From the IMG/VR virus record IMGVR_UViG_3300025141_000057, positions 1-64,000 of that record: a DNA stretch of 64,000 nucleotides, one strand, 5' to 3'. The DNA comes from a virus. Below, in pieces: positions 1 to 64,000 of this stretch. The translations under genes and the position numbers were made by a program. The notes beneath the pieces are model-generated. The model worked only from the letters and a program-made list of their open reading frames with translations, was not told the origin of the DNA and did not search any database. How positions within the stretch are numbered: position 1 is the first letter of the stretch; each line of letters begins with the position of its first letter.

Positions 1-2
1 CT

Positions 3-1544
3 CTCTGTATTAAGGCTAGGCACCGAGGTGAGATTATTTCAACATTTGTACGAAATGCTGATACAGGTAAAAATCCTGGTGCTTATGTTGCAGAACCTAA
101 ACAAGGATTTAAAAATCATGTTGTTTCGTTTGACGCTAATTCACTATATCCAAATGTAATGATATCTCTTAACACTTCACCTGAAACAAAAGTAGGTAAA
201 GTGGAAACAACTGATAATAAAATTATTATTCGACATGTCACTGGTAAAGTGTTTGAACTCGATAGACCGGCTTTTGCGAAGTTCCTTAAAGATGAGGAAT
301 GCGCCTTATCAAAAGCCGGGATTTTATTTACGCAAAAGAAAAAAGGTATTATACCGGAGTTCTTAGAGTACTACTACAATCAACGCGTAAAAATTAAGAA
401 AGATCTCTTTAAAGCTAAAACCAAGCTTAAAAAGCTTAAAAAAGATACTCCGGAGTATACAGATGCTAAGTACGAGGTCGAACGACTTAATACATCTCAG
501 ATGGTTATCAAGATTCTTATTAACTCGTGTTATGGTTATATGGGTAATAAAAACGCTCCTATTGGAGATGATGATATCGCATCATCGGTGACATTAACAG
601 GTCAAGCAGTAATTAAGTTTTCGAATGAGCTTATTAAAGAGTTTATTAAAAAGGAAATACCCACAATTACCGACCATGAATTAGAACAATGCATTGTATA
701 CAATGATACCGATTCATCATATGTTTCTATTACACCGCTTGTAGATAAAGGTCTAAAGTTTTTAGATGGTGATGATATACATCAAGATACACATGACAAA
801 ATTCAAGAGATTGAAAATTATCTAAATACCGGTGTTGAGAGCTGGGCTAAAAAATCTCTACTGTCAAAGGATAGCCGGTTTGTGTTTAAGCGAGAGTGTA
901 TTGCAGATGTAGGTGTATTTTTACAAAAGAAAAGATATGTAATGCATATTCTCGATGATGAAGGTATTAAGGAAAATAAATTTAAATATACAGGTGTTGA
1001 GGTGGTACGTACAACAATGCCTAATGCTATTAAGCCATATGCAAAAAAGATTATTGAAACAATGTTAAGTACACAGTCTTTAACTAAGACAAATAAAGTG
1101 CTTAATAAAACATATGATATTTTTAAGGAACTAAGTCCAGAAGAACTTGCGTTTGTTATGGGTGTTAAAGGATATGAAAAATATGCGGTTGCTTGTAATG
1201 AATTTAATACAGTTAAAAGTATGCCTATTCATGTTAAGTCTGCATATTTTTATAACTTACTTTTAGATAAACTTAATACTGGCAACAAGTACGAATCATT
1301 AGGTTCTGGTGATAAGGTTCGTTATATGTACGTGGAGACACCAAATAAGTATGGGCTAAATAGTATTGGATTTAAATATAATTACCCTTCCGAGTTTAAA
1401 GATACTTTTAAAATTGATTATGACAAAATGTTTGAAAAGATTTTATTTCAAGGCATTCAGAGATTTTATGATTGTGTGGGTTGGAATATTCGTAAGCCGG
1501 CTGAGAATGTTACAGTAGAACTTTTTGACTTGTTTAGTAAATAA
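3..1544 (+). CDS. gp43: DNA polymerase, family B, T4 gp43-like (C-terminal part)
   Basis: This is the C-terminal part of the replicative DNA polymerase; the reading frame is open through the left edge of the window, so the N-terminal exonuclease region is missing. Motif A is visible just before the first in-frame methionine (FDANSLYPNVMISLN, around nt 129-173). Motif B follows (KILINSCYGYMGN), then motif C (YNDTDSSYVS) with the two catalytic aspartates, and a KKRY motif typical of the thumb/palm junction. It synthesises both strands of phage DNA together with the clamp gp45, loader gp44, helicase gp41, primase and gp32, all encoded in this window. An apparent start at 159 lies inside motif A and is not the real start. 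The stop is followed 7 nt later by the next gene. Confidence 0.95.
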   Translation, partial: LCIKARHRGEIISTFVRNADTGKNPGAYVAEPKQGFKNHVVSFDANSLYPNVMISLNTSPETKVGKVETTDNKIIIRHVTGKVFELDRPAFAKFLKDEECALSKAGILFTQKKKGIIPEFLEYYYNQRVKIKKDLFKAKTKLKKLKKDTPEYTDAKYEVERLNTSQMVIKILINSCYGYMGNKNAPIGDDDIASSVTLTGQAVIKFSNELIKEFIKKEIPTITDHELEQCIVYNDTDSSYVSITPLVDKGLKFLDGDDIHQDTHDKIQEIENYLNTGVESWAKKSLLSKDSRFVFKRECIADVGVFLQKKRYVMHILDDEGIKENKFKYTGVEVVRTTMPNAIKPYAKKIIETMLSTQSLTKTNKVLNKTYDIFKELSPEELAFVMGVKGYEKYAVACNEFNTVKSMPIHVKSAYFYNLLLDKLNTGNKYESLGSGDKVRYMYVETPNKYGLNSIGFKYNYPSEFKDTFKIDYDKMFEKILFQGIQRFYDCVGWNIRKPAENVTVELFDLFSK

Positions 1545-1551
1545 GATTACT

Positions 1552-1869
1552 ATGGCAGTACAACCCGGCGGATATTTAGATAGACCAGAAGACGATAATA
1601 CTCATAACGCACACCCGGCGTGGAAGAGAGGAAAGATCGCTGGTATTTTAGAAACTTTAGCTATTCTAAAGGAGATTATTACAGGAGCAGATAATGGCAC
1701 CGGAACTATTAACTCCACGGAGATTGAAAAAATTAGAAGATCAGTTTTTATAATGAGAGATGCTCTTACTCATGCATCTGATAAATCAACATATCTCTCG
1801 AAACAAGCGAAAGAAGCGCTTGACGAGGCAATTAAGGTGGCAAGTACTTTAGTTTATCAAAAAAAATAG
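1552..1869 (+). CDS. conserved small phage protein, unknown function
   Basis: A 105-residue soluble protein that I do not recognise. The ATG at 1552 (MAVQPGGYLDRPEDD...) is preferred to a TTG at 1525, which would overlap the polymerase gene. The N-terminal 25 residues are polar and proline-containing; the rest looks helical (ILETLAILKEII, IEKIRRSVFIMRDAL, AKEALDEAIKVAS). There are no cysteines, signal peptide or membrane segment. It lies directly behind gp43 and is probably co-transcribed with it. No Shine-Dalgarno sequence is visible. A weak TAAATA element ends 8 nt before the start. Confidence 0.75.
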   Translation: MAVQPGGYLDRPEDDNTHNAHPAWKRGKIAGILETLAILKEIITGADNGTGTINSTEIEKIRRSVFIMRDALTHASDKSTYLSKQAKEALDEAIKVASTLVYQKK

Positions 1870-1903
1870 TGGACTATTACCAAATTTAATTTAATATATT
1901 ATT

Positions 1904-2260
1904 ATGGCAGACAAAAAACCAATTAAGACAATTATTGATCACATCGGCCGGACTGTCGTAGGTTCAGTCACAAAAGAGGATACTAAGAACATTACTCTTT
2001 TTAACCCTGTGATTATTCACGTACAACCAGACTCCCAATCCGGTCAATTACAAGTACAATCGTTTCCGTATATCTTTATGGAGTTCCTAAAGGATAAGGA
2101 CAAGAACAACTGGACCTTTAATAAGGCAGCCATTAGTACGTCTGATGTTGAGCTAGACGAGAGAATCATTACTCAGTACGAAAATATCAATAATCCTCAG
2201 CCGCCTATTCAAGAAACTTCAGCAGAAGAGCCAGAAGTAATTAAGCTCTTTGATGATTAA
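1904..2260 (+). CDS. conserved small phage protein, unknown function
   Basis: A 118-residue protein beginning MADKKPIKTIIDHIGRTVVG. The first two thirds read as a beta-rich domain (IGRTVVGSV, NPVIIHVQP, QLQVQSFPYIFMEFL). The C-terminal 30 residues are proline- and glutamate-rich and end in an acidic tail (IKLFDD), as is common in proteins that dock onto replication complexes. It sits between the polymerase and hsp20. I cannot assign a function. Confidence 0.75.
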   Translation: MADKKPIKTIIDHIGRTVVGSVTKEDTKNITLFNPVIIHVQPDSQSGQLQVQSFPYIFMEFLKDKDKNNWTFNKAAISTSDVELDERIITQYENINNPQPPIQETSAEEPEVIKLFDD

Positions 2261-2281
2261 TTGCTAAAATACGCATTGTGT

Positions 2282-2289
2282 AATAAATA
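2282..2289 (+). promoter_or_regulatory. late promoter (AATAAATA) of hsp20
   Basis: The T4-type late -10 element AATAAATA ends 8 nt before the ATG at 2298. No Shine-Dalgarno sequence lies between them. Confidence 0.65.
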
Positions 2290-2297
2290 ATTTTACT

Positions 2298-2708
2298 ATG
2301 AAACTAACTAAGTACACACACAACCCAATCGCAGAAATCGAAAGAGCCTTTGATGGTTTTTTCAATCTGACACCAGTCTTCCACCAGTTGGAAGAAGTAT
2401 ATAAAACAGGAGATCAAGTTCGATTTGCATCGGATGAAGATGCACTAAGCGTGCAAATTGATCTGCCAGGAGTCACAAAAGAGAATTTAGATCTTTCTAC
2501 TGACACCGATCAACGCGAGGTCTATATTAAGGCAAAGCGTCAAGTAAAAGCCCATGACGGGGAAAAGGAACAAACCTATAATAGGTCGTTCTCAGTTGGA
2601 AGAGAGTTTGATCTTAACAAGATTGATTTCACTTATGTCAATGGAGTCCTTGAGGTCGATGTACCTCGTAGGAAGAAAGAAGAATATATTAAAACATATA
2701 AAGTTTAA
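2298..2708 (+). CDS. hsp20: small heat shock protein, Hsp20 family
   Basis: A 136-residue alpha-crystallin/Hsp20 chaperone. Small heat shock proteins bind partly unfolded proteins as ATP-independent oligomeric holdases. The crystallin domain runs from about residue 40 to 130. It contains the start signature LSVQIDLPGVTKENLDL, a central EVYIKAKR strand, YNRSFSVGREFDLNKI, and the terminal GVLEVDVPR motif equivalent to the family's G-x-L hallmark. The C-terminal extension (EEYIKTYKV) is short. Hsp20 is a common accessory gene of marine T4-like phages, where it probably assists virion protein folding; that role is inference. A late promoter lies upstream and a structured region with a terminator lies downstream. 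Confidence 0.93.
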   Translation: MKLTKYTHNPIAEIERAFDGFFNLTPVFHQLEEVYKTGDQVRFASDEDALSVQIDLPGVTKENLDLSTDTDQREVYIKAKRQVKAHDGEKEQTYNRSFSVGREFDLNKIDFTYVNGVLEVDVPRRKKEEYIKTYKV

Positions 2709-2715
2709 CAATTAA

Positions 2716-2913
2716 ATGGGCTTAGCTAGCCCAACCCGGGTGTGCCTGAATAAACATTTTAAGCAAGAGTGTTAAGGGGGCTGCAACTTACATGGAGGGT
2801 CAACTGACTATTATGTGTAAGGGAACGGAGTACAAGTAGGGAAAAAGATGAAACTGCATCTTGCCCACCCGAAAGTTGGAGGTAACCAGAAAATCCTCTC
2901 ACCCACCTTTTTT
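2716..2913 (+). ncRNA. candidate structured RNA between hsp20 and uvsX, family not recognised
   Basis: A gap of about 265 nt without a gene, exceptional in this tightly packed genome. By eye it folds into several helices: GGGCT/AGCCC (2718-2732); a long-range helix GGGTGTGC (2738-2745) with GCCCACCC (2863-2870), one mismatch; AACATTTT (2753-2760) with AGAGTGTT (2766-2773), 8 pairs around a 5-nt loop; CTTACA (2787-2792) with TGTAAG (2816-2821); and AAGATG (2845-2850) with CATCTT (2857-2862). The last stem abuts the long-range helix, as in a multi-branched junction. A strong intrinsic terminator follows at once. It could be an independent sRNA, a 3' UTR element of hsp20, or a leader element; the early promoter of uvsX lies after the terminator, so it is not part of that mRNA. 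It does not resemble tmRNA, RNase P, SRP RNA or a riboswitch class I know. Confidence 0.5.
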
Positions 2914-2938
2914 AAAAGCCCCGAAAGGGGCTTTTTTT
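2914..2938 (+). terminator. intrinsic terminator after the structured RNA
   Basis: AAAAGCCCC-GAAA-GGGGCTTTT forms a 9-bp stem with a GAAA tetraloop and continues into a run of seven T (2932-2938). The -35 box of the uvsX promoter begins 2 nt later. Confidence 0.93.
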
Positions 2939-2939
2939 A

Positions 2940-2967
2940 TTGAATTTAAGGACGTATATTATATAAT
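2940..2967 (+). promoter_or_regulatory. early sigma70-type promoter of uvsX
   Basis: TTGAAT (2940-2945), a 16-nt spacer and TATAAT (2962-2967) end 7 nt before the uvsX ATG at 2975. Transcription would start at or next to the start codon. Confidence 0.7.
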
Positions 2968-2974
2968 ACTTTAT

Positions 2975-4111
2975 ATGGATAAAGATATTACTAGTGCATT
3001 GGATGCTATTGATAAAGTAAACCCCTTCGCAACTTATTTAGATAACAATTCACTCAGTCACGTTGGATCATGGATTGATACAGGATCTTATGTGCTAAAC
3101 GCAATTATTTCCGGTTCAATTCACGGCGGAATACCTAAAGGTAGAGTAACAGTACTTGCCGGTGAGTCGATGACAGGTAAGTCGCTTTTTGTCCAAAAAA
3201 TTCTAGCCAAGGCCCAGGAGGACGGGCTCGTCCCTGTTATCTTTGATACTGAAAATGCTATTGACCCGGAAGGAGCTGCAAGATTAGGGCTAGATATTAG
3301 CAAAGTTAAATATGTTCCTTGTACTAGTATTGAACAAACTCGTAATTCACTGTATAAGTTTCTTATGGTGGTAAAAGAAAAGGGACTAGAGGGTAAGTTT
3401 ATTGTAGCTATTGACTCACTAGCTAATCTTCAATCAGAGCTTGAACTGTCGCGGATGAGTAAAGACAGTGTTAGTTCAGATATGGGTACAAAAGCGCGCG
3501 CAATGAAGACATTAATGCAAACTTGTACAAATTTAGGGTCAGTTACACAAACCACTATCCTATGTACTAATCATGTCTATGATGACCCAACAGCTCTGTT
3601 TCCTTCTATTGAAAAAAATATGCCAGGTGGTAAATCATGCATTTATCTTCCATCAGTAACAGTTCAACTAGCACGCAAGCCAATGAAATCAGATGGCGGT
3701 AAGACTGTTGATGGGGAATTGGCAGTTGGTCAGAAAAAATACGCTGGAATTATTATTAGAGCCCTTACGCGTAAAAATAGATTTATTAAACAGTACCTTG
3801 AAGGTGAAATATACCTTTCATTTGCTTCTGGACTTGATCGCTACTATGGATTAGTTGATCTGGCCGTTGGTGTTGGTGCAGTAGTTCAAACTGGAGCAAC
3901 TTATCAGCTTGAAGATGGTACTAAGCTAGGCTATTATAAGAATTGGAGGAAGGATGTTAAACTTTGGGAAGAGACTATTCTTCCAAAACTTGAAGAACGA
4001 ATTAAAGATGAGTGGTCTTATAGTAATAAAGAAGAAGAGCCACCTGATGAATTAGGTTTAGATGGTTTAGATGATTTAATTAATGAAAAAGAAACTAGTA
4101 CTGACTCTTAG
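2975..4111 (+). CDS. uvsX: UvsX, RecA-like recombination protein
   Basis: A 378-residue strand-exchange ATPase, close to the length of T4 UvsX. UvsX forms filaments on single-stranded DNA and drives recombination-dependent replication and repair. Walker A is GESMTGKS (residues 63-70) and the Walker B strand is FIVAIDS (about 142-148, D147). The N-terminal part (TGSYVLNAIISGSIHGGIPKG) is the typical RecA/UvsX approach to the P loop, and the C-terminus is acidic (EEEEPPDELGLDGLDDL). The ATG at 2975 is chosen because a complete early promoter ends 7 nt before it; an upstream extension would run through the terminator. Its last 29 nt overlap queC, suggesting translational coupling. Confidence 0.95.
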   Translation: MDKDITSALDAIDKVNPFATYLDNNSLSHVGSWIDTGSYVLNAIISGSIHGGIPKGRVTVLAGESMTGKSLFVQKILAKAQEDGLVPVIFDTENAIDPEGAARLGLDISKVKYVPCTSIEQTRNSLYKFLMVVKEKGLEGKFIVAIDSLANLQSELELSRMSKDSVSSDMGTKARAMKTLMQTCTNLGSVTQTTILCTNHVYDDPTALFPSIEKNMPGGKSCIYLPSVTVQLARKPMKSDGGKTVDGELAVGQKKYAGIIIRALTRKNRFIKQYLEGEIYLSFASGLDRYYGLVDLAVGVGAVVQTGATYQLEDGTKLGYYKNWRKDVKLWEETILPKLEERIKDEWSYSNKEEEPPDELGLDGLDDLINEKETSTDS

Positions 4112-4841
4112 TGGGGGAATGGACTCATCTGTGCTGTTGTATATGGCACAAGATAGAGGCTATGATCATATACATACCATAACCTTTGACTATGGTCAAA
4201 GGCATAAACAAGAACTCGCTTGTGTTAAAAAACAAATTAATAATTTTAATAACATGTTTAGCGGGTGGTTTAATTTAAAGATTACTAATAAGGTCTTAGA
4301 TGTAAAGTATATTAAAGACATTGCGCCTACCTCATCTTTAACTAATAAAGATATTGATAATCCTAATATTAGCGAGATGGCAGGTGATGCACAGCCTGTC
4401 TCATACGTACCGTTTCGGAATTTAATGTTTCTATCTATTTGCTCGTCATATGCTGAAAGTGTAGGTGCAGATACAGTATGGTATGGTGCTGCACAGGTTG
4501 ATTCACTAGCTGGGTATTGGGACGGTAGTGAAGAGTTTGTTAATGTAGTTAATGAAGTAACAGATCTTAATAGAGAGAACAGAATTAACATTGAAGCACC
4601 GCTTCTTGACATGTCGAAGGCTGCAATTGTTAAAGAAGGAATTAGACTAGGAGTTACATATGGTGATACATGGACATGCTATTCGAATAGAGAAGATGGG
4701 CTAGCTGATGCCACAACTCCGTCAAGTAGTATGCGAATAACGGGGTTTATTGATGCTGGGTATGAAGACCCTATTCAATATGTCCAACAGGAAAAGTTGG
4801 ATGACCTATACAAAGAAAATAACTGCAAGGAGTGTGCTTAG
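4083..4841 (+). CDS. queC: QueC-like 7-cyano-7-deazaguanine (preQ0) synthase
   Basis: A 252-residue ATP-dependent enzyme of the QueC family, which converts 7-carboxy-7-deazaguanine to preQ0, the precursor of queuosine and of phage DNA deazaguanine modifications. The PP-loop SGGMDSS is at residues 10-16. Other family landmarks are DYGQRHKQEL (36-45), VPFRN, a GYWDGSEEF segment in the place of the usual GYPDCRPEF, and APLLDMSKAAIV. Oddly, the usual zinc-binding cysteine cluster after TW-x-C is mostly absent: C199 (TWTC) is kept, but the following segment GLADATTPSSSM has no cysteine. A CKEC pair occurs at the extreme C-terminus (248-251). The start overlaps uvsX by 29 nt, and the end overlaps the convergent gene by 4 nt. 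QueD, QueE and a transferase are not in the window. Confidence 0.88.
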   Translation: MKKKLVLTLSGGMDSSVLLYMAQDRGYDHIHTITFDYGQRHKQELACVKKQINNFNNMFSGWFNLKITNKVLDVKYIKDIAPTSSLTNKDIDNPNISEMAGDAQPVSYVPFRNLMFLSICSSYAESVGADTVWYGAAQVDSLAGYWDGSEEFVNVVNEVTDLNRENRINIEAPLLDMSKAAIVKEGIRLGVTYGDTWTCYSNREDGLADATTPSSSMRITGFIDAGYEDPIQYVQQEKLDDLYKENNCKECA

Positions 4842-6253
4842 AGACCGTAGCGTCTAAGCTCTTCTAGCTGCCAGTGTGTCTTAGGCTTGTATTTTTCCTT
4901 AAATGACTGACTTTTAACTTCAGTCAGTTTATTACGTTTGTCAGAAGCTACTTGCTCGTTAATATAACGGGAAGTATCGGTTTGATGTGAGTCGAGCATT
5001 GGACTGTAACTAAAGTCCTCTTCTAGTGTCTCTTCATTCTCTCCATTTAATTTCTTTTTTGCATGCTCTCTTTTATCATCATCGACAAGAGCATCTAAAA
5101 CATCTTCGTAATCGGTTGAAGGGATATAATCCTCCGGCTGCTCTTTAGTTAAGAAATGATCAAGCTCTAAGCCACCAAATTCATCATCCTCTTCATCACT
5201 GACATTTGCTCTAAACTGACATCTTTTTTTAGCTAACTTTGATGGAGGCGATGCACAATACTGACTCATTGACTCACCAGCTGCTTTTGCGGCTCTAGTT
5301 AAAGCGCCTTCTGTCCCCTTCTTCTTCATACCCTTAACTGCACCCTGAATCCAATCTTCATTATCTTCTGGTGTAGTAAGACCACCTCCCTCTTCACCCA
5401 TTGAATACTCATCAGGCATACCCTCCGGTTCGTCTATTCCATAACCCACTTGCTCATCTTCGTCTGGAGCCATAACAACAACTACACTATCACTAATTTT
5501 ATCAACGTCTCTCTTTAGCGCTGCTTCAATCTTATCAATACCGTGTGCTATAACTGCTTTAGCAAGCGGCGTTCCAGGGTCAACTGAAAACTGTACAGTA
5601 TCATTACTAATATCTAAACCATCCTCATTAGCATACTTAGAAACGATATTACCGACATCTTCAACACGCTCAGCATCTCTAATTTTAATCTCAATAAAGG
5701 TAGTTGGATCTGCTTTTGAATCTTCTAAGCTTTGCGCTAATTCTTGTTCTGCGTCATCCAACTGACCAACTGTATCTTCAACCGCGTCCCCTACATCTGC
5801 ACCTGCTTTAATATCCTTTGCGAGCTCTATAGCAGCTTTTTGCGCCGCGTATTTTTCTTCTCTTCCTCTATTAGTAGTAGCTCTATTAATATACGTCGCG
5901 AGACCGTCTTTTATTGCATCAGCAATCTCATCTTTACTTTTTTCAATTTCTCTTTCCTTAGAATCTAATAAAGCTAATAAGTTATTCTTTTTAGCAGAAA
6001 ACCCTGTACCCCTTTTCGCAGCATTCAATTCTTCATCACTAATTACCTCGAGATCATATAATACCGTTCTAATAAAGTTAATTGTATCTAATGGTGCAGA
6101 ACTAAACCCCGCAGATCTTAGCTCTCTTGTAACAGGACCGAAAGAAGGGTGATATTTTTCATAAGGAGATTTTTTAGCTTCCTCGAGAAACTCTGACCTG
6201 TTGAATAAATCATTAAAGCCACTAAAATTGTCGGTGTAGTTAAAGGAACTCAT
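4838..6253 (-). CDS. acidic late protein, unknown function
   Basis: A 471-residue, strongly acidic protein that I do not recognise. The N-terminus is aromatic and polar (MSSFNYTDNFSGFNDLF). The middle is largely helical and charged, with possible coiled coil (about residues 85-200: KEREIEKSKDEIADAIKD, DDAEQELAQSLEDS). A lysine/alanine-rich segment lies near 310-345, and the C-terminus is basic (KEKYKPKTHWQLEELRRYGL). It is the only gene here with a perfect consensus TATAAATA late promoter, 6 nt before its ATG, so it is a late product; an internal virion or prohead protein is plausible but unproven. It is oriented against both neighbours and overlaps the end of queC by 4 nt. Confidence 0.75.
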   Translation of the reverse strand: MSSFNYTDNFSGFNDLFNRSEFLEEAKKSPYEKYHPSFGPVTRELRSAGFSSAPLDTINFIRTVLYDLEVISDEELNAAKRGTGFSAKKNNLLALLDSKEREIEKSKDEIADAIKDGLATYINRATTNRGREEKYAAQKAAIELAKDIKAGADVGDAVEDTVGQLDDAEQELAQSLEDSKADPTTFIEIKIRDAERVEDVGNIVSKYANEDGLDISNDTVQFSVDPGTPLAKAVIAHGIDKIEAALKRDVDKISDSVVVVMAPDEDEQVGYGIDEPEGMPDEYSMGEEGGGLTTPEDNEDWIQGAVKGMKKKGTEGALTRAAKAAGESMSQYCASPPSKLAKKRCQFRANVSDEEDDEFGGLELDHFLTKEQPEDYIPSTDYEDVLDALVDDDKREHAKKKLNGENEETLEEDFSYSPMLDSHQTDTSRYINEQVASDKRNKLTEVKSQSFKEKYKPKTHWQLEELRRYGL

Positions 6254-6259
6254 TTAATA

Positions 6260-6267
6260 TATTTATA
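6260..6267 (-). promoter_or_regulatory. late promoter (perfect TATAAATA)
   Basis: A perfect T4 late consensus TATAAATA on the minus strand ends 6 nt before the ATG of the gene starting at 6253. It fills the 17-bp gap to the divergent gene at 6271. Confidence 0.8.
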
Positions 6268-6270
6268 TCT

Positions 6271-6723
6271 ATGAAGCTGAATTATAAGGATTTTAACAAA
6301 ATGACTGAAAAAGAGCTGTGTAAACTACCAGGAGTAGGAAGAACCACAGCTAGACGTATTGTTGGATTTAGACCTTTTCGTCATAATGACGATTTATTTA
6401 AAGTAAGGGGACTAGGGAAAAAGACACTTAAAAATTTGGGAATTCAAAAAACCAAAAAGAAAAAGAAAAAATGGTATACCATCGATGGTGTCGATTACCC
6501 AGATTGTGCACTGGCTAGAGATACGAGATACGGTCACATTGATCTGTTTTGGAGAGTACCTAAAGAACACCGGGAAAGTATAGGTCCCCCATCCCCGTGG
6601 ATACTCAGAAATCGTCGTATAGATGAAAAGACAAGGGCAGAAGGGCCTGATGGGCTTATGAGTAGGTACGTCGACAACTCTTTTATGTGGGAACCAGGGT
6701 TTAAATTTCCATGGGAAGATTGA
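6271..6723 (+). CDS. helix-hairpin-helix DNA-binding protein
   Basis: A 150-residue basic protein. Residues 15-57 contain two helix-hairpin-helix motifs of the ComEA type (LCKLPGVGRTTARRIVGF and LFKVRGLGKKTLKNLG), which bind DNA backbone without sequence specificity. A lysine-rich linker (KTKKKKKKW) leads into an unrecognised C-terminal domain of about 85 residues, rich in Trp, Arg and Pro, with DTRYGHIDLFWRVPKEHRE and FMWEPGFKFPWED. It heads the cluster leading into replication genes, so a role in DNA processing or modification is likely, but no catalytic motif is clear. It starts 17 nt from a divergent late gene. Confidence 0.8.
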   Translation: MKLNYKDFNKMTEKELCKLPGVGRTTARRIVGFRPFRHNDDLFKVRGLGKKTLKNLGIQKTKKKKKKWYTIDGVDYPDCALARDTRYGHIDLFWRVPKEHRESIGPPSPWILRNRRIDEKTRAEGPDGLMSRYVDNSFMWEPGFKFPWED

Positions 6724-6752
6724 TTACCTCGTAAAATATATTAACATATGTT

Positions 6753-7415
6753 ATGTGCGCTATTTTTGGATCGTTCGACAAAACAATGTTAGAGATTTTA
6801 TACCAAGCTAATAAGGAGCGTGGTAATTTTGCTAGCAGCGTTGTATGCATATCAGATGATGATCAATATATCTCTAAACATGAAGGTGATATAAATTTTG
6901 ATAAGTTTAATTATGCTGGTAGGGAAAATATAGAATATCTTCTTGGGCATGTACAGGCACCTACTTCCGCTAAAAGAACCTGGAACTACAACACATCTCA
7001 CCCATTCGAATCTCTGACATGGCTGGTTAGTCATAATGGTGTTTTAACAAATGAGAAAAAACTAAGAAGAAAACATACAAGATTTTTAGAAAATCCCGTT
7101 GATACAGCGGTAATAGTTGAACTATTAGAAAAATTTACTCAGGTAAATAAAAACCCAGTTAATACCATAAAGCAAGTATTATCAATGTTAGAGGGGTCGT
7201 ATGCTTTAAGTATGGTGCATTCTAATACTAACGATATCTATATAGCGAGAGTAGGGTCACTTCTTCACTATAATAATAAGGGCAACTACTCTACAATGAT
7301 GGGATCCGGTTATAAAATATTACCTGAAGGAATTATAATGAAGTTAAATAAAAAAACAAAACGATGGAATAAAGTAGGCACTTTTGAATCCAAGTCACCG
7401 TTTACATTTGTATGA
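6753..7415 (+). CDS. class-II glutamine amidotransferase domain protein
   Basis: A 220-residue N-terminal-nucleophile glutaminase like the amidotransferase half of GlmS or PurF. It begins MCAIFG, so after methionine removal Cys2 becomes the catalytic nucleophile. LLGHVQAPTSAKRTWN stands where the family has its R/H-x-ATHG segment, SHPF follows, and LVSHNGVLTN (residues 91-100) is the glutamine/oxyanion motif. LEGSYALSMV matches the family's EG-x-Y/F-A strand. It lacks any fused acceptor or synthase domain, so ammonia must be delivered to a partner. QueC, 1.9 kb upstream, is a candidate because Gat-QueC fusions exist, but this is inference. It overlaps the next gene by 4 nt. Confidence 0.85.
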   Translation: MCAIFGSFDKTMLEILYQANKERGNFASSVVCISDDDQYISKHEGDINFDKFNYAGRENIEYLLGHVQAPTSAKRTWNYNTSHPFESLTWLVSHNGVLTNEKKLRRKHTRFLENPVDTAVIVELLEKFTQVNKNPVNTIKQVLSMLEGSYALSMVHSNTNDIYIARVGSLLHYNNKGNYSTMMGSGYKILPEGIIMKLNKKTKRWNKVGTFESKSPFTFV

Positions 7416-8071
7416 GTAAAACATTTATATTTTCTGCTACAGCAGGTAAAAAAGAAGACTCAATGCTTTACAATACGTGTAAAGATGAAAATATCGACAT
7501 CTTTATAAAAGAGTATAATAAAGAGTCTATACAAAAAACCTACAACAAGGCGATTGATTTTTCAATTAGGGAAGGAGTTAAAAACTTAGTATTAGTTCAT
7601 GACGATGTAATACTCGAAGCTTTTTCTGAAAGAAGAATTGAAAGAAATTTTAAAAATTTTGATCTAATTGGTGTAGCTGGCTGCAATCAGGTCAAGCTCG
7701 AAAAGCCAGTTCTCTGGCATTTAATGGGCGGTGGCTTCGACTCCGGTAATTTAGTAGGCGCAGTTGCCCACGGTACTGAAAATCAAAAAAATATGGGAGG
7801 GTTTGGATTTTATCCAAATAGAGCTATTTTAGTAGACGGAGTTTTTCTCGTAATTAAAAGAAAAGTATTTAAAAAAATTAGATTTGATGAAACCTGTCCT
7901 TCTAAATGGCATTTTTATGATCTTGATTACTCTATGCAGTGTCATAAAGCCGGCTTTAAAGTTGGAGTCGGCGACTTTATTGTAACTCATAAATCCCCCG
8001 GTCTTACTTCTTTTACTGAAGAATTTCAGAAGGGCGAAGATTGGTTTTTAGATAAGTGGAAAACCGAATAA
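7412..8071 (+). CDS. glycosyltransferase, StrF-like GT2 family
   Basis: A 219-residue glycosyltransferase with a GT-A fold. The pattern fits the StrF-like branch of family 2. An N-terminal Rossmann half carries TYNKAIDFSI and the acidic metal/nucleotide motif LVHDDV (H63-D64-D65). A GVAG segment follows, then VDGVFLVIKRKVFKKIRFDE, FYDLDYSMQCHKAGFKVGV and a final VTHKS. There is no membrane segment. The ATGA overlap with the amidotransferase gene indicates co-translation. The acceptor is unknown; host surface glycan, phage DNA base or virion protein are all possible. Confidence 0.82.
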   Translation: MSKTFIFSATAGKKEDSMLYNTCKDENIDIFIKEYNKESIQKTYNKAIDFSIREGVKNLVLVHDDVILEAFSERRIERNFKNFDLIGVAGCNQVKLEKPVLWHLMGGGFDSGNLVGAVAHGTENQKNMGGFGFYPNRAILVDGVFLVIKRKVFKKIRFDETCPSKWHFYDLDYSMQCHKAGFKVGVGDFIVTHKSPGLTSFTEEFQKGEDWFLDKWKTE

Positions 8072-8089
8072 CATATAATACCATAAGGC

Positions 8090-9397
8090 GTGAGTAAGTT
8101 AGACTTAGACTATTTTGAAAATGTTCTTATATATAAGTCCCTTACAGATAGTGGGTATTTGGCTTCTATTGCTGATTTTGTAAAGCCTGAATATTTTAAA
8201 GATAAAGCGATCGCTAGTATCTTTAATATTATTAAAGACTTTACAGAAAAAAGAAATAAGCTTCCAACAACGACAGAGATTAAGTCTTACTTAGTATCAG
8301 ATGAACAAAAGAAGTCTTTTAAAGAGCTCGTTAAGACGTTTAGTGATATTGATAAGACTCTAGATAAAGAAGAACTATATGATAATACGGAACAGTTTCT
8401 TAAAGAGAAGGCCGTATATCATACAATGCTTAATGTAGCAGAAGATGTATCAAAAGGCAAAGTTGATACATCAGTCGTTTTAGATAAATTTGAAAAATCA
8501 TGCAACATTAATTTAGTAACTGATTTAGGACTAGAACTGTATGGTGATGTTGATAAGCTTATTGATGATCTTAACTGTGTTGAAAGATATGTTCCAAGTA
8601 AATGGGAGTGGTTAGACAATTGTCTCGGAGGTGGTTTTTTAGAAGCTGGAAAAGCTTTATATGTGTTTGCTGGTGAGACAAATATTGGTAAGTCAATATT
8701 TTTGGGTAATATTGCCAGTAATATGGCTGAAGATGGTAAAAACGTTTTGTTAGTTACTTTAGAAATGTCTGAGCTGTTATATGCTAGACGAATTTGCAGT
8801 AACGTTACAAAAATTCCAATGAAGCAGTTAGCTGAAAATGCACCTAGTATTAAACAGGCTATGAATGATCAAGGTGGTAAAATTTTTATTAAAGAGTTTC
8901 CACCTGCCACTATTACGGCTAATCAATTAAAAGCGTTTGTTAAGAAGTTTCAAGAACAAGGCATTAAGCTAGATGCTATTGTATTAGATTACCTAAACTT
9001 GATGCACTCACCTGTAGGTAATAACTCTTATGAGCGCATTAAACATGTAACTGAACAGGTACGTGCAATGAGCTATTTGTTTAACTGTCCTATTATTTCA
9101 GCCACACAGTTAAACCGAGCTGGGTTTGATACAGATAACCCTGATCTAGCAACAATTTCTGAATCTATCGGGTTGGCGGCCACTGCTGATGCTATTATAT
9201 CTATCTTTCAAAATGAAGAAGATAGAGGAATTGGAGTCATACGCTTAGGTATGATGAAAAACCGGTATGGTCCGCGTGGTATTACACAAGCTATGAGAAT
9301 CGATTATAATACGCTAACAATCGAACAAGCTGATGATATCGAAATAGATGAAGATATGGATAATACTCTTAATGTATTAGCTGGGCTTGCATCATAA
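8090..9397 (+). CDS. gp41: replicative DNA helicase, gp41/DnaB-like
   Basis: A 435-residue hexameric 5'-3' helicase that unwinds DNA ahead of the polymerase and works with the primase. The N-terminal 150 residues form the DnaB-like helical domain. The RecA-like motor has Walker A AGETNIGKS (residues 195-203), Walker B AIVLDYLNLM (about 293-302), and a downstream ISATQLNRAGF segment with the conserved glutamine. An arginine-containing MMKNRYGPRG motif lies near the C-terminus, and the tail is acidic. The start is GTG at 8090, preceded by an AAGG that may serve as a weak ribosome binding site, and by a TATAAT at 8074-8079. Confidence 0.94.
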   Translation: MSKLDLDYFENVLIYKSLTDSGYLASIADFVKPEYFKDKAIASIFNIIKDFTEKRNKLPTTTEIKSYLVSDEQKKSFKELVKTFSDIDKTLDKEELYDNTEQFLKEKAVYHTMLNVAEDVSKGKVDTSVVLDKFEKSCNINLVTDLGLELYGDVDKLIDDLNCVERYVPSKWEWLDNCLGGGFLEAGKALYVFAGETNIGKSIFLGNIASNMAEDGKNVLLVTLEMSELLYARRICSNVTKIPMKQLAENAPSIKQAMNDQGGKIFIKEFPPATITANQLKAFVKKFQEQGIKLDAIVLDYLNLMHSPVGNNSYERIKHVTEQVRAMSYLFNCPIISATQLNRAGFDTDNPDLATISESIGLAATADAIISIFQNEEDRGIGVIRLGMMKNRYGPRGITQAMRIDYNTLTIEQADDIEIDEDMDNTLNVLAGLAS

Positions 9398-9414
9398 GGA
9401 ACCTTTAGTAAATA
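9387..9414 (+). promoter_or_regulatory. possible early promoter of the DHH phosphoesterase gene
   Basis: TTGCAT (9387-9392), 16 nt and TAAATA (9409-9414) end 7 nt before the GTG start at 9422. The geometry equals that of the better early promoters but the hexamers are weaker. Confidence 0.35.
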
Positions 9415-9421
9415 ATCAAAA

Positions 9422-10297
9422 GTGAATATCCAAATATGGACAGATACTGATTTACATGGAGCTGGTTCTGCTCTTGTTTTAAAGTGGTTATATAAAGATG
9501 CTAAAACATTTAGTATTAATGATGTTTCAGAATATACTTTTTCTGGTAGATTTAAGGGATCGCTACAAGCATTAGATCATTATGATAGAGTCTACATTGT
9601 TGATTTGGATTTATCACCAGAACAAATTCAATTAGCTGATAGAGATAATGTTGTTGTTATTGATACACATAAAGGACATGTCAGCCATAAGCATTTATAC
9701 AAAAAAGCTAAAACCATATTAGACAGCAGTCAGTATGCTTGTTTAGATCTAATTTTTAATAAATTTAAAAGTCACCTAACACATTTAACTGACAAGCAAC
9801 TACAATTAATCAAATACATCAGCAAGTACGATTGGTATAATACACAGCACAAAGAGTCCTTAAAATTAAACGCTATATATTACAATTTAAATTCTCCAAA
9901 AACAGAAAAGTTTATTTCGGCATTTTCAGACGGGTTTAGAGATTTTACAATTCATGAAAAAAATGCTATTAAGCTGTATTTTAAAAAATTTAAAGATCAG
10001 ATAGATAGTGGGCAGGTATTTACAGGGATGATAAAAAACTATAGTGTTGTAGCGACGTTCGCGAACTATGCTGTAAATGAGCTAACTCATTTTTTAATTA
10101 AAAAATATAATACTGATATTGGTATGGTTATTAATACTGGAGCTAAGACTGTATCATTTAGACGATCTAGACAAAGTGATGTTGACTTAAGCATATTAGC
10201 TACAAAACTTTGTGATGGTGGCGGTCACGCAGCATCCGCCGGCGGTAAATTAACTGAACAATTCGCGAATTTAACCAAAACATTTGTACCGTGTTAA
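9422..10297 (+). CDS. DHH/DHHA1-family phosphoesterase
   Basis: A 291-residue protein of the DHH superfamily (RecJ/NrnA-like), manganese-dependent enzymes that hydrolyse phosphodiester bonds in short oligonucleotides or single-stranded DNA. The N-terminal metal motif is TDTDLHGAGSAL (D8, D10, H12), a variant of D-x-D-G-x-x-S/A. IVDLDLS follows, then VVVIDTHKGH (DHH-equivalent, about 78-87). The C-terminal DHHA1 signature DGGGHAASAGGKL (about 265-277) is intact. Start GTG; TTGCAT/TAAATA promoter-like boxes lie upstream. It sits between helicase and gp32, suggesting a role in nucleotide salvage or DNA end processing. I cannot say whether the substrate is DNA or RNA. Confidence 0.85.
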   Translation: MNIQIWTDTDLHGAGSALVLKWLYKDAKTFSINDVSEYTFSGRFKGSLQALDHYDRVYIVDLDLSPEQIQLADRDNVVVIDTHKGHVSHKHLYKKAKTILDSSQYACLDLIFNKFKSHLTHLTDKQLQLIKYISKYDWYNTQHKESLKLNAIYYNLNSPKTEKFISAFSDGFRDFTIHEKNAIKLYFKKFKDQIDSGQVFTGMIKNYSVVATFANYAVNELTHFLIKKYNTDIGMVINTGAKTVSFRRSRQSDVDLSILATKLCDGGGHAASAGGKLTEQFANLTKTFVPC

Positions 10298-10590
10298 CAA
10301 CCAGTAATATATCTCCAAACCCCTCAAAGACTTTAATACATGATGAAACAGAACATCTGTTACTTTGCTTTTGTACGTTCTGCTCCCTACTAAAAGGTAA
10401 AAAACTTTCACTACAAAATATTTTTATATTAGTTTTACAGGAGGAGAGATTGAGAAATATATTAAAGGACCTTCTAACAATCGAAACTAATTTTGATATA
10501 GTAAAGCTATTCATAGATTTTGAGCCGGCAATAACAAAGTCAAAATATATCACCAAGTTCCTTAATTCGAACTCTAAAATACAGTTATAA
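10291..10590 (+). CDS. small protein upstream of gp32, unknown function
   Basis: A 99-residue protein with a GTG start overlapping the previous gene by 7 nt. It is mostly helical (EHLLLCFCTFCSLLKG, LSLQNIFILVLQEERLRNILKDLL, DIVKLFIDFEPAITKSKYITKFL). The two close cysteines (CFCTFC) might bind metal but no complete site is visible. In other T4-like phages small replication or late-transcription accessory proteins (gp59, gp33) lie near gp32, but I see no convincing similarity. A strong AGGAGG at 10439-10444, in frame before a TTG at 10450, could start a 46-residue internal product. Confidence 0.6.
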   Translation: MLTTSNISPNPSKTLIHDETEHLLLCFCTFCSLLKGKKLSLQNIFILVLQEERLRNILKDLLTIETNFDIVKLFIDFEPAITKSKYITKFLNSNSKIQL

Positions 10591-10597
10591 AAACCGG

Positions 10598-10625
10598 TTG
10601 AAGTTTTCCTTTTTGTGGTTATAAT
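10598..10625 (+). promoter_or_regulatory. early sigma70-type promoter of gp32
   Basis: TTGAAG (10598-10603), a 16-nt spacer and TATAAT (10620-10625) end 6 nt before the gp32 ATG at 10632. No room is left for a Shine-Dalgarno sequence. Confidence 0.75.
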
Positions 10626-10631
10626 TATGGC

Positions 10632-11462
10632 ATGAGTACTTTTAATACTTCAATGTTCCAATCAATTAAAGACGCGTTAGCAAGCTCCGAAAGTAAGGGG
10701 TCCGCTACATTTAACGAAATTATGCCTACTAAAGTAGGTAATACGTATACGGTAAGACTTTTACCTTATGCTAAAGATCCTAGTAAAACATTTTTCCATT
10801 ATTATAACCATGGATGGAATTCTTTTGCTACCGGCCAGTATGTTCAGACATTAAGTCCGCAAACATTTGGTGAGCGAGATCCTATTGCAGAAGAACGCTT
10901 TAAGGTCCTTAGAACTGGCAGTGAGGAAGAAAAAGAAAAGATGCTAGCAGTCCGCCGTCTCGAAAAGTGGCTGGTTAATATTTACGTTGTTGATGATCCT
11001 GCAAATCCGGATAATAACGGCAAAGTAAAAATTCTTCGATATGGTAAACAACTTCAAAAAATTATTACTGAAGCTATTGAAGGTGAAGATGCAGAAGAGT
11101 TCGGACCTCGTATTTTTGATCTTGGTGATGGTGGTGTAAACTTTAAGATTAAGGTTGAACAGCAAGGTGATTATCCAACATATGTCTCTTCGAGATTTAC
11201 AACTGCTGGTAAAATTAATCTTTCCGAAGATAAACAAAAAGATGTTTATGAAGGGTGTTTTGATCTTGGTGAAGTGTTTACACAAAAGACATATGATGAA
11301 CTTAAGGATATGTTAAGAGAGCATTATTATTGCAGGGCTGATGAGCCTGAGGCTCCAACATCAGCACCAGAACCGGATACTACTCCAGCCGAGCCGGAAC
11401 CAGTCGCTGCTGGAAAAGATACGGTTGAAGAGGACATTGATGATTTGTTAAAAGATCTCTAA
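10632..11462 (+). CDS. gp32: single-stranded DNA-binding protein gp32
   Basis: A 276-residue single-strand binding protein that coats DNA during replication and recombination. The N-terminal region (MSTFNTSMFQSIKDAL) matches the cooperative B-domain position. The core contains LLPYAKDPSKTFFHYYNHGWNS, an RRLEKWLVNIYVVDDPANP strand pair, KVKILRYGKQLQKII and DYPTYVSSRF. The C-terminal tail is proline- then acid-rich and ends EEDIDDLLKDL, the site by which gp32 recruits partners. The T4 zinc site (one His, three Cys) is not present: the equivalent stretch SPQTFGERDPIAEERF has no cysteine. A strong early promoter lies immediately upstream. Confidence 0.94.
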   Translation: MSTFNTSMFQSIKDALASSESKGSATFNEIMPTKVGNTYTVRLLPYAKDPSKTFFHYYNHGWNSFATGQYVQTLSPQTFGERDPIAEERFKVLRTGSEEEKEKMLAVRRLEKWLVNIYVVDDPANPDNNGKVKILRYGKQLQKIITEAIEGEDAEEFGPRIFDLGDGGVNFKIKVEQQGDYPTYVSSRFTTAGKINLSEDKQKDVYEGCFDLGEVFTQKTYDELKDMLREHYYCRADEPEAPTSAPEPDTTPAEPEPVAAGKDTVEEDIDDLLKDL

Positions 11463-11466
11463 TAAA

Positions 11467-11958
11467 ATGAGCCAAGGAATCACTCCAGAAGAAAAGGCGG
11501 CAGTTATGCAGTTGATGGGGCAGACCTACGGCCAGGTAAACCAACAAGATCAAATGATTGTTGGTCAATCTGGTAATCTCCGCCCGGATGCCCATAAAAT
11601 GAAACAGGCATTTGAACAAACTGCACATATGCCGACTGTCGATGCTAATCCACAGCATGCACAACAACCACCGCCACCAGAGCGACCTCAGCAAGTTGCA
11701 CCAGTAACTCCGGAGCAAGCTGCACAGGAGCTAGCTGAATCAGCTTCACCACCAACACCGGTCCCAGTACCAGTTTTTGATGATGAGGACCGTGTGCAAG
11801 AAGATAAAAATACTAACCAAATGGAGTTAGATTTATCCGAGCCTAAGTTTGCTGATAAGTTGCTTGATTTAATGAAAGAGCAAAATTTGATATTAAAAGA
11901 AATTAGCTTAAAATTAGATAATGGAAAAAAGACAACTAGAGGTCGCAAACAAGGGTGA
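11467..11958 (+). CDS. Pro/Gln-rich protein between gp32 and gp45, unknown function
   Basis: A 163-residue low-complexity protein. The N-terminus (ITPEEKAAVMQLMGQTYGQ) is helical. The middle (about 60-115) is rich in Gln, Pro and Ala. The C-terminal part has an acidic segment followed by a predicted amphipathic helix (FADKLLDLMKEQNLILKEISLKL) and a basic end (KKTTRGRKQG). This architecture suggests a disordered linker or adaptor. Start ATG follows gp32 by 4 nt, and the last 38 nt overlap the clamp gene, so translation of the three genes is probably coupled. Confidence 0.7.
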   Translation: MSQGITPEEKAAVMQLMGQTYGQVNQQDQMIVGQSGNLRPDAHKMKQAFEQTAHMPTVDANPQHAQQPPPPERPQQVAPVTPEQAAQELAESASPPTPVPVPVFDDEDRVQEDKNTNQMELDLSEPKFADKLLDLMKEQNLILKEISLKLDNGKKTTRGRKQG

Positions 11959-12646
11959 ATTTTTAAGATTATTAGACGCTATATCAAAAATAAATGACAG
12001 TGGCGTTATTCTTGATCTTAAAAAAGATAAAGTATCAAGCTTAGTTTCTAGTATAGATAGCACCTTAATACTACATTCAGAGTATAAAACTAACTCAGAG
12101 TTTGAGAATACATTAAACATCCCGGATGTAAAAAAATTAAGGAATGTATTAGACACAATTGAAGATAAAAATATATCTTTAGAAATAAATTCTAACAATA
12201 TTCAATATAACGGTAATGGTGTTAAATTTAAGTACCATCTCTTTGAAGAAGGCTTTATAACTAGACCAAATATTAATTTAGATAAAATTAATAAATTTAC
12301 CTTTGATGTTGAATTTACTCTCGACAAGCCCACTTTGCAAAGATTGTTTAAAGGAAGTACCTTTGCGTCAGAAACAAATAAAATTTATTTTTATACTGAA
12401 AATAATAATTTAATGGCTGAGCTTACAGATAGGTCTCGTCATAATACTGATAACTTTACTTTAAATTTAGGAAAAGCTGACTTTAGTCTTAATCCAATTC
12501 CAGTGAATTTAGATAATATTAGATTACTCTCTATTATTAATAACGAATTTAATGTAAAAGTAAATACTGAGTATGGTGTTGTTGTATTTGATATTGAAGA
12601 TAAAGATATTAAATTAAAGTATATAATTTCAGCTTTAACTCAATGA
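11921..12646 (+). CDS. gp45: sliding clamp gp45
   Basis: A 241-residue protein with the length and beta-strand-rich layout of T4 gp45, the trimeric ring that tethers the polymerase and, in T4, also activates late transcription. Supporting features are the N-terminal EFLRLLDAISKINDSGVIL, the alternating strand pattern DSTLILHSEYKT...LEINSNNIQYNGNGVKFKYHLF, a central FTLDKPTLQRLFKGSTF, and the terminal VVVFDIEDKDIKLKYIISAL. Assignment rests on pattern and position among replication genes. Because this phage has many T4-type late promoters, the clamp probably also serves late transcription here. It overlaps the previous gene by 38 nt and the next by 4. Confidence 0.85.
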   Translation: MEKRQLEVANKGEFLRLLDAISKINDSGVILDLKKDKVSSLVSSIDSTLILHSEYKTNSEFENTLNIPDVKKLRNVLDTIEDKNISLEINSNNIQYNGNGVKFKYHLFEEGFITRPNINLDKINKFTFDVEFTLDKPTLQRLFKGSTFASETNKIYFYTENNNLMAELTDRSRHNTDNFTLNLGKADFSLNPIPVNLDNIRLLSIINNEFNVKVNTEYGVVVFDIEDKDIKLKYIISALTQ

Positions 12647-12981
12647 CATCACAACATAAAAAGAACAAATTAAGAACCCCGGGATACTTTATAAAGAGAT
12701 TAAAAGATAATAATTTTGTAACATTGCGAATGTTTCATAAGTATAGTCCAACTGATCCTCGGAGATGGACAGTGTTAGTCGATCCGGGTGGATCCTCTGT
12801 ATTTGTTACATGCTTCGAGAATACGCCGTTTGTAGGGGAATATTTGTTTAGTTTTAATGACGGTAATCAAAATTTTAATAATAACTTTAGCTTAAAAACT
12901 GACTCGATCGAGGTTGTTGTTAGTAAACTGCTAAAAACCGGAGTGCGACAAAATGATAAGAGCGATTTTTTAGATAAATAA
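12643..12981 (+). CDS. conserved hypothetical phage protein
   Basis: A 112-residue protein, basic at the N-terminus (MTSQHKKNKLRTPGYFIKRL) and with beta-strand-like segments (NFVTLRMFHKY, RWTVLVDP, SSVFVTCFE, GEYLFSF). It is not recognisably RegA or gp62, although the position behind gp45 invites that comparison. The ATGA overlap with gp45 indicates coupled translation. The last codons contain the late promoter of the next gene. Confidence 0.75.
   Translation: MTSQHKKNKLRTPGYFIKRLKDNNFVTLRMFHKYSPTDPRRWTVLVDPGGSSVFVTCFENTPFVGEYLFSFNDGNQNFNNNFSLKTDSIEVVVSKLLKTGVRQNDKSDFLDK
12974..12980 (+). promoter_or_regulatory. late promoter (ATAAATA) inside the end of the preceding gene
   Basis: ATAAATA ends 5 nt before the ATG at 12986 and overlaps the stop codon of the upstream gene. 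Confidence 0.5.
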
Positions 12982-12985
12982 TAAT

Positions 12986-13321
12986 ATGAGCGACGAAGTT
13001 AACCAAAACTCTGAAAATTTCGATAATGATGAAGAGTTAAGAGAAATGGTTGAAAAGGCTCTAAAGCAAAGTCTTGTTGAGAGGAAGACATTTAAAAGAA
13101 GACAAGACTTAGCGCTAAGATTGAGTAATATTATTAGTGAATATTTAGATTGTTATATTTTATTGGGTTATGACTTTCAAGGAAGACATCTAGATATAAA
13201 ATCGTCCAAAACACCACAACAAACTGAAGCGCTACATTCATTCCTATTAAAATATTTTGCCTCTGAAATGCATCATATAAAAGGGTTAGATCATGGCATG
13301 GGTCCAGATGAAATACTGTAA
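12986..13321 (+). CDS. conserved hypothetical phage protein
   Basis: A 111-residue, mainly helical and charged protein (DEELREMVEKALKQSLVERKTFKRRQDLALRL) with a C-terminal half containing EYLDCYILLGYDFQGRHLDI and a His-containing segment (EMHHIKGLDHGMG). I do not recognise the family. An ATAAATA element 5 nt before the ATG suggests late as well as read-through expression. Its end overlaps the next gene. Confidence 0.72.
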   Translation: MSDEVNQNSENFDNDEELREMVEKALKQSLVERKTFKRRQDLALRLSNIISEYLDCYILLGYDFQGRHLDIKSSKTPQQTEALHSFLLKYFASEMHHIKGLDHGMGPDEIL

Positions 13322-13622
13322 AAGAGATATATATGCTGTTGAAACAGGCGACTACGTAGGGCAGATGTTTGCTATAGTCGACCTTAAAGATGATACTATC
13401 GGCTGTCTTTCGCTTCCACGAATGGAAAATATTGATGTTCCAAAAGAATCATTTGATACCGGAAGGAACGGTGATATAATTAAATTTGTAGAGAAGCTTC
13501 CAGAAGACGTTTTTTCGGTTGTAGAGGCACAATATATAAAGAATGAAAACTCTAATAATAGACGGGAACAACTTAATACACCGAACGTTTTATACGGCGA
13601 AAGCACAGTCAAAAAAGACTGA
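13308..13622 (+). CDS. hypothetical protein overlapping the RNase H/FEN gene
   Basis: A 104-residue protein starting MKYCKRDIYAVETGDYVG; an ATG 15 nt upstream (13293) is also in frame but would add an uncharacteristic MAWVQ. The first 60 residues look like a small beta domain (DIYAVETGDYVGQMFAIVDLKDDTIGCLSLP). The C-terminal 27 codons lie inside the start of the nuclease gene in another frame and have a polar composition, so the overlapping part is probably constrained by the nuclease. Function unknown. Confidence 0.65.
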   Translation: MKYCKRDIYAVETGDYVGQMFAIVDLKDDTIGCLSLPRMENIDVPKESFDTGRNGDIIKFVEKLPEDVFSVVEAQYIKNENSNNRREQLNTPNVLYGESTVKKD

Positions 13623-14427
13623 AGCACACACAGATTATCAAGTAAGCAACTTTCATATATACTTTACGCTTAACGCTGTGAGCTCCTACGTGAAGCAATT
13701 TGTTCCAGATACCACTATATTTGTGTGGGATGAAAAAAAAGACCATAAACCTAATATACGTAAGAGTATTTTAAAGGAATATAAGGGTAATAGGAGTAAC
13801 GATCCATCACCACATGAAAATAACGAAGTAATTAAGTCTATACTGTATTCAATGGGGATTAACTCTATTTTCCCAAGTCAGTTAGAAGCAGATGATATTG
13901 TAGCGTATATTTGTAGAGAGCATGAAGGTAGCAAGGTTATTGTTTCAGTAGATCAAGATTTTTTGCAGTTGGTTAGCTCTGAATGTACCTTATATGATCC
14001 GATCCGTAAAAAGTTTTTTGAAAAGGGTAACTTTGAAGAGCAAACCGGTTATGAGAATGTTGAACAATGGTATACAGCAAAATGCTTAACAGGTGACGCA
14101 TCAGATAATGTACCCGGCATACCGCGATTTGGTAAAGCTTCAGTTAGAAAATATTTAGATGACCCAGGTTATCTATTAGATGAAAAACAACAAAAAATAT
14201 TTAGGCGTAACGCTGACATATTTTGTTTAGATAAGTATATACAATTACCGGAAGAAAGACAATACTATAAGGACCAATTAGCAGTTAAACTGGATCCTTG
14301 TTATAAGACGTTTCTTGAGTATTGTAGAGAATACAACTTTAACCGTATTCTTGATAAAAAAGAAGATTGGCATAATTTGTTTTTTATGAAAAGTCTTTAT
14401 AATAAATTAAATGATATCGCTTCCTGA
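13543..14427 (+). CDS. rnh: 5'-3' exonuclease / RNase H of the FEN family (T4 Rnh-like)
   Basis: A 294-residue structure-specific nuclease. T4 Rnh removes RNA primers and adjacent DNA from lagging-strand fragments. The N-terminal metal site is LIIDGNNL (D7). A segment with basic residues and KEYKGNR corresponds to the helical arch start; LEADDIVAYI (about 111-120) and VSVDQDFLQL (about 132-141) supply the clustered acidic residues; GDASDNVPGIPRFGKASV is the helix-three-turn-helix DNA-binding motif. The protein ends within the length range of the T4 enzyme. The start overlaps the previous gene by 80 nt, and the end overlaps the primase by 17 nt. Confidence 0.92.
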   Translation: MKTLIIDGNNLIHRTFYTAKAQSKKTEAHTDYQVSNFHIYFTLNAVSSYVKQFVPDTTIFVWDEKKDHKPNIRKSILKEYKGNRSNDPSPHENNEVIKSILYSMGINSIFPSQLEADDIVAYICREHEGSKVIVSVDQDFLQLVSSECTLYDPIRKKFFEKGNFEEQTGYENVEQWYTAKCLTGDASDNVPGIPRFGKASVRKYLDDPGYLLDEKQQKIFRRNADIFCLDKYIQLPEERQYYKDQLAVKLDPCYKTFLEYCREYNFNRILDKKEDWHNLFFMKSLYNKLNDIAS

Positions 14428-15472
14428 AGACTTTGTCATACTTAAGTTTTTTGAGCTAGGGTTCTATCCAAAGTATAATAAATTTAACAATGTATATCAA
14501 TGCAGCTGTCCTATTTGTAGAGAAGGTAAGTCATTAGGTAAAAAACGTCGTTGTTATTATATACCAAAAAACGAAAACATATTTTGTCACAATTGTGGTT
14601 GGTCTGGAAAACCGTTAAGATGGATTAAGGAAGTTGCCGGCAATACTGATGAGGAAATTATTAAGGAATTAAAGGAATACATTCCTAATGCTGAAGACAT
14701 AACTGAAAGAGATGAAAAACCTAAGTCAGATTTTAAAGTCGAGACCTTGCCTAAGGATAGTATTAATTTGTCTGATAAGTTTCAACTTGACTATTATAGT
14801 AGCAACAATATTGTTACGGCTGTTAGATATCTTATTACTAAACGGAGATTAGATACTGCAGTTAATCGACCTGATAATTTATATGTTTCTTTAGTAGATA
14901 GAGTTCATAAGAATAGACTTGTTATACCTTTTATAAATGAAAATAAAGAGATTGAGTTTTATCAAACTCGTACAGTTTTAAATAAAGACGGTAGGACTAA
15001 ACCTAAGTATCTTGGTAAAGTTCAAGCTGAAAAAACGCTATTTAATATAGATAGAGTTAGTAATGATCATGATAAAGTTTATATTTTTGAAGGACCATTA
15101 AATGCTTTCTTTACTAAAAATTCTATAGCAGTAGCTGGTATTACTGAAAGAGGTAGATCATTTACTCAAAGACAAGAACAACAGCTTAATAATACTCTAA
15201 AATGGTATGATAAGGTGTGGATACTTGATTCTCAGTGGGTTGATCAAGCTTCATTAGTAAAATCAGAAGCATTACTAAAGCAAAAGGAGAAAGTTTTTAT
15301 ATGGCCAGAAAAATTTGGTAAAAGATTTAAAGATTTTAATGATATTGCAATAGCATGCAAAGTAGATGAGATTAAATGGGATTTTATAGAAAAAAATACC
15401 TTCGAAAGACTCGAAGGTATTGTGAGGTTATCTGAAATTAAAAAATATCGAAATCAGACGTATTTAAATTGA
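14411..15472 (+). CDS. gp61: DNA primase gp61 (zinc ribbon + TOPRIM)
   Basis: A 353-residue DnaG-like primase that lays RNA primers for lagging-strand synthesis in complex with gp41. The zinc ribbon is formed by C33-P-I-C36 and C59-H-N-C62, with extra cysteines at 31 and 48. The TOPRIM core shows the glutamate motif VYIFEGPLNAFF (about 217-228) and a later VWILDSQWVD (about 270), the counterpart of the DxD metal motif with only one clear aspartate followed by S-Q-W-V-D. The C-terminal 70 residues probably contact the helicase. The 3' end of this gene contains an antisense intrinsic terminator for the convergent gene. It overlaps that gene by 19 nt. Confidence 0.92.
   Translation: MISLPEDFVILKFFELGFYPKYNKFNNVYQCSCPICREGKSLGKKRRCYYIPKNENIFCHNCGWSGKPLRWIKEVAGNTDEEIIKELKEYIPNAEDITERDEKPKSDFKVETLPKDSINLSDKFQLDYYSSNNIVTAVRYLITKRRLDTAVNRPDNLYVSLVDRVHKNRLVIPFINENKEIEFYQTRTVLNKDGRTKPKYLGKVQAEKTLFNIDRVSNDHDKVYIFEGPLNAFFTKNSIAVAGITERGRSFTQRQEQQLNNTLKWYDKVWILDSQWVDQASLVKSEALLKQKEKVFIWPEKFGKRFKDFNDIAIACKVDEIKWDFIEKNTFERLEGIVRLSEIKKYRNQTYLN
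15390..15421 (-). terminator. intrinsic terminator on the minus strand inside the primase gene
   Basis: A perfect 11-bp inverted repeat (AATACCTTCGA / TCGAAGGTATT) with a 5-nt loop. Read on the minus strand it is followed by seven T (15396-15390). It lies 33 nt downstream of the minus-strand gene ending at 15454, whose transcript it would end, and within codons of the convergent primase gene. Confidence 0.85.
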
Positions 15473-15891
15473 GCATTACCAGTCTGTGCAATATAACCTT
15501 TAAACGACTCATTTAGAGCAGCAAGCTCTGTAGCGACTCTAGCAATTTTACGCTGTTCTGAAGCTTTCATTCGATCAAAGATTGTATCAGGCTCAGCACT
15601 AGCTAAAAGGGTTTGAATAGAATCAGCATCTTCACCATTTAGATAATGCAGAAACCCATCAATTTCATCAATCCACCCTTTTAAAGTAGCTCTCATAGCT
15701 GCATTACGCTCTTCTACTGCTACAGCGGCCCTTACGTTAGGGTCATCTTCTACAACAGTCTCATCAACTTCAACATCTACATCAAAATCCCCTGCACTAG
15801 TATCATCCTCTAATTCTGCCTCAAATGCTACTCTATCCTCGTCTGCTTGTTCATTGAGAGATTTAAAAAAACGTCTTTCGAATTTGGTCAT
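15454..15891 (-). CDS. acidic late protein, unknown function
   Basis: A 145-residue protein with a basic, aromatic N-terminus (MTKFERRFFKSLNEQADED), a very acidic stretch (about 25-55, with DFDVDVEVDETVVEDD) and a helical C-terminal half (RATLKGWIDEIDGFLHYL, ASEQRKIARVATELAALNESF). This is like acidic internal head or prohead-core proteins of T4-like phages in composition, but I cannot assign it. It is expressed from its own late promoter 5 nt before the ATG, back to back with that of the next gene, and ends near an embedded terminator. Confidence 0.75.
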   Translation of the reverse strand: MTKFERRFFKSLNEQADEDRVAFEAELEDDTSAGDFDVDVEVDETVVEDDPNVRAAVAVEERNAAMRATLKGWIDEIDGFLHYLNGEDADSIQTLLASAEPDTIFDRMKASEQRKIARVATELAALNESFKGYIAQTGNAQFKYV

Positions 15892-15896
15892 AAAAT

Positions 15897-15903
15897 TATT
15901 TAG
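15897..15903 (-). promoter_or_regulatory. late promoter (CTAAATA)
   Basis: CTAAATA on the minus strand ends 5 nt before the ATG at 15891. It faces away from the late promoter at 15912-15918, 8 bp apart. Confidence 0.65.
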
Positions 15904-15911
15904 TCTCTAGC

Positions 15912-15918
15912 ATAAATA
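15912..15918 (+). promoter_or_regulatory. late promoter (ATAAATA)
   Basis: ATAAATA, preceded by C, ends 5 nt before the ATG at 15924. The context GCATAAATAATTACATG is the same as at 59595. Confidence 0.8.
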
Positions 15919-15923
15919 ATTAC

Positions 15924-16250
15924 ATGGACGGACCGGAATTTCCTTATAGCGTAGGCCCAGAAGATAATCCTATTAATTTTCATATGAATGTACAAGATCA
16001 AATAGATATGTACAAGGATAACGAAAAACATCAAAAAGCCCCGCCAATTTTACCTTTTGAACTAGAACAAATGAATGAACTCCTTGGTAATACGTTTGTC
16101 TCTTTAGCTGAACTAAGAAATATGCTTTCGAAAGCAAAAGCTAATGAAAATATTTCATCCGGAGCAATTAATCAAATAAATGATAAAATTGATAAAATTA
16201 ACGAACTTATCCTTGATATTCCGGAAGATCTATCTAAAATAGCTATATGA
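15924..16250 (+). CDS. small late protein, unknown function
   Basis: A 108-residue protein with a polar N-terminus (MDGPEFPYSVGPEDNPINFHMNVQDQIDMY) and two helices likely to pair as a coiled coil (LPFELEQMNELLGNTFVSLAELRNML, GAINQINDKIDKINELIL). Its late promoter ends 5 nt before the start. The end overlaps the next gene by 4 nt, so the membrane protein that follows is probably translated from the same mRNA. Confidence 0.72.
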   Translation: MDGPEFPYSVGPEDNPINFHMNVQDQIDMYKDNEKHQKAPPILPFELEQMNELLGNTFVSLAELRNMLSKAKANENISSGAINQINDKIDKINELILDIPEDLSKIAI

Positions 16251-16708
16251 CTATTTTTAGATCGATACTAATTACATGTATCGTATCAGCTCTATTCGGT
16301 TTTGCACTTCGTAATGCATTTGGCTTTTGGGAAGCCGCTACTTTAGCATTTGTGCTTCAATTTATTACGGCTTTTGTTGTTTCCTCCTTTAAGTTAAATA
16401 AGGTAAGTAATCTTACCATGGAGTTTGAAGCCGAATTGCAGCAGTTATTAGATCTTAATGAAGCTCAAATTATATGCCCATGTAATAATAATACCTTTAT
16501 GGAAAATATATTTATTAATATGGATAACACATATACATGTGAAAAATGTAACAACACATATAGGGTTGATGTTAATTTAGTTCCAACACTACTTACAGAG
16601 ACAGTAAATGTAAACAAAACGTTTGCTGACCTAACAAAAGGAGTAAAAGAAATAGAAGATAATAATATCAAAATAACATCAGAGTATACTCAAGGAACGG
16701 AACTATAA
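16247..16708 (+). CDS. membrane protein with a zinc-ribbon-like domain
   Basis: A 153-residue protein. Two hydrophobic segments (about residues 3-22, ILITCIVSALFGFAL, and 27-48, EAATLAFVLQFITAFVVSSF) should form a transmembrane hairpin. Residues 78-110 contain CPC ... CEKC, spaced like a small zinc ribbon (CPCNNNTFMENIF ... YTCEKCNNTYRV). The rest of the C-terminus is hydrophilic. It is encoded with a late gene, so a membrane-associated role late in infection, such as assembly or lysis control, is conceivable but not shown. I do not recognise the family. Confidence 0.75.
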   Translation: MTIFRSILITCIVSALFGFALRNAFGFWEAATLAFVLQFITAFVVSSFKLNKVSNLTMEFEAELQQLLDLNEAQIICPCNNNTFMENIFINMDNTYTCEKCNNTYRVDVNLVPTLLTETVNVNKTFADLTKGVKEIEDNNIKITSEYTQGTEL

Positions 16709-16719
16709 TACAATAAAGT

Positions 16720-16953
16720 ATGGAAAAACATAAATTTAAATTAAAAGATGGTTCAACGAAAACTATGGAATTTGATGAATTGGTTCGTTGGGCTTGCTTG
16801 GTAGAAGCACTGGAAGTAGTCGGGGGGAAGGAAGATATAGATATTGAAAGTAATAAATGGATTAAACCATTAGCATTTCAAAAATATATTGATGAGCGAT
16901 TCCACTCAATGAAGCACGATCTTAAAGTTGAAGCTACTCTAGGTAATTTATAA
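16720..16953 (+). CDS. small conserved phage protein, unknown function
   Basis: A 77-residue protein (MEKHKFKLKDGSTKTMEFDELVRWACLVEALEVV) with a beta-hairpin-like start and helical remainder (LAFQKYIDERFHSMKHDLKVEA). No catalytic motif is seen. A TATAAT at 16704-16709 lies 10 nt upstream but without a good -35 box. It converges on, and overlaps by 6 nt, the glycosyltransferase gene. Confidence 0.7.
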   Translation: MEKHKFKLKDGSTKTMEFDELVRWACLVEALEVVGGKEDIDIESNKWIKPLAFQKYIDERFHSMKHDLKVEATLGNL

Positions 16954-17775
16954 TCCTAGCTCTTCTTTCACAGTTTGGATATACTCACTTGACACTTTAT
17001 CTTTAAACTTGTCAATAACTTCGGTGGTATCTTTTCCAATTTCTTGGAAACCAATCATATAATTTCGGAACCGATCCTCTCTTGTTGGCTTAAACGGAGC
17101 TCCTAGTGGTCTTCCAAATCTATGTACCCATCTAAGAAACGGTAGGCATACTGATCGCCGACCCGCGTTGCGGTATTTTTCATGAATATACCCTTCTTCA
17201 CCCCCAAACCCTCTAAACTTTTTGTTAAAGCCTAACCAGCTATCTTTTCTACATGTAAAGAGTCCAAGACCTTGAGCTTGGATTTCAAATGGCTTCCCGT
17301 TAGGGTTATCACCCCTTTTATCTGATCCCCAGACGCCCCACATATCACTACCCCATTTATCTAGATCAAAATGAGTAGCTGTATTTTTCATATCGTCATA
17401 TAGTAGAGGGCCTTGCAATAAATTACCTTTATCCTTTCCAGCATCATAATAATCTAAAAGCTTTTTTAAGCTCCCCGGGTCAATTAATACATGACAGTCC
17501 ATTACTAATACGTATTCAGTATTCGCTAATCCAAATATTTTGTGTCTTAAAGAAGTTGCGGAAAATGCATCAAATTCAACATAAGTTAAAGGCTCTTTAA
17601 TCCATTCAGCAAATTTACGTATCTCTCTTCCTTGTGGTGATTTTGGATTGTTATTAATAATAACAAATTCTAGTCGATCTAAAATTTCTTTATGATACAA
17701 TCTTAAAGACTGTATTGTAAAATAAAGTCCTTCATAGTCGTCATAAACACAGGTTCCAATAGTAAGTTTTCCCAC
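16948..17775 (-). CDS. glycosyltransferase with polypeptide GalNAc-transferase-like motifs
   Basis: A 275-residue GT-A glycosyltransferase. It opens with GTCVYDDYEGLYFTIQSL and has the metal motif YVLVMDCHVLIDP (D93-x-H95). DxH rather than DxD is characteristic of polypeptide N-acetylgalactosaminyltransferases and a few related GT2 proteins. Further on, FRGFGGEEGYIHEKYRNAG (188-205) and LRWVHRFGR (214-222, H218) parallel the GGE...R...G...VGHVFR segment of those enzymes. There is no membrane anchor or lectin domain, so it would act in the cytoplasm of the infected cell. The start is GTG at 17775. It lies 11 nt downstream of, and on the same strand as, a Thr/Pro-rich mucin-like protein, its most likely acceptor. 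The sugar donor is unknown. Confidence 0.8.
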   Translation of the reverse strand: MGKLTIGTCVYDDYEGLYFTIQSLRLYHKEILDRLEFVIINNNPKSPQGREIRKFAEWIKEPLTYVEFDAFSATSLRHKIFGLANTEYVLVMDCHVLIDPGSLKKLLDYYDAGKDKGNLLQGPLLYDDMKNTATHFDLDKWGSDMWGVWGSDKRGDNPNGKPFEIQAQGLGLFTCRKDSWLGFNKKFRGFGGEEGYIHEKYRNAGRRSVCLPFLRWVHRFGRPLGAPFKPTREDRFRNYMIGFQEIGKDTTEVIDKFKDKVSSEYIQTVKEELGL

Positions 17776-17786
17776 ATTATTAATTA

Positions 17787-20700
17787 CTAAAATTGCAAAT
17801 TATTGCAATCCGGATCTTCGGGACATATCGTTGTAGTTGTAGTCGTTGGAGCCGGGGTAGTAGTCGTCGTGGTAGTAGTCGTCGTCGTGGTCGTAGTTAT
17901 TATTTGTTCTTCTATTAAGAAAGGTACCTGCAGCGGTAGGATCGGCGCCGGGTATATAAACACCGGGTCCTCCGGTTCCGGTTCCGGTTGCGGCGGATCC
18001 GGCGGATCCGGCGGATCCGGCGGCTGCGGCAGTGGCGGTTCAACAATTATAGTCGGTGGCACCCTGGTTGGAGGAACAGTACATGGGGGCGGTGGAGTTG
18101 TGTAGGGCGGCGTCGTATAAGGCGGCGTCGTATAAGGCGGCGTCGTATAAGGCGGAGTTGTGTACGGTGGTGGAGTTGTGTAAGGTGGTGGAGTTGTGTA
18201 CGGTGGTGTTGTAGGATCATCGTATATTTTAAAATCACCAGACGGTCCACCGTTCGTATAACCACCCGGCCAATTAGACCCGGGTAAATCATTAGTATTC
18301 TCTAGACCGCTGGGTGTATCAATGACCTCTTCACGCGTGCTGGGATCTGTGACATCATCGTCCTCCTCCTCTAAATACGGATCAACAAAGACGTCTTTTT
18401 TAAGAAGAGGGTCGAGTCCACCGGAGTCAATGTCAATGATGGGACCTTCTTTGGTTTGGGTTGTATCATCCGTTTCCTCGATCTTTGTGCGAGGATCAGT
18501 AGGATCGAGGCCACCAGGGTCAATGATGGGACCTTCACTTCCTTCCCCGGCATTTGGATCCCATGGACCGGCCGCCGACATCCGCCAGCCAGATGGCAGC
18601 TCAAACGGGTCACTTCCTTCCCCGGCATTTGGATCATATGGGCCAGCCGCTGACATCACCCAACCGGGTGGCAGAATAGGATCAGCAACCTGATCAGGTT
18701 GGTACGTTATTGGTTTTGAAGCTGATATTGCTTTATCAATATCAACTGTCTGCAAAACATAACTAGGCGACCCGGCATTATGGCTAAGGCGCTCCATTGC
18801 CGCATTAATCTCATTTTGAGTATCGGGGTTCCCATAAAAAGGTCCACCGCCGGTGGTTGTATGAGTCTCAACTAAAATAGGTGTGTTATTAGTGTATATA
18901 AATGACGGAGCACTACTATCACCCCTTTCCAATAATTCTTGGAAACTACTCTCTGGTATAGGTAGAGCAATGCTTACAGTTTCAGGATTTGCTCCGCGCT
19001 CTGACCGGCCACGGTCGAATGTCATTACTCTTGGAATTGATTTTCTTTCCGCATCAACTGTAACAACATATGAATCCTGTAAAATATAATTATAATCCGT
19101 ACGTGGTTCAGGAACGGGGTAAATAGCAGTGTTTTCAACCGGTGAATCAAAAATTCCGACACTTATATCCAGACTGCGGTCGCCAATCTTGATTCTTTCA
19201 ACAATATTTCTAGTTACTCTATTTCCATCTTTATCTATAAAATTTACAACGCCATCGGCACTATCACCCGGATACCGTACGTCCCAATGCTTGGACATTA
19301 CGAAGTGAATTGGAGACACCATGGTTATTGATTTTTCTGTCGCGGCTCTCCAATTATTCGGATTAAAACCAACTCCACGTTCACTTATACCTGATATATC
19401 CAATTTACCGGCAATTGGTAAGTTAGATACTAATAACCTGTTTATGAGTTTTTTAGTTTCAGACTCTGGTTCTGGACTTTCTCTTTGCTGTTGTACAGTT
19501 AAAGTGAATATCCGTGTTAGATATACTTGTATATCTTCCAATAACCACTCTGACAACATCCCGCTGGGATCGTCCTCCACCCCACTGTTAATATCTGTAA
19601 GTCTTTGCTGATCAGCTTGTAGTCTTTGAGTGAGTTCCTCCAAACTTAAAGTTGGTAATATACTGTCTCTGAAACTCCTCCTCGCCTCCAACCGTCTTTG
19701 GTTTGCAGCATTTAAAAGCTCTTGCCGAGTCGTTTCATTTTGCTCACTTTCAGCTTCCTGTCGTTCTCTTTCTATTCTAGCTTCTTCAGCTATAGCTGCC
19801 TTACTCGCGGCGACCGCAGCCGCCTCTTCCTGTAACTGCCTTAATCTAGCCTGTTCTAGCGATTTTTGTTCAGCTTCATAAGCAGCCGCCTTCCTAGCTG
19901 CCACTTCAGCGTCACGTATTGCATCGGAAGTCGCTTCACCGGCTTTTGATAATCTACCGGCAGTGGTTGGCTTATCCGGTGTAGCCGCTGTATATAGCCT
20001 CCTACCTTGGGTGATCTGCTCCTCTGCTTTAGTTGCTTGCGCTGCTTGTGCAGTTGCTTCTGCATCTGCCTGCGAGCGTGCCGCTTCTGCTTCCGCTTTT
20101 GCTGCCTCAGCAGCCGCGAGCGCCTCTGCCGCGACCTCTGCCGCGGCCTGAGCTATGCTTTCCGCTTTTGCCTGTGCTGCTGCATTTGCTGCGGCTCGAG
20201 CCGCGGTCTGAGCCGCAGATTCCGCTGCTGTACGTTCCGCTTGCGCAGCCGCGGCATCTACCGCGGCCTGAGCTGCTAATTCTGCCGCTTCTGCTTCTGC
20301 CTGCGCAGATGCTTCCGCTTTTGCTGCAGCATCTGCTGCCCTCACCGCTTCCTCCTCCTGTTGTCGAAGTTGATCAACCTGTTCTTGCGAGATTCTAAAT
20401 TCGTCTTGAGGGTTAGGTATATTTTGTGTTATCCTTTGTGATACAGGCTTACCTTCAACAAATTGCTGTAACGAAATGGTAACATCCATACTACCGTCTT
20501 CAGCAACTTGATCTGCAATAAGTGTTAACCCATCAGCATTTATATTTACCCATGGGGTGGGTAACCCCCATACAGAAGCAGGTGTAGTACCACTAGCACC
20601 GTCCCAAAGCTCTTCTTTAGTTTGATAATCCTCAATAAAGATCTCAACCTCACCATCAAGCTCTCTAGATACTTGTACATAATCTACATTAACAGTACCT

Positions 20701-21164
20701 GTTGTGTTTTTAAAAGAGTTTGGAGCTCCACCACCGCCCAGTTGAGGGTAAGCGACAACAGTCACACCAACATCTATTAGTCCAACGTCCGGGCTGCCTA
20801 AATTTGAAGCCGCAGGCTCTACCGCGGTAGTTGGCTGATTAGGATCCGTATCCTCTGTGTCCGCGGTTGATGGTCCCGTAACGACCGGAACGACCGGATC
20901 AATTGGAGACACCGCACCTGGAGACACCGCACCTGGATTACAAAGCGCTGGGTCAGGTGGCACCTCATATGGGCCAGCCGCTGACATCCGGATCTCAGGC
21001 TGCACCTTATATGGCCCGGCTGCTGACATCCGCCAGCCGGGTGGCAGCTCCGGTTCACTTCCTTCCCCGGCATATGGATCATATGGTCCGGCCGCTGACA
21101 TCAGCCAGCCAGGTGGCAGCTCCGGGTCACCGCCATTCACGGAATATGGATCATCTATTGGCAT
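17787..21164 (-). CDS. mucin-like repeat protein, probable tail/fibre component
   Basis: A 1125-residue low-complexity protein. Residues 16-66 carry repeats of the type PPGW-x-MSAAGPY, with GEGSEPEL linkers. Residues about 255-480 are an Ala/Glu-rich segment that should form a long coiled coil. About 540-800 looks globular. The SAAGPY repeats return at about 825-885. The C-terminus has seven YTTPP repeats (about 984-1024), Pro/Asp/Glu repeats, a run of 14 Thr, PAP, a run of 6 Thr, and a terminal segment with two cysteines (ICPEDPDCNNLQF). The Thr runs use mixed ACT/ACC/ACG codons. The gene starts at a TAATG overlap with the upstream tail gene, so it is co-translated, and it is followed by the GalNAc-transferase-like gene. 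Similar Ser/Thr/Pro regions in eukaryotes are O-glycosylated mucin domains; that this one is glycosylated is inference. Confidence 0.82.
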   Translation of the reverse strand: MPIDDPYSVNGGDPELPPGWLMSAAGPYDPYAGEGSEPELPPGWRMSAAGPYKVQPEIRMSAAGPYEVPPDPALCNPGAVSPGAVSPIDPVVPVVTGPSTADTEDTDPNQPTTAVEPAASNLGSPDVGLIDVGVTVVAYPQLGGGGAPNSFKNTTGTVNVDYVQVSRELDGEVEIFIEDYQTKEELWDGASGTTPASVWGLPTPWVNINADGLTLIADQVAEDGSMDVTISLQQFVEGKPVSQRITQNIPNPQDEFRISQEQVDQLRQQEEEAVRAADAAAKAEASAQAEAEAAELAAQAAVDAAAAQAERTAAESAAQTAARAAANAAAQAKAESIAQAAAEVAAEALAAAEAAKAEAEAARSQADAEATAQAAQATKAEEQITQGRRLYTAATPDKPTTAGRLSKAGEATSDAIRDAEVAARKAAAYEAEQKSLEQARLRQLQEEAAAVAASKAAIAEEARIERERQEAESEQNETTRQELLNAANQRRLEARRSFRDSILPTLSLEELTQRLQADQQRLTDINSGVEDDPSGMLSEWLLEDIQVYLTRIFTLTVQQQRESPEPESETKKLINRLLVSNLPIAGKLDISGISERGVGFNPNNWRAATEKSITMVSPIHFVMSKHWDVRYPGDSADGVVNFIDKDGNRVTRNIVERIKIGDRSLDISVGIFDSPVENTAIYPVPEPRTDYNYILQDSYVVTVDAERKSIPRVMTFDRGRSERGANPETVSIALPIPESSFQELLERGDSSAPSFIYTNNTPILVETHTTTGGGPFYGNPDTQNEINAAMERLSHNAGSPSYVLQTVDIDKAISASKPITYQPDQVADPILPPGWVMSAAGPYDPNAGEGSDPFELPSGWRMSAAGPWDPNAGEGSEGPIIDPGGLDPTDPRTKIEETDDTTQTKEGPIIDIDSGGLDPLLKKDVFVDPYLEEEDDDVTDPSTREEVIDTPSGLENTNDLPGSNWPGGYTNGGPSGDFKIYDDPTTPPYTTPPPYTTPPPYTTPPYTTPPYTTPPYTTPPYTTPPPPCTVPPTRVPPTIIVEPPLPQPPDPPDPPDPPQPEPEPEDPVFIYPAPILPLQVPFLIEEQIITTTTTTTTTTTTTTPAPTTTTTTICPEDPDCNNLQF
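17848..17905 (-). repeat. threonine-run coding region
   Basis: Codons for a run of 14 Thr followed by Pro-Ala-Pro. The codons alternate among ACC, ACT and ACG, so the DNA is not a simple trinucleotide microsatellite. Confidence 0.85.
18091..18214 (-). repeat. 15-18 bp tandem repeats encoding YTTPP
   Basis: Seven tandem units related to GGCGGCGTCGTATAA (plus strand), each encoding Tyr-Thr-Thr-Pro-Pro, some with an extra Pro codon. The central three units are identical at the DNA level. Confidence 0.9.
18545..18670 (-). repeat. SAAGPY repeat, C-terminal pair
   Basis: Two units of about 66-69 bp encoding LP-x-GW-x-MSAAGP(Y/W)DPNAGEGS. CTTCCTTCCCCGGCATTTGG is shared exactly by both units, and nearly so with the N-terminal set at 20.96-21.15 kb. 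Confidence 0.85.
20963..21150 (-). repeat. SAAGPY repeat, N-terminal set
   Basis: Three units encoding MSAAGPY with variable linkers. The two outer ones carry PPGW and GEG segments nearly identical to those 2.4 kb away at the other end of the gene. Confidence 0.85.
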
Positions 21165-22063
21165 TATGCTGTTATACTAGATACGGTAGTATATGGTTTA
21201 TCTGGCAATGTGCATAAACTTGGAGTTAATACGGTTTCTGTGAGTACTTCACTTCCTTCATAACCTTCAACGTGAAAATCTCTCAGAAAGAAGTCTTTCG
21301 CGCTTAGTGAATATCCACCTGCAGCTGCAGGTGTAGTTGAAGAAATTGGAGTGCTAAATGCAAATCCACAATAGATATTATCTAAATTAGATAACGTACT
21401 ATATCTAGACCCCATGTCAATTGCTGTTAGCAGAGTATACGTAGTGGTATTACTATCTCTTGAATCAATATATAGTGTTCTGCCCAAATTAACATATCTA
21501 AATCGTAATGTTCTATATGTATCAGTAGATATAGTACTAAAACTAGTAGATATAGAAGATAAATGATTATAAGCCAATACATTATGTAAATAGTCACGAA
21601 CTACAATTGACTCTCTTAATAGCTGATTCGGCTTTACACCTGGACGATCGTCTCTCCCAGTTAATGCATAACGCCCGGTTGAATCAAAACCAACCTTTAC
21701 TAACATACCGCTTAATACAGCACCTTCTAGAAGAACTGTAGAATCGCCTTCAGTCTTTAATACTTCTGGTGTTTCCGTTAATAACGCATGCGCAGATAAT
21801 ACAAATTCAGGGTCCTGATCACCGAGATATTGCCCAGGTAGAGTAGATATTGGTTGTACGAGATTTGTTAAAAAGGTTGAAAATCCTAGTTCATAGTTAT
21901 GAAATTGAGCTGTTGAGCCAAAACTTGTACTAGGTAATTTATACTGAAAGGACCACGTAATATCATAATTCGAATTAAACGCTTTTTTAGACTCAACAAA
22001 CGTATAATACCTTGCTAAAGAAGGTAATGATATATCAGACGGAAATCCTGCTAATGCTGCCAT
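21164..22063 (-). CDS. late tail-associated protein, unknown fold
   Basis: A 299-residue protein with a beta-strand-rich, Ser/Thr-rich sequence (YDITWSFQYKLPSTSFGS, MLVKVGFDSTGRYALTG, YRTLRFRYVNLGRTLYID, YCGFAFSTPISSTTPAA, FFLRDFHVEGYEG). The layout is compatible with a lectin-like beta sandwich, but I cannot name a family. It is read from a late promoter 5 nt before the ATG and is translationally coupled by TAATG to the mucin-like protein, so the two products may form one fibre or decoration. Confidence 0.75.
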   Translation of the reverse strand: MAALAGFPSDISLPSLARYYTFVESKKAFNSNYDITWSFQYKLPSTSFGSTAQFHNYELGFSTFLTNLVQPISTLPGQYLGDQDPEFVLSAHALLTETPEVLKTEGDSTVLLEGAVLSGMLVKVGFDSTGRYALTGRDDRPGVKPNQLLRESIVVRDYLHNVLAYNHLSSISTSFSTISTDTYRTLRFRYVNLGRTLYIDSRDSNTTTYTLLTAIDMGSRYSTLSNLDNIYCGFAFSTPISSTTPAAAGGYSLSAKDFFLRDFHVEGYEGSEVLTETVLTPSLCTLPDKPYTTVSSITA

Positions 22064-22068
22064 ATATA

Positions 22069-22076
22069 TATTTAAT
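22069..22076 (-). promoter_or_regulatory. late promoter (ATTAAATA)
   Basis: ATTAAATA on the minus strand ends 5 nt before the ATG at 22063. Confidence 0.6.
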
Positions 22077-22079
22077 TAC

Positions 22080-22292
22080 TCATTCCTTTATAAAAAGACA
22101 GGTTAGAGAATTTGTTTTCTTAATCTGCGTCTTGAATGCTAAATCATATCCAAGTTTCCCTAATTCTATGTATAAAGTCTTAAAATGTTTAAAAGGGACA
22201 TTAAGAAGAACACTATCCAACTCGCTATCATATATAACGTAGTCGGAAAACTCTTCACAGAGTGCACCAGCTCTGCAAAAACTTGCATTCAT
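22080..22292 (-). CDS. small late protein, unknown function
   Basis: A 70-residue protein (MNASFCRAGALCEEFSDYVIYDSELDSVLLNV...). It has three cysteines (residues 6 and 12 and one near the C-terminus) and strand-like segments, with no membrane segment. The strongest evidence that it is real is a good late promoter (AATAAATA) ending exactly 5 nt before its ATG, as for the large virion genes around it. Confidence 0.7.
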   Translation of the reverse strand: MNASFCRAGALCEEFSDYVIYDSELDSVLLNVPFKHFKTLYIELGKLGYDLAFKTQIKKTNSLTCLFIKE

Positions 22293-22297
22293 ACAAG

Positions 22298-22305
22298 TAT
22301 TTATT
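22298..22305 (-). promoter_or_regulatory. late promoter (AATAAATA)
   Basis: AATAAATA on the minus strand ends 5 nt before the ATG at 22292 and overlaps the stop codon of the 55-codon gene upstream. Confidence 0.75.
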
Positions 22306-22468
22306 CATTATCGAATACTTGTATAATTTTATTAATTTTTTGAATTAAAATAGAATTATCTGCCAGTAGTTGTTCTTGTTGTGCTGTAAAAGACGTGCAG
22401 TTAGTTAATATCTGTTTTAATGAAACAAAATCTTCAAAATCTAGACCTTCAACTATAACCTCTTCCAT
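22301..22468 (-). CDS. 55-residue protein, unknown function
   Basis: A short gene from ATG at 22468 to TAA at 22303-22301. The product (MEEVIVEGLDFEDFVSLKQI..., ending QKINKIIQVFDNE) is acidic at the start and then two amphipathic helices, suggesting a small coiled-coil protein. It fills an otherwise empty 208-bp gap between a fibre gene and a small late gene, on the same strand as both, with typical codons. Its promoter is not evident. Confidence 0.65.
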   Translation of the reverse strand: MEEVIVEGLDFEDFVSLKQILTNCTSFTAQQEQLLADNSILIQKINKIIQVFDNE

Positions 22469-22500
22469 ACTGTAGTTATATTATTAGTACTATAAAGCAA

Positions 22501-24159
22501 CTAGTTCCATTCAAACACTACAATTCCAGTGGTAGGTACAGGCCCGGATGGTTTTTTACTATGTGATCCTTGACCACCGCCATATGCTGGACTGTTACCG
22601 TAAAAACCTGAACCACCCACTCCTTCTTCTTCGCCACTATCGTCTGTATCTACATAACCGACGCCACCTACTAACGATATTGTTTCTGTTGGTAAATAAA
22701 GACTGTCAGCAATAACCGGTGTAGGTGCAGTAGTTGAATTGTACAAACCACCTTTAGCTCTAACTAATGGCGCTGTCGGATATCCGCCGGGTTCGTATAT
22801 ATAACTAGACTTTCCACTAGTAAACCCTACCGGTGGAGCACCTACAACAACTGGGAATTGTGTACCTGGAGGTGCAGAGAGATAGCCAATTGCTGTTGAT
22901 CCAGCATTACCACTTCTGCCTTTTCCAGGAGAGCCAGATCCAGTTACATAAAACTTAACGTACGAAATGCCATTTGGCATTGTAAATGTATGTGTTACAC
23001 CTTCTGCATTAAAAATTCGAATTCCGGGCTGAGGTCTTGTTATTTGTATTGTACCGCTAAGTGGGTTAAAAGAAGCATCAGTTTTATTTTCCGTTACACC
23101 TGATCCTGATGTAATAGTCGCAGATAGGTTTTTCCCGACAGTTAATGTAGGGCTAGTTACACCTCCAAAGGCTTTAATAATAAACGACATTCCTATAGCA
23201 GAAACACCAGGGCTGCTTGAATGAGCTGTTGTTACCCCTACTAATGTACTGTTAGCAGGCGATGATCCCTCCATCCATCCATATAATGCAGTACTACTCA
23301 GATTTGGAAGAGTAAATGTATTGGCAGAAAAATCTCTTCCATATTTGCCGCCTGTTGCAGTAAGAAGTTCTGAATACGTTACAGCATCAACAGCCTGCCC
23401 ATTACAATTTAACCAACCATACGGCGCAGCTGATATCGGACACGCATACGGCATAATAGTTCCAATTGGAACCAAAGCCGCTGTAGTTGGAGCTACCGGT
23501 GAATATACTATTTGAGGTACTTGCCAAGCAAGTTGAGCCTGCCCTGCGCCATCCGTTGAACTGTAACCTAGGAATGTTTTAGCTTGCGGTGATGTTGCTG
23601 GAAAAGTATAATCGATTGAGTTAACTTTTAACTTTGATGGTAACGAAAGATAACTGGTAAGACCTGAGTCCCTTTGAATTATACCGTCTATGCTAATTCT
23701 AGAACTTAATGCTACCTTATTAGACCCATCAAGAGTTAATGAGCTTCCTAATGCATTAGTAGATATATTTCCTGCGGATAATGTACCAACAGTAATTTGA
23801 TTAGCCGCGTTAATACTAATTGTTGTATCTCCGGCGCTTATTAAATTCGATACTGTTACCCAGTCTGAAGCTGCAGCTCCTGTACCGGTAACACATACTT
23901 TTATTTCATGGTTATCTGAATCATAACCATAGTCTCCAGTTAATACAGGTGCTAAAGTAGTTAAATTAGCTGCTCGCCCGGCCCACTTGTTTCCAACAAT
24001 TACCCCACCTTTTGTTGTACCATCACCGACAAATAATCTCACCGTATCAGTCGTCATCCCAAGCTCACCAGTCTCGAGGGTAATTTGTTGTCGATCATAA
24101 TTAGTCCCTCTCCTAACAAGGAGCTTTAACAAGGTATTTTCTAAAATTTCTATGGCCAT
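22501..24159 (-). CDS. tail fibre protein with tail-collar domain and Gly-rich tip
   Basis: A 552-residue fibre. The N-terminus (LKLLVRRGTNYDRQQITLETGELG ... RLFVGDGTTKGG) is the virion-attachment module seen in many phage fibres and in major tropism determinants. A tail-collar-like domain follows at about 230-300 (VGTIMPYACPISAAPYGWLNCNGQAV, YGRDFSANTFTLPNL). The C-terminal 150 residues are Gly/Ser/Pro-rich (GSGSPGKGRSGNAGS, GVGGSGFYGNSPAYGGGQG) and may form the receptor-contacting tip. The attachment module is shared with the next gene at 24172-25719. Its late promoter overlaps the stop codon of that neighbour. Confidence 0.88.
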   Translation of the reverse strand: MAIEILENTLLKLLVRRGTNYDRQQITLETGELGMTTDTVRLFVGDGTTKGGVIVGNKWAGRAANLTTLAPVLTGDYGYDSDNHEIKVCVTGTGAAASDWVTVSNLISAGDTTISINAANQITVGTLSAGNISTNALGSSLTLDGSNKVALSSRISIDGIIQRDSGLTSYLSLPSKLKVNSIDYTFPATSPQAKTFLGYSSTDGAGQAQLAWQVPQIVYSPVAPTTAALVPIGTIMPYACPISAAPYGWLNCNGQAVDAVTYSELLTATGGKYGRDFSANTFTLPNLSSTALYGWMEGSSPANSTLVGVTTAHSSSPGVSAIGMSFIIKAFGGVTSPTLTVGKNLSATITSGSGVTENKTDASFNPLSGTIQITRPQPGIRIFNAEGVTHTFTMPNGISYVKFYVTGSGSPGKGRSGNAGSTAIGYLSAPPGTQFPVVVGAPPVGFTSGKSSYIYEPGGYPTAPLVRAKGGLYNSTTAPTPVIADSLYLPTETISLVGGVGYVDTDDSGEEEGVGGSGFYGNSPAYGGGQGSHSKKPSGPVPTTGIVVFEWN

Positions 24160-24168
24160 ATGTTTTAA

Positions 24169-24175
24169 TATTTAG
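24169..24175 (-). promoter_or_regulatory. late promoter (CTAAATA)
   Basis: CTAAATA on the minus strand ends 9 nt before the ATG at 24159, the longest spacing in the set. It overlaps the stop of the upstream gene. Confidence 0.5.
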
Positions 24176-25719
24176 TAGCTAAAAACAGGTATTGCAAATC
24201 TATCAAACGTTTCAGTACTATCTTCACTTCGTACGTCGCCGGATAACGCCATTGTAATAAATCCTGCAGAACTTAATTTAATATTATTTCCGGCTGAAGT
24301 TAGTCCTTCACATATTTGCTGTGAATATTTACCACCGAAATTATTTTCAACCTGGTTAGGAGCTCCATTAAAGATATTTAAAACAGGATCTTCAGCGTAT
24401 TTTATAATAAAGTTAACACCTGAAGCACTTAAAGTTGTGCCTGGTGTTGGACCAGATAGACTACCATCAGTAGCACTTAAATATAAGGTTTGTGTACCGG
24501 TTGTAATAGCGCCGTTAGCACCATATAATAAAACATCACCACCGGTGAGGTTTGGTACTTTAAAGTCGGTCATATTTGCACCGCCGTAAGTAGTTCCGAT
24601 CTTATCAAATAATTGTCTATATTCCGGTCGAGCTGTTGCGTTAAGACTGTGTCCGTTGCATAATAAATACCCAGCTGGGGGGAGTGTAAACGCTTGTGCA
24701 TGTGGTAGTATCGAACCGATCGGAACACCGTCACCCGCTCCACTACCTGAAAGACCGGTAGCAGTAATGACATCAAATACAGAGCTTTTAATTTCAGTAA
24801 TTAATCCTTTGTTCGTGTCTAAGAAAGGCATCTCCATAAAGGCAGATGTAGCTCCATTTAATGTTACTGTACCGTTGTCATTTGTAATAAGTGCACCATC
24901 AACTGACTGTAATACAGCTTCTAATTTATTTGTTGCTGTGTTTACTTGTAATCCGCCGCCTAACCTACCATCTGTTGTTGAGGTACCATCTCCAGGTCCG
25001 GCCCATGATGAAATACTAACATTCATCGCCCCAACATCTTTGAGCTCTAATTTATTATTAGTATCAAATTTAAATTGCTGCTCATTAATACTTAAAGCTA
25101 ATTCTTCACCATCCCCACCCTTTAATCCGCTAGATGCTGGAAATAAGGCCTTTATCTCTCTTTTAGTTATAGAGTTTTGCTTTGGTGTTAATCTCCCGTC
25201 TTTACCAGGCGCGCTAGATAACTGTAAATAATCAGTGTTAAATGCAACATTTACATTACCATTAACAGCAGATAATAGAGCATCCCCAAAAAACGTTCCA
25301 CCTAAATATTCTGCATCAATTGCGTTTTTTGATAGCGTAAGCTTATTATTGGTATCAAATTCGAGGAATGCACCATCTGGAACTGATCCTATATAACTCC
25401 ACCCTGATAAAGTGTTTGTATATGCCCTCCCGGTTGCCGATGCGCCGGAGAGTATATATAGCTTGTTTTTCGCGTAACCAATATCACCAACCTGTAAATA
25501 TGGTGACTCACTAACCGCTGGGCCTAAACTAGCATCAGCAGCAAAAGGACCCACATTTACGTTACCAGCTACCTTACCACCGTAAGTAGCCCCATCACCG
25601 ACAAATAGTCTTTTTGAATCTAGGGTATAACCTACTTCACCTTGATCCAATACGATCTCCTTTCGTTGGTCATCAGTACCTCTCCTAACTTTTAATTTTA
25701 CTATAGTAATATTTGCCAT
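24172..25719 (-). CDS. tail fibre protein with tail-collar domain
   Basis: A 515-residue fibre, paralogous in layout to the gene downstream. Attachment module at residues 5-55 (VKLKVRRGTDDQRKEIVLDQGEVG ... RLFVGDGATYGG). A long Thr/Asn/Gly-rich shaft with repeated DTNNKL(T/E)L segments follows. A collar-like domain is near 345-405 (IGSILPHAQAFTLPPAGYLLCNGHSL, YGGANMTDFKVPNL), and the C-terminus contains two cysteine-poor beta-rich segments. There is no clear late promoter; the 4-nt distance to the upstream gene suggests read-through or coupling. Confidence 0.87.
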   Translation of the reverse strand: MANITIVKLKVRRGTDDQRKEIVLDQGEVGYTLDSKRLFVGDGATYGGKVAGNVNVGPFAADASLGPAVSESPYLQVGDIGYAKNKLYILSGASATGRAYTNTLSGWSYIGSVPDGAFLEFDTNNKLTLSKNAIDAEYLGGTFFGDALLSAVNGNVNVAFNTDYLQLSSAPGKDGRLTPKQNSITKREIKALFPASSGLKGGDGEELALSINEQQFKFDTNNKLELKDVGAMNVSISSWAGPGDGTSTTDGRLGGGLQVNTATNKLEAVLQSVDGALITNDNGTVTLNGATSAFMEMPFLDTNKGLITEIKSSVFDVITATGLSGSGAGDGVPIGSILPHAQAFTLPPAGYLLCNGHSLNATARPEYRQLFDKIGTTYGGANMTDFKVPNLTGGDVLLYGANGAITTGTQTLYLSATDGSLSGPTPGTTLSASGVNFIIKYAEDPVLNIFNGAPNQVENNFGGKYSQQICEGLTSAGNNIKLSSAGFITMALSGDVRSEDSTETFDRFAIPVFSY

Positions 25720-25723
25720 AATT

Positions 25724-26806
25724 TTATGCTATTCGTCGCCATACGTACGCACCATACGACGGCGGAATGTTATTGTGTTTTGTTCCATCACCTACAGCTG
25801 TAGACGGCTTAATATTAGATGCTCCTTCATTTACAACTACTTGTTCATCTCCTTTTGTTACCACTGTTGCTGAACTTTCATTAGTAGCTAATTCCCCAGC
25901 TGTAGCCTGGCCTAAATCAACAGCACCTAACTCCCTACAAAATGTATATGCATCAAAATCCCATTGCGCTCCAGCCCCTCCAGGAAATTCACTTGCCACA
26001 AACCGTGTTTCACCGTTCCATAATCCAATCATTTCCTTATAACCATAATCCGGATTTTCTAGGTACGCGGCCCTTTGAATTGCAGAATAAGTAGCAGCAG
26101 ATCCTAGTAAGAAATTAAGATCTAATGTTCTTCTTATAACATCCTGTGGGTCGCTAGGGTTATTTGTTCTGTTTCCAAAATCGTTATTCCAATTCCATCC
26201 ACTAGCAGCTCCAAGTTGATTTCTTCGCCTCTGCTGCTGCGCCCATGCTTGTGTTGAATTTGTTGTACCAGCGCCAGTAGCAACAAAAACTTGCCCGTTA
26301 CCTACATTAGAACCGGTCGCGACAAAAACATCATCAGCTCCAACATTAGTGTCGTGCCTATGCGGCGGTAAGTTTGCAATAGTAAGTTCTGTCATATACT
26401 CACCAGCTAGATTTCCAGATTCTTCTGTGTTTTCGTAATCAGTACAAAATTTTCTAAAATCGTTATTTTTATCCGTAAAATCTCCAACACCTACTAAAAA
26501 TCTACCCTGTGCAATTTGCTCCCAAGTAGTCCCTGCTATTCTTGTTTGTGGGTTAACGTTATCTAGAGTTAATTGTATACACCCGACAGGAAAAAATGCT
26601 GTTAACCATTCTGTAGGGTTTTCAGCAAACCCTTCCGGGTATATGTAATTATTAATTACTACTCTATTACCACTTAATTGTAACCCGGTAGAATTACCAG
26701 CTCCATCAAACACTTGATTTAACGAGTCTCCTAGCTCTGACCCACTTAAATGGAGCAAAGAAGTATAAAAATCAGATATAAATTGATTTGTTAAACTCTC
26801 CGGCAT
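25724..26806 (-). CDS. gp10/gp12-like tail fibre or baseplate protein
   Basis: A 360-residue protein with the T4 gp10 C-terminal/short-fibre type domain: FFPVGCIQLTLDNVNPQTRIAGTTWEQIAQGRFLVGVG (about 71-107, cited by pattern: FPVG, NP, G-T-x-W, GRFLVG). NLAGEYMTELTIANLPPHRHDT follows, with the H-x-H metal site of phage fibre tips. The end (HNNIPPSYGAYVWRRIA) is typical for these domains. The N-terminal 70 residues (DFYTSLLHLSGSELG ... VFDGAGNSTGLQLSGNRVVINNYIYPEG) are a module shared with the following gene. Late promoter 8 nt upstream. Confidence 0.85.
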   Translation of the reverse strand: MPESLTNQFISDFYTSLLHLSGSELGDSLNQVFDGAGNSTGLQLSGNRVVINNYIYPEGFAENPTEWLTAFFPVGCIQLTLDNVNPQTRIAGTTWEQIAQGRFLVGVGDFTDKNNDFRKFCTDYENTEESGNLAGEYMTELTIANLPPHRHDTNVGADDVFVATGSNVGNGQVFVATGAGTTNSTQAWAQQQRRRNQLGAASGWNWNNDFGNRTNNPSDPQDVIRRTLDLNFLLGSAATYSAIQRAAYLENPDYGYKEMIGLWNGETRFVASEFPGGAGAQWDFDAYTFCRELGAVDLGQATAGELATNESSATVVTKGDEQVVVNEGASNIKPSTAVGDGTKHNNIPPSYGAYVWRRIA

Positions 26807-26814
26807 ATTACTAT

Positions 26815-26821
26815 TATTTAT
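26815..26821 (-). promoter_or_regulatory. late promoter (ATAAATA)
   Basis: ATAAATA on the minus strand ends 8 nt before the ATG at 26806. Confidence 0.65.
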
Positions 26822-26838
26822 GTCACAATTTGAAAATA

Positions 26839-29676
26839 CTATCCAATGTTGACATTTCCTTCCGTTTGACCGTATATTATACCACCAACAATTCTAACAC
26901 CACTACCGCCTCTAACTCTTATTGAATAACCGCCTTTGCCGCCTTTATAAGTATCCCCGGATTGCGTTGTAGACCCGCCTGGCGCGCCCCAACCGCCGCC
27001 ACCTGCACTAAATCTATTATACCAGCGACGGTTTGCGATTGAAGGGTAGCCCGATCCAGACCTATTTGTTGTTTGTACAGGGTATTTTTGAAAAACACCA
27101 GGTAGGCTTCCAGATCCACCTCTAACGAGTCCAGATCTATGATTATAGCCATCCCATCCCGTGGGTGATACATATGAAATGCCGTTATATATTAAATCGC
27201 TTCCACCACCCGGTTTATTAATTCGAGCGGCGACATAAGGTAAACCTGGCGCGCCACCTACTATGCCGTTTGCTCTCCAGTGAGGCCCTACATGAAACCG
27301 CGGCCCGCGGCCGAAGAAATTGCCATATTTTCTATTTGACGTTAGCGTATACCCAGAGAGCCACCCGTAGTATGGCTCACTACGATTATAAGCTGTAATA
27401 TATGTTTCAATACAACGTCTACTCAGGCGTCTTCCAGTACATGCTATATCTACCGATCCATTTTCACCTGGAGGTATATTACTCCACGCCGGCCCGCTTT
27501 CACGACCTTCTTTTAAATTACCACTTAAATCTAGTGCACCAAATTCAGCACCAAAAATACCGCCTGTCCCTCCACCATATGCTGTAGGTGTTAGTATGCG
27601 ACCCCCACCGCCTCCAGTGCCTTGAGGATTTACCCCTCTCCACTCCCTACCACCAGCTCCGGAGCCACCAGCTTCACCACCAATTCCAGGTAATAGTACG
27701 TAAAGTGGTCCCCACCCAACAGTAACAATATCACCAGCTCGTTTAAATTGTTGTAAAGAATGCGCACTAACAACTGGGCTAAAGAAACGACCAGCGCCGC
27801 CGGGTTCACCCGGAGCGCCGCCTGCGCCACCGCCGGCCGTAGTTGGTGCATTGACCTCTTTCCATCTATCAACAACACCTAAATGCCCATCACCATCGTT
27901 AGTATAAAGAGATCGACCTATACCGTGGATTGGGCTAGTACCGCCCCAGCCTCCACCGGCCCCTCCTCCTCCACCAGACTTATCTCCATCATATGCGCTT
28001 GCTCCGCCTCCTCCACCACCACTTATACCACCTTGTGTGTTGTCAATTATAATTTCAGAATTACCAGTAACCAGTATAGCATCTCCACCATCTTGTCCAG
28101 ATCGATTAATACTCCAATAGCTACCTCCATTACCACCTCTACCCATAATGAACCCTTTATTTATTAACTCTAAACCACCAGGAAAATGATCTACGATCAT
28201 TGCTGGTACCTTATCGTCACTTGGGTCGTCTGAATATATATAAACACCATTATCGATAATTACTCTACATTTAGACTGCCCATCCCACCCGTTATCTGTA
28301 GCCCACTTATTTAAATTAAATACCTTATTTTTAGTAGATATTTTGTTACTAGAAATAGTTAACTGATATGGTAGATTATCACCCGGTCTTTGGTCTGGTG
28401 ATAAATTATCATGATAATTAAGAGGTACACGTTTCCAAAAGTAAACCGGGAAATTAGGTGGTATATTATTATGTCTTACAGATTGACCAGTAGTTGTCGA
28501 TTGTACAACTTTTGAACTAGGTACTAAACCGTAATATAAATTCTCACCGGCTACTGCTTGCCCTACCGTGGCGTTTAACTCTTTTAATCGGTTAACCCCA
28601 TCAAGAGCTTTAGCTGCCTCATCCAGTCCTAATATATCGATAATAAAATCACGCGCTTTAATTAATTCTCTATCCGGAAACCTACCTGGATGGACTCTAT
28701 CTGAGGATCTTGGGTCATAAAAAGACCGGTCTATGTAGTATTCTACGCCATTGTATTCCCATTTTACACCAACCGGTCTAGGACTAGATCCAATAAATTT
28801 ACCAGACACATTTAAAATACCACCCCACCCTGGGCCTCCAGCGGCCGGTGGAGCCCATCCTGCTAAAGTTTGATTTCCAAACCTAGGATTAAAATCAGCA
28901 TCAGTATATACTTTACCGGTTTTATGATTTTCTCTAATTATAAAATCTCTGTAGTGTTCAGTATCACCGTATGCAGTATTGTATTGAAACGCTTCAATTA
29001 CATTACTATCTAAGTACCGCTGGTCATCTGTTACTAGCTGCTGCGGGTTTAAAGTGTCACCAAAATAAAATATAAATGCTACATTCGTTCCTTCGCCCTG
29101 ACTTTGCTCTGGTACTGCCTCTGTTTTAATATCAGTTGTGTGAGTATGCGTAGGTAGGTCTTCAGCATCAACACCAGCTCTAAATTCACCAGCTAGATCT
29201 CCGTTTTCTAATCCTGCACCTGTTCTTTCTTTATTACCAGCAGTAAAAGTAAAACTATTATTATTTTTATCAGTACCGGTTCCTACACCAACAGGAAATA
29301 ACCCTTGTGACTCTAAAACCCACTTTGTTCCTGCTATTTTAATTCCAGGGTTTTTAAAATCAGTAGTTAGGATTATACTATTAATTGGAAAAAAAGCATC
29401 TAACCACTCTTTTTGATATGACCAACCTTCAGGTTTGATATAGTTATTCACTACAACCCTATCACCGAGAGAGCTTAAAGATAGACCAGTTGTGCCCCCG
29501 GCGCCATCATATATTTGAGCTACACCAGGCTCTGGTGTAAACACATTATAAGGACCTGCTGCGGACCATAGCTCTGTTACAGTATTAGTTAACCAAGAAG
29601 CAATACTACCACCACTTACATGTAAAAGTGATGTGTATTGATCTGCTATACGTTGTTGTGAAAGACTGTCCGACAT
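26839..29676 (-). CDS. tail adhesin: gp10-like domain plus glycine-rich tip
   Basis: A 945-residue protein. The N-terminus repeats the module of the previous entry (QYTSLLHVSGG ... IYDGAGGTTGLSL ... RVVVNNYIKPEG), with an inserted ELWSAAGPYNVFTPEPG that resembles the SAAGPY repeats of the 1125-residue protein. Residues about 88-180 are gp10-like (FFPINSIILTTDF, GTKWVLESQGLFPVGVG, DLPTHTHTTDI), ending at HNNIPPNFPVYFWKRV near 415. From about 500 to the end the sequence is very Gly-rich (SGGGGGAGGGWGG, GGGAGGAPGEPGGAG, GGEAGGSGAGG, SAGGGGWGAPGG), like the polyglycine-II sandwich tips of T-even gp38-type adhesins. It is therefore a candidate receptor-binding protein. Late promoter 7 nt upstream. 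Confidence 0.85.
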   Translation of the reverse strand: MSDSLSQQRIADQYTSLLHVSGGSIASWLTNTVTELWSAAGPYNVFTPEPGVAQIYDGAGGTTGLSLSSLGDRVVVNNYIKPEGWSYQKEWLDAFFPINSIILTTDFKNPGIKIAGTKWVLESQGLFPVGVGTGTDKNNNSFTFTAGNKERTGAGLENGDLAGEFRAGVDAEDLPTHTHTTDIKTEAVPEQSQGEGTNVAFIFYFGDTLNPQQLVTDDQRYLDSNVIEAFQYNTAYGDTEHYRDFIIRENHKTGKVYTDADFNPRFGNQTLAGWAPPAAGGPGWGGILNVSGKFIGSSPRPVGVKWEYNGVEYYIDRSFYDPRSSDRVHPGRFPDRELIKARDFIIDILGLDEAAKALDGVNRLKELNATVGQAVAGENLYYGLVPSSKVVQSTTTGQSVRHNNIPPNFPVYFWKRVPLNYHDNLSPDQRPGDNLPYQLTISSNKISTKNKVFNLNKWATDNGWDGQSKCRVIIDNGVYIYSDDPSDDKVPAMIVDHFPGGLELINKGFIMGRGGNGGSYWSINRSGQDGGDAILVTGNSEIIIDNTQGGISGGGGGGASAYDGDKSGGGGGAGGGWGGTSPIHGIGRSLYTNDGDGHLGVVDRWKEVNAPTTAGGGAGGAPGEPGGAGRFFSPVVSAHSLQQFKRAGDIVTVGWGPLYVLLPGIGGEAGGSGAGGREWRGVNPQGTGGGGGRILTPTAYGGGTGGIFGAEFGALDLSGNLKEGRESGPAWSNIPPGENGSVDIACTGRRLSRRCIETYITAYNRSEPYYGWLSGYTLTSNRKYGNFFGRGPRFHVGPHWRANGIVGGAPGLPYVAARINKPGGGSDLIYNGISYVSPTGWDGYNHRSGLVRGGSGSLPGVFQKYPVQTTNRSGSGYPSIANRRWYNRFSAGGGGWGAPGGSTTQSGDTYKGGKGGYSIRVRGGSGVRIVGGIIYGQTEGNVNIG

Positions 29677-29683
29677 ACTTATA

Positions 29684-29691
29684 TATTTATT
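29684..29691 (-). promoter_or_regulatory. late promoter (AATAAATA)
   Basis: AATAAATA on the minus strand ends 7 nt before the ATG at 29676. Confidence 0.75.
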
Positions 29692-31818
29692 TTAGTAATC
29701 CAGACCTCCACCGTCTGGGTTTAGTTCTTCAAATTCAGCGTCTCCTAAGACAATATTACCGAAAAAATCATCATCTGGTGAAGCTTCTAACTCATGTGAT
29801 GTGTCTGTTATACTGTTTAAAACTTCTTGTTGTAAGTTAAATAACTGATCTATTACACGTGCTACAACGCTATAATCCACTGCTTCATTTTCATGAAACT
29901 CCATGTCTCTAAAATTAATATCTGTACCTTTATAAGTGGTGTAATCTCTTAATACAGGTATACCATCAGAGACGGTTTCAGCAGGTATAACACTAAGATT
30001 TAAAAATATTTTTACTGTATCTTTAATAATATTTTGAATTTCACTATTTAAAGAGCTTCCTAAACTAGATTCACAACTAGTTATTTTTTCATATAAATTC
30101 TCAAGATCTAAGGGCACGAAGTTTTGATACAGTAAGTTACTTTCTTTAAACAAGTATATACGACCAATAGTATGCAGTAAGAAAAATAAGTCTGTTTCAT
30201 TCTTAGCAACGAGGTAATTTATATAATTAAAATAGTTAGATCTTAATGTATTTGAATTAAACTTTTTCTGTATCAAATTAAATCTCTCACCTGTATTATC
30301 AAAATACATATCAGGTAAATAAAGCAAATTTTCAGGTGAAGCAAACCCAGCAACCTGCGTTGGATTTGATATAAATCTAGTCGAAATAAACCCCTTATCG
30401 TTTAATATAAACATATTAGAGTCGTTTTGCGAAAAATATACATCTATATCTTCTTCCCTCGCCGCAAAACCGTAGTTAGGCCTATACCGGCGGACGATTT
30501 TTGGCTTTAATTTAGGTCCTAAGTTAGTTATATTTTCTGCATTAATATGGTATAATAAAAATACATTAGAATTCCCATCCGAAACACTGTTAATCTTTTC
30601 TGGGTCATTATTAGCCAATCCACCGGCATTTGGATCTATATCTTGAACAGCCATCTCACCGGCTCCTGGTTCTGTTAAGATCAATATAGAATCATCCGTA
30701 TCTCTTATATCAAATGCAATTATTTCCTCGTCATCTTCTATCGTTGTTATAGTTTTAATTAATTTATTCGAATATTTGTTTCTAATAGCAATATAAGATA
30801 TGGTTTCAGTTTTATCTGATAAACTGTTAATTTCTTCTTCACTTAAAATATCTTCATCAAAAGTTCGAACACCACGAACAGGGGGCAGCTCTTCTATTTC
30901 AACACCAGGTCTTGGAGCCCCGAGAGGTATTATTTCATTATATCGATACCCTAATAAATCCTTACCTATCTTTACTACCTCGTCTATAATTTGCTCTTGT
31001 ATTTCAATCCTGTCAACCAGTTTTAATTTTTTACAAGGATTAACAAAACTATTATCATATAAATTAAGCTGTATTTCATTCGTACCAGCAGACAAGCTAT
31101 AAAGTATATCGGTTGAATTATCGTATGTGAATCTAGTAGAACCTTTAAATAAACTTTCCCCGGTATCCTCATCCGGTGTAATAGGTATAAAATTACTATT
31201 TTTTACAAAACTTCCAGAGAACGTGTGAGCAGCTGTTGGTGTGGTAGTAAAATAAAAATATGTCTCATCGTCGTACACAAATAAAGTGCTATCAATTGTG
31301 TCATCCAATACATTAATACCGGGTACCTTATCGATAAAGCTAAAAGGATCTATTTGAATGGGAAATAGATTATCTTTAGCCATTTTTGTGTCATCATTTC
31401 GTATATCAAACTGACCACTAGATAGCCCTAAAAAATATGCATTTCCATCTGATGCAGAATTTTTGAAATTTAATAAATCCGTATTTGAGGTAATATTTAA
31501 TGCATATAAATTTAAATTGTTTTGATTTAGTATGCCTAAGTTGGTTTCAATAAAAGACTGATCGACAACACTTCTAGGTGAAACAACAGGCTTTGTTAGT
31601 ATATTAGACTCAACAATTGGTGTTGCTGTTCTATCAAATTCTAACTTCTCTAGTACACAGTTAGCATAAAAAGTATCTGATGATTTTAAAATCTTTGAAG
31701 ATGTTGAGAAAGTTTTACCGGTGTAAGCAACACCGTCTCTTACATTGACAAACCCAGAGTAGGGAATCCCGCTTAAAGTAAACGAACCAGTAGTGGTGTA
31801 TTTAAAGTATTCAATCAT
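29692..31818 (-). CDS. large tail/baseplate structural protein
   Basis: A 708-residue protein that I cannot assign. It starts with a beta-rich region (YFKYTTTGSFTLSGIPYSGFVNVRDGVAYTG) and contains many Asn/Asp-rich strands, a propeller-like series of aromatic repeats (TLFVYDDETYFYFTTTPTA, FILNDKGFISTRF), and an acidic C-terminus (ASPDDDFFGNIVLGDAEFEEL). Its ATG overlaps the stop codon region of the upstream gene by 4 nt, so the two are co-translated late proteins. Location between fibre genes and baseplate genes suggests a fibre-baseplate connector. Confidence 0.7.
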   Translation of the reverse strand: MIEYFKYTTTGSFTLSGIPYSGFVNVRDGVAYTGKTFSTSSKILKSSDTFYANCVLEKLEFDRTATPIVESNILTKPVVSPRSVVDQSFIETNLGILNQNNLNLYALNITSNTDLLNFKNSASDGNAYFLGLSSGQFDIRNDDTKMAKDNLFPIQIDPFSFIDKVPGINVLDDTIDSTLFVYDDETYFYFTTTPTAAHTFSGSFVKNSNFIPITPDEDTGESLFKGSTRFTYDNSTDILYSLSAGTNEIQLNLYDNSFVNPCKKLKLVDRIEIQEQIIDEVVKIGKDLLGYRYNEIIPLGAPRPGVEIEELPPVRGVRTFDEDILSEEEINSLSDKTETISYIAIRNKYSNKLIKTITTIEDDEEIIAFDIRDTDDSILILTEPGAGEMAVQDIDPNAGGLANNDPEKINSVSDGNSNVFLLYHINAENITNLGPKLKPKIVRRYRPNYGFAAREEDIDVYFSQNDSNMFILNDKGFISTRFISNPTQVAGFASPENLLYLPDMYFDNTGERFNLIQKKFNSNTLRSNYFNYINYLVAKNETDLFFLLHTIGRIYLFKESNLLYQNFVPLDLENLYEKITSCESSLGSSLNSEIQNIIKDTVKIFLNLSVIPAETVSDGIPVLRDYTTYKGTDINFRDMEFHENEAVDYSVVARVIDQLFNLQQEVLNSITDTSHELEASPDDDFFGNIVLGDAEFEELNPDGGGLDY

Positions 31819-34187
31819 TTCTTGTAATCTATAAAATTGATATCGCTAATGTTTGCTGTCTTAGGTATTGAATTAGGTATATTAGATAAAATAATATTTC
31901 TAACCTCATCTCGGATACTTTCATTAGTTATATTTAAATTCTTAACGTTAATATCAACAACATTACTCTTATGCTTTAGATTTGTGTTAATAGAGTTAAC
32001 TAACGTTATAGTATCTGTTAAGTTTCTCATACCACATGGTAATGATATTGTAATGTCTTGCACATTATTTAAATTAGAACTAAACAAAAATGCTAATTGT
32101 TCATTTTCACTTAAAGGCTCTAGAGCTAAATATAAATTATCAATAGCAACCGTATCCTCTTGATCAAGAGCCGCATTTCGTAGTACTTCTATTTTTTGCT
32201 GCACATTGTCAGCGTCGATGTAATATACAAATATATCACCGAAAAGAAGTCTTTTAGTGTACATCTGATATGCGTTAATTTCAAATTCATAGAATTTAAT
32301 TGAATTTAAATATACCTTACCAATTCCTTGGACAGCATCAAAAGATAAAAATACATTATTCTTTTCAAATAAATCGATTTCAAAATTGTACTCAAATGTT
32401 GTTTTAGCTATTCTTGCTGATAAGCTGAGACCCTCTGTGCTGCTATCAAAAAATCTATATATAAATTTACATTTTTTTCCATTTTTTTCAAATCTAATGC
32501 CGCCATGAACAGCGTTATATTCTGACTCTATATGAAAATCATCAGTATCGTTTTGTATAGTAAATCCTAATCCAAACCCACCATTTTTATTAATGGTTGA
32601 AAAGTAATTATTTATTTTCCTATTTATTGATGACGTATCACAAAAGTTTGTAGGTGATTTTGCCACAAAATCATCTTTTGATATTCTAACATACTTATAC
32701 CTCTTTGAAGGTTCAAAAACTAAGTCACTCTTTTTATCAAAATAAAACTTTTTAGTTACAGAAGTCTTTAAACTCGAGTTAGTCATTATTAAATTCTCCA
32801 CCGTACCATCATAGGTAACATTAAACGCTGGAACCCCGTTAAGAGCATTTTCCTTTGTAGTAACATCCGGGTAAAAATATCTATCAACCCACGTTCCACG
32901 CTCACCTATGCCACCGGACAACCAAGTACAGAGATAAGTTACATTTTCACTCTTAACAGTGTTATCATCTAAGTTATATACCCTGTCCGCTAAATCCGGT
33001 GTTTTAAATGCAAATGACCCGCAATCTGCAAACTTAGTATCGTTAATGTTTATTTTATCAAAAGGTTGAAGTGATGAAGGTGTCGTAAAGTATGTAGTAC
33101 CTGGTGTTATAACCAAATCGTAGTTATTGTATACATAGTTTAATGCTAGCGTTTCATTCTCTTCACTATCCACATCGGTAAAGATACTTGTATATGTTCT
33201 TAAATCTTGTGAAAAGATAGTTGTTTCAGATGTGGATAATAAATTATTTGAAGAGGTAAACGAATCTTGTGTATTAACTATATTCTTTAGATTGAGAAAA
33301 TTAAACACTAGTGAATCACTATTACTTGAGCTGTAAAGCAGGTAATTTGATGGGAGGTTAAAATCACTATTACTATCTTTTACTTTACCGGTATCATCAT
33401 ATGTAATATATGAAGCATTATATGGTGATGGTACAGATAAATTTAACTCTTGATCAATTTTTATATTATATGAATTAATAAAAAATGCGTTGTATCTATT
33501 AGCTGGATCGAGATATGTTGCTACTACTTCTACACCGTTACTATTAATAGCATACTGATTTTTTGTAGCATCGACCTGTTTTGTGGAATACAGGTTGATG
33601 TAACTGGTATTCAGGTACTTTGATAAATTATAATTTAAATTAAACCCGGATAGGGGTAATTGACTCTCAGCAACAAATAGTACGTTACGTGTCTCTGTAA
33701 ACTCAGTACCGTCCTCTACTACAAGGTAATATTTAAAGTTATTTTTGCGAGTAGCTACCCTACATGTAAAACTATCTATCAGTTCAATCTCGAAAACATC
33801 ACCACTTATTGGACTAATGTCAGCTGTTCCATAATTTACAGCTTCATAAATTTTATTTTCAAGTTTAAAGGTACTTAAAGAAGCAGCTTTAAATTTACAA
33901 AATGCAGTGCCACTAAACCCAAAATTTAATGAAGTTGAATATTTACCTGGTTTTATGTTTGGTGAATTGTATGTAGTTACATCATCTAGAAGAAAACTAT
34001 CCGTAAGATAAAAATTAGTATAGTTTAGATTTTTAAAACTTTGTGAACCAGATAGTGCTTGAACAAAATTTATTTTAAACCCCCCGTTAAAAGTCCTAGG
34101 AAATTGATCTAATTCAATATTCATCGGGCAAAAGCTAGCCTCTGCTGAGCTAAGTGCACTTAGACTAGATTTTACTAAAGATCCCAT
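31815..34187 (-). CDS. large tail/baseplate structural protein
   Basis: A 790-residue beta-rich protein, Asn/Ser/Phe-rich, without recognised domains (MGSLVKSSLSALSSAEASF, then NGGFKINFVQALSGSQSF). Around 530-680 the pattern (GGFGLGFTIQNDTDDFHIE, VHGGIRFEKNGKKCKFIYRF, NVFLSFDAVQGIGKVYLNSI) could be a lectin/LamG-like sandwich, but this is weak inference. The ATG at 34187 is chosen over a TTG two codons upstream because a late promoter ends 6 nt before it. Co-translated with the next gene. Confidence 0.72.
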   Translation of the reverse strand: MGSLVKSSLSALSSAEASFCPMNIELDQFPRTFNGGFKINFVQALSGSQSFKNLNYTNFYLTDSFLLDDVTTYNSPNIKPGKYSTSLNFGFSGTAFCKFKAASLSTFKLENKIYEAVNYGTADISPISGDVFEIELIDSFTCRVATRKNNFKYYLVVEDGTEFTETRNVLFVAESQLPLSGFNLNYNLSKYLNTSYINLYSTKQVDATKNQYAINSNGVEVVATYLDPANRYNAFFINSYNIKIDQELNLSVPSPYNASYITYDDTGKVKDSNSDFNLPSNYLLYSSSNSDSLVFNFLNLKNIVNTQDSFTSSNNLLSTSETTIFSQDLRTYTSIFTDVDSEENETLALNYVYNNYDLVITPGTTYFTTPSSLQPFDKININDTKFADCGSFAFKTPDLADRVYNLDDNTVKSENVTYLCTWLSGGIGERGTWVDRYFYPDVTTKENALNGVPAFNVTYDGTVENLIMTNSSLKTSVTKKFYFDKKSDLVFEPSKRYKYVRISKDDFVAKSPTNFCDTSSINRKINNYFSTINKNGGFGLGFTIQNDTDDFHIESEYNAVHGGIRFEKNGKKCKFIYRFFDSSTEGLSLSARIAKTTFEYNFEIDLFEKNNVFLSFDAVQGIGKVYLNSIKFYEFEINAYQMYTKRLLFGDIFVYYIDADNVQQKIEVLRNAALDQEDTVAIDNLYLALEPLSENEQLAFLFSSNLNNVQDITISLPCGMRNLTDTITLVNSINTNLKHKSNVVDINVKNLNITNESIRDEVRNIILSNIPNSIPKTANISDINFIDYKK

Positions 34188-34193
34188 TAACAA

Positions 34194-34200
34194 TATTTAT
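34194..34200 (-). promoter_or_regulatory. late promoter (ATAAATA)
   Basis: ATAAATA on the minus strand ends 6 nt before the ATG at 34187. Confidence 0.75.
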
Positions 34201-34224
34201 GCTGTGTCTTCTTTATAAGATTTG

Positions 34225-34803
34225 TTATTGACCACCTCCGCTGTCCGAAGCTGCACCAGCCCCGCCACTTGCCGGGTCTTCTTTATATATTTTATTATCT
34301 AATTGTACGAGGAAGTCATCTTTTTTAGTAAGTAAGGTAAATCGCGAAGTATTATATTTATCATTCAAAAGATCCACACCAACTAACTCCATATCCTCTA
34401 CAGCTTGGTAATATCCTTCAGTTCGTATGTTCATCGGAGCGCTTAATGTTGTCGTTTCACCGGTAACATACCCAATGTTTATTTTTAACACAACATATTT
34501 TTTTAATGCATAACTAGAAGGTTCATATATATGATGGTAATTATCAGTTAGATATTTTGGTGCCACGCCTTTATTAATTTCAGGGTAAATAGAATCTTTT
34601 GTGTAATCACGAAAAACCGAAACATCTGGTTCTAACACTGCAGTACCATCACCCCAGTCGATTGCTAGATAGTTAGGAAAGGTACCGGTATAGACATCTA
34701 CCAAATTTAATGCAAACTTTGTTACATCAAAGAGATCAATCGCTTCATAAACCTTTGATGCTCCGGTAGTGGTAGTGGATATAGAAAAAGTATGAGTGTT
34801 CAT
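34225..34803 (-). CDS. PKD-domain-like tail protein
   Basis: A 192-residue protein. The N-terminal half contains YLAIDWGDGTAV, the W-G-D-G-T hallmark of PKD-like Ig folds, followed later by NYHHIYEPSSYALKKYVVLKINI, matching the H-x-Y ... V-x-L strand pattern of that fold. The C-terminus ends in a flexible Gly/Ala/Ser tail (ASGGAGAASDSGGGQ). PKD domains usually mediate protein or glycan contacts. The 4-nt ATGA overlap with the large gene upstream implies coupled translation and possibly a joint assembly. Confidence 0.75.
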   Translation of the reverse strand: MNTHTFSISTTTTGASKVYEAIDLFDVTKFALNLVDVYTGTFPNYLAIDWGDGTAVLEPDVSVFRDYTKDSIYPEINKGVAPKYLTDNYHHIYEPSSYALKKYVVLKINIGYVTGETTTLSAPMNIRTEGYYQAVEDMELVGVDLLNDKYNTSRFTLLTKKDDFLVQLDNKIYKEDPASGGAGAASDSGGGQ

Positions 34804-37778
34804 AGTATTAAAGCCGCAGCAGATAGAGGTGATGGTGATACATACGTCGCCGTTAATGATGGTATGGCTGAAGATAAAACAAAGTTCAAATTATTCAGAT
34901 TGCGTGTGTTAGAGGCAGATTCCGCAAAAGTAAATGTAAACCTACTGTTGTTACAGACATAAACTTCAGAATTTAAAAATTTAATATCATCTACGTATTC
35001 AAATAGATAATTAAACAGCACCGGCCCTTTGTTTTGATCTTTTAGTATAACCCCCAAGTTAAATTGCTCGTTATCGCTACTATACGTTAACAAGGGCTTG
35101 CTACACTCTATATAAGCAGCATCGCCCCCTGTTAGATTTAAAAATGCAGCAGAAGACACTGCTGGGTTACCTGTTGTAGGAAATATTTGTACACTCTTAT
35201 CATCGATGTAACTATACTTGTAAATTTCTGGGTAAAATCTATCTCCCTTATATCCTAGCTGGTCTCTCGCCATCCTACAGTAAAACACATCATCCTCTAC
35301 CTTTAACCTATTACTTACTTTATCAAAAAAGTTTGTATTTATAGTGAGAGAATTAGTAAACGTTCCTGGGCTAACAAACCTTTCGTCTTTATATGAAGTT
35401 CGTTCAACAACTAAATAACCACTGGTTTCAATAAACAACGTGCTATAAAAAATATCAAAATTAGTTACCGCGGAAGAAAGTTCGTTACAAACTGCGGTGT
35501 TGTATTTTGTAGAGAGATATGATAACCACTCTGTAAGCTCTTTTACAGCAGGGGTATTCCACGCTGTATTTGTATTCTTTAAATAAATTTTGCCTAGGTG
35601 GTCTTGCTTATTAAAGAAGCTTTCTTTTGCTGATGTTACATTAGATATTGTAGTTTTAGAATCTACATTTGCGTTATACTCAAAACTCTCTTCATTAGGC
35701 GTGTAGTTAAATACTATATTATCTGTGAACCGCATTCCGTCATAGTTTTTAACATCATTTCCGGAATTACCAGAGCCACCAGATAATCGTACATCATAAG
35801 TAAAATTACCTGTTAAATCATCTGTCCATGTATCTGTAGGATCACATAATGCTGTGAATAAAGTTTTGCCGGAGTCGGCATCAACATTAAAGAGACCTAT
35901 TCCGGCTTCTACTAAATCTGAAAAATAAAACTGGTCACTACTAGTTGCGTAGGCACTTAACTGAGAAATGTTTAAGTCTCCAACTCGAGTGGCACTTACA
36001 GGGTCTGTAAGAAACTCCGAATCAGAAAATTTAAAATACGCCCCTTCTTTAATATCTGCATCTAGAGTCATAGACTCAGGCCGCCCATAATCTACTTCTA
36101 GGTAGTTTGAAGGTTTTTGTAAAGTTTGATAGGGGTTAAAATACCTAGCGAATATATTATATGCAGAGGTGGGAAAGCTTAACCAAGTGCTTGGAGTATC
36201 AGGTAGTAAACCGGACGGGCCTCTACCGGTAAAACCATTAGTAAATGTTGATAGGCCCGATCTTATAGTTTCGGAATACGTTGTCGTATCAGTTGTTTTA
36301 TAAACAAAATTATAGCCCTCGCCATACAGGTCATCAAAAAATTGATAACCGTTTAATAACAAGCTTTTTATTGTTTTCGGATTTTCTTGTACAATGTTAC
36401 TTCTGTAATAATTGTAATCTTTTACTAAACCAAAGATATTTCCAAATAAATCCTTTTTACTATCATTTATATATCCTTGATCAAAAAGATAAGATAAGTC
36501 GGTGTTTAAATTCCTATCTTGTCCAATTTCAGAATTATAACCTATAAAAGCAGTACTATCTCTATCAGTATTAGGTTGATTAACTGCAATTCCTTTACTA
36601 GCATTATTAATTGATCTAGAGGTATCAATAATAAAAGTTAATACGTTTTCTGTATTTGTAAATAAATTTGGATCCGGAAATATATATAATTGGTTAGGCG
36701 GGTAGGTCTTTTTAGTAAAGAATTTTAACCGCCGGCCTTCAATAGTTACGATTGAAGAATTTTGTGGTCTAAAGAACCCTAAATCTCTCTCACTTACAAC
36801 TTCACCAGAAAACACTGAAGCTGTAGAAGGGAAGTCTTGATTTAAAAAATTAGCATATGGTTTTTCTGCTTTAAATAAAATAGGAGGTAAATTATTTTCA
36901 TCCAATTCTGGCTTTCCATTTTCATCTGTGGCTAGATAATAAAAATCAGCCCCCATAAATTTTTCTGTTAGCTTCCGCTTATTATTAAACAGAGAATCGT
37001 CTGTAACATTAAAATCTAAAGTCTTACGACCTTCTTTAAGTGTAATTAAATCCTCACCAACATTAGCAAAAACCTGAGTAATTAATGACTCATCATCAGT
37101 TAAAAATATATTATCTTTTGGTAACCCAGCCGGATCATAGCTTTTAAAGGTTTTACCGTAGTCGCCTGCTTTTGGAGACCTGTTAAAGTACTGTGAAAAA
37201 TTATCAAAATACTCTGTTAGTGAGATTGATAAATCTCTTTTAATCTTTCCTATATCATAGTCTTTTGCAGCTGTGCTACGATTTTCGAGAAAGTTAATAA
37301 CAAGATCTATAGCAGCGCGCTCTGCACCTAATGAACTACCCTTTACTTTAGCTTTTGTAGTAGCATAATGAAGAGTTTGGCGCTTTTTCTTATAGTATGA
37401 AATAATGTCTCTTATTTTACTACTATAAAAGGACATTGCGATCTCCATATCATATGGATCGGTAAAATCTAACTGTGTAAGAAACGTTCTTTCTGCATTA
37501 GTAGAAAAATTTAAAGTAATGTCTTTTAAAAAATCACGATACCGTTCGATAATTATATCCTTATTATCCTTAGCTTGATTATTCGTCTGAATATTCCACC
37601 TATTAAGATAGGTGTTATAAAAGTCTGTTAAAGTTTCTGGTTGGTAAGATTCACTTACCGTTTCAATAAACTGAACAAACGAAAATGGTGTAAATTTATC
37701 TAACGCATCATCATGTTTTACATTAGGATTAGTTATAGATAAATCTACTTCAGGAAAGCCTGTAACAATAGTATCCAT
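34800..37778 (-). CDS. large baseplate wedge/tail protein, possibly gp7 position
   Basis: A 992-residue protein close in size to T4 gp7 (1032 residues) and encoded in the same neighbourhood (downstream of gp6 with one gene between), but I see no decisive sequence match. The N-terminal 200 residues are helical (SFVQFIETVSESY, TLTDFYNTYLNRW, KIRDIISYYKKKRQTLHYATTK). The rest alternates Asn/Tyr-rich beta segments. A DTSRS sequence near residue 390 resembles a MIDAS site but lacks the rest of a von Willebrand domain. Late promoter 6 nt upstream; last 4 nt overlap the PKD-like gene. Confidence 0.7.
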   Translation of the reverse strand: MDTIVTGFPEVDLSITNPNVKHDDALDKFTPFSFVQFIETVSESYQPETLTDFYNTYLNRWNIQTNNQAKDNKDIIIERYRDFLKDITLNFSTNAERTFLTQLDFTDPYDMEIAMSFYSSKIRDIISYYKKKRQTLHYATTKAKVKGSSLGAERAAIDLVINFLENRSTAAKDYDIGKIKRDLSISLTEYFDNFSQYFNRSPKAGDYGKTFKSYDPAGLPKDNIFLTDDESLITQVFANVGEDLITLKEGRKTLDFNVTDDSLFNNKRKLTEKFMGADFYYLATDENGKPELDENNLPPILFKAEKPYANFLNQDFPSTASVFSGEVVSERDLGFFRPQNSSIVTIEGRRLKFFTKKTYPPNQLYIFPDPNLFTNTENVLTFIIDTSRSINNASKGIAVNQPNTDRDSTAFIGYNSEIGQDRNLNTDLSYLFDQGYINDSKKDLFGNIFGLVKDYNYYRSNIVQENPKTIKSLLLNGYQFFDDLYGEGYNFVYKTTDTTTYSETIRSGLSTFTNGFTGRGPSGLLPDTPSTWLSFPTSAYNIFARYFNPYQTLQKPSNYLEVDYGRPESMTLDADIKEGAYFKFSDSEFLTDPVSATRVGDLNISQLSAYATSSDQFYFSDLVEAGIGLFNVDADSGKTLFTALCDPTDTWTDDLTGNFTYDVRLSGGSGNSGNDVKNYDGMRFTDNIVFNYTPNEESFEYNANVDSKTTISNVTSAKESFFNKQDHLGKIYLKNTNTAWNTPAVKELTEWLSYLSTKYNTAVCNELSSAVTNFDIFYSTLFIETSGYLVVERTSYKDERFVSPGTFTNSLTINTNFFDKVSNRLKVEDDVFYCRMARDQLGYKGDRFYPEIYKYSYIDDKSVQIFPTTGNPAVSSAAFLNLTGGDAAYIECSKPLLTYSSDNEQFNLGVILKDQNKGPVLFNYLFEYVDDIKFLNSEVYVCNNSRFTFTFAESASNTRNLNNLNFVLSSAIPSLTATYVSPSPLSAAALIL

Positions 37779-37784
37779 TAAACA

Positions 37785-37791
37785 TATTTAT
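37785..37791 (-). promoter_or_regulatory. late promoter (ATAAATA)
   Basis: ATAAATA on the minus strand ends 6 nt before the ATG at 37778. Confidence 0.75.
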
Positions 37792-37793
37792 CT

Positions 37794-40043
37794 CTAGAAC
37801 AGAGATAGACTACTAAATAAGGAGTTTCGAATCATAACATCAAATACGTTATTAGCTCCTTCGAGGGCGCTAAGCGGGGTATTATAATCTAATGTTGTTA
37901 ATCCATTGGAATAGTCGATTAAACCACCCTCGATGGTGTTATCGTACGTTGCAGATAGACTATAAAATTTGTAAAACTTATCTACATCTGTAATACTAGC
38001 ATAAGTTGCTGGTAATACTAAAGGCCACCCCCAATATGGGCCACCGCTAGTTGCAGGTGTCGCTGTAGTATTAAAATTACTAAGCATATAAGTCTGGAAA
38101 TTACCAGATTTAGAATATGAAGCTCCACTTAATGCAGATATTGGCTGATAAGTATTCAGTCTTGTATATGTGTCACTAAACTTTTCATACGCTACAATGT
38201 CTGTGCCGGCAGACACTTCGTAAGTTGATGTATCAAGTAATGCACTTAGATTTTTTCCATAAGTTGTTTTTGTTGTATGTCCTTTGGGGTTGTAGTTTTC
38301 ATCAAATTTATTTTGTGTACCTCTAAATTTGTTATAATTCATACTGAGCACACTCATTAGCCTATCCACTAATTCAGGTTGTTGAGCTAAAGATCGATCA
38401 AACACGATCCCTTCGTCATCGGTTAGATCAGCTAAATTAATAAGAGAATTAATATCACAATAATCTATATCGCTAGTGTTTGATGTAAAGTTTTGAATTC
38501 TTTCCCAAATCTTCTTTCCTAAAACAGTATAACTACTACTAACGTTACCAAATATAGTTCCAATAAAATCAGTAAATAAGATATCCTTATCTAATAAAAT
38601 TTCCTGGAACCGTAAATCCTTTATTGTTTGTTCAAAATCAAATTCTTCATTTTGCTTATATGCTTCGTAATAGTTTTTTGGATAACAAGTAAAAGCTGTA
38701 TAGCCGGTTACTGTATTAGTTGTAGAGGTCGCAGTATTTTCATACGGACATTTTGCACTAAGTGTTAAGTACGCAGGCTCAGCAGAAAGTGAAGCAAGAG
38801 TATTATCATTAAATGTTAAGAGACCTCTATACCAAAATGTTGTATCAAAAGAAGATAACGTAGCGCTTAAGCTTTGAATTGTATAATGTGATGCAGATAC
38901 TTTAACACCACTTACACCCGGAATTATTTGTGGTGTTTTACCTGATAACAACGAAAAGGTTGGTGTTAAGTGACTAGACAAGGACTTCATTGTATAGTAA
39001 TCCTGATTCTTTGGTGAAAGAATAAATGGTATACCCAATCCTTTGTACTGAACTGGAGATACAGCAAAGGTAGCTACACTGTCACCTTCTCCTGGAATAC
39101 CATTTGAGGTGATTGCTATACTACTAAGAGTTTGAGCAGAAGTTGCGCCAACTAAAGATGATAGTGTAATAGTAAAGTTGTTGTTGTAGTTATTATTTTT
39201 ATAACCAGTAGTGCTATTAGAGAATATATTATCTCTATCCTTAAAGAAAGATACGTTAATAGTGTTGTAAGGTGCTTTTTGTCCGTCAGTCTTAAAATAT
39301 ACTACTTGATCTCCCGAGCTTCCTACATTAATACTTGATATATGCGTGCTTAATGAGTTTACTATTGCAAACGCACTCGGGCCTTTACCACTAGTGTAAT
39401 TATTACCACTTAACCGCACATATATGTTTGCAGAAGAAAGAGAAATCTTGTCTATATCCTCATACTCAAATCCAGATAGTGAAGGTATGTATTCTTTCTT
39501 ATAAAATGAATTAAACTTTTTAAGATTATTAAACCTATTAGCATTTAAATTATAATAATTAGGTACATCACACCCAGACACCGAAAAATAAATATCTTGA
39601 AAATCTTGATAGAAGGGCGACTGTGAATTAATTGTTATAGCATTAGAAAATTCACCTGCTGATAAATTTAATATATTTGTCTTTACAGGGCCAGCGGTAA
39701 CTGTAAAGGTGTTAGTTATGTAATCAAATATTTCAACATCTGTGCTATACGACGCTAATATTGAATTATTATTACAATCACGTAACACCATTCTGACATT
39801 GTATACCCCGGGGTATTCGTAAACGTGGTTACTGGTTAATGTATTACCATAAGTACCGTCGCCAAAGTCGAAAGTAGCCTTTAAGGTATTATATTGGGTT
39901 GTTACCGCCACACCGCCGAGAGAGCTAGGTATACGAGCCTTAAAAGTTAGCGGGGTAAAGGGTAGATTATAAGAAGATAACTTAGCTTCTCGCTTATAAT
40001 CTTCTACGTCAAATGTCGCATAGTCTACTTTTATATTACTCAT
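37794..40043 (-). CDS. baseplate-associated protein with N-terminal PKD-like domain
   Basis: A 749-residue protein directly downstream of gp6 and overlapping it by 8 nt. Residues about 30-105 form a PKD-like domain (LKATFDFGDGTYG ... HVYEYPGVYNVRMVLRD), with the FDFGDGT and YPG-x-Y-x-V hallmarks intact. The middle is Ser/Asn-rich beta structure. The C-terminal 270 residues include an aromatic, acidic helical part (YYEAYKQNEEFDFEQTIKDL, GKKIWERIQNF) and a region with DYCDINSLINLADLTDDEG. Position suggests a wedge or wedge-periphery role (gp7/gp8 neighbourhood of T4), without direct sequence proof. Confidence 0.72.
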   Translation of the reverse strand: MSNIKVDYATFDVEDYKREAKLSSYNLPFTPLTFKARIPSSLGGVAVTTQYNTLKATFDFGDGTYGNTLTSNHVYEYPGVYNVRMVLRDCNNNSILASYSTDVEIFDYITNTFTVTAGPVKTNILNLSAGEFSNAITINSQSPFYQDFQDIYFSVSGCDVPNYYNLNANRFNNLKKFNSFYKKEYIPSLSGFEYEDIDKISLSSANIYVRLSGNNYTSGKGPSAFAIVNSLSTHISSINVGSSGDQVVYFKTDGQKAPYNTINVSFFKDRDNIFSNSTTGYKNNNYNNNFTITLSSLVGATSAQTLSSIAITSNGIPGEGDSVATFAVSPVQYKGLGIPFILSPKNQDYYTMKSLSSHLTPTFSLLSGKTPQIIPGVSGVKVSASHYTIQSLSATLSSFDTTFWYRGLLTFNDNTLASLSAEPAYLTLSAKCPYENTATSTTNTVTGYTAFTCYPKNYYEAYKQNEEFDFEQTIKDLRFQEILLDKDILFTDFIGTIFGNVSSSYTVLGKKIWERIQNFTSNTSDIDYCDINSLINLADLTDDEGIVFDRSLAQQPELVDRLMSVLSMNYNKFRGTQNKFDENYNPKGHTTKTTYGKNLSALLDTSTYEVSAGTDIVAYEKFSDTYTRLNTYQPISALSGASYSKSGNFQTYMLSNFNTTATPATSGGPYWGWPLVLPATYASITDVDKFYKFYSLSATYDNTIEGGLIDYSNGLTTLDYNTPLSALEGANNVFDVMIRNSLFSSLSLF

Positions 40044-41883
40044 CTGTTATAACAATACGCTTAGCTACGGATAAGGGAGAGTATAGGTACGGAAATTTAA
40101 AAAACGGTAACGTTTTATCTTGATTTACTAACTCTATATCACTTTCAGGGTATTGAGGGTTAAATGATAAAAATGATACACCACCTGTGAATATTTCCCC
40201 AGTTAGCTCATTTCTAGTTTCTATTCGCTTTATACCTTCCAGTGAAAGAATATCATTAGCTAAATCTATTAATTTTAAATTCTCACCTAGATTGTTATTT
40301 TCCGGAATGAAAAAGTTTTTAATTATACTGGCAATTCGCGACTTTAACGTGTTTTTATTAATTTTGTTGTTTGTTTCTCTAACAGCGTATAACTTACTTT
40401 GATCTAGTATATCTAATGTTAAGTTAGAAGCATTACCTATACCTAACCCAAACGCCATATAGATAGGATCTCTAGGTACAACAGTATTAGATAACATCTT
40501 ACGGTCCTGCGTTTGCGTTACAATATAATTTTTAAATGAATTACTCAAAAACGGAGGATAGGACTTATCTTCTGTGATTTTAAATTTAGGTACAACAAAT
40601 ACATTAATGTTATTAAAGTCACACGAATCTGCAAAATTCACTTGATTGATTATTACTCTATTTACCTTATTAGGGTCAACACATATATCATAAAAATATT
40701 GTATATATTCATTAATATAAGACGTGTTGCTAGCAACGCGCGTACTAGTGATCACGTTAGCTAAGTTTCTTTCTAGGAATGATTGATAGTCTTTTTCAGT
40801 AACCAGCCTCAATTGCGATGAAAACATTTTTGGAGCATTTTGTCTAATTTGGTCGACTGTTTCTTCTGTTGAAAGAGTAGAAGAATTGAGAGGGTTATTA
40901 AATGTAATCTTTGGACTGTTGGTAATATTTAGGAATGTTGTTTCGTCTTTATTCGGATATATGTCCTTAAATAATGCACGTTGCCTAGCCGAATCATAAA
41001 CAAATAATTTATTACCATTAATTATGTTTTTACTAATAATGCCGGCAGTATTATCTGACAATATATAATCGATTGATACAATATCACTCTGCTCTAGCTT
41101 TTTACCAAATACACCATTTCCAAACTTTACTTCATAATGACCGTATTCATTTAATCTAATCTCACATACTCTATCAACCGCGCTTGATAGATACAAGCTT
41201 TCAACAATCTGGTATTGATAGTATGTTGAATTACTAGCCTCTTTGACATACACGCTTACAGTACCATCAGCAATAAATTTATCATCATTACTATCAACAA
41301 TGTTATCTACAACAATTGGTAATATTTCAAATTCCTCGCCCTGGGCAGTATAATCTGGATACTCTTTAATGGTCCCTTGATACAAGATAGCTTCATCATT
41401 TACAGTTTGTAAAGTTTCTGTTTTGCCGGCAACATTTTTATTAAAGGATAAATCTCCATTAAAGTTATATTGAACACCGTCTGCTAAAAAATAAGAATAT
41501 TTACGAATAGTATAATTACCGGTAGGTAAAGATGCTGATGCAACTGCGTTTATTGGAACAATAGAAGTTTGCTTCCCGGCCGGCTTATAACCGATTAACT
41601 TTACAATTTTGTTCATGTTCTCATATAGAGTAGCTTGATCAAAATTTACTTCTGCAGCTGTATTGTTTAAATAGAACAAGAGAACATGATAAGAGTATGC
41701 AATTATATCAATTACGGCGGCTAAATTACTACCTTCATAATTTTGATCGGTGAACTTTTGATTTTCATCTAATCGATTAATAATATAATCTTTTAAACTT
41801 ACTGCATCAAACGCGACATATGCGTCTTGTGGCAGATTAAAATCTAAAAACTTATTCGATGTTTCGTTTGTGTTTGTTGGCAT
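40036..41883 (-). CDS. gp6: baseplate wedge protein gp6
   Basis: A 615-residue wedge protein that forms the inner iris of the T4-type baseplate. The family start is clear: DFNLPQDAYVAFDAVSLKDYIINRL, then YEGSNLAAVIDIIAYSYHVLLFYLNN and EVNFDQATLYENMNKIVKLIGYKPAGKQTS, which matches the gp6/baseplate J N-terminal layout. Later strands include VCEIRLNEYGHYEVKFGNGVFGKKL and the helix RLVTEKDYQSFL, also typical. It follows gp25 by 4 nt and overlaps the next gene, reproducing the T4 25-6 order on the minus strand. Confidence 0.92.
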   Translation of the reverse strand: MPTNTNETSNKFLDFNLPQDAYVAFDAVSLKDYIINRLDENQKFTDQNYEGSNLAAVIDIIAYSYHVLLFYLNNTAAEVNFDQATLYENMNKIVKLIGYKPAGKQTSIVPINAVASASLPTGNYTIRKYSYFLADGVQYNFNGDLSFNKNVAGKTETLQTVNDEAILYQGTIKEYPDYTAQGEEFEILPIVVDNIVDSNDDKFIADGTVSVYVKEASNSTYYQYQIVESLYLSSAVDRVCEIRLNEYGHYEVKFGNGVFGKKLEQSDIVSIDYILSDNTAGIISKNIINGNKLFVYDSARQRALFKDIYPNKDETTFLNITNSPKITFNNPLNSSTLSTEETVDQIRQNAPKMFSSQLRLVTEKDYQSFLERNLANVITSTRVASNTSYINEYIQYFYDICVDPNKVNRVIINQVNFADSCDFNNINVFVVPKFKITEDKSYPPFLSNSFKNYIVTQTQDRKMLSNTVVPRDPIYMAFGLGIGNASNLTLDILDQSKLYAVRETNNKINKNTLKSRIASIIKNFFIPENNNLGENLKLIDLANDILSLEGIKRIETRNELTGEIFTGGVSFLSFNPQYPESDIELVNQDKTLPFFKFPYLYSPLSVAKRIVITDE

Positions 41884-41887
41884 GATA

Positions 41888-42376
41888 TTATAATACGTAG
41901 TATCCGTTACTATTTAATAATGACTTAAGTGTTATCCCATATGCATTTAATGATGGTATGTTTATTTGTAAAGCTATGTAATATTCCTGCGCATCTGTAA
42001 TAGCATCTACGTTAACCTTTTGAAGCTGTATACGTGGCTCTTGTTCAGGTAATTTAGTATCAATATCATACCTAATTTTATACGCAGTCGAGCTGTTGAC
42101 AGGGTCAAACAGATATCTTCTTAAATCAATACCAAATTCAGGGTTTAATATTTTCTGTCCCGGTGACGTTAAAAACGCATTTATAATGCTATTTTTAATA
42201 GCTTGTAAATCATATGACCCTTGAATATCTTTTAAAACTACGTCTTTGTTTAGTTGTTTGTTATAATATACCTCGGGTACTAGATCTAAAAATAAATCCT
42301 TATACAGATAACCACCTTTAAGGGCCGCGTTATCTTTTTTATCTACCGAAACATCTGATATCTTTATAAGAGCCAT
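41888..42376 (-). CDS. gp25: baseplate wedge protein gp25
   Basis: A 162-residue protein of the GPW/gp25 lysozyme-like family that nucleates sheath polymerisation at the baseplate. The family core is evident: AIKNSIINAFLTSPGQKILNPEFG with IDLRRYLFDPVN (about 58-95), then TAYKIRYDIDTKLPEQEPRIQLQKVNV and a terminal strand pair. Length is typical. It begins the gp25-gp6 operon, with a late promoter (TTAAATA) ending 6 nt before the ATG. Confidence 0.92.
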   Translation of the reverse strand: MALIKISDVSVDKKDNAALKGGYLYKDLFLDLVPEVYYNKQLNKDVVLKDIQGSYDLQAIKNSIINAFLTSPGQKILNPEFGIDLRRYLFDPVNSSTAYKIRYDIDTKLPEQEPRIQLQKVNVDAITDAQEYYIALQINIPSLNAYGITLKSLLNSNGYYVL

Positions 42377-42382
42377 TTATAA

Positions 42383-42390
42383 TATTTAAT
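42383..42390 (-). promoter_or_regulatory. late promoter (ATTAAATA) of gp25
   Basis: ATTAAATA on the minus strand ends 6 nt before the gp25 ATG at 42376. Confidence 0.6.
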
Positions 42391-42437
42391 ACCCGAGTGG
42401 TAAATCGAGTTTAAGGAACTATAATATACTTATAGGT

Positions 42438-42716
42438 ATGCGCGTTAAAGGTAAAGCAGATGTTGATGTGGAGATATCCACTAACGAACTAGTAACAGCT
42501 CTCAAAAATGAAGTTTATGCAACATTGGAGCTCCCAAATCCAATAGAAGGACGAGTATTCGTTAAAGATGATTCCGGGACGACTGGATGGGCGATCCAAA
42601 GAACTGTACATACAACGCATTCTTTTGAACTCGAAGAGAATTTAGGACCTGCTGTAGAAGAGGATATTGAAGTGTTTACAGCATTTCATACAATAGCTGA
42701 GTTTCTTAAAGATTAA
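42438..42716 (+). CDS. small conserved phage protein, unknown function
   Basis: A 92-residue protein (MRVKGKADVDVEISTNELVTALKNEV...) with a strand-helix start and an acidic C-terminal half (LEENLGPAVEEDIEVFTAFHTIAEFLKD). No motif is recognised. Upstream are overlapping -10-like boxes TATAAT (42420-42425) and TATACT (42425-42430, 7 nt from the ATG), and AGGT just before the ATG, but no matching -35. It is divergent from gp25. Confidence 0.7.
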   Translation: MRVKGKADVDVEISTNELVTALKNEVYATLELPNPIEGRVFVKDDSGTTGWAIQRTVHTTHSFELEENLGPAVEEDIEVFTAFHTIAEFLKD

Positions 42717-42734
42717 GTTACGCGATACTGTGTG

Positions 42735-42760
42735 ATTATTTGCAAGCTTGCATAAATAAT
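42735..42760. promoter_or_regulatory. quasi-palindrome spanning a late promoter
   Basis: The 26-bp segment ATTATTT-GCAAGCTTGC-ATAAATAAT is almost perfectly self-complementary, with a perfect 12-bp core TGCAAGCTTGCA (42741-42752). Its right arm is the late -10 element. Confidence 0.55.
42752..42758 (+). promoter_or_regulatory. late promoter (ATAAATA)
   Basis: ATAAATA, preceded by C, ends 5 nt before the ATG at 42764. Confidence 0.8.
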
Positions 42761-42763
42761 ATT

Positions 42764-43360
42764 ATGGCAGGTAAAAAGTTTGTTAATTTGCACGAGTCTT
42801 ATATGAGAAGATACCAACGCGGAGGTTTTCTTGTAGGTGACGTTTTTAAATTTAATGACGATTATCAATCAACTGATTGTTATAAATCATTACCGAAAAA
42901 TACAAAAGAGTTACTCACAAAAATGATCGATTCAGGGCTCCATATTAGAGTCGTTGGAATAAAAGATACAGAACCTACGCGGTACCCTGCTAGTTCGCAG
43001 CAATCATCTCTCGATGTAAATTTAGATATTGCACTCGATGAAGGGGGTGGGAGATATTCACATTATGTTACAGTTCCTGGTTTGTTAGGACAGTCTGTTG
43101 AATATTACCCTAACCTTCTGCCTATACCAGATGCTCTAAAGAGACCTAGTAATGTAAACATCAAACCGGAAGAGGTTGTAGAGGATGAGGAAATGCTTTC
43201 CAATAGATCTGATAGAGGTGGGACAGAGCCACACGAGCTCACACCAACAGAGAGATCTTTACCAAAGCAGAATACAGTAATTCCTAGTGATCCTGCTACC
43301 CCGTCGCCGGCGGTTACATCATACACAAACGAATATATGGCTGATCTTAAAAAAGCCTAA
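42764..43360 (+). CDS. late protein, unknown function
   Basis: A 198-residue protein starting MAGKKFVNLHESYMRRYQRGGFLVGDVFKFN. The first 125 residues look like a compact beta-rich domain (FLVGDVFKFNDDY, GLHIRVVGIKD, SSLDVNLDIALDEGGGRYSHYVTVPGLL). The last 70 are an acidic, proline-rich disordered tail ending NEYMADLKKA. The ATG is fixed by the late promoter 5 nt upstream; a TTG extension would run through that promoter. Function unknown; late expression suggests virion or assembly. Confidence 0.72.
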   Translation: MAGKKFVNLHESYMRRYQRGGFLVGDVFKFNDDYQSTDCYKSLPKNTKELLTKMIDSGLHIRVVGIKDTEPTRYPASSQQSSLDVNLDIALDEGGGRYSHYVTVPGLLGQSVEYYPNLLPIPDALKRPSNVNIKPEEVVEDEEMLSNRSDRGGTEPHELTPTERSLPKQNTVIPSDPATPSPAVTSYTNEYMADLKKA

Positions 43361-43617
43361 ACGTCTCCGTTCTCGTCAATTTTTTGATCTTCGTAAAGAC
43401 CTACTACCGTTCTGTAGTATTCCTGTTTGCAACACTCTAGCGCGCCAATCATTTCATTATAATTTGCGTAATTTTCTCCCTGTGATCTAATATAATTATC
43501 TATAAAAACAGTAATTACGTAATTTAACTCACCTGCGTTTTTAGGGACAAAATTCAATCCGTATACTTCAAGAGCACCATCCACTAGTTGTCTTTGTTCT
43601 GGTTTAATGTAGGGCAT
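43357..43617 (-). CDS. conserved phage protein, DUF6899-like
   Basis: An 86-residue protein (MPYIKPEQRQLVDGALEVYG...). The combination of an N-terminal MPYIK-x-E-x-R, a central AGELNYVITVFIDNYI, and a final YRTVVGLYEDQKIDENGDV matches a small domain found in many phage and bacterial genomes (DUF6899 as I recall it). Its function is unknown. It overlaps the 3' end of gp44 by 14 nt, where T4 has gp62, but has no resemblance to gp62. Confidence 0.78.
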   Translation of the reverse strand: MPYIKPEQRQLVDGALEVYGLNFVPKNAGELNYVITVFIDNYIRSQGENYANYNEMIGALECCKQEYYRTVVGLYEDQKIDENGDV

Positions 43618-44530
43618 TTTCTAAATTTACTAAACATGCAAATGCATTAATTTCTTTATCTACAACAAACGCGCTCTTATAGAGATGGTCTGCGATAATA
43701 GCAATCGTTTCTTTCTTTTTAAGATCTTCGATATTTGAAGTATAGATAAAATCTAGATAATTAGCTAATAGCGTGTCATAATCTCCTTGGAACCTATCTT
43801 CGTTTTCAATCAAATATCTCCTAGCTTCTAAACACTGCTTAGAGGCTATTTTTTTGTAAATCGTTTCGAGCAACTCGTTATCACTAACAACGCTAGTAAT
43901 ACACAGCTCTGAATCAATGACGTTTTTTTGGAGCTCGTTAATGGTTTTCCGTAAATCGGGGAAGTGACGCTTGACAAGCTGTACGAACTTTTTCTTTTGC
44001 TCTTCCGGTACTTTAATATTTTCATTTTTTAGAATGGTGTAACATCTTTTAACTGCTAATTCGATAACAGGTTTAAAAGTTAATGACTGACATCTGGACT
44101 GTACGGCTGGAATAATCTTATGCTTATAGTTCGCAGTAATAATAAACCTACAATACTTAGCATACGACTCCATTGTATTACGAAGCGCTGCTTGAGCTTG
44201 AGATGTTAGACCATCTCCCTCATCTAAAATTACGACCTTAACCTTACCATCGAAAGATTTAGTTTGTGCAAAATTAGTAATACTGTGTCGAATAGTATCG
44301 ATACCAGACTCATCAGAAGCATTAATATAAAGGTAATTACACTTAAGAATGTCGTTAACAATAACTCTAGCAAGGGTGGTTTTACCAGTACCAGGATTAC
44401 CAACAAAAAGAAGATTAGGTATTTCATTTTTAAACTCTTTAACTACGCGTAATGTCTCTTGATCTAAGATAACATCATCTAGCGTTTGCGGGCGATATTT
44501 TTCGACCCAAATTTTATCAAAATCAATCAT
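43604..44530 (-). CDS. gp44: clamp loader large subunit gp44
   Basis: A 308-residue AAA+ ATPase that loads the gp45 ring. KYRPQTLDDVI (11-21) is the typical start. Walker A is GNPGTGKT (44-51), Walker B VVILDEGD (99-106), the arginine-finger SRC motif is at 145-147, and sensor 2 lies in the FPDLRKTINELQ region. The C-terminal third is the helical collar domain. It follows dut by 2 nt and should be transcribed from the dut early promoter. Unlike T4, it is more than 30 kb from gp45 and on the opposite strand, and no gp62 is recognised next to it. Confidence 0.94.
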   Translation of the reverse strand: MIDFDKIWVEKYRPQTLDDVILDQETLRVVKEFKNEIPNLLFVGNPGTGKTTLARVIVNDILKCNYLYINASDESGIDTIRHSITNFAQTKSFDGKVKVVILDEGDGLTSQAQAALRNTMESYAKYCRFIITANYKHKIIPAVQSRCQSLTFKPVIELAVKRCYTILKNENIKVPEEQKKKFVQLVKRHFPDLRKTINELQKNVIDSELCITSVVSDNELLETIYKKIASKQCLEARRYLIENEDRFQGDYDTLLANYLDFIYTSNIEDLKKKETIAIIADHLYKSAFVVDKEINAFACLVNLENALH

Positions 44531-44532
44531 AA

Positions 44533-44955
44533 TTATTTACCAGATGAACCAAACCCCTTTTCCCCGCGTTTTGATTCCATAATATTACCTTCACTTACCT
44601 CGACATTATAATTTTTATACACAACAAATTGAGCAATGCGATCTCCGGATTTAACCTTATAATCCTTATCAGTATTATTATATAACTTAATCCCAGCATC
44701 TCCACGGTATCCTTGATCGATAATTCCAGGGTGCGGAATAATGCCATGTTTAAATCCAAGGCCTGAACGACCTTCCACCTTTATCCAAAACCCGTGATCA
44801 ATGTATGCAAATTTTAACCCTACATCAACGACAGCAGAGCCGCGCGCTGGTATTAACCTATCTTCAACGGAAGTTACATCTAAACCAGTATCTGAATCAT
44901 GATTTTTAGACGGAATAACTGCATTTTCATTAGTTTTCTTAAACCTTACAATCAT
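44533..44955 (-). CDS. dut: dUTP diphosphatase (dUTPase)
   Basis: A 140-residue trimeric dUTPase, which hydrolyses dUTP to dUMP and so keeps uracil out of DNA and supplies the dTMP pathway. All five motifs are present: I DTGLDV (22-27), II GRSGL (62-66), III GIIDQGYRGDAGIKL (77-91), IV GDRIAQFVV (104-112) and V RGEKGFGSSG (130-139). Length is normal. It carries a clear early promoter on the minus strand and leads an operon with gp44, consistent with early need for nucleotide metabolism and replication. Confidence 0.95.
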   Translation of the reverse strand: MIVRFKKTNENAVIPSKNHDSDTGLDVTSVEDRLIPARGSAVVDVGLKFAYIDHGFWIKVEGRSGLGFKHGIIPHPGIIDQGYRGDAGIKLYNNTDKDYKVKSGDRIAQFVVYKNYNVEVSEGNIMESKRGEKGFGSSGK

Positions 44956-44961
44956 ATAACT

Positions 44962-44989
44962 ATAATAAGGTATGTTGTAAAAAATTCAA
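44962..44989 (-). promoter_or_regulatory. early sigma70-type promoter of dut-gp44
   Basis: On the minus strand TTGAAT (44989-44984), 16 nt and TATTAT (44967-44962) end 6 nt before the ATG at 44955. Confidence 0.65.
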
Positions 44990-44995
44990 GTGTAG

Positions 44996-45003
44996 ATTAA
45001 ATA
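44996..45003 (+). promoter_or_regulatory. late promoter (ATTAAATA)
   Basis: ATTAAATA ends 8 nt before the ATG at 45012. Confidence 0.5.
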
Positions 45004-45011
45004 TAGATGTA

Positions 45012-45455
45012 ATGGCTGATGAAGAGTTAGATGGAGCGGTGAATGATATTATTGCACAGATAAAAGGTAATAATAGTACCGTACGCGAAAAGCGCGAAGA
45101 TATAACTATAGATAAAGACAATTTAGAAGAGTTTATTATGAACTCTTCTGGAAAGCTTGTTAAAAAGTCTTTAGAACTTGTTGATAATGTTAATGATTAC
45201 ATTTCAACAGCTCCGGAGAATAGAGATGTTGCAGCATTGGCAGAAGTAATTAAAGCAACTGCAGGGTCTATTGATACATTACAAAAGCTTCACAGTTCTA
45301 ACGAGAGAAACGAAACACAAAAGGAAGTTAAGAAAATGGATGTTGAATCTAAAGAGAGGATAAACATTACAGATAATCAGACTAGAGTGCTTCTCTCTCG
45401 TGAAGATATTATGCAAGCATTGGTTGATAGGGACGATGACGTTATTGATGTTTAA
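45012..45455 (+). CDS. gp16: terminase small subunit, gp16-like
   Basis: A 147-residue acidic, helical protein. The layout parallels T4 gp16: an acidic N-terminus, a central helical hairpin (GKLVKKSLELVDNVNDYISTA, RDVAALAEVIKATAGSIDTLQKLH) and a C-terminal strand-helix (INITDNQTRVLLSREDIMQAL), comparable to the MNIQN...FMGSPTELMDEI end of gp16. Gp16 rings recognise phage DNA and regulate the gp17 motor. The assignment rests on this pattern and length, not on strong identity. It is encoded away from gp17 (57.8-59.6 kb), on the opposite strand. Confidence 0.65.
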   Translation: MADEELDGAVNDIIAQIKGNNSTVREKREDITIDKDNLEEFIMNSSGKLVKKSLELVDNVNDYISTAPENRDVAALAEVIKATAGSIDTLQKLHSSNERNETQKEVKKMDVESKERINITDNQTRVLLSREDIMQALVDRDDDVIDV

Positions 45456-46768
45456 AAATCAAGCGCGTCGTCGCAAGTGTCTTTATCGTCGCAGATATCT
45501 TTTCCTCTATCTAAATATTCTTGAAACTCTTCCATAGTACCGAACGGCATCCATACTGTTTCGCCAGTACTTGTAAGATGTGTATGTGCACCAGATAAAG
45601 ATCCGTTCGTTAGATCTAAAGTCTTTTGCGCGGCACTTAAAGGGTTGGTAAACGTAGTAACATTCAACACACCCGGGAAAGTACCGAGACCTTCAATTAC
45701 CGGATCAACTTGTGGCGACATTTGTGTACCTCCAATATTTGGATTCTCTCTCGGTTTCGACCCCGTTCCGCCCCGACCTGCAACTGTGTATAAATCAAAC
45801 GAGCCTTCCCCGGTAGATATTGTAAGACCAAAATTTGGTATTGATGGACCGCAGCAACAACTACAACAAACCTCAACACATTCTTCTTCTAACTTTTCAT
45901 TCCCTTGTTCGTCAAAGGCTTTTCTTAAGAGAAGGACAGATTTACAAACTGCTTCATTTTTTGTTTTTGATATATTTTGATTCGGGTCGAAAAAGTTTAT
46001 ATCTCTCTTGTAAGTAAATAATCTAAACGCATCCGGACCGAGGTAGCCCGCAACTAGTTGAATAATACTATTTGCAATGCCTTTTAATATGTTACCAAAT
46101 TTAACATCCTTAATCATTAGATTACCACACGCAACTGGCCCTGAACAGTAATCCCCGTTATATTCATTATTGACACGCTCTATAGAACGCCTGTCTATAT
46201 ACGGGTATGCACCATCGCTATATATTGCGCTTTCAGAGTTATAGTTAAAAACATCAGCGCATGTTGTCTGACAGATATTAAGATTCCTTCGTAAAAAAGC
46301 CGGCGTCTTTTTATATAAATTTATCGATATGTCTTCAGATGCACCGACATACACCGGTACATTAGCGTTTTGTTGAGTTGTATTAGCTAAGCATGCTAAA
46401 GTGTCCGGGGAGGGGAAAAAGCAATTTTCTTTACGACCTTGACCTCTATAAGGATTTTGCGCATACTGTACAACATAGTTTGTAAACGGTCCGTTATAAA
46501 GCTGCCTTATATAGTATAAAGCTGACTGTTCATCAATTTCTGGATTACCACGTATAAGATCATCAACAAATATTTGCAGCTGTCTTAGCCCTAATTGATA
46601 TACTCTTTTAAATGATTGACACAGCTGTTTATCCTTATTTGTAAACTTATACCCTAATATTGGTCCTCTATTTTGTCCCCTGCAATCCCGTTCTACAAGG
46701 GAATCAAATTGATCTTTAGTTAATTCTAAAGCTCTTAATGTTTCGATACTTTTGTTACATATAGCCAT
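45452..46768 (-). CDS. cysteine-rich virion-type protein, unknown function
   Basis: A 438-residue protein with about twenty cysteines, unusual for a cytoplasmically assembled tail. Cysteines are scattered in the N-terminal half (CFFPSPDTLACLAN, NICQTTCADVF, YCSGPVACGN) and clustered in EECVEVCCSCCCGPS near residue 300. The N-terminal 110 residues are helical (LELTKDQFDSLVERDC, FKRVYQLGLRQLQIFVDDLI). The C-terminus is acidic with two more cysteines (DICDDKDTCDDALDF). It follows the hub gene by 1 nt, so it is likely a hub or tail-tip component. I do not recognise it. Confidence 0.72.
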   Translation of the reverse strand: MAICNKSIETLRALELTKDQFDSLVERDCRGQNRGPILGYKFTNKDKQLCQSFKRVYQLGLRQLQIFVDDLIRGNPEIDEQSALYYIRQLYNGPFTNYVVQYAQNPYRGQGRKENCFFPSPDTLACLANTTQQNANVPVYVGASEDISINLYKKTPAFLRRNLNICQTTCADVFNYNSESAIYSDGAYPYIDRRSIERVNNEYNGDYCSGPVACGNLMIKDVKFGNILKGIANSIIQLVAGYLGPDAFRLFTYKRDINFFDPNQNISKTKNEAVCKSVLLLRKAFDEQGNEKLEEECVEVCCSCCCGPSIPNFGLTISTGEGSFDLYTVAGRGGTGSKPRENPNIGGTQMSPQVDPVIEGLGTFPGVLNVTTFTNPLSAAQKTLDLTNGSLSGAHTHLTSTGETVWMPFGTMEEFQEYLDRGKDICDDKDTCDDALDF

Positions 46769-46769
46769 T

Positions 46770-48149
46770 TTAAGTGTCTTCTATTTTAGAGTCGGGTCCC
46801 ACAAATGTTTTAACACATGAGATTACGTTAAAATACTTATCTTTTGTAAACAGGTGTCTTACCTTAGTTACAAACCACCTACCTAATAATTTTTTGTCTA
46901 CAATTTGTTCTTTTTTGTTTCTCTTAAATACATCTATAAACTTGCCAGCCTTTCTAGCTGTATCGCCAATATTATCAATAGCTAGCTGGAGGTTAAAAAA
47001 GGTTAAGTTAGAAACCATTTGAGCTTTTGCTATATTTCTTACATGCTCTTTTTTATATGGCAGAATAAAGGGCTTAAAAATATTACTCTTTGCTTCATTT
47101 AATGGTAGGAAGGGCTTTGGCACCCCTCCAACACATTTAAAGACTTCGACAAACGACTTTGCCCATGCATCCTTAATAGTTTTAATTGTCATTAATTCTT
47201 TAACTTCTATCCCCAGGTATTGGTTAGTTGTAGCTATTGAATAATTTGTAAAGAACTCGTTACTCCATGTTACCATCGGGGTGGTAAAGTTTGTATTCTT
47301 TAACGCGTTAGTGTATTTATTAACCAGAACGCCCTCATCTATAGGGTTACTTTTAACTGTACCGACATTCTCGGCATTAGTCAAATCTCCAACACCAAAT
47401 GCCTCTTGCGTCAACTCTGAGTTTTCACCAAATATTTTACTTATGGGTCGTAGTTGATATTTTTTATTTACCCTGTTAAAAGTAAGCATTCCTTGACAAG
47501 CTAGATCACCATCGAGAAAATAATACAACCTAAGCAAATACTTGATTAGATCTGAATACCTAAATGATATTGGTGGAATAATATATTCCGGAAAGTTATC
47601 TATCACCATGTCACCTGGCTCCCAGTTCTCATAGTCAATGCAATCAGGTCCAATAACTTCTTCTAATATTTCTTGAATGATAGTACCGATAGCAACATGC
47701 AGTCCACCGCGTCCCCCGCCGCCATATCTTTTACCATATGGAATTTGTTCATTTAACTTAAAATAGTTTTCTTCAATTAAAGTATACGTTTTAAAGTTAT
47801 TAGTTCTATCTGTTTTAGATACACTATTACTCTCATTAGCGATTACAAAATCATATTCTAATTGAATTTCGTCTGTTGGTCTCTTATCTTCTGTATTGTA
47901 TAACTTTATACTAAACTTGTCCCTACCGTCTCCCCTTGTAAACACTGTGTTCTCTACGTAATCTAATGGATTATTAACCGTTACAGATGCACTTACAAAC
48001 GGCTCAAAAAAGTTTTCTTCTAACTCAAAATGAACAATAGCAGATTTTGTAAATTGAATCTTACCTGGGCCTTCTGTACTCGGCCCTGTAAGATCGAATT
48101 TACAGTAAAACTTTGATCCGTTAATAGGGAATATTGGTTCCTCTGCCAT
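46770..48149 (-). CDS. gp27: baseplate hub protein, gp27-like
   Basis: A 459-residue protein with a hub (gp27/gpD-like) character. The start is a beta-barrel-like region (KFYCKFDLTGPSTEGPGKIQF, AIVHFELEENFFEPFVSASVTVNN), a middle part contains IIQEILEEVIGPDCIDYENW, and a C-terminal tube-like domain ends in the pattern LLGRWFVTKVRHLFTKDKYFNVISCVKTF, typical of hub proteins that continue the tail tube. No lysozyme domain is fused or adjacent. It overlaps gp53 by 1 nt (TAATG-type junction). The gp27 assignment is from pattern and position. Confidence 0.65.
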   Translation of the reverse strand: MAEEPIFPINGSKFYCKFDLTGPSTEGPGKIQFTKSAIVHFELEENFFEPFVSASVTVNNPLDYVENTVFTRGDGRDKFSIKLYNTEDKRPTDEIQLEYDFVIANESNSVSKTDRTNNFKTYTLIEENYFKLNEQIPYGKRYGGGGRGGLHVAIGTIIQEILEEVIGPDCIDYENWEPGDMVIDNFPEYIIPPISFRYSDLIKYLLRLYYFLDGDLACQGMLTFNRVNKKYQLRPISKIFGENSELTQEAFGVGDLTNAENVGTVKSNPIDEGVLVNKYTNALKNTNFTTPMVTWSNEFFTNYSIATTNQYLGIEVKELMTIKTIKDAWAKSFVEVFKCVGGVPKPFLPLNEAKSNIFKPFILPYKKEHVRNIAKAQMVSNLTFFNLQLAIDNIGDTARKAGKFIDVFKRNKKEQIVDKKLLGRWFVTKVRHLFTKDKYFNVISCVKTFVGPDSKIEDT

Positions 48150-48556
48150 TAGAAGTGTCTATTGCTGAAAGCAGTTGTATCAGTAATTTGCTGATAAATC
48201 AAAGCTCTATCAGCTTTTTTGATAAACTTTAATTGCATACCACCTTCAGCATAAAATTTGTTTTTAAGAAGAGGTTTATTTAATAAGTATATCATCCACC
48301 AGCTTTCAATATCACCATATAGATTATAAGATGTTGTTGTCAATGGCTCTCTTGACTTTACAGTATACAAGTCAAGTAACATGGGATCTATATTATCTGG
48401 AAATTCAATCTTATTAAGAATGTTATAAAAGTAAAACTGCTTACCATTTTTACCTTCTGTGTATATTCTAAATATTCTCTCATACCGCGTCAATGGAAGC
48501 GGTTTTAATGCTTCTATGTCGTCTTGATATTCTCCTGTTGTACCTGTTAAACTCAT
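48149..48556 (-). CDS. gp53: baseplate wedge protein gp53
   Basis: A 135-residue wedge subunit. The family signature is YNLYGDIESWWMIYLLNK (about 78-95), where gp53 proteins have the LYG-x-x-x-x-WW-x-I-x-x-x-N motif. Preceding YERIFRIYTEGKNGKQFYFYNIL fits the LysM-like region. The ATG at 48556 (MSLTGTTGEYQ) is preferred to a TTG 9 nt upstream that would overlap the previous gene. It lies between gp48-like and hub genes, consistent with a contiguous baseplate operon. Confidence 0.8.
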   Translation of the reverse strand: MSLTGTTGEYQDDIEALKPLPLTRYERIFRIYTEGKNGKQFYFYNILNKIEFPDNIDPMLLDLYTVKSREPLTTTSYNLYGDIESWWMIYLLNKPLLKNKFYAEGGMQLKFIKKADRALIYQQITDTTAFSNRHF

Positions 48557-48557
48557 G

Positions 48558-49670
48558 TTAATCAAAATTTGTACCTGTATTATCTCGGGTTGCTATTGGT
48601 GACGGCGGTCCTACAAAATTTGGCCCTAACTGTCGTTGAGCTGCTAGACTCTGCTCTCTTAGTTCTCCGAGAGCTATTGCACGCTCTCTTTGATATTGGC
48701 TGCCAGATTGACTTGGGGTTTGTACCATTTTCATAAAATTAGCTGCTTCTATTGTTAAAGATGTAAAGCTTAAACTAATTGTATAAGCTTCAGGAATGAT
48801 AACACCGTCAATTTTTCTTCTTTGACCTAATAATGAAACATTAAAATTATCTAAAGAAGCCCACTCTATATATCGCAAACCGGGCACCTCAACGTGGTAG
48901 ATCGCTGGAAAGGTGATGGCTAATGCCCCCTCCCTTTTAGGTCTATTTATCTTAGTAAACTCTTTTATAAACTCAGCATTTTTAGCTGGCGCGTCATCGT
49001 TTAAAGTATTAGATAAAACAAATTGAAACTCTAGACCTTGGTCAGTATTAGCATATTGATAAAATTTGGGAGTCTCAATAAAGCTACCTGGCGCACCTAT
49101 AGTTTTAGCACCTTCCATTGTACTCTTCATTCCTTCTAACCCCCTAATAAAGGTTTTTTCTGTAAACAAATCACCCGCACCTTCTCCTTTTAGCGCAGAG
49201 AACCCAGCCTTTGCAAGATCACCTATGTTTTCTACAATACCACCGCCAACAGACAGTAAACCTTTTCCTAACTCGACGCCACCTCCTACAATTTTTTCAC
49301 CGGCACCTGCTAAGTTTTCAATAGCTTCCGCTCCAATCATTCTTGCACCTCTCTGACTTATCGGAGAAAAAGTATCTGCATACTCATTACTAAATGCACG
49401 ATATGCATCAGTAAAGAAGGGAAAGAAAAATGTTCCTAGTGGCTTCGATCCTTTGTATAATCCTCTATAAAATGCAATACCGGGATCTTCATCTCCTTCT
49501 AACATTCCCTCTAACTGAATAGTATTTAGATATCCGTTGACAAATTGTTGTAGTGCGTTGTTCTCTAACTGATGAGCAACTACAATAGCAATAGGAGCTT
49601 CTTCGCGAAGAGCAGAATTTCTTGGAACGGAAGTCCAATCATAATCTCTTACTATATCAACGTCGTCCAT
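48558..49670 (-). CDS. gp48: baseplate tail-tube protein, gp48-like
   Basis: A 370-residue protein, the length of T4 gp48 (364), which with gp54 caps the hub and starts the tube. A Gly/Ala-rich middle (GAEAIENLAGAGEKIVGGG, about 112-170) is followed by the tube-like domain: KFYQYANTDQGLEFQFVLSNTL, PAIYHVEVPGLRYIEWASLDNF and the terminal GVIIPEAYTISLSFTSLTIEAANF, the pattern found in gp48/gp54 and tube relatives. Late promoter 5 nt before the ATG. It is placed between the tape measure and gp53 as in T4-like genomes. Confidence 0.7.
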   Translation of the reverse strand: MDDVDIVRDYDWTSVPRNSALREEAPIAIVVAHQLENNALQQFVNGYLNTIQLEGMLEGDEDPGIAFYRGLYKGSKPLGTFFFPFFTDAYRAFSNEYADTFSPISQRGARMIGAEAIENLAGAGEKIVGGGVELGKGLLSVGGGIVENIGDLAKAGFSALKGEGAGDLFTEKTFIRGLEGMKSTMEGAKTIGAPGSFIETPKFYQYANTDQGLEFQFVLSNTLNDDAPAKNAEFIKEFTKINRPKREGALAITFPAIYHVEVPGLRYIEWASLDNFNVSLLGQRRKIDGVIIPEAYTISLSFTSLTIEAANFMKMVQTPSQSGSQYQRERAIALGELREQSLAAQRQLGPNFVGPPSPIATRDNTGTNFD

Positions 49671-49675
49671 AATAA

Positions 49676-49682
49676 TATTTAT
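49676..49682 (-). promoter_or_regulatory. late promoter (ATAAATA)
   Basis: ATAAATA on the minus strand ends 5 nt before the ATG at 49670. Confidence 0.78.
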
Positions 49683-51604
49683 GTAAGGGTTCCGGGGGTA
49701 TGCATACTATAAGGTGAGTTATAGAATTCTACTCTACTATCGGAAAAACTAGGCCCGTCCGGGCTCCCTTGTGCCTTAGATATACTCTCACCACCGCTAC
49801 TCGGTACCGGTATTGCACGTGCACCACCGCCAGCAGAGCTAACCAGTTTTGCCGTGAGTTTAACTAAATGCTGTAAGTATACGTTAGAAGTTTTTATTTC
49901 ATCTGTAATAGATGCAATGTTTGAAATTCGAACTGGTTGCGACCCAGCTCCAACTCCACCTGGTACACTACGTGAGAGTAGCTTATCAAGAGCGCCGCCG
50001 CGTTTAGCTCCTAAAATATCATCACTACTACTAAACCTTACAAACCTACCGCCTCTAAACATAAAGTCTTCAGCGTAAGGTATTTTTCCTTGTGATTGAG
50101 GTGAGTACATATTAGTTCCACCGCTTAATGCTCTATCCGCAGCTATAGCTGCTCTTAATTTTTTATGGTGAGCGTCCCCTTCCCCTAGAGCAGTATGAAT
50201 TTGTTCTAGATCCATACCCTGTTCAACCATCCGGTCAACCATCGGCTGTCGTTTTGCTGCTGCTTTTCTCTCTGCCTCAAACTCATTCTTTGCCCTACTA
50301 ACATATTCTCGAGCCTTTTCATCCCCTCGCATTGCTTTAGCCATTTGCCAAGCTCGTATTGCTGGTCTCAACTGTTCCTTCTGAAAATTGCGTCGCTCTT
50401 TCTCTATTCGATCTAATTCAATTTGCTCATCTTTGTCAATCTTTTTACCGAAGCCAATAAACCCCTTATTCGTCATGTACTCGTACTGCTTATCATTATA
50501 TTGTTTTGAAAGCATTTGCTGCTTAATCTGTAATTCTTTTACCAACGCACCTAATGGATCACCGCCGGCAGCTACTCTTTCCTGGTCTGCTTTTAGTTTA
50601 TCTATTAAATTACCGTGACCTGCTTGGTACCGTCTATTTGATTCTGCAGCCTCAGCGTTCGCTTTGTTTACATCATAGACACCTTTTGCTATTAACGCTA
50701 CATCAACAGCAGTTAACACCCACCCGACACCGGGGATGAATCTACTGCCCACCTTCGCGCCGACCTTAGCACCGGTTTTGACGGCGGCCTTCGTCCCGCC
50801 TTTCTTTAAGGCCTGTTGAGTCGTCTTCTTGGTGACCTTCTTAGTGTCTACCTTCGGTTTCTTAGTGTCTACCTTCGGTTTCTTAGTGTCTACCTTCGGT
50901 TTCTTAGTGTCTGCCTTCGGTTTCTTCTTTTGAGCTTTCTTCTTATCAGCATCTTGCTTCTTTTGAGCTTTCTTCTTATCAGCATCAACTTTCTTTTGTT
51001 TCTTTAATTCAGCCTTTTTTTGTTTAGCTAATTTTCTACCCTTTCGACCAAAGAGCCTACTTCCAGCTGCACCGAGGATCCCGCCGCCGGCGCCCATACC
51101 CAGCAGACCGCCAAGCTGATCCATTATGTCGGAGAAGAACCCTCCTTCTTCATCCCCACCAGGTCCACCTTTACCTCCTCTACCAAGCTTACCACTAGCG
51201 ATTTGCTTCAACAATTTGTTCATTTGCTCTTGTTGAGCTAAGGCTGCCTTTGCTGCAGGGTCTATAACTTTTGTTTTACCCTTTTCATCAGGCTTTAACT
51301 GTTGCATTACCTTATAAAAGGTCTTTGCAAAAAGCGTATACTCAGATACTAATCTAGGCTTATCACGTCCTAAATTTGCTGATTTTGGCTTCTCTTGTTT
51401 TTTAAGAAACTTATACGCAATTTCTGTTTGTAGACGTACTTGAGTTGGGTCTACTTTAGTTCCTCCCTTTTTGCCAAATGTTGACCCTTTTGATTCTACT
51501 ATATTCTTTACAACAGAATCATCGCCCACGGCCGCGGCCGCGGCCATATTACCTAGTGTATTTAGGATTGAATTTAAGGTAGCTACTAATTTTGGGTCGT
51601 CCAC
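49679..51604 (-). CDS. tail tape-measure protein candidate (gp29 position)
   Basis: A 641-residue protein next to gp48, where T4 encodes the tape measure gp29 (590 residues). A helical N-terminus is followed by a Gly-rich segment (GRGGKGGPGG, LGGLLGMGAGGGILGAAGS), then a Lys/Ala/Asp-rich segment with tandem repeats (two DADKKKAQKKQ-type and four KKPKVDT-type units, about 195-265). A hydrophobic stretch (IPGVGWVLTAVDVALIAKGVY, about 290-312) resembles the membrane segments of tape measures. The second half is helical and charged, with a Ser/Gly/Pro-rich end. The start is GTG, fixed by a late promoter 5 nt upstream. Confidence 0.65.
   Translation of the reverse strand: MDDPKLVATLNSILNTLGNMAAAAAVGDDSVVKNIVESKGSTFGKKGGTKVDPTQVRLQTEIAYKFLKKQEKPKSANLGRDKPRLVSEYTLFAKTFYKVMQQLKPDEKGKTKVIDPAAKAALAQQEQMNKLLKQIASGKLGRGGKGGPGGDEEGGFFSDIMDQLGGLLGMGAGGGILGAAGSRLFGRKGRKLAKQKKAELKKQKKVDADKKKAQKKQDADKKKAQKKKPKADTKKPKVDTKKPKVDTKKPKVDTKKVTKKTTQQALKKGGTKAAVKTGAKVGAKVGSRFIPGVGWVLTAVDVALIAKGVYDVNKANAEAAESNRRYQAGHGNLIDKLKADQERVAAGGDPLGALVKELQIKQQMLSKQYNDKQYEYMTNKGFIGFGKKIDKDEQIELDRIEKERRNFQKEQLRPAIRAWQMAKAMRGDEKAREYVSRAKNEFEAERKAAAKRQPMVDRMVEQGMDLEQIHTALGEGDAHHKKLRAAIAADRALSGGTNMYSPQSQGKIPYAEDFMFRGGRFVRFSSSDDILGAKRGGALDKLLSRSVPGGVGAGSQPVRISNIASITDEIKTSNVYLQHLVKLTAKLVSSAGGGARAIPVPSSGGESISKAQGSPDGPSFSDSRVEFYNSPYSMHTPGTLT
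50838..50921 (-). repeat. four tandem 21-bp repeats encoding KKPKVDT
   Basis: Four head-to-tail copies of TTCTTAGTGTCTACCTTCGGT; the fourth differs by one base (Ala for Val). They lie in the Lys-rich part of the tape-measure candidate. Confidence 0.93.
50924..50986 (-). repeat. two 33-bp direct repeats encoding a KKKAQKK unit
   Basis: The 30-bp block beginning CTTCTTTTGAGCTTTCTTCT occurs twice, at 50924 and 50957, without mismatch, separated by TTG. Confidence 0.9.
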
Positions 51605-51609
51605 ATATA

Positions 51610-51616
51610 TATTTAT
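51610..51616 (-). promoter_or_regulatory. late promoter (ATAAATA)
   Basis: ATAAATA on the minus strand ends 5 nt before the GTG start at 51604 and supports that non-ATG start. Confidence 0.75.
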
Positions 51617-52374
51617 GCATCAGCACTAGGGTCGAATATATTGCCTTCGAAGAAGGCTGCATCTATTGATACATAACTATCACCAACAGCTAATATGTCA
51701 GCTTCATATTTTCCTATTTGTCTTAGGAAAGAAACTAGCTCATTGTATACACTCAACGGAAGCCTCTCAATTATATCAACCCTGTCTTGAATTTTAAGAT
51801 CACTAAAAGCAACTATATCATTTTTAATAGAAATTGTATGTATATATTTGATTAATTCAAAAACAAAAACAGTTCCGACAGTTTCTGTTACATCTTCAGG
51901 ATCAATTTTATCCAACTCAATTAAACATTTTGAAATTATTTCATTCTCCTCTTTTAGTGTTGGTATTCTTAATTTTAATTTAAGTGAGTCAACTGCAATT
52001 TCCCCTGTATTTGTAAAACTTGCTTTTTCATTCTTACAGTTTTTAATTATATCTTCTAAAGAAGCGTATTCATAATCATCAGTTAGTGCTCTATCACCTA
52101 GAGAATGTTTTCTTAACTGAACTATAACAGGTACCCTATCGTAAGGGTAGAGCTTTTTTTCTTTAACATTTTTTAGTATAGCGTCATTTATTGAACGCGT
52201 AAACTCTAGTGAGCCGTGCGCACCACCAGTTGCAGTAGATATAATATCTTTTTGCTGCTTAAGGGTTAGAGGTAATGTTTCAACGCTTTTACCTAACGAT
52301 GGTACATATATATTAAAATCTGTTTCGATGTCTGCGAGTTTTTTAAGAAACTCTTTTGCAGTGATATTCTCCAT
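51613..52374 (-). CDS. gp26: baseplate hub/assembly protein, gp26-like
   Basis: A 253-residue protein resembling the T4 baseplate family that includes gp26: FNIYVPSLGKSVETLPLTLKQQKDII near the start, then DAILKNVKEKKLYPYDRVPVIVQLRKHSLGD, and an acidic, helical C-terminus. These proteins help assemble the central hub and are not tape measures or tubes. Order (tube, this pair, tape measure, gp48) agrees with the T4 26-51-27-28-29-48 region although rearranged. Late promoter 5 nt before the ATG. Confidence 0.62.
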   Translation of the reverse strand: MENITAKEFLKKLADIETDFNIYVPSLGKSVETLPLTLKQQKDIISTATGGAHGSLEFTRSINDAILKNVKEKKLYPYDRVPVIVQLRKHSLGDRALTDDYEYASLEDIIKNCKNEKASFTNTGEIAVDSLKLKLRIPTLKEENEIISKCLIELDKIDPEDVTETVGTVFVFELIKYIHTISIKNDIVAFSDLKIQDRVDIIERLPLSVYNELVSFLRQIGKYEADILAVGDSYVSIDAAFFEGNIFDPSADA

Positions 52375-52379
52375 ACACC

Positions 52380-52387
52380 TATTTATT
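52380..52387 (-). promoter_or_regulatory. late promoter (AATAAATA)
   Basis: AATAAATA on the minus strand ends 5 nt before the ATG at 52374 and overlaps the stop codon of the upstream gene. Confidence 0.75.
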
Positions 52388-53153
52388 AGTCGATAGTTTT
52401 TTGCAACTCGACATTTTGTTGCTGCGCCTCTTTCCTATACAAATCTAGATAATCTTCTATTTCATAAAAAGTGCAGTTTAATACAAAATTTATATCAGAA
52501 AATCGCTTACTTAATAAAAATAAATATTCTCTATAATTTTGTTCACTCACACAATCAAACAGATTACTAACAAATAGCGATGAATTAAAATCTGTAAGGT
52601 CTATTTTATCTTTAGTGCCGAAAAGAGAAAATGTAAGATGGTCTGCGTGTTTATCGATAAACGACGTAATTACAGATAAACACGATGGGGGTAAATTTGA
52701 TATAACATTATTGAACTCCTCATCAGATAATAAATCTAAATCAATAATTGAATCATCTAATTTTATCTGCCTCAACACACTAAGCATTGTATTAGAATCA
52801 ACACAAAATCTTGAAGGGTAGTCAAATACAAATTCGAAACTATCATGCTTTATAGTAGTTTTAATATCTGCTAACTGGGAAAAAGATTCTAAAATATACT
52901 CTATATCAACATTAACGGATTTGTTATTTCGTTGTACAGATATAGAAGAATCAATACACTCACTCCTAAGTAGCATTAATGATATAAATTTTTCAACAGC
53001 ATTTAACCTAGGCGTTTGTATAAACCCTTCTAAGAACTTAATCTTACTACTTAGCGAATTCTTTAGCCAATGAAGTTCGTTTATATGTTTAAACTTGAAA
53101 ACATTTAACTGTACCTTCTTTTTATTAAAAGGTATTTCAACTTCAACGAGCAT
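52386..53153 (-). CDS. hub assembly protein candidate (gp51 neighbourhood)
   Basis: A 255-residue protein, near the 249 residues of T4 gp51, the hub assembly catalyst, and next to the gp26-like gene as gp51 is in T4; the sequence itself gives no firm match. It is helical and acidic, with KFKHINELHWLKNSLSSKIKFL and LNAVEKFISLMLLRSE near the start, NLPPSCLSVITSFIDKHADHLTF in the second half, and a terminal FYEIEDYLDLYRKEAQQQNVEL helix, a style common to tape-measure chaperones and hub assembly factors. It begins 5 nt after the tube-like gene. Confidence 0.55.
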   Translation of the reverse strand: MLVEVEIPFNKKKVQLNVFKFKHINELHWLKNSLSSKIKFLEGFIQTPRLNAVEKFISLMLLRSECIDSSISVQRNNKSVNVDIEYILESFSQLADIKTTIKHDSFEFVFDYPSRFCVDSNTMLSVLRQIKLDDSIIDLDLLSDEEFNNVISNLPPSCLSVITSFIDKHADHLTFSLFGTKDKIDLTDFNSSLFVSNLFDCVSEQNYREYLFLLSKRFSDINFVLNCTFYEIEDYLDLYRKEAQQQNVELQKTID

Positions 53154-53158
53154 ACATT

Positions 53159-53767
53159 TTATATAGGGGCGTAATTCTTAAATGCAAAAGTTACGCTTTT
53201 TTCAAGAAATGTTTCATTATCGTAATCAATTGTATACCCTTCAACGTTAGTAGGGAATACATCTGTAAAGTTATATCCTTTACGTATTTCCCCTTTATGG
53301 TTATATTGCCTTAAAACTACATTAGGACAAAGCAAACCTCTATTAAGCAAACCATCAATACCAACTGCTATCATCCACGGTCTAAAGAAATTATGCTCTA
53401 AGTCATCATCTGTATCAAAAATATTTACAGCTAACGTCCTAGTTAAAAATCCTTGCCGGCGATTAACACCATAAGCAGGTAAAAAGCCGCCTAAGTTTAT
53501 ATCTGCACCTGCTTCTAAAAATTCTGTCGTCTCGCCCGGAACTGCGACTTCACGGGCGACTAACGTATTGCCATTTGATACAAACTCTTCAGGTATGTTT
53601 TTTACTCTCCAGCTTTCACCAGCCTTTTCTAATGCTTGGTCGACTTGACCTCTCACAGAACCAGCATTAGAAAATTCTATCTTCCAAAGAGTAGGAAGCG
53701 AGAGGTAATATCTTGAGGGTCCTCCAACGCTATAGTTGCTAAGAAAATCGTATACTTCACCAGCCAT
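53159..53767 (-). CDS. tail-tube-fold protein (gp19/gp54 family)
   Basis: A 202-residue protein of the tail-tube family. The C-terminal half has the characteristic sequence of features: TRTLAVNIFDTDDDLEHNFFRPWMIAVG, then VVLRQYNHKGEIRKGYNFTDVFPTNVEGYTIDYDNE (read as LR-x-Y...F-x-D-x-FP-x-x-V-x-G-Y) and a last strand KSVTFAFKNYAPI. It is one of three tube-like genes here; its place beside the hub-assembly genes suggests a tube initiator or terminator (gp54 or gp3 role) rather than the major tube. Late promoter 6 nt before the ATG. Confidence 0.68.
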   Translation of the reverse strand: MAGEVYDFLSNYSVGGPSRYYLSLPTLWKIEFSNAGSVRGQVDQALEKAGESWRVKNIPEEFVSNGNTLVAREVAVPGETTEFLEAGADINLGGFLPAYGVNRRQGFLTRTLAVNIFDTDDDLEHNFFRPWMIAVGIDGLLNRGLLCPNVVLRQYNHKGEIRKGYNFTDVFPTNVEGYTIDYDNETFLEKSVTFAFKNYAPI

Positions 53768-53773
53768 TAATAT

Positions 53774-53781
53774 TATTTAAT
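53774..53781 (-). promoter_or_regulatory. late promoter (ATTAAATA)
   Basis: ATTAAATA on the minus strand ends 6 nt before the ATG at 53767. Confidence 0.6.
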
Positions 53782-53803
53782 CAGCTATCCGATTAAACAT
53801 ATA

Positions 53804-54340
53804 CTAACTAAAGTCTCTATAGAAGTGGTAGGCAAATGTAGTAGAGAAGTTTAATACATCGCCAGTACCATCAGCAATAGAATACTCAATGTCACCAATT
53901 TCTCTAATTGATGCACCAACTAGTTCGATGTTTCTAACATCGTTTAAGTTTTTATCTATTTGTACTAAGTTAATTATTGACTCTTCTCCGGGCATACCAT
54001 ATGCACCGGTGGATGTTTCATTATTAAACACTGCTCTTGAAGCAGCTTCCATTTTTGTTCGAAGCTCACAATTTTCATCATGATAGAATTCAATTGAATA
54101 ACCAGCAGCGTTAGCATATGTTGCTCTGCCCGGTACTTGGAACTCTTGTCCAAAGTAATTAACATTAACGTTGTCAATGTTTCTGCCAGGTAAAGATGCT
54201 GTCCTAGCATAAACCAGGTCATCCTCTCCATCAAACCTAATACCTCCTATTAAGTCTATTTGCCTTACTCGAAATAGAAAATCTCGAGAAAATTGCTTCG
54301 ATGCAGCTCTGGTAAAGAAGTTCTGAATAGTTGTTGCCAT
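53804..54340 (-). CDS. gp19: tail tube protein gp19
   Basis: A 178-residue major tail tube protein (T4: 163). Family features are the FSRDFLFRVRQIDL start, YARTASLPGRNIDNVNVNYFGQEFQVPG (the loop-strand segment that lines and joins tube rings), YSIEFYHDENCELRTKMEAASRAVF, and the terminal VELVGASIREIGDIEYSIADG with a final FSTTFAYHFYRDF strand. It lies directly downstream of the sheath gene, the usual 18-19 order, with its own late promoter 5 nt before the ATG, which fits its high copy number. Confidence 0.88.
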   Translation of the reverse strand: MATTIQNFFTRAASKQFSRDFLFRVRQIDLIGGIRFDGEDDLVYARTASLPGRNIDNVNVNYFGQEFQVPGRATYANAAGYSIEFYHDENCELRTKMEAASRAVFNNETSTGAYGMPGEESIINLVQIDKNLNDVRNIELVGASIREIGDIEYSIADGTGDVLNFSTTFAYHFYRDFS

Positions 54341-54345
54341 AATAT

Positions 54346-54353
54346 TATTTAAT
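54346..54353 (-). promoter_or_regulatory. late promoter (ATTAAATA) of gp19
   Basis: ATTAAATA on the minus strand ends 5 nt before the ATG at 54340. Confidence 0.65.
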
Positions 54354-54364
54354 TGTTTGATTCA

Positions 54365-57184
54365 TTAACCACCGACTAATTCTTCAAAATTAGCATCTGT
54401 TCTAGTAGCGTAGAAGTTAACTAAGATAAACTCTGCGGTCCTTGTCGGTTTAATGTAGATGTCAACCACTAGCTCGTTAGCATCGATAACCGCTGCAGTG
54501 TTGTTTCTCTCATCACACACGATCAAGTAGTCGTATAAGCCTTCATTGTTCTTAGCCCTTTCAAAGATTGGAGTAAGTGTATTAACTAATCTAGTTCTGG
54601 TAAACTCTGTATTTTGTTCAAATACAAAGAACCTAGAAGCTTTCTTAGTTGGCCTCTCTAGTGATAAGAACAACCTTCTAACATTAATTCTATCAAATGC
54701 GCTCGATTTCTTAGAAAGTGTCTTTTGACCAAATATTACTAATCCCTGTGATGGGAATTGTGCTACTGGGTTAATGTTAGCTTTATAAAGCTCATCTCTT
54801 TGCTTTTGATTTGGATTAACTGCAATGTCATTTGCAAATGTTACAAGACCTCTAGTGAAACCAGCTGGTGCAAACCATGGGAAGGTTGCTGCATCAGTTC
54901 TTGCCATTGTTGCTCCAGCGAAACCAGAGAATGGGGCCCAAACTTGGCGACCTGAGTAGCTATCATAAACTAATGCCCAGTTACCATATGTAGCTGCATA
55001 AGAAGTATTTTCATTTTCAAACTGGTGCCTTATAGGCCAATATATATCTGTTTGGAAATTCTTATTCTTATCATCAAGAACCTTACCATCAGAACCTTGT
55101 ACAAAGATCTGACGTAACGGATCAGCAATGAATATGCAATCTCCTCTACTTCCACCTAAGTAAGGCGGTGAAACAAACTGTTCAAACTTATTAAAGATAG
55201 TAGAGTAGTTATTTCTAAGAGTTAAAGCAGTTCCAGCAACATCACCAGATGTTCTTAAGCCGTTAACAGCTGCTGTGATATTATCTGTTGTTGCATATTC
55301 ATCATAATATGTCTTATTGTCTGCACTAGCAATGGCGTAGATTGTACCTAAGCCACCCTCAACAACAACGTCAATGTCGTAAATTTCATCATTTCTGATT
55401 CCGTCGAGTGCTCTTTCTAACTTATTAGGAATATCGCCTAACTCTTTACCAATAGGTGACGATTCAGTATAAGCTCCAAGAGGGTAAAGGCTTTCTGCTT
55501 TACCTAATACTGAATCTATGCTAGTGTATAATCCAGCAGCAATTCCTGTTCTTGCTACTCCAGCAGCGGTAGTTTCTGTAGCTAATTGTGTAGTATATAC
55601 TCTAACCCGCTTATTTACATCGCCATTAGCATCTAGAGCATTTGTACCTCTAAGTCTGTTAGAAACATAATCGTTAACTTTTACAACAACATTTCGTGAC
55701 GAATCATCTCGTGATTCTACGAAGAACGGTTGATCTTGCCCACCGTTAGGATTGAGCTTTGTTCTATAGTAGTTAATAGATCCAGCAATTCCGTCTTCTA
55801 AGACGTAATCTAACTTAAATGCCTCATTTGCGTAAATTGATTTACGTAACTTAAATACACCTAAGCTTAAGATGTCATCATCATCTCTACCATCAATCTC
55901 AAACTCTGTAAAGTTTTCTATTACTTCAGAGATTGTACCATCAGGACCAGTTTGGTAATTAGATGACAGTTTAAACACTTGTGTACCAGGAGGTATAATA
56001 GTAAACGATGTAGTAGCTGCAGCAGATGCTGTAATTGTCTTTGTTGTTAAAATATTATTAAAGTTACTACCCGGTGTAGTATTTGTATTATCTGCAAGCC
56101 CAACATAATAACCTTCAAATTGGTTATTGACAGTTGAAGTCGACTTGTTTAAGATAACTGCACCAGCTCCACCAGCGTCAGCGATAGTAGAGAATGAATC
56201 TTTATTACCGGCTGTCTTTGACCATGTGAAAGCTGTACCATTTAAACCGCTAAGGTATTGTGCTTCAGTAAGTTCTAAATGTGTCGGTTCACCTAACACA
56301 TACACTGCTGAAACTGTATCTAAGTCAGTTGAAATCTGTTGGTTTGATTTTGCCGATATACTAAATGTATCACTTGTATCCGTCCATGGCTCAATTACTG
56401 AATCTGAAATAGTGCCGTATGTTTGAGCAGCAACTGAGCCGCTAAGCGCTATTTTCATACTAAGTCCAATGCCCGAGTTTGTAAAGTTATATGTTTCGCC
56501 AGAACCTTTATAAGAACCAACAGCAGCAGAAATTTGTTTGTATATAGATGCTACAGAGTTACCACCAGTCGCACTTGAACAAAGAGGTATAATGTTAGTA
56601 GTACCACCGTTGTTAATGTTAGTAGAAGATCCACTGTAATACACCGTGCCCTTATGAATCCAGCCAGAACCTTTCGCACTTACACCAAAGACAATGGAGC
56701 TTAATACACCACTACTTGATTGAATTCCAATTTCAACACCCGAAAGAGCGTTTACAGTATCAGTCGCGACGGCTCCAGGAGTTGTCGCCGTCCCAGCAAA
56801 ATTAAAGTTTAGTTGATAAGCACTTAATTGTCCTAACTCAGCATCACCAGTAACATTTCGTACTGGGTAAACTAATGCTGAGTATTTAGAACCAAATCCA
56901 TCACCCGAACCATGACCGTATGGTAATCTAGAAGCATATACATTTGCTGGTGAATTTAATAGTTCGGAAAGAGTATAATAGAAGTATCTTTCAGATGAGT
57001 TCGTGGGAACTCCAAAAATTTGATTCAATTCTTGTTTAGTTGTAATCTTAAGAACTTCATCAAGGGGCCCTTGTTGAGCAAAGCCAGTAGCATAAACGTT
57101 TGTTCCAACGTTTAGGGGGGCTGTAAGTGAAAGATCGGATTCTCTAATTTCTACTCCGGGAGAGTTAATCGTACGCTGTGCCAT
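54365..57184 (-). CDS. gp18: tail sheath protein gp18
   Basis: A 939-residue contractile sheath subunit, clearly longer than T4 gp18 (659). The N-terminus (INSPGVEIRESDLS, VYATGFAQQGPLDEVLKIT, SERYFYYTLSELLNSPANVYASRL) is classic. The C-terminal domain is equally clear: INVRRLFLSLERPTKKASRF, VFEQNTEFTRTRLVNTLTPIFERA, LYDYLIVCDERNN and IKPTRTAEFILVNFYATRTDANFEEL. The extra length lies in the middle (about 130-420), a Ser/Gly/Thr-rich insertion likely to be surface-exposed on the sheath. Late promoter 5 nt before the ATG. Confidence 0.95.
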   Translation of the reverse strand: MAQRTINSPGVEIRESDLSLTAPLNVGTNVYATGFAQQGPLDEVLKITTKQELNQIFGVPTNSSERYFYYTLSELLNSPANVYASRLPYGHGSGDGFGSKYSALVYPVRNVTGDAELGQLSAYQLNFNFAGTATTPGAVATDTVNALSGVEIGIQSSSGVLSSIVFGVSAKGSGWIHKGTVYYSGSSTNINNGGTTNIIPLCSSATGGNSVASIYKQISAAVGSYKGSGETYNFTNSGIGLSMKIALSGSVAAQTYGTISDSVIEPWTDTSDTFSISAKSNQQISTDLDTVSAVYVLGEPTHLELTEAQYLSGLNGTAFTWSKTAGNKDSFSTIADAGGAGAVILNKSTSTVNNQFEGYYVGLADNTNTTPGSNFNNILTTKTITASAAATTSFTIIPPGTQVFKLSSNYQTGPDGTISEVIENFTEFEIDGRDDDDILSLGVFKLRKSIYANEAFKLDYVLEDGIAGSINYYRTKLNPNGGQDQPFFVESRDDSSRNVVVKVNDYVSNRLRGTNALDANGDVNKRVRVYTTQLATETTAAGVARTGIAAGLYTSIDSVLGKAESLYPLGAYTESSPIGKELGDIPNKLERALDGIRNDEIYDIDVVVEGGLGTIYAIASADNKTYYDEYATTDNITAAVNGLRTSGDVAGTALTLRNNYSTIFNKFEQFVSPPYLGGSRGDCIFIADPLRQIFVQGSDGKVLDDKNKNFQTDIYWPIRHQFENENTSYAATYGNWALVYDSYSGRQVWAPFSGFAGATMARTDAATFPWFAPAGFTRGLVTFANDIAVNPNQKQRDELYKANINPVAQFPSQGLVIFGQKTLSKKSSAFDRINVRRLFLSLERPTKKASRFFVFEQNTEFTRTRLVNTLTPIFERAKNNEGLYDYLIVCDERNNTAAVIDANELVVDIYIKPTRTAEFILVNFYATRTDANFEELVGG

Positions 57185-57189
57185 AAAAT

Positions 57190-57196
57190 TATTTAT
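57190..57196 (-). promoter_or_regulatory. late promoter (ATAAATA) of gp18
   Basis: ATAAATA on the minus strand ends 5 nt before the sheath ATG at 57184. Confidence 0.78.
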
Positions 57197-57216
57197 CCAT
57201 TTTCATACAAATATAT

Positions 57217-57804
57217 TCAAAAATCCATAACTTCAGTGTGTAATTGTGAATAGACAAAGGTAAAGCCAGAAGAAATTTCATCCGGATTTTGATAATTATA
57301 ATCTATTGTGTCAATAGTAGTGGGAAATGCTTTTGTATAAGTGAACTTTATCCTACTATTATTAAATTCATCCTTACCAAAAATAGTTAAATTTGTTTGG
57401 TAATCTTTAAAATTTTCATCCGGATCGTTCGAATTTATCTCCCGAGCATTATACCTTCCATCATATTGATCATGGAGTAGGTTAAGCCATTGATAAATTA
57501 CCCAGTAGTTTTTATATTCATTGTCAACATTAAATTTAACACTTACTGGTGGGTACGAGTTTTTACTATGAGAAGATACATAAAGAGTATTACCTGCATA
57601 TCTATTTTCTACTGCTGGTACGGTTATTTCAGGGACCGCGGTCCCAAAAATAGAAAATTGAACTGAGTCACTAACAATTGTAGTATTGCTCTGTTTAAAT
57701 TTTTTATCAAACTCTTTTAATATAGGCGGTATATCAAAAACAAGCAAGAACTTATCAGCTCTTGATTTATTGAGCACCGACTGCTGCATGGTGTTGTATG
57801 CCAT
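57217..57804 (-). CDS. tail-tube-fold protein, third paralogue
   Basis: A 195-residue protein between terminase and sheath. Its second half resembles the tube family: SVKFNVDNEYKNYWVIYQWLNLLHD, DYQTNLTIFGKDEFNNSRIKFTYTKAFPTTID (strand, linker, F-x-x-A-FP) and a last strand SGFTFVYSQLHTEVMDF. It could be a tail terminator (gp3/gp15-type position) or a minor tube ring. Late promoter 6 nt before the ATG. Confidence 0.65.
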   Translation of the reverse strand: MAYNTMQQSVLNKSRADKFLLVFDIPPILKEFDKKFKQSNTTIVSDSVQFSIFGTAVPEITVPAVENRYAGNTLYVSSHSKNSYPPVSVKFNVDNEYKNYWVIYQWLNLLHDQYDGRYNAREINSNDPDENFKDYQTNLTIFGKDEFNNSRIKFTYTKAFPTTIDTIDYNYQNPDEISSGFTFVYSQLHTEVMDF

Positions 57805-57810
57805 ATAATA

Positions 57811-57818
57811 TATTTATT
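57811..57818 (-). promoter_or_regulatory. late promoter (AATAAATA)
   Basis: AATAAATA on the minus strand ends 6 nt before the ATG at 57804. It overlaps the stop of gp17. Confidence 0.75.
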
Positions 57819-59562
57819 AGTGGCGACGGTAATCTACCGGTTGCCCTGTCCAATCCTCCGGTGGTTTTTCGCCAATAAGTTGATATCCAAATGCTTCTAG
57901 TTCATCTATATCAGCAGTTTGATCTTCACCCATGCCCCAAACTAGAGCATTCAGTTCATGAGTATGATCACCAACTATTTCACTGTCTAGGTATATGGAT
58001 GTTGGTTCTTCAAAATACTGAACGCCGAAATCCATAGGCTCTATAATAGAAGGCTTACCCATATCATCAACTTCTACTATCTCAAAGAAGCGTTCTGTTA
58101 TTTCTTTCTCTAATATAAAGAGACTGTATAACATTGCCATCACTCTATCATCATGAAACCCAGCTCGAGCCTTCCATGTACCGTTTGGATACCTTACAAA
58201 GTTTCTAAGCTCCATGACTGTCTCCTCTTCGTTAATATTAACAACTCTTACTTCGTTCATAAAGTAGCGCATATTAAGAACGCCTTTATATTTGGTATTA
58301 GTATGAGCTATCATCCCTCTCATTACATTACGACGATGAGCGTTAGCGTTACCATATGAAACGATTTTTTCATACCCCATGTCAACTGCTAGCCTATCCA
58401 CGACCTGTGCGCCACAATTGTTTCTCTCTATGAGAGCCAGGGGAGACCCCCAGTTACGCAAAATCTTATATAATCTATTAGTAAACTCCAACGGGGGTAT
58501 TTTATTGTTTCTATAAACAGCTACCTGCTTAATATCTTTTATATCGGTAATGTCTAATATCTGAATAACAGATGCATCTATACCCACACCTTCAGAGATA
58601 TCTACCCCGGCTACATATAGTCTAGACTCATCCGGCTCTTCCCATAGTTTATAATGACCATCGTCGAGAATAATTTTTGGTTTAGAAACCTTACCCATCA
58701 TCTCTTCAAACAGTTCGTCATCTAATGTAGATTCACCTGAGTGAATAAACTCACATTCAAATTCTTGTAACCAGGCATCTGCAGACCCAAGAGCGGTTCT
58801 AGTAGCTTTAGCCCATTGCTTATCTCTACCGGGTATCTCATCCCACTTAATTTTGTCATAGGCCCAGCCGTTTTCATTTTCTATTGCTCCGGTGTATAAT
58901 TTATAAAAAAGATTATCAGTACCATTAGCTGTAGAGCATACAAATACCTTAGAGTTTTTCGAGGAAGTAATAATAGGGAAAACGGATTTCCAGAATTCTT
59001 CTACCAAGTGAGGCTCAATAAAGGCCATCTCATCAATAACAAGACAGTTCACAGATTGACCACGAGCAGCTGTACCGGTTGTGGTTGTAATACCTATCCT
59101 ACTTCCATTTTCTAATGTCATTGATGTCTTAGCATATTCTTTAACAGGCGGCTTAAGCCAGTTTGGTAGCTCTTCATATGCCATTCTCACCCTTTGGAAG
59201 ATTTCAATAGAGGTAGCTTCTTTGTTCGCTACTAACAGGATGCGCTGATCGCTATTAAAACACGCTTGCCATAATATGTATATGGTCATCATAGTCGACT
59301 TACCAATCTGCCTAGAAGCTAATAGAACAAAAAACCTATTATCTCTCATCTTTCTAAGAGTTCTTTTTTGGGGTTTGTATAAAGATATTTTTTCTTTACC
59401 TCTATCAAGGTTAACAATATGAAAGAAATTTTCAGCAAAGTAGAGTATGTTTGCACTAGCTTTTTTAAGGTCTCTTACTTGTTGCTTAGTGTATTCACCT
59501 TTCCAATTAACATTGGGTAAGTTTTTATTACCCATATAGAACATATTATCTTGTCTAGCCAC
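57817..59562 (-). CDS. gp17: terminase large subunit gp17
   Basis: A 581-residue packaging motor (T4: 610). The ATPase half has Walker A SRQIGKST (83-90), Walker B CLVIDEMAF (173-181) and the coupling segment VFVCSTANGTDN. The nuclease half has VAGVDISEG (first metal aspartate), ALIERNNCGAQVVDRL and FHDDRVMAM, the acidic set of the RNase H-like fold. The start is GTG at 59562 (MARQDNMFYMGNKN), supported by a late promoter ending 5 nt upstream. It is not adjacent to the gp16-like gene. Confidence 0.95.
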   Translation of the reverse strand: MARQDNMFYMGNKNLPNVNWKGEYTKQQVRDLKKASANILYFAENFFHIVNLDRGKEKISLYKPQKRTLRKMRDNRFFVLLASRQIGKSTMMTIYILWQACFNSDQRILLVANKEATSIEIFQRVRMAYEELPNWLKPPVKEYAKTSMTLENGSRIGITTTTGTAARGQSVNCLVIDEMAFIEPHLVEEFWKSVFPIITSSKNSKVFVCSTANGTDNLFYKLYTGAIENENGWAYDKIKWDEIPGRDKQWAKATRTALGSADAWLQEFECEFIHSGESTLDDELFEEMMGKVSKPKIILDDGHYKLWEEPDESRLYVAGVDISEGVGIDASVIQILDITDIKDIKQVAVYRNNKIPPLEFTNRLYKILRNWGSPLALIERNNCGAQVVDRLAVDMGYEKIVSYGNANAHRRNVMRGMIAHTNTKYKGVLNMRYFMNEVRVVNINEEETVMELRNFVRYPNGTWKARAGFHDDRVMAMLYSLFILEKEITERFFEIVEVDDMGKPSIIEPMDFGVQYFEEPTSIYLDSEIVGDHTHELNALVWGMGEDQTADIDELEAFGYQLIGEKPPEDWTGQPVDYRRH

Positions 59563-59567
59563 AGAAA

Positions 59568-59575
59568 TATTTAAT
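59568..59575 (-). promoter_or_regulatory. late promoter (ATTAAATA) of gp17
   Basis: ATTAAATA on the minus strand ends 5 nt before the GTG start of gp17. It is the left half of a divergent late promoter pair separated by 7 bp. Confidence 0.65.
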
Positions 59576-59582
59576 GCTTAGC

Positions 59583-59589
59583 ATAAATA
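59583..59589 (+). promoter_or_regulatory. late promoter (ATAAATA)
   Basis: ATAAATA, preceded by GC, ends 5 nt before the ATG at 59595. Right half of the divergent pair with the gp17 promoter. Confidence 0.8.
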
Positions 59590-59594
59590 ATTAC

Positions 59595-60602
59595 ATGTCA
59601 AATAAGAAAGACTTGATGTCACTAGGTAAAGCATACGGAGATGTGCTCAATAAAGTTGTAATTAATGAAGAAGTCCCGGCCGGCGCTGTTGGTGAAGCTC
59701 CTCTAGAAACAGGAGGACCACAAGAAGATGGCGGCTGGAGACCACCGCTTGTCGACATTACTAAGCTATCTGATAAGGATAAAAAAGATAACATTTATAA
59801 TATTGGTGGGTTGACCTACGGTGATGGCAACGATCCAGGTATTAATAACCAACAGCCTGACCCAACTGGTCCTGAATTTGATCAAGTGCCATATTCTGGT
59901 AATGTGGGACCGCCAGAAGAAGATGAAGAAGATCATGATGAGGATGAGGATAATGAGGATGAGGATAATGAAAAAAAAGCAAAAAAAGGTAAAAAGGGTG
60001 AAGAAGCTGAAGAAGATGAAGAAGATGAAGAAATTTTAGCAGAACACGAGAAAATTGCACGCGAGGGCCTAAATAATTTTATGAGCAAGACTTCTGTATT
60101 TGATAAACTTTATAATAAGGTAATGGTCAGTGAGAGCTTTGGTGAAAATGCTGAAGATGTTACTGAGCTTGAAGCCCTCGGAATTGAAACCGACGTTGAG
60201 GAGGTTGTAGATGAGGTTCCAGAGGAAATCGCAGTAACCATTCCCGGTGAACTAGCACAAACACTCGCTGATATCTTACAAACAGCTTTAGCACAACAAG
60301 AGACTGAGGTTGACATCGATGTTGATGTTGCAGAAGTCACTGATACACAGTTTGAAGAGGATGAAGAGGCCGCTATGAAAGATGGTGGTGGATACGGCAT
60401 TGATGCTGGATCGACTCTTAAGGGAGAAATTAACTACGGTAAAAATAACAAGGTTAGTAACTTAAAGACCCAGGGTGCTGCTGCACAGAAAGATGGTGGT
60501 GGATACGGCGTTGATGCTGGATCGACTCTTTCGAAAGAAATTAACTACGGTAAGCAGAACAAAGTTGGTAACCTTAAAGTCGGTAAAAACGCTTTCGAAT
60601 AA
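59595..60602 (+). CDS. acidic repeat protein, possible prohead-core/internal protein
   Basis: A 335-residue late protein, mostly low complexity. After MSNKKDLMSLGKAYGDVLNKVV it has a Pro/Gly-rich linker, a very acidic block (about 105-135, EEDEEDHDEDEDNEDEDNE), a basic KKAKKGKKG, more acid, then NNFMSKTSVFDKLYNKVMVSE. A Val/Glu/Asp-rich part follows, and two copies of a repeat containing KDGGGYG(I/V)DAGSTL and EINYGK end the protein. Extreme acidity recalls T4 prohead-core proteins such as gp67, but homology is not evident. The ATG is fixed by the promoter 5 nt upstream. A terminator follows at 60627. Confidence 0.72.
   Translation: MSNKKDLMSLGKAYGDVLNKVVINEEVPAGAVGEAPLETGGPQEDGGWRPPLVDITKLSDKDKKDNIYNIGGLTYGDGNDPGINNQQPDPTGPEFDQVPYSGNVGPPEEDEEDHDEDEDNEDEDNEKKAKKGKKGEEAEEDEEDEEILAEHEKIAREGLNNFMSKTSVFDKLYNKVMVSESFGENAEDVTELEALGIETDVEEVVDEVPEEIAVTIPGELAQTLADILQTALAQQETEVDIDVDVAEVTDTQFEEDEEAAMKDGGGYGIDAGSTLKGEINYGKNNKVSNLKTQGAAAQKDGGGYGVDAGSTLSKEINYGKQNKVGNLKVGKNAFE
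60378..60580 (+). repeat. two 111-bp-spaced direct repeats in the acidic protein
   Basis: Blocks starting at 60378 and 60489 share AAAGATGGTGGTGGATACGG and continue with one mismatch through GATGCTGGATCGACTCTT, then diverge mildly. They encode the two KDGGGYG...NYGK units and suggest a recent duplication. Confidence 0.9.
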
Positions 60603-60626
60603 GCCGCTCAAAAATTAAACAATAAT

Positions 60627-60662
60627 AAAAAGCCCGTTGAGTACACCTCTTCGGGCTTTTTT
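60627..60662 (+). terminator. intrinsic terminator abutting a late promoter
   Basis: AAAAAGCCCG (60627-60636) pairs with CGGGCTTTTT (60652-60661) around a 15-nt loop and runs into six T (60657-60662). The late promoter of the next gene starts at 60663. Confidence 0.9.
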
Positions 60663-60670
60663 AATAAATA
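60663..60670 (+). promoter_or_regulatory. late promoter (AATAAATA)
   Basis: AATAAATA ends 5 nt before the GTG at 60676 and directly follows the terminator T-run. Confidence 0.75.
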
Positions 60671-60675
60671 TAGGT

Positions 60676-61710
60676 GTGAGGTTCTACAACGAAACTTTAA
60701 ATCAAAAATTTTGGTCTGAGGATAAAAAATTTGACCCAGATATAAGAGAAAAGCTTTTGTCTATAACCGATGATTTTATCGATAATTTAGATCTGCAAGG
60801 GGTGGAAATATATGATATTACTCTTACTGGTAGTAACAGCAATTACAATTACAATGAATATTCTGACTTAGATGTTCATGTACTGATTGACTTTAAGGAT
60901 ATTAATGAAGATGAAAAATTGGTAAAGAAGGCATTAGACGGGCCTCGCTTTGTGTGGAATCTTAGACATAACGTAAACCTTAGAGGGCATGATGTTGAAA
61001 TGTACATGCAAGACAAAGATGAGCCGCATGTAGCTTCCGGTCTCTATTCGCTAAAAGATGATAAATGGATTACTGAACCATCGTATGACCCGCCTTCAAT
61101 TGACATTAATGACGTATTTAAAAAAGCTAGGGCGATTGAAACCGACATCCAAATATTAAAGGAAAAAATCTCAACAGCCAAAGGACCGGACGCTAAAGAG
61201 TTACATGAAAAGGCGAACCGGTTAAAAGAGAAAATATCTAAAATGCGTAAACGTGGACTAGCACGTGAAGGCGAATTTAGTATCGAGAATTTAGCTTTTA
61301 AGGTACTTCGAAACACAGAAGCTATTGGTGATTTAATAGATATAATTTCTGCATCTTATGATAGCATTTATACGGAAAACTTTAAGACATTTTTCGAATA
61401 CTACCAGGGTGACCCTATCATGAACCCTAAAATGCGTAATGGTAAAGATCCTAACAGAGTAGGCCTAACAAAAAAGCATTTAAATACGTTACCTAAAAAG
61501 CATAATCACAAATGCCCGCATGTAAGTAACTTAGTAAACGGATCCGCTCATCAAATAAAATTAATGGGACAGCCTCTGTTAAATACACTAGCTGAGTATG
61601 ATGTAGATTACAAACCCGGAGTAACAAACGGCCTCGGTAACTCTGGTGTTGAAGTAGAAATGTTTGAGGATAATGAAGGAACCCCATGTGGAATGTTAAG
61701 AAAGAAGTAA
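60676..61710 (+). CDS. nucleotidyltransferase-fold protein
   Basis: A 344-residue protein. LTGSNSNYNYNEYSDLDVHVLIDF (residues 50-73) has the GS-x(n)-SD-x-D motif of the DNA polymerase beta-like nucleotidyltransferase superfamily (G52, S53, D64, D66). GHDVEMYMQD near 112-121 could supply the third carboxylate. The enzyme class transfers NMP groups to proteins, RNA or small molecules; the target here is unknown. The middle is helical and charged (AIETDIQILKEKISTAKG, LHEKANRLKEKISKMRKR). The C-terminal 100 residues include His/Cys (KKHNHKCPHVSNLV). I place the start at GTG 60676, 5 nt after the late promoter; an upstream TTG would lie in the terminator. Confidence 0.78.
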   Translation: MRFYNETLNQKFWSEDKKFDPDIREKLLSITDDFIDNLDLQGVEIYDITLTGSNSNYNYNEYSDLDVHVLIDFKDINEDEKLVKKALDGPRFVWNLRHNVNLRGHDVEMYMQDKDEPHVASGLYSLKDDKWITEPSYDPPSIDINDVFKKARAIETDIQILKEKISTAKGPDAKELHEKANRLKEKISKMRKRGLAREGEFSIENLAFKVLRNTEAIGDLIDIISASYDSIYTENFKTFFEYYQGDPIMNPKMRNGKDPNRVGLTKKHLNTLPKKHNHKCPHVSNLVNGSAHQIKLMGQPLLNTLAEYDVDYKPGVTNGLGNSGVEVEMFEDNEGTPCGMLRKK

Positions 61711-61711
61711 G

Positions 61712-62533
61712 ATGCCGGATTCACCTCCATGTAGTAATAATCGACTAAACTGTCTCCCAGCAGATGTTTTAGCTGCAACAGCTATTCCAACCTGTGGGCA
61801 ATTAGTTAATCCAAATAACCTACAAGCGGAACAATTAGTCTTTGATCAGGCTTATAACGACCTAATTAATAATTTTGGTATTCCTGTAGAATATTACATA
61901 AACACCTTTAATCTTTCAGCAGCTGATCTTCTGTATGGTGAAGATTTCGGCAATACCACTGATAGGAAACAGTTTCATGGTCCTCTTTCCGGAATGCAAA
62001 TGTATGTCGAGCTATCCGACGATGCGGTAAATTTATCTAAGTTTGGATTTGATCCGGATGACGAGTTTACAGCATTTGTTCATATAAGTACATTCCAATC
62101 TACAGCATCAGCATACTTCGACTATTCTGCTGTTGCGCAATCACCTGAGCCTAAAGCAGGCGATGTAATCGACTTAAAGGTTCTAGGTTGTGATAGACCA
62201 AATCAGAGAGGCTCAGTTATGTTTCAAATAACTGAGCGAATGGATCAAGATCTTTCTACCTTAAACCCACTACTTGGACATTATGTCTATAGGCTTAGAG
62301 GTAAGAGATTTAACTACTCTTTCGAAAGCGGATTGTCTAGCGAGCCGGTCAATGAGCAAATCTATGATAGCACTGCTAGTGGCATACTGTCTACAGATCT
62401 CTTTGGTCAGGAAGCGTCGGACGGGAAGCAGTACGCGAATGCAAATGATCCGTATGATATTGGAGACAACTCTAAGACCCAAGTAATGGATATGGATGTC
62501 AATGATACAGATATATACGGCTCTTACTATTGA
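61712..62533 (+). CDS. gp14: neck protein gp14-like
   Basis: A 273-residue protein comparable to T4 gp14 (256), which with gp13 forms the neck joining head and tail. Matching landmarks in order: a central DLLYGED; a weak alignment YVELSD...LSKFGFDPDDEFTAFVHISTF; PKAGDVIDLKVLG, equivalent to EGDLIYFP in gp14; FQITERMDQDLSTLNPLLGHYVYRLRGKRFNYSFES, equivalent to the F-x-I...LG...Y-x-L-x-x-x-x-F-x-YS segment. The acidic C-terminus also agrees. It follows the nucleotidyltransferase gene by 1 nt and should share its late mRNA. Confidence 0.65.
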   Translation: MPDSPPCSNNRLNCLPADVLAATAIPTCGQLVNPNNLQAEQLVFDQAYNDLINNFGIPVEYYINTFNLSAADLLYGEDFGNTTDRKQFHGPLSGMQMYVELSDDAVNLSKFGFDPDDEFTAFVHISTFQSTASAYFDYSAVAQSPEPKAGDVIDLKVLGCDRPNQRGSVMFQITERMDQDLSTLNPLLGHYVYRLRGKRFNYSFESGLSSEPVNEQIYDSTASGILSTDLFGQEASDGKQYANANDPYDIGDNSKTQVMDMDVNDTDIYGSYY

Positions 62534-63426
62534 TCTAAGACAGCTTGAATTATACCCGGTACATTGTGTAACTCGTCTATGTTGTCGTACGGGCATTGAT
62601 GAATCACCCCCTGAAAATCATAATCATAGAGGTATGAATCAATTGTACCTTCATCACGCTTGACATTAGGTACAATATTTGTATGCATATCGTATCCAAA
62701 AACCTTTGGCTGTGTGTTAACCCACACTACAACAGAAGGCAACTTTAGAGGAACAGCGGCGTGTTGTAAAGAAGAATCAATAAACAGCCTTTTGTCAGCA
62801 TGAGCAATCATTGCAAACAATGGCTTCTTTCCAATCGTTCTCTCAAACCGGTGACAGTTGTCTAACTTAGGATGAAACTCATAACATATATGTACAATAT
62901 TAAATTTATCTGCTAAGCCATTGACAATTTCTTGTGCTTGAGCCGGATGTATATCTCTAGTCCAGGAGTAAGGGTGTTGCTGGTGGTCCTTCCCCGGCCC
63001 TCCAAACGGTTGAAATACCATCATCGGTCTTTTACCGTCACTAAAATCATTCATATAAGTCCGAGCTTCTTCAATTTCTCTAAAATTAAAATTTATTACA
63101 GGGTCTTCATTATTAAACTTTACACCAACCATATCACACCATGTTTCAATTAGATGCGTTTTCTTTGTGATGTGGTTAGTTTGTCTGTATGGATCTTGCG
63201 CAAATAATTTTACATCCTTACCCTTAATAACATCTTGATAAAAATAAGGAGTGTTACCGATTCTATAAAATCTTGCTATGTCTTTATTTTTAACCCACAC
63301 TTCAGGCCAAGCTGAAACGACAATAAGTTTTCGCTTTGGATTAGCTTTTTTATATGCAGCTGTAACAGCTGTCGCAGCAATGTTTTTACCAATGCCTCCT
63401 TCAATGTGAAATACGGTAGTAGCCAT
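62527..63426 (-). CDS. GT9-like glycosyltransferase (heptosyltransferase fold)
   Basis: A 299-residue GT-B-type protein. It starts MATTVFHIEGGIGKNIAATAV, like the nucleotide-fold opening of the ADP-heptose/GT9 family (G-G-x-G). The C-terminal nucleotide-sugar region KPLFAMIAHADKRLFIDSSLQHAAVPLKLPSVVVW (read as AD...ID-S-x-x-x-H-A-A...P-x-V-x-x-W) matches the D-S-G-x-x-H-x-A pattern of that family. A central VFQPFGGPGKDHQQHPYSW is unusual. No membrane segment. The ATG at 63426 is supported by an early promoter ending 6 nt upstream, unlike the late genes around it, so it acts early, perhaps on a host glycan or phage DNA. It converges on gp14 with a 7-nt overlap. Confidence 0.75.
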   Translation of the reverse strand: MATTVFHIEGGIGKNIAATAVTAAYKKANPKRKLIVVSAWPEVWVKNKDIARFYRIGNTPYFYQDVIKGKDVKLFAQDPYRQTNHITKKTHLIETWCDMVGVKFNNEDPVINFNFREIEEARTYMNDFSDGKRPMMVFQPFGGPGKDHQQHPYSWTRDIHPAQAQEIVNGLADKFNIVHICYEFHPKLDNCHRFERTIGKKPLFAMIAHADKRLFIDSSLQHAAVPLKLPSVVVWVNTQPKVFGYDMHTNIVPNVKRDEGTIDSYLYDYDFQGVIHQCPYDNIDELHNVPGIIQAVLDQ

Positions 63427-63432
63427 ACATTG

Positions 63433-63460
63433 TATATATTGCACAATTGGTAAAATTCAA
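63433..63460 (-). promoter_or_regulatory. early sigma70-type promoter of the GT9-like gene
   Basis: On the minus strand TTGAAT (63460-63455), 16 nt and TATATA (63438-63433) end 6 nt before the ATG at 63426. Confidence 0.6.
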
Positions 63461-63466
63461 TACCTA

Positions 63467-64000
63467 TTATGGCCCTGTTGAGATCTTTAAGTCAGTTCCG
63501 TTACGCCAAACTACACCTTCAACTTTAGGATCACTTACTGGTAAACCACATCCGCATTCATCTGCGCTAAGCCATAATCTATTTGTATGCATCATACAAC
63601 CGGACATAGCTGTTATATTTGTACCAATGATACTGGAACCGGTAAATGCAGTATTGCTTATGGAATTATCATGACCGCCACCAACAAATCCATAATCTGC
63701 ACAAACATAATTACGAAGACCACTGGCAACACCACTATGAGTAGCTTTAATGCAGCCGTATTGCCCACCAGCAATCACTCCATAATGCCCAGTTCCATCT
63801 ATTATGTTTGTATCACCTCCTCCAATGTGTGAATTTATAGCACACGCTTTATGCCTCGAACCACCAACAATCGAAGCACATGATCCGGTGTCACAGACAA
63901 CGTTGCATTGTCCACTTGTTATAGAACTGTGGTTATTAACAACGCAGTTTGTTTCTCCACCGCCTACAAAAGAACAATTACCGGCGGCAGATAGTGTGTG
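63467..64000 (-). CDS. tail fibre C-terminus with YadA-like beta-roll repeats (partial)
   Basis: The frame is open through the right edge, so only the C-terminal 177 residues are seen. It consists of repeats with the pattern (S)-x-V/I-GGG-x-x-N...SG...(A/C): for example NCSFVGGGETNCVV, CASIVGGSRHKACAI, GVIAGGQYGCI and YGFVGGGHDNSI. This is the signature of left-handed parallel beta-roll repeats as in YadA-type trimeric adhesin heads and some phage fibres. The repeats carry many cysteines. The last 40 residues (CMMHTNRLWLSADECGCGLPV ... WRNGTDLKIST) form a non-repetitive cap. A receptor-binding or fibre-shaft role is likely. Confidence 0.75.
   Translation of the reverse strand, partial: HTLSAAGNCSFVGGGETNCVVNNHSSITSGQCNVVCDTGSCASIVGGSRHKACAINSHIGGGDTNIIDGTGHYGVIAGGQYGCIKATHSGVASGLRNYVCADYGFVGGGHDNSISNTAFTGSSIIGTNITAMSGCMMHTNRLWLSADECGCGLPVSDPKVEGVVWRNGTDLKISTGP

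What the first reader, a model, noticed from the sequence alone, without database searches (positions are those of the whole stretch)
59568..59589. Second divergent late promoter forms a hyphenated palindrome at the gp17 locus
TATTTAATGCT-T-AGCATAAATA is nearly self-complementary; its arms are the late promoters of gp17 (minus) and the acidic repeat protein (plus). The right half is almost identical to the right half at 15911-15926 (GCATAAATAATTACATG). The recurrence suggests a mobile or selected promoter module rather than two independent promoters.
Basis: seen in the sequence. Interest (0 to 1): 0.5.

Follow-up and report, generated by a model that had tools for sequence, protein, structure and literature searches.

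The report
Back-to-back late promoters, probably leaderless mRNAs
The palindrome is two T4-type late promoters set back to back, but each sits so close to its gene that the messenger RNA should begin right at the start codon, and the same spacing recurs before many genes of related uncultured marine phages.

Summary
The sequence is there (59568-59589), but as a palindrome it needs a one-base bulge. It is two divergent T4-type late boxes (TAAATA cores 10 bp apart) for gp17 (GTG 59562, minus) and an acidic protein (ATG 59595, plus). In 75 of 75 loci that hold the whole junction both boxes and a 5-6-nt distance to each start codon are kept. The central 9-10 bp, and so the inner palindrome, vary. 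The half-site occurs twice in the 77-kb record. Its identity at both junctions exceeds chance modestly (32 of 5000 shuffles).

The more interesting feature is the spacing. In this clade boxes lie mostly 5 nt (less often 6-8) before start codons; by T4 numbering +1 then falls on the A/G of AUG/GUG. Shine-Dalgarno motifs are rare, -1 is a pyrimidine in 51 of 53 cases, and in one relative early TATAAT boxes also abut starts. Stretches of T4, KVP40, cyanophages and rhizobial phages have none at 5 nt; cultured SAR11/OM43 phages are mixed. I infer leaderless late, perhaps also early, mRNAs. No transcript data were available.

The parts
59568..59575 (-). late promoter box of gp17 (ATTAAATA on the minus strand; TAAATA core 59573-59568), 5 nt before GTG at 59562
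59582..59589 (+). late promoter box of the acidic protein (CATAAATA; TAAATA core 59584-59589), 5 nt (ATTAC) before ATG at 59595
59574..59583 (.). 10-bp centre between the two cores, variable in relatives; length 10 (20 variants) or 9 (4 variants)
57817..59562 (-). gp17, large terminase (581 aa, GTG start, predicted +1 of its mRNA at 59562)
   Evidence: tblastn to annotated large terminases of T4-like phages; ORF
59595..60602 (+). acidic repeat protein, 335 aa, no Pfam or PHROG match at E 0.001; I take 59595 as its start, not the mechanical ORF start 59574, whose ATG lies in the variable centre
15897..15904 (-). second divergent pair: late box (ACTAAATA) of the 145-aa gene 15454-15891, 5 nt (ATTTT) before ATG
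15911..15918 (+). second divergent pair: late box (CATAAATA) of the 108-aa gene 15924-16250, 5 nt (ATTAC) before ATG; cores 10 bp apart as at 59.57 kb
12975..12980 (+). TAAATA core 5 nt before ATG 12986
22069..22074 (-). TAAATA core 5 nt before ATG 22063
42753..42758 (+). TAAATA core 5 nt before ATG 42764
49676..49681 (-). TAAATA core 5 nt before ATG 49670
51610..51615 (-). TAAATA core 5 nt before GTG 51604
52380..52385 (-). TAAATA core 5 nt before ATG 52374 (baseplate hub, PHROG match)
54346..54351 (-). TAAATA core 5 nt before ATG 54340
57190..57195 (-). TAAATA core 5 nt before ATG 57184 (tail sheath, PHROG match)
60665..60670 (+). TAAATA core 5 nt before GTG 60676

Best explanation
The feature is a pair of back-to-back T4-type (gp55-dependent) late promoters serving two divergent genes. 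Shown from sequence: each box ends 5 nt before its start codon, this spacing is the commonest one for boxed genes of this clade, and it is conserved. Inferred: as the T4 box spans -13 to -6, transcription starts on or within about three bases of the first base of AUG/GUG, so these mRNAs have no leader and no Shine-Dalgarno site and are translated as leaderless mRNAs. Inferred: with the two predicted +1 sites only 33 bp apart, two polymerases cannot occupy the junction at once, so gp17 and its partner compete for one initiation site. The palindromic look follows from placing two boxes back to back with no leader to separate them.
For: Box-to-start distance d in this record: of 36 boxed genes (74 genes called) 14 are at d=5 and 13 at d=6-8; shuffle mean 0.18 at d=5. 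Relatives: 253 at d=5, 88 at d=6, 12 at d=7, 4 at d=8-9 and 12 below 5, of 369 distinct starts with a box within 9 nt: a sharp lower limit where +1 would pass into the codon. PMC2988020 (section 3, part 1 of 6, read) names A at -13 in place of T, which I read as the first base, so the box is -13 to -6. At d=5, position -1 is T/C in 14 of 14 (this record) and 37 of 39 (G002), against 0.65 in un-boxed genes of relatives: the usual Y(-1)R(+1) start-site preference (recalled). Shine-Dalgarno motif in other genes: 3 of 42 and 9 of 110, against T4 17 of 35 and HTVC008M 37 of 75. Whole-record TAAATAN5ATG against its reversed control: this 15 v 3, G001 30 v 5, G002 40 v 2, G003 43 v 7; KVP40 2 v 2, S-PM2 5 v 3, phiM9 0 v 1. 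gp55 homologues in 5 of 6 records searched (E 1e-15 to 2e-18). At gp17 the start is GTG at d=5 in 19 variants and ATG at d=6 in 5.
Against: No transcript data: +1 is extrapolated from T4, and which base is -13 is my reading. The window's own 77-kb record has no gp55 match, though it is a fragment; the G005 gp55 match holds one stop codon. The gene starts were chosen by a simple caller that takes the first in-frame start after the box, which favours small d; the same caller gives 0 at d=5 in the T4, KVP40, cyanophage, XG4 and rhizobial stretches. 4 of the record's 15 TAAATAN5ATG matches are not at called gene starts. In this record 4 boxed genes have d below 5. Relatives are homologous, so their counts are not independent. 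Cyanophages also have few Shine-Dalgarno motifs (S-SM2 5 of 26, S-PM2 2 of 24), so lack of SD alone does not mean leaderless. T4 has 10 v 5 matches of TAAATAN5ATG and RHph_I1_18 6 v 0; neither was followed up outside its stretch, where d=5 is 0.
Confidence: 0.8

Rival explanations
1. A mobile or duplicated promoter module: the AGCATAAATAATTACATG element was copied from one junction to the other.
For: 19 bp identical at two junctions; 32 of 5000 column-shuffled sets reach such a pair. Both junctions have cores 10 bp apart in the window. 23 of the 80 listed scan matches lie elsewhere.
Against: Beyond the 19 bp the two junctions do not match in the window; the centres differ.
Confidence: 0.05
2. 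The palindrome is an operator: a dimeric protein binds the dyad and regulates both genes.
For: Some relatives have a perfect 22-bp palindrome at the second junction (L253, L266: TATTTA-TGCTCGAGCA-TAAATA).
Against: At the gp17 junction the centre varies in 24 variants with 0 or 1 inner pair of 4-5, expectation 0.23 per pair; the boxes and spacings are what is kept.
Confidence: 0.07
3. The boxes are late promoters but the messages start upstream or come by read-through, and the short distance merely reflects tight gene packing.
For: The genome is dense; many genes lie in runs of one strand.
Against: Stretches of T4, KVP40, cyanophage, XG4 and rhizobial phages have 0 boxes at d=5 and 2-10 each at d=18-40. 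The Y(-1)R(+1) signature sits on the start codon.
Confidence: 0.12

Closest known systems
T4 late promoters (gp55/gp33/gp45, TATAAATA)
   Same: Same TAAATA core; gp55 homologue in five relatives' records; AT-rich just downstream of the box.
   Different: In the T4 stretch 9 of 15 boxed annotated starts have the box 24-28 nt before the start, with purine-rich SD-like sequence between; here mostly 5-8 nt. The first bases of the box are variable here; NATAAATA is reported for S-PM2 (PMC2984593, passages).
Overlapping late promoters of divergent T4 genes 4/53 and inh/segE
   Same: Two late boxes in one divergent intergenic region.
   Different: In T4 they face each other and the leaders overlap (my reading); here they stand back to back with no leaders.
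Late promoters of Pelagibacter phages HTVC008M and Mosig and OM43 phage Melnitz
   Same: d=5 boxes, mostly with a pyrimidine at -1 (8 of 9, 4 of 4 and 3 of 3 genes); HTVC008M has a divergent gp2/gp4 pair of the same kind with cores 4 bp apart. 15 late promoters are reported for Melnitz (PMC9004378, passages).
   Different: They are mixed: 5, 8 and 10 boxed genes at d=18-40 in the stretches read, and SD motifs commoner; they encode bS21, which was not found in G000-G005.
Leaderless genes of bacteria with TATAAT 6-7 nt before the start (recalled from gene-finder literature; no call)
   Same: 21 un-boxed genes of G002 have TATAAT 4-9 nt before the start, 14 of them with a TTG hexamer at a 15-16-nt spacer.
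   Different: Here a phage clade with its own late sigma factor seems to do this for late and perhaps early genes. One paper states in passing that phage transcripts are often leaderless (PMC5312081, passage), so leaderless phage mRNA as such is not new.

Membership tests
T4-type late promoter | 8-bp TATAAATA-like box about one turn upstream of the start site | tested here: met
   Box part: TAAATA core near the 5' end of 36 of 74 genes in this record, 14 at d=5; first two positions variable. The start site itself is not mapped.
T4-type late promoter | phage encodes gp55 | tested here: met
   5 of 6 records (G001-G005) match S-SM2 gp55; G000, a fragment, does not; the G005 match holds one stop
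T4-type late promoter | gp33 and gp45 present; dependence on replication | not tested
   not searched
T4-type late promoter | no conserved -35 element | tested here: inconclusive
   A/T bias at -28 to -25 may be partly the opposite box of divergent pairs; not separated
Leaderless mRNA | 5' end within a few nt of the start codon | not testable with these tools
   predicted from d=5-8 and T4 numbering; no transcript data
Leaderless mRNA | no Shine-Dalgarno site in the message | tested here: met
   boxed genes (d up to 9) of the record 0 of 32, other genes 3 of 43 with SD motif; in relatives 34 of 369 boxed genes have a motif in the upstream DNA, at d=5 necessarily upstream of the predicted +1
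Mobile promoter module | copies at non-orthologous places within and between related genomes | tested here: not met
   2 copies in this record; 57 of 80 listed scan matches at the same two junctions, 23 elsewhere and not traced to related genomes
Operator palindrome | dyad conserved in relatives | tested here: not met
   24 variants at the gp17 junction, inner pairs 0 or 1 of 4-5

The most novel reading that the evidence does not exclude
A whole clade of uncultured marine T4-like phages has largely abandoned leaders: both its early (TTGA-N-TATAAT) and its late (TAAATA) promoters are fused to start codons, so that the first gene of most transcripts is leaderless. SAR11/OM43 phages are an intermediate, mixed stage that also carries its own ribosomal protein bS21, which could tune host ribosomes toward such messages.
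Probability: 0.6. Interest if true: 0.65.

Novelty: new variant of a known kind. Interest (0 to 1): 0.5.

Why it matters
It would show that the T4 late programme can run on leaderless messages, and gives an exact, testable start-site rule (TAAATA + 5 nt + start codon) for promoter and gene-start annotation in marine phages. One paper reports that its prediction of late promoters in pelagimyophages by earlier methods was unsuccessful (PMC7029224, passages). It also suggests a test of why some marine phages carry bS21: among the 18 records searched, the only ones over the family cut-off are the three with mixed short and long late spacings.

Tried and rejected
Mobile module and operator palindrome: see rivals. 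The ATAAAT control for spacing was discarded because it overlaps the box; other anagrams are (next best at d=5 in this record: AAATAT, 5, which also overlaps the box region) and upstream shuffles. A first half-site tally (56 of 76 contexts at the two junctions) mixed in loci fetched by the gp17 search and so leaned toward that junction; the scan's own loci alone give 43 of 63, which I use. Host: gp17 in GTDB genome contigs gave no relative; a 33-nt stretch of a phage tRNA matched four contigs of Bacillota/Clostridiales and Puniceicoccales MAGs, which I take as no lead; no WhiB in 6 records; host unknown. bS21 as the reason in this clade: not supported, no match in G000-G005, some of which are fragments. 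Inversion of the second junction's core in some relatives (for example L265, L257, L253, L281: 20-24 inverted against 12-16 forward) is suggestive only. The sequences are short and the 19 loci compared were chosen out of 80; the inverted score is higher in 10 of them (L284, which lacks the pair, among them), the forward score in 7 (L213, identical to the window, among them), L266 is tied and L290 differs by 0.5.

Literature: in the listings of 10 searches I saw no title or abstract start on leaderless late mRNAs in T4-like phages; the listed papers were mostly not opened. PMC9004378 uses 'leaderless' only in a reference title. PMC5312081 says in passing that phage transcripts are often leaderless. 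The library holds open-licence PMC papers only.

Full report
Observation. TATTTAATGCTTAGCATAAATA lies at 59568-59589. It holds two TAAATA cores in opposite directions, 59573-59568 (minus) and 59584-59589 (plus). Read as a palindrome it needs a one-base bulge: the ATGCT-T-AGCAT dyad and the dyad of the two cores do not share a centre. The half-site is repeated at 15910-15926; 19 bp are shared. The whole 77,320-base record, an IMG/VR virus contig, holds two copies of the 18-mer.

What it is. On the minus side the core ends 5 nt before GTG 59562, the start of gp17 (its listed tblastn hits are mostly annotated large terminases of T4-like phages, best listed identity 36.7%). On the plus side it ends 5 nt before ATG 59595 of a 335-aa acidic protein without Pfam or PHROG match at E 0.001. 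The mechanical ORF start at 59574 uses an ATG inside the variable centre. At 15.9 kb the same arrangement serves a 145-aa and a 108-aa gene, again with 5-nt spacers and cores 10 bp apart.

Conservation. A gp17 search found 231 relatives and kept the best 80 (100 to 75% identity). With the window, 75 of 81 loci show the pair; the six others (L014, L048, L060, L061, L066, L076) are contigs that end inside gp17 or within the junction. Among 24 distinct variants the plus spacer is 5 nt in all 24, the gp17 spacer 5 nt (19) or 6 nt (5), the centre 10 bp (20) or 9 bp (4). The centre sequence varies, with 0 or 1 inner pair. For the second junction the best 80 of 94 relatives (100 to 54%) were taken. 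One (L228) was too short. Of 79, 74 match the full pattern with both start codons; both boxes are present in 78, L284 lacking one, and the 145-aa side has d=5 in 79. The partner side is looser there, with spacers of 3 to 9 nt. So what is kept is box and distance, above all at d=5, not the palindrome.

The spacing. In the record, TAAATA lies exactly 5 nt before 14 of 74 called gene starts and 5-8 nt before 27; shuffled upstream regions give means of 0.18 and 0.76. In relatives of 5 kb or more, 369 distinct starts have a box within 9 nt: 253 at 5, 88 at 6, 12 at 7, 4 at 8-9 and 12 below 5. Whole-record counts of TAAATAN5ATG against the reversed pattern: this 15 v 3 (11 of the 15 at called starts); G001 30 v 5; G002 40 v 2; G003 43 v 7; HTVC008M 14 v 4; Mosig 11 v 3; Melnitz 5 v 3; T4 10 v 5; XG4 10 v 11; S-SM2 2 v 2; B23 4 v 5; phiM9 0 v 1; phiM19 0 v 0; RHph_I1_18 6 v 0; S-PM2 5 v 3; P-SSM4 4 v 6; KVP40 2 v 2; Cr30 0 v 1; Syn9 3 v 3; Atu_ph04 0 v 0. 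With one and the same gene caller on stretches of 35-173 kb, d=5 / d=18-40 counts are: this 14/1, G002 39/5, HTVC008M 9/5, Mosig 4/8, Melnitz 3/10, and 0 at d=5 in S-PM2, Syn9, S-SM2, B23, KVP40, T4, phiM9, phiM19, I1_18 and XG4, which have 2, 2, 7, 10, 9, 9, 4, 4, 9 and 8 at 18-40. The caller found only 8 genes in 40 kb of Syn9 and 24 in 40 kb of S-PM2, so those rows say little.

Why leaderless. The T4 review states that the box lies about one turn upstream of the start site and names position -13 as a T replaced by A at nine sites (PMC2988020, section 3, part 1 of 6). I read this as the first base, in line with the NATAAATA of S-PM2 (PMC2984593, passages). Then the box is -13 to -6, and a start codon at d=5 begins at +1. 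Three features fit: a sharp lower limit at d=5; a pyrimidine at -1 in 14 of 14 and 37 of 39 d=5 genes, against 65% in un-boxed genes; and few Shine-Dalgarno motifs (3 of 42; 9 of 110; T4 17 of 35). Cyanophages are also SD-poor, so the last point alone is weak. At d=6 the picture is less clean: the base at T4 +1 is A in 57% and T in 37%, so some of these may start on the AUG itself.

Early genes. In G002 (170,908 bases), 38 of 110 un-boxed genes have TATAAT in the stretch examined, 21 of them 4-9 nt before the start (mode 6-7), and 14 of these 21 have a TTG hexamer at a 15-16-nt spacer. This is where a sigma70 start site would fall on or near the start codon (established knowledge). In HTVC008M none and in T4 one of the TATAAT hits lies that close. 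In the window's own record only 3 of 42 do, and most un-boxed genes of both records have no such box. So early leaderless transcription is likely for some genes of G002 and only suggested here.

Mechanism. gp55 homologues are in G001-G005. The two predicted +1 sites are 33 bp apart (59562, 59595), less than one polymerase footprint (established knowledge), so the junction should fire in only one direction at a time. That is an inference from geometry. In T4 the divergent pairs 4/53 and inh/segE overlap face to face, with leaders; without leaders such overlap is not possible and the boxes must stand back to back, which makes the inverted repeat.

What remains. The 19-bp identity of the two junctions is more than the promoter make-up predicts (32 of 5000 shuffles). 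At the second junction some relatives carry the AGCATAAATAATTAC half on the other side, and their core aligns better inverted although both flanking genes are homologous and in the same order (19 chosen loci of 80). A small inversion between the arms, or selection on one side, could do this. It is open.

bS21. Of 18 records searched, bS21 exceeds the family cut-off in HTVC008M, Mosig and Melnitz only; RHph_I1_18 has a match below it. Published work proposes that phage bS21 redirects host ribosomes (PMC9976891 and PMC6375957, passages). The overlap with mixed short and long late spacings is three related phages, so it is a lead, not a correlation.

Noticed in passing
L086 (HTVC008M) 18917-18942: Divergent gp2/gp4 junction of a cultured SAR11 phage has the same back-to-back d=5 boxes, cores 4 bp apart.
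   Followed up: partly
15892-15923; L265, L257, L253, L281: The promoter core between the 145-aa and 108-aa genes looks inverted in some relatives; in L253 and L266 the centre is a perfect palindrome.
   Followed up: partly
L293-L301 (G002): Some early-type genes carry TTG-N-TATAAT promoters 4-9 nt before the start codon.
   Followed up: partly
L306, L307, L308: bS21 in HTVC008M, Mosig and Melnitz, the cultured phages with mixed short and long late spacings; no match in G000-G005.
   Followed up: partly
L301 5852-6261: tmRNA predicted in G002 with an unusually long tag (32 aa), possibly a permuted gene misread.
   Followed up: no
L003 10079-11572: Three phage tRNAs (Arg tct, Met cat, and one with taa anticodon but only 76 bases long), 3' CCA encoded.
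   Followed up: partly
G001 near 111.5 kb, G002 near 116.7 kb, G003 near 169.0 kb: A third divergent d=5 pair with cores 7-8 bp apart, outside the window's record.
   Followed up: no
RHph_I1_18 (W07), whole record: Six reverse-strand TAAATAN5ATG matches against 0 in the control; not looked at.
   Followed up: no
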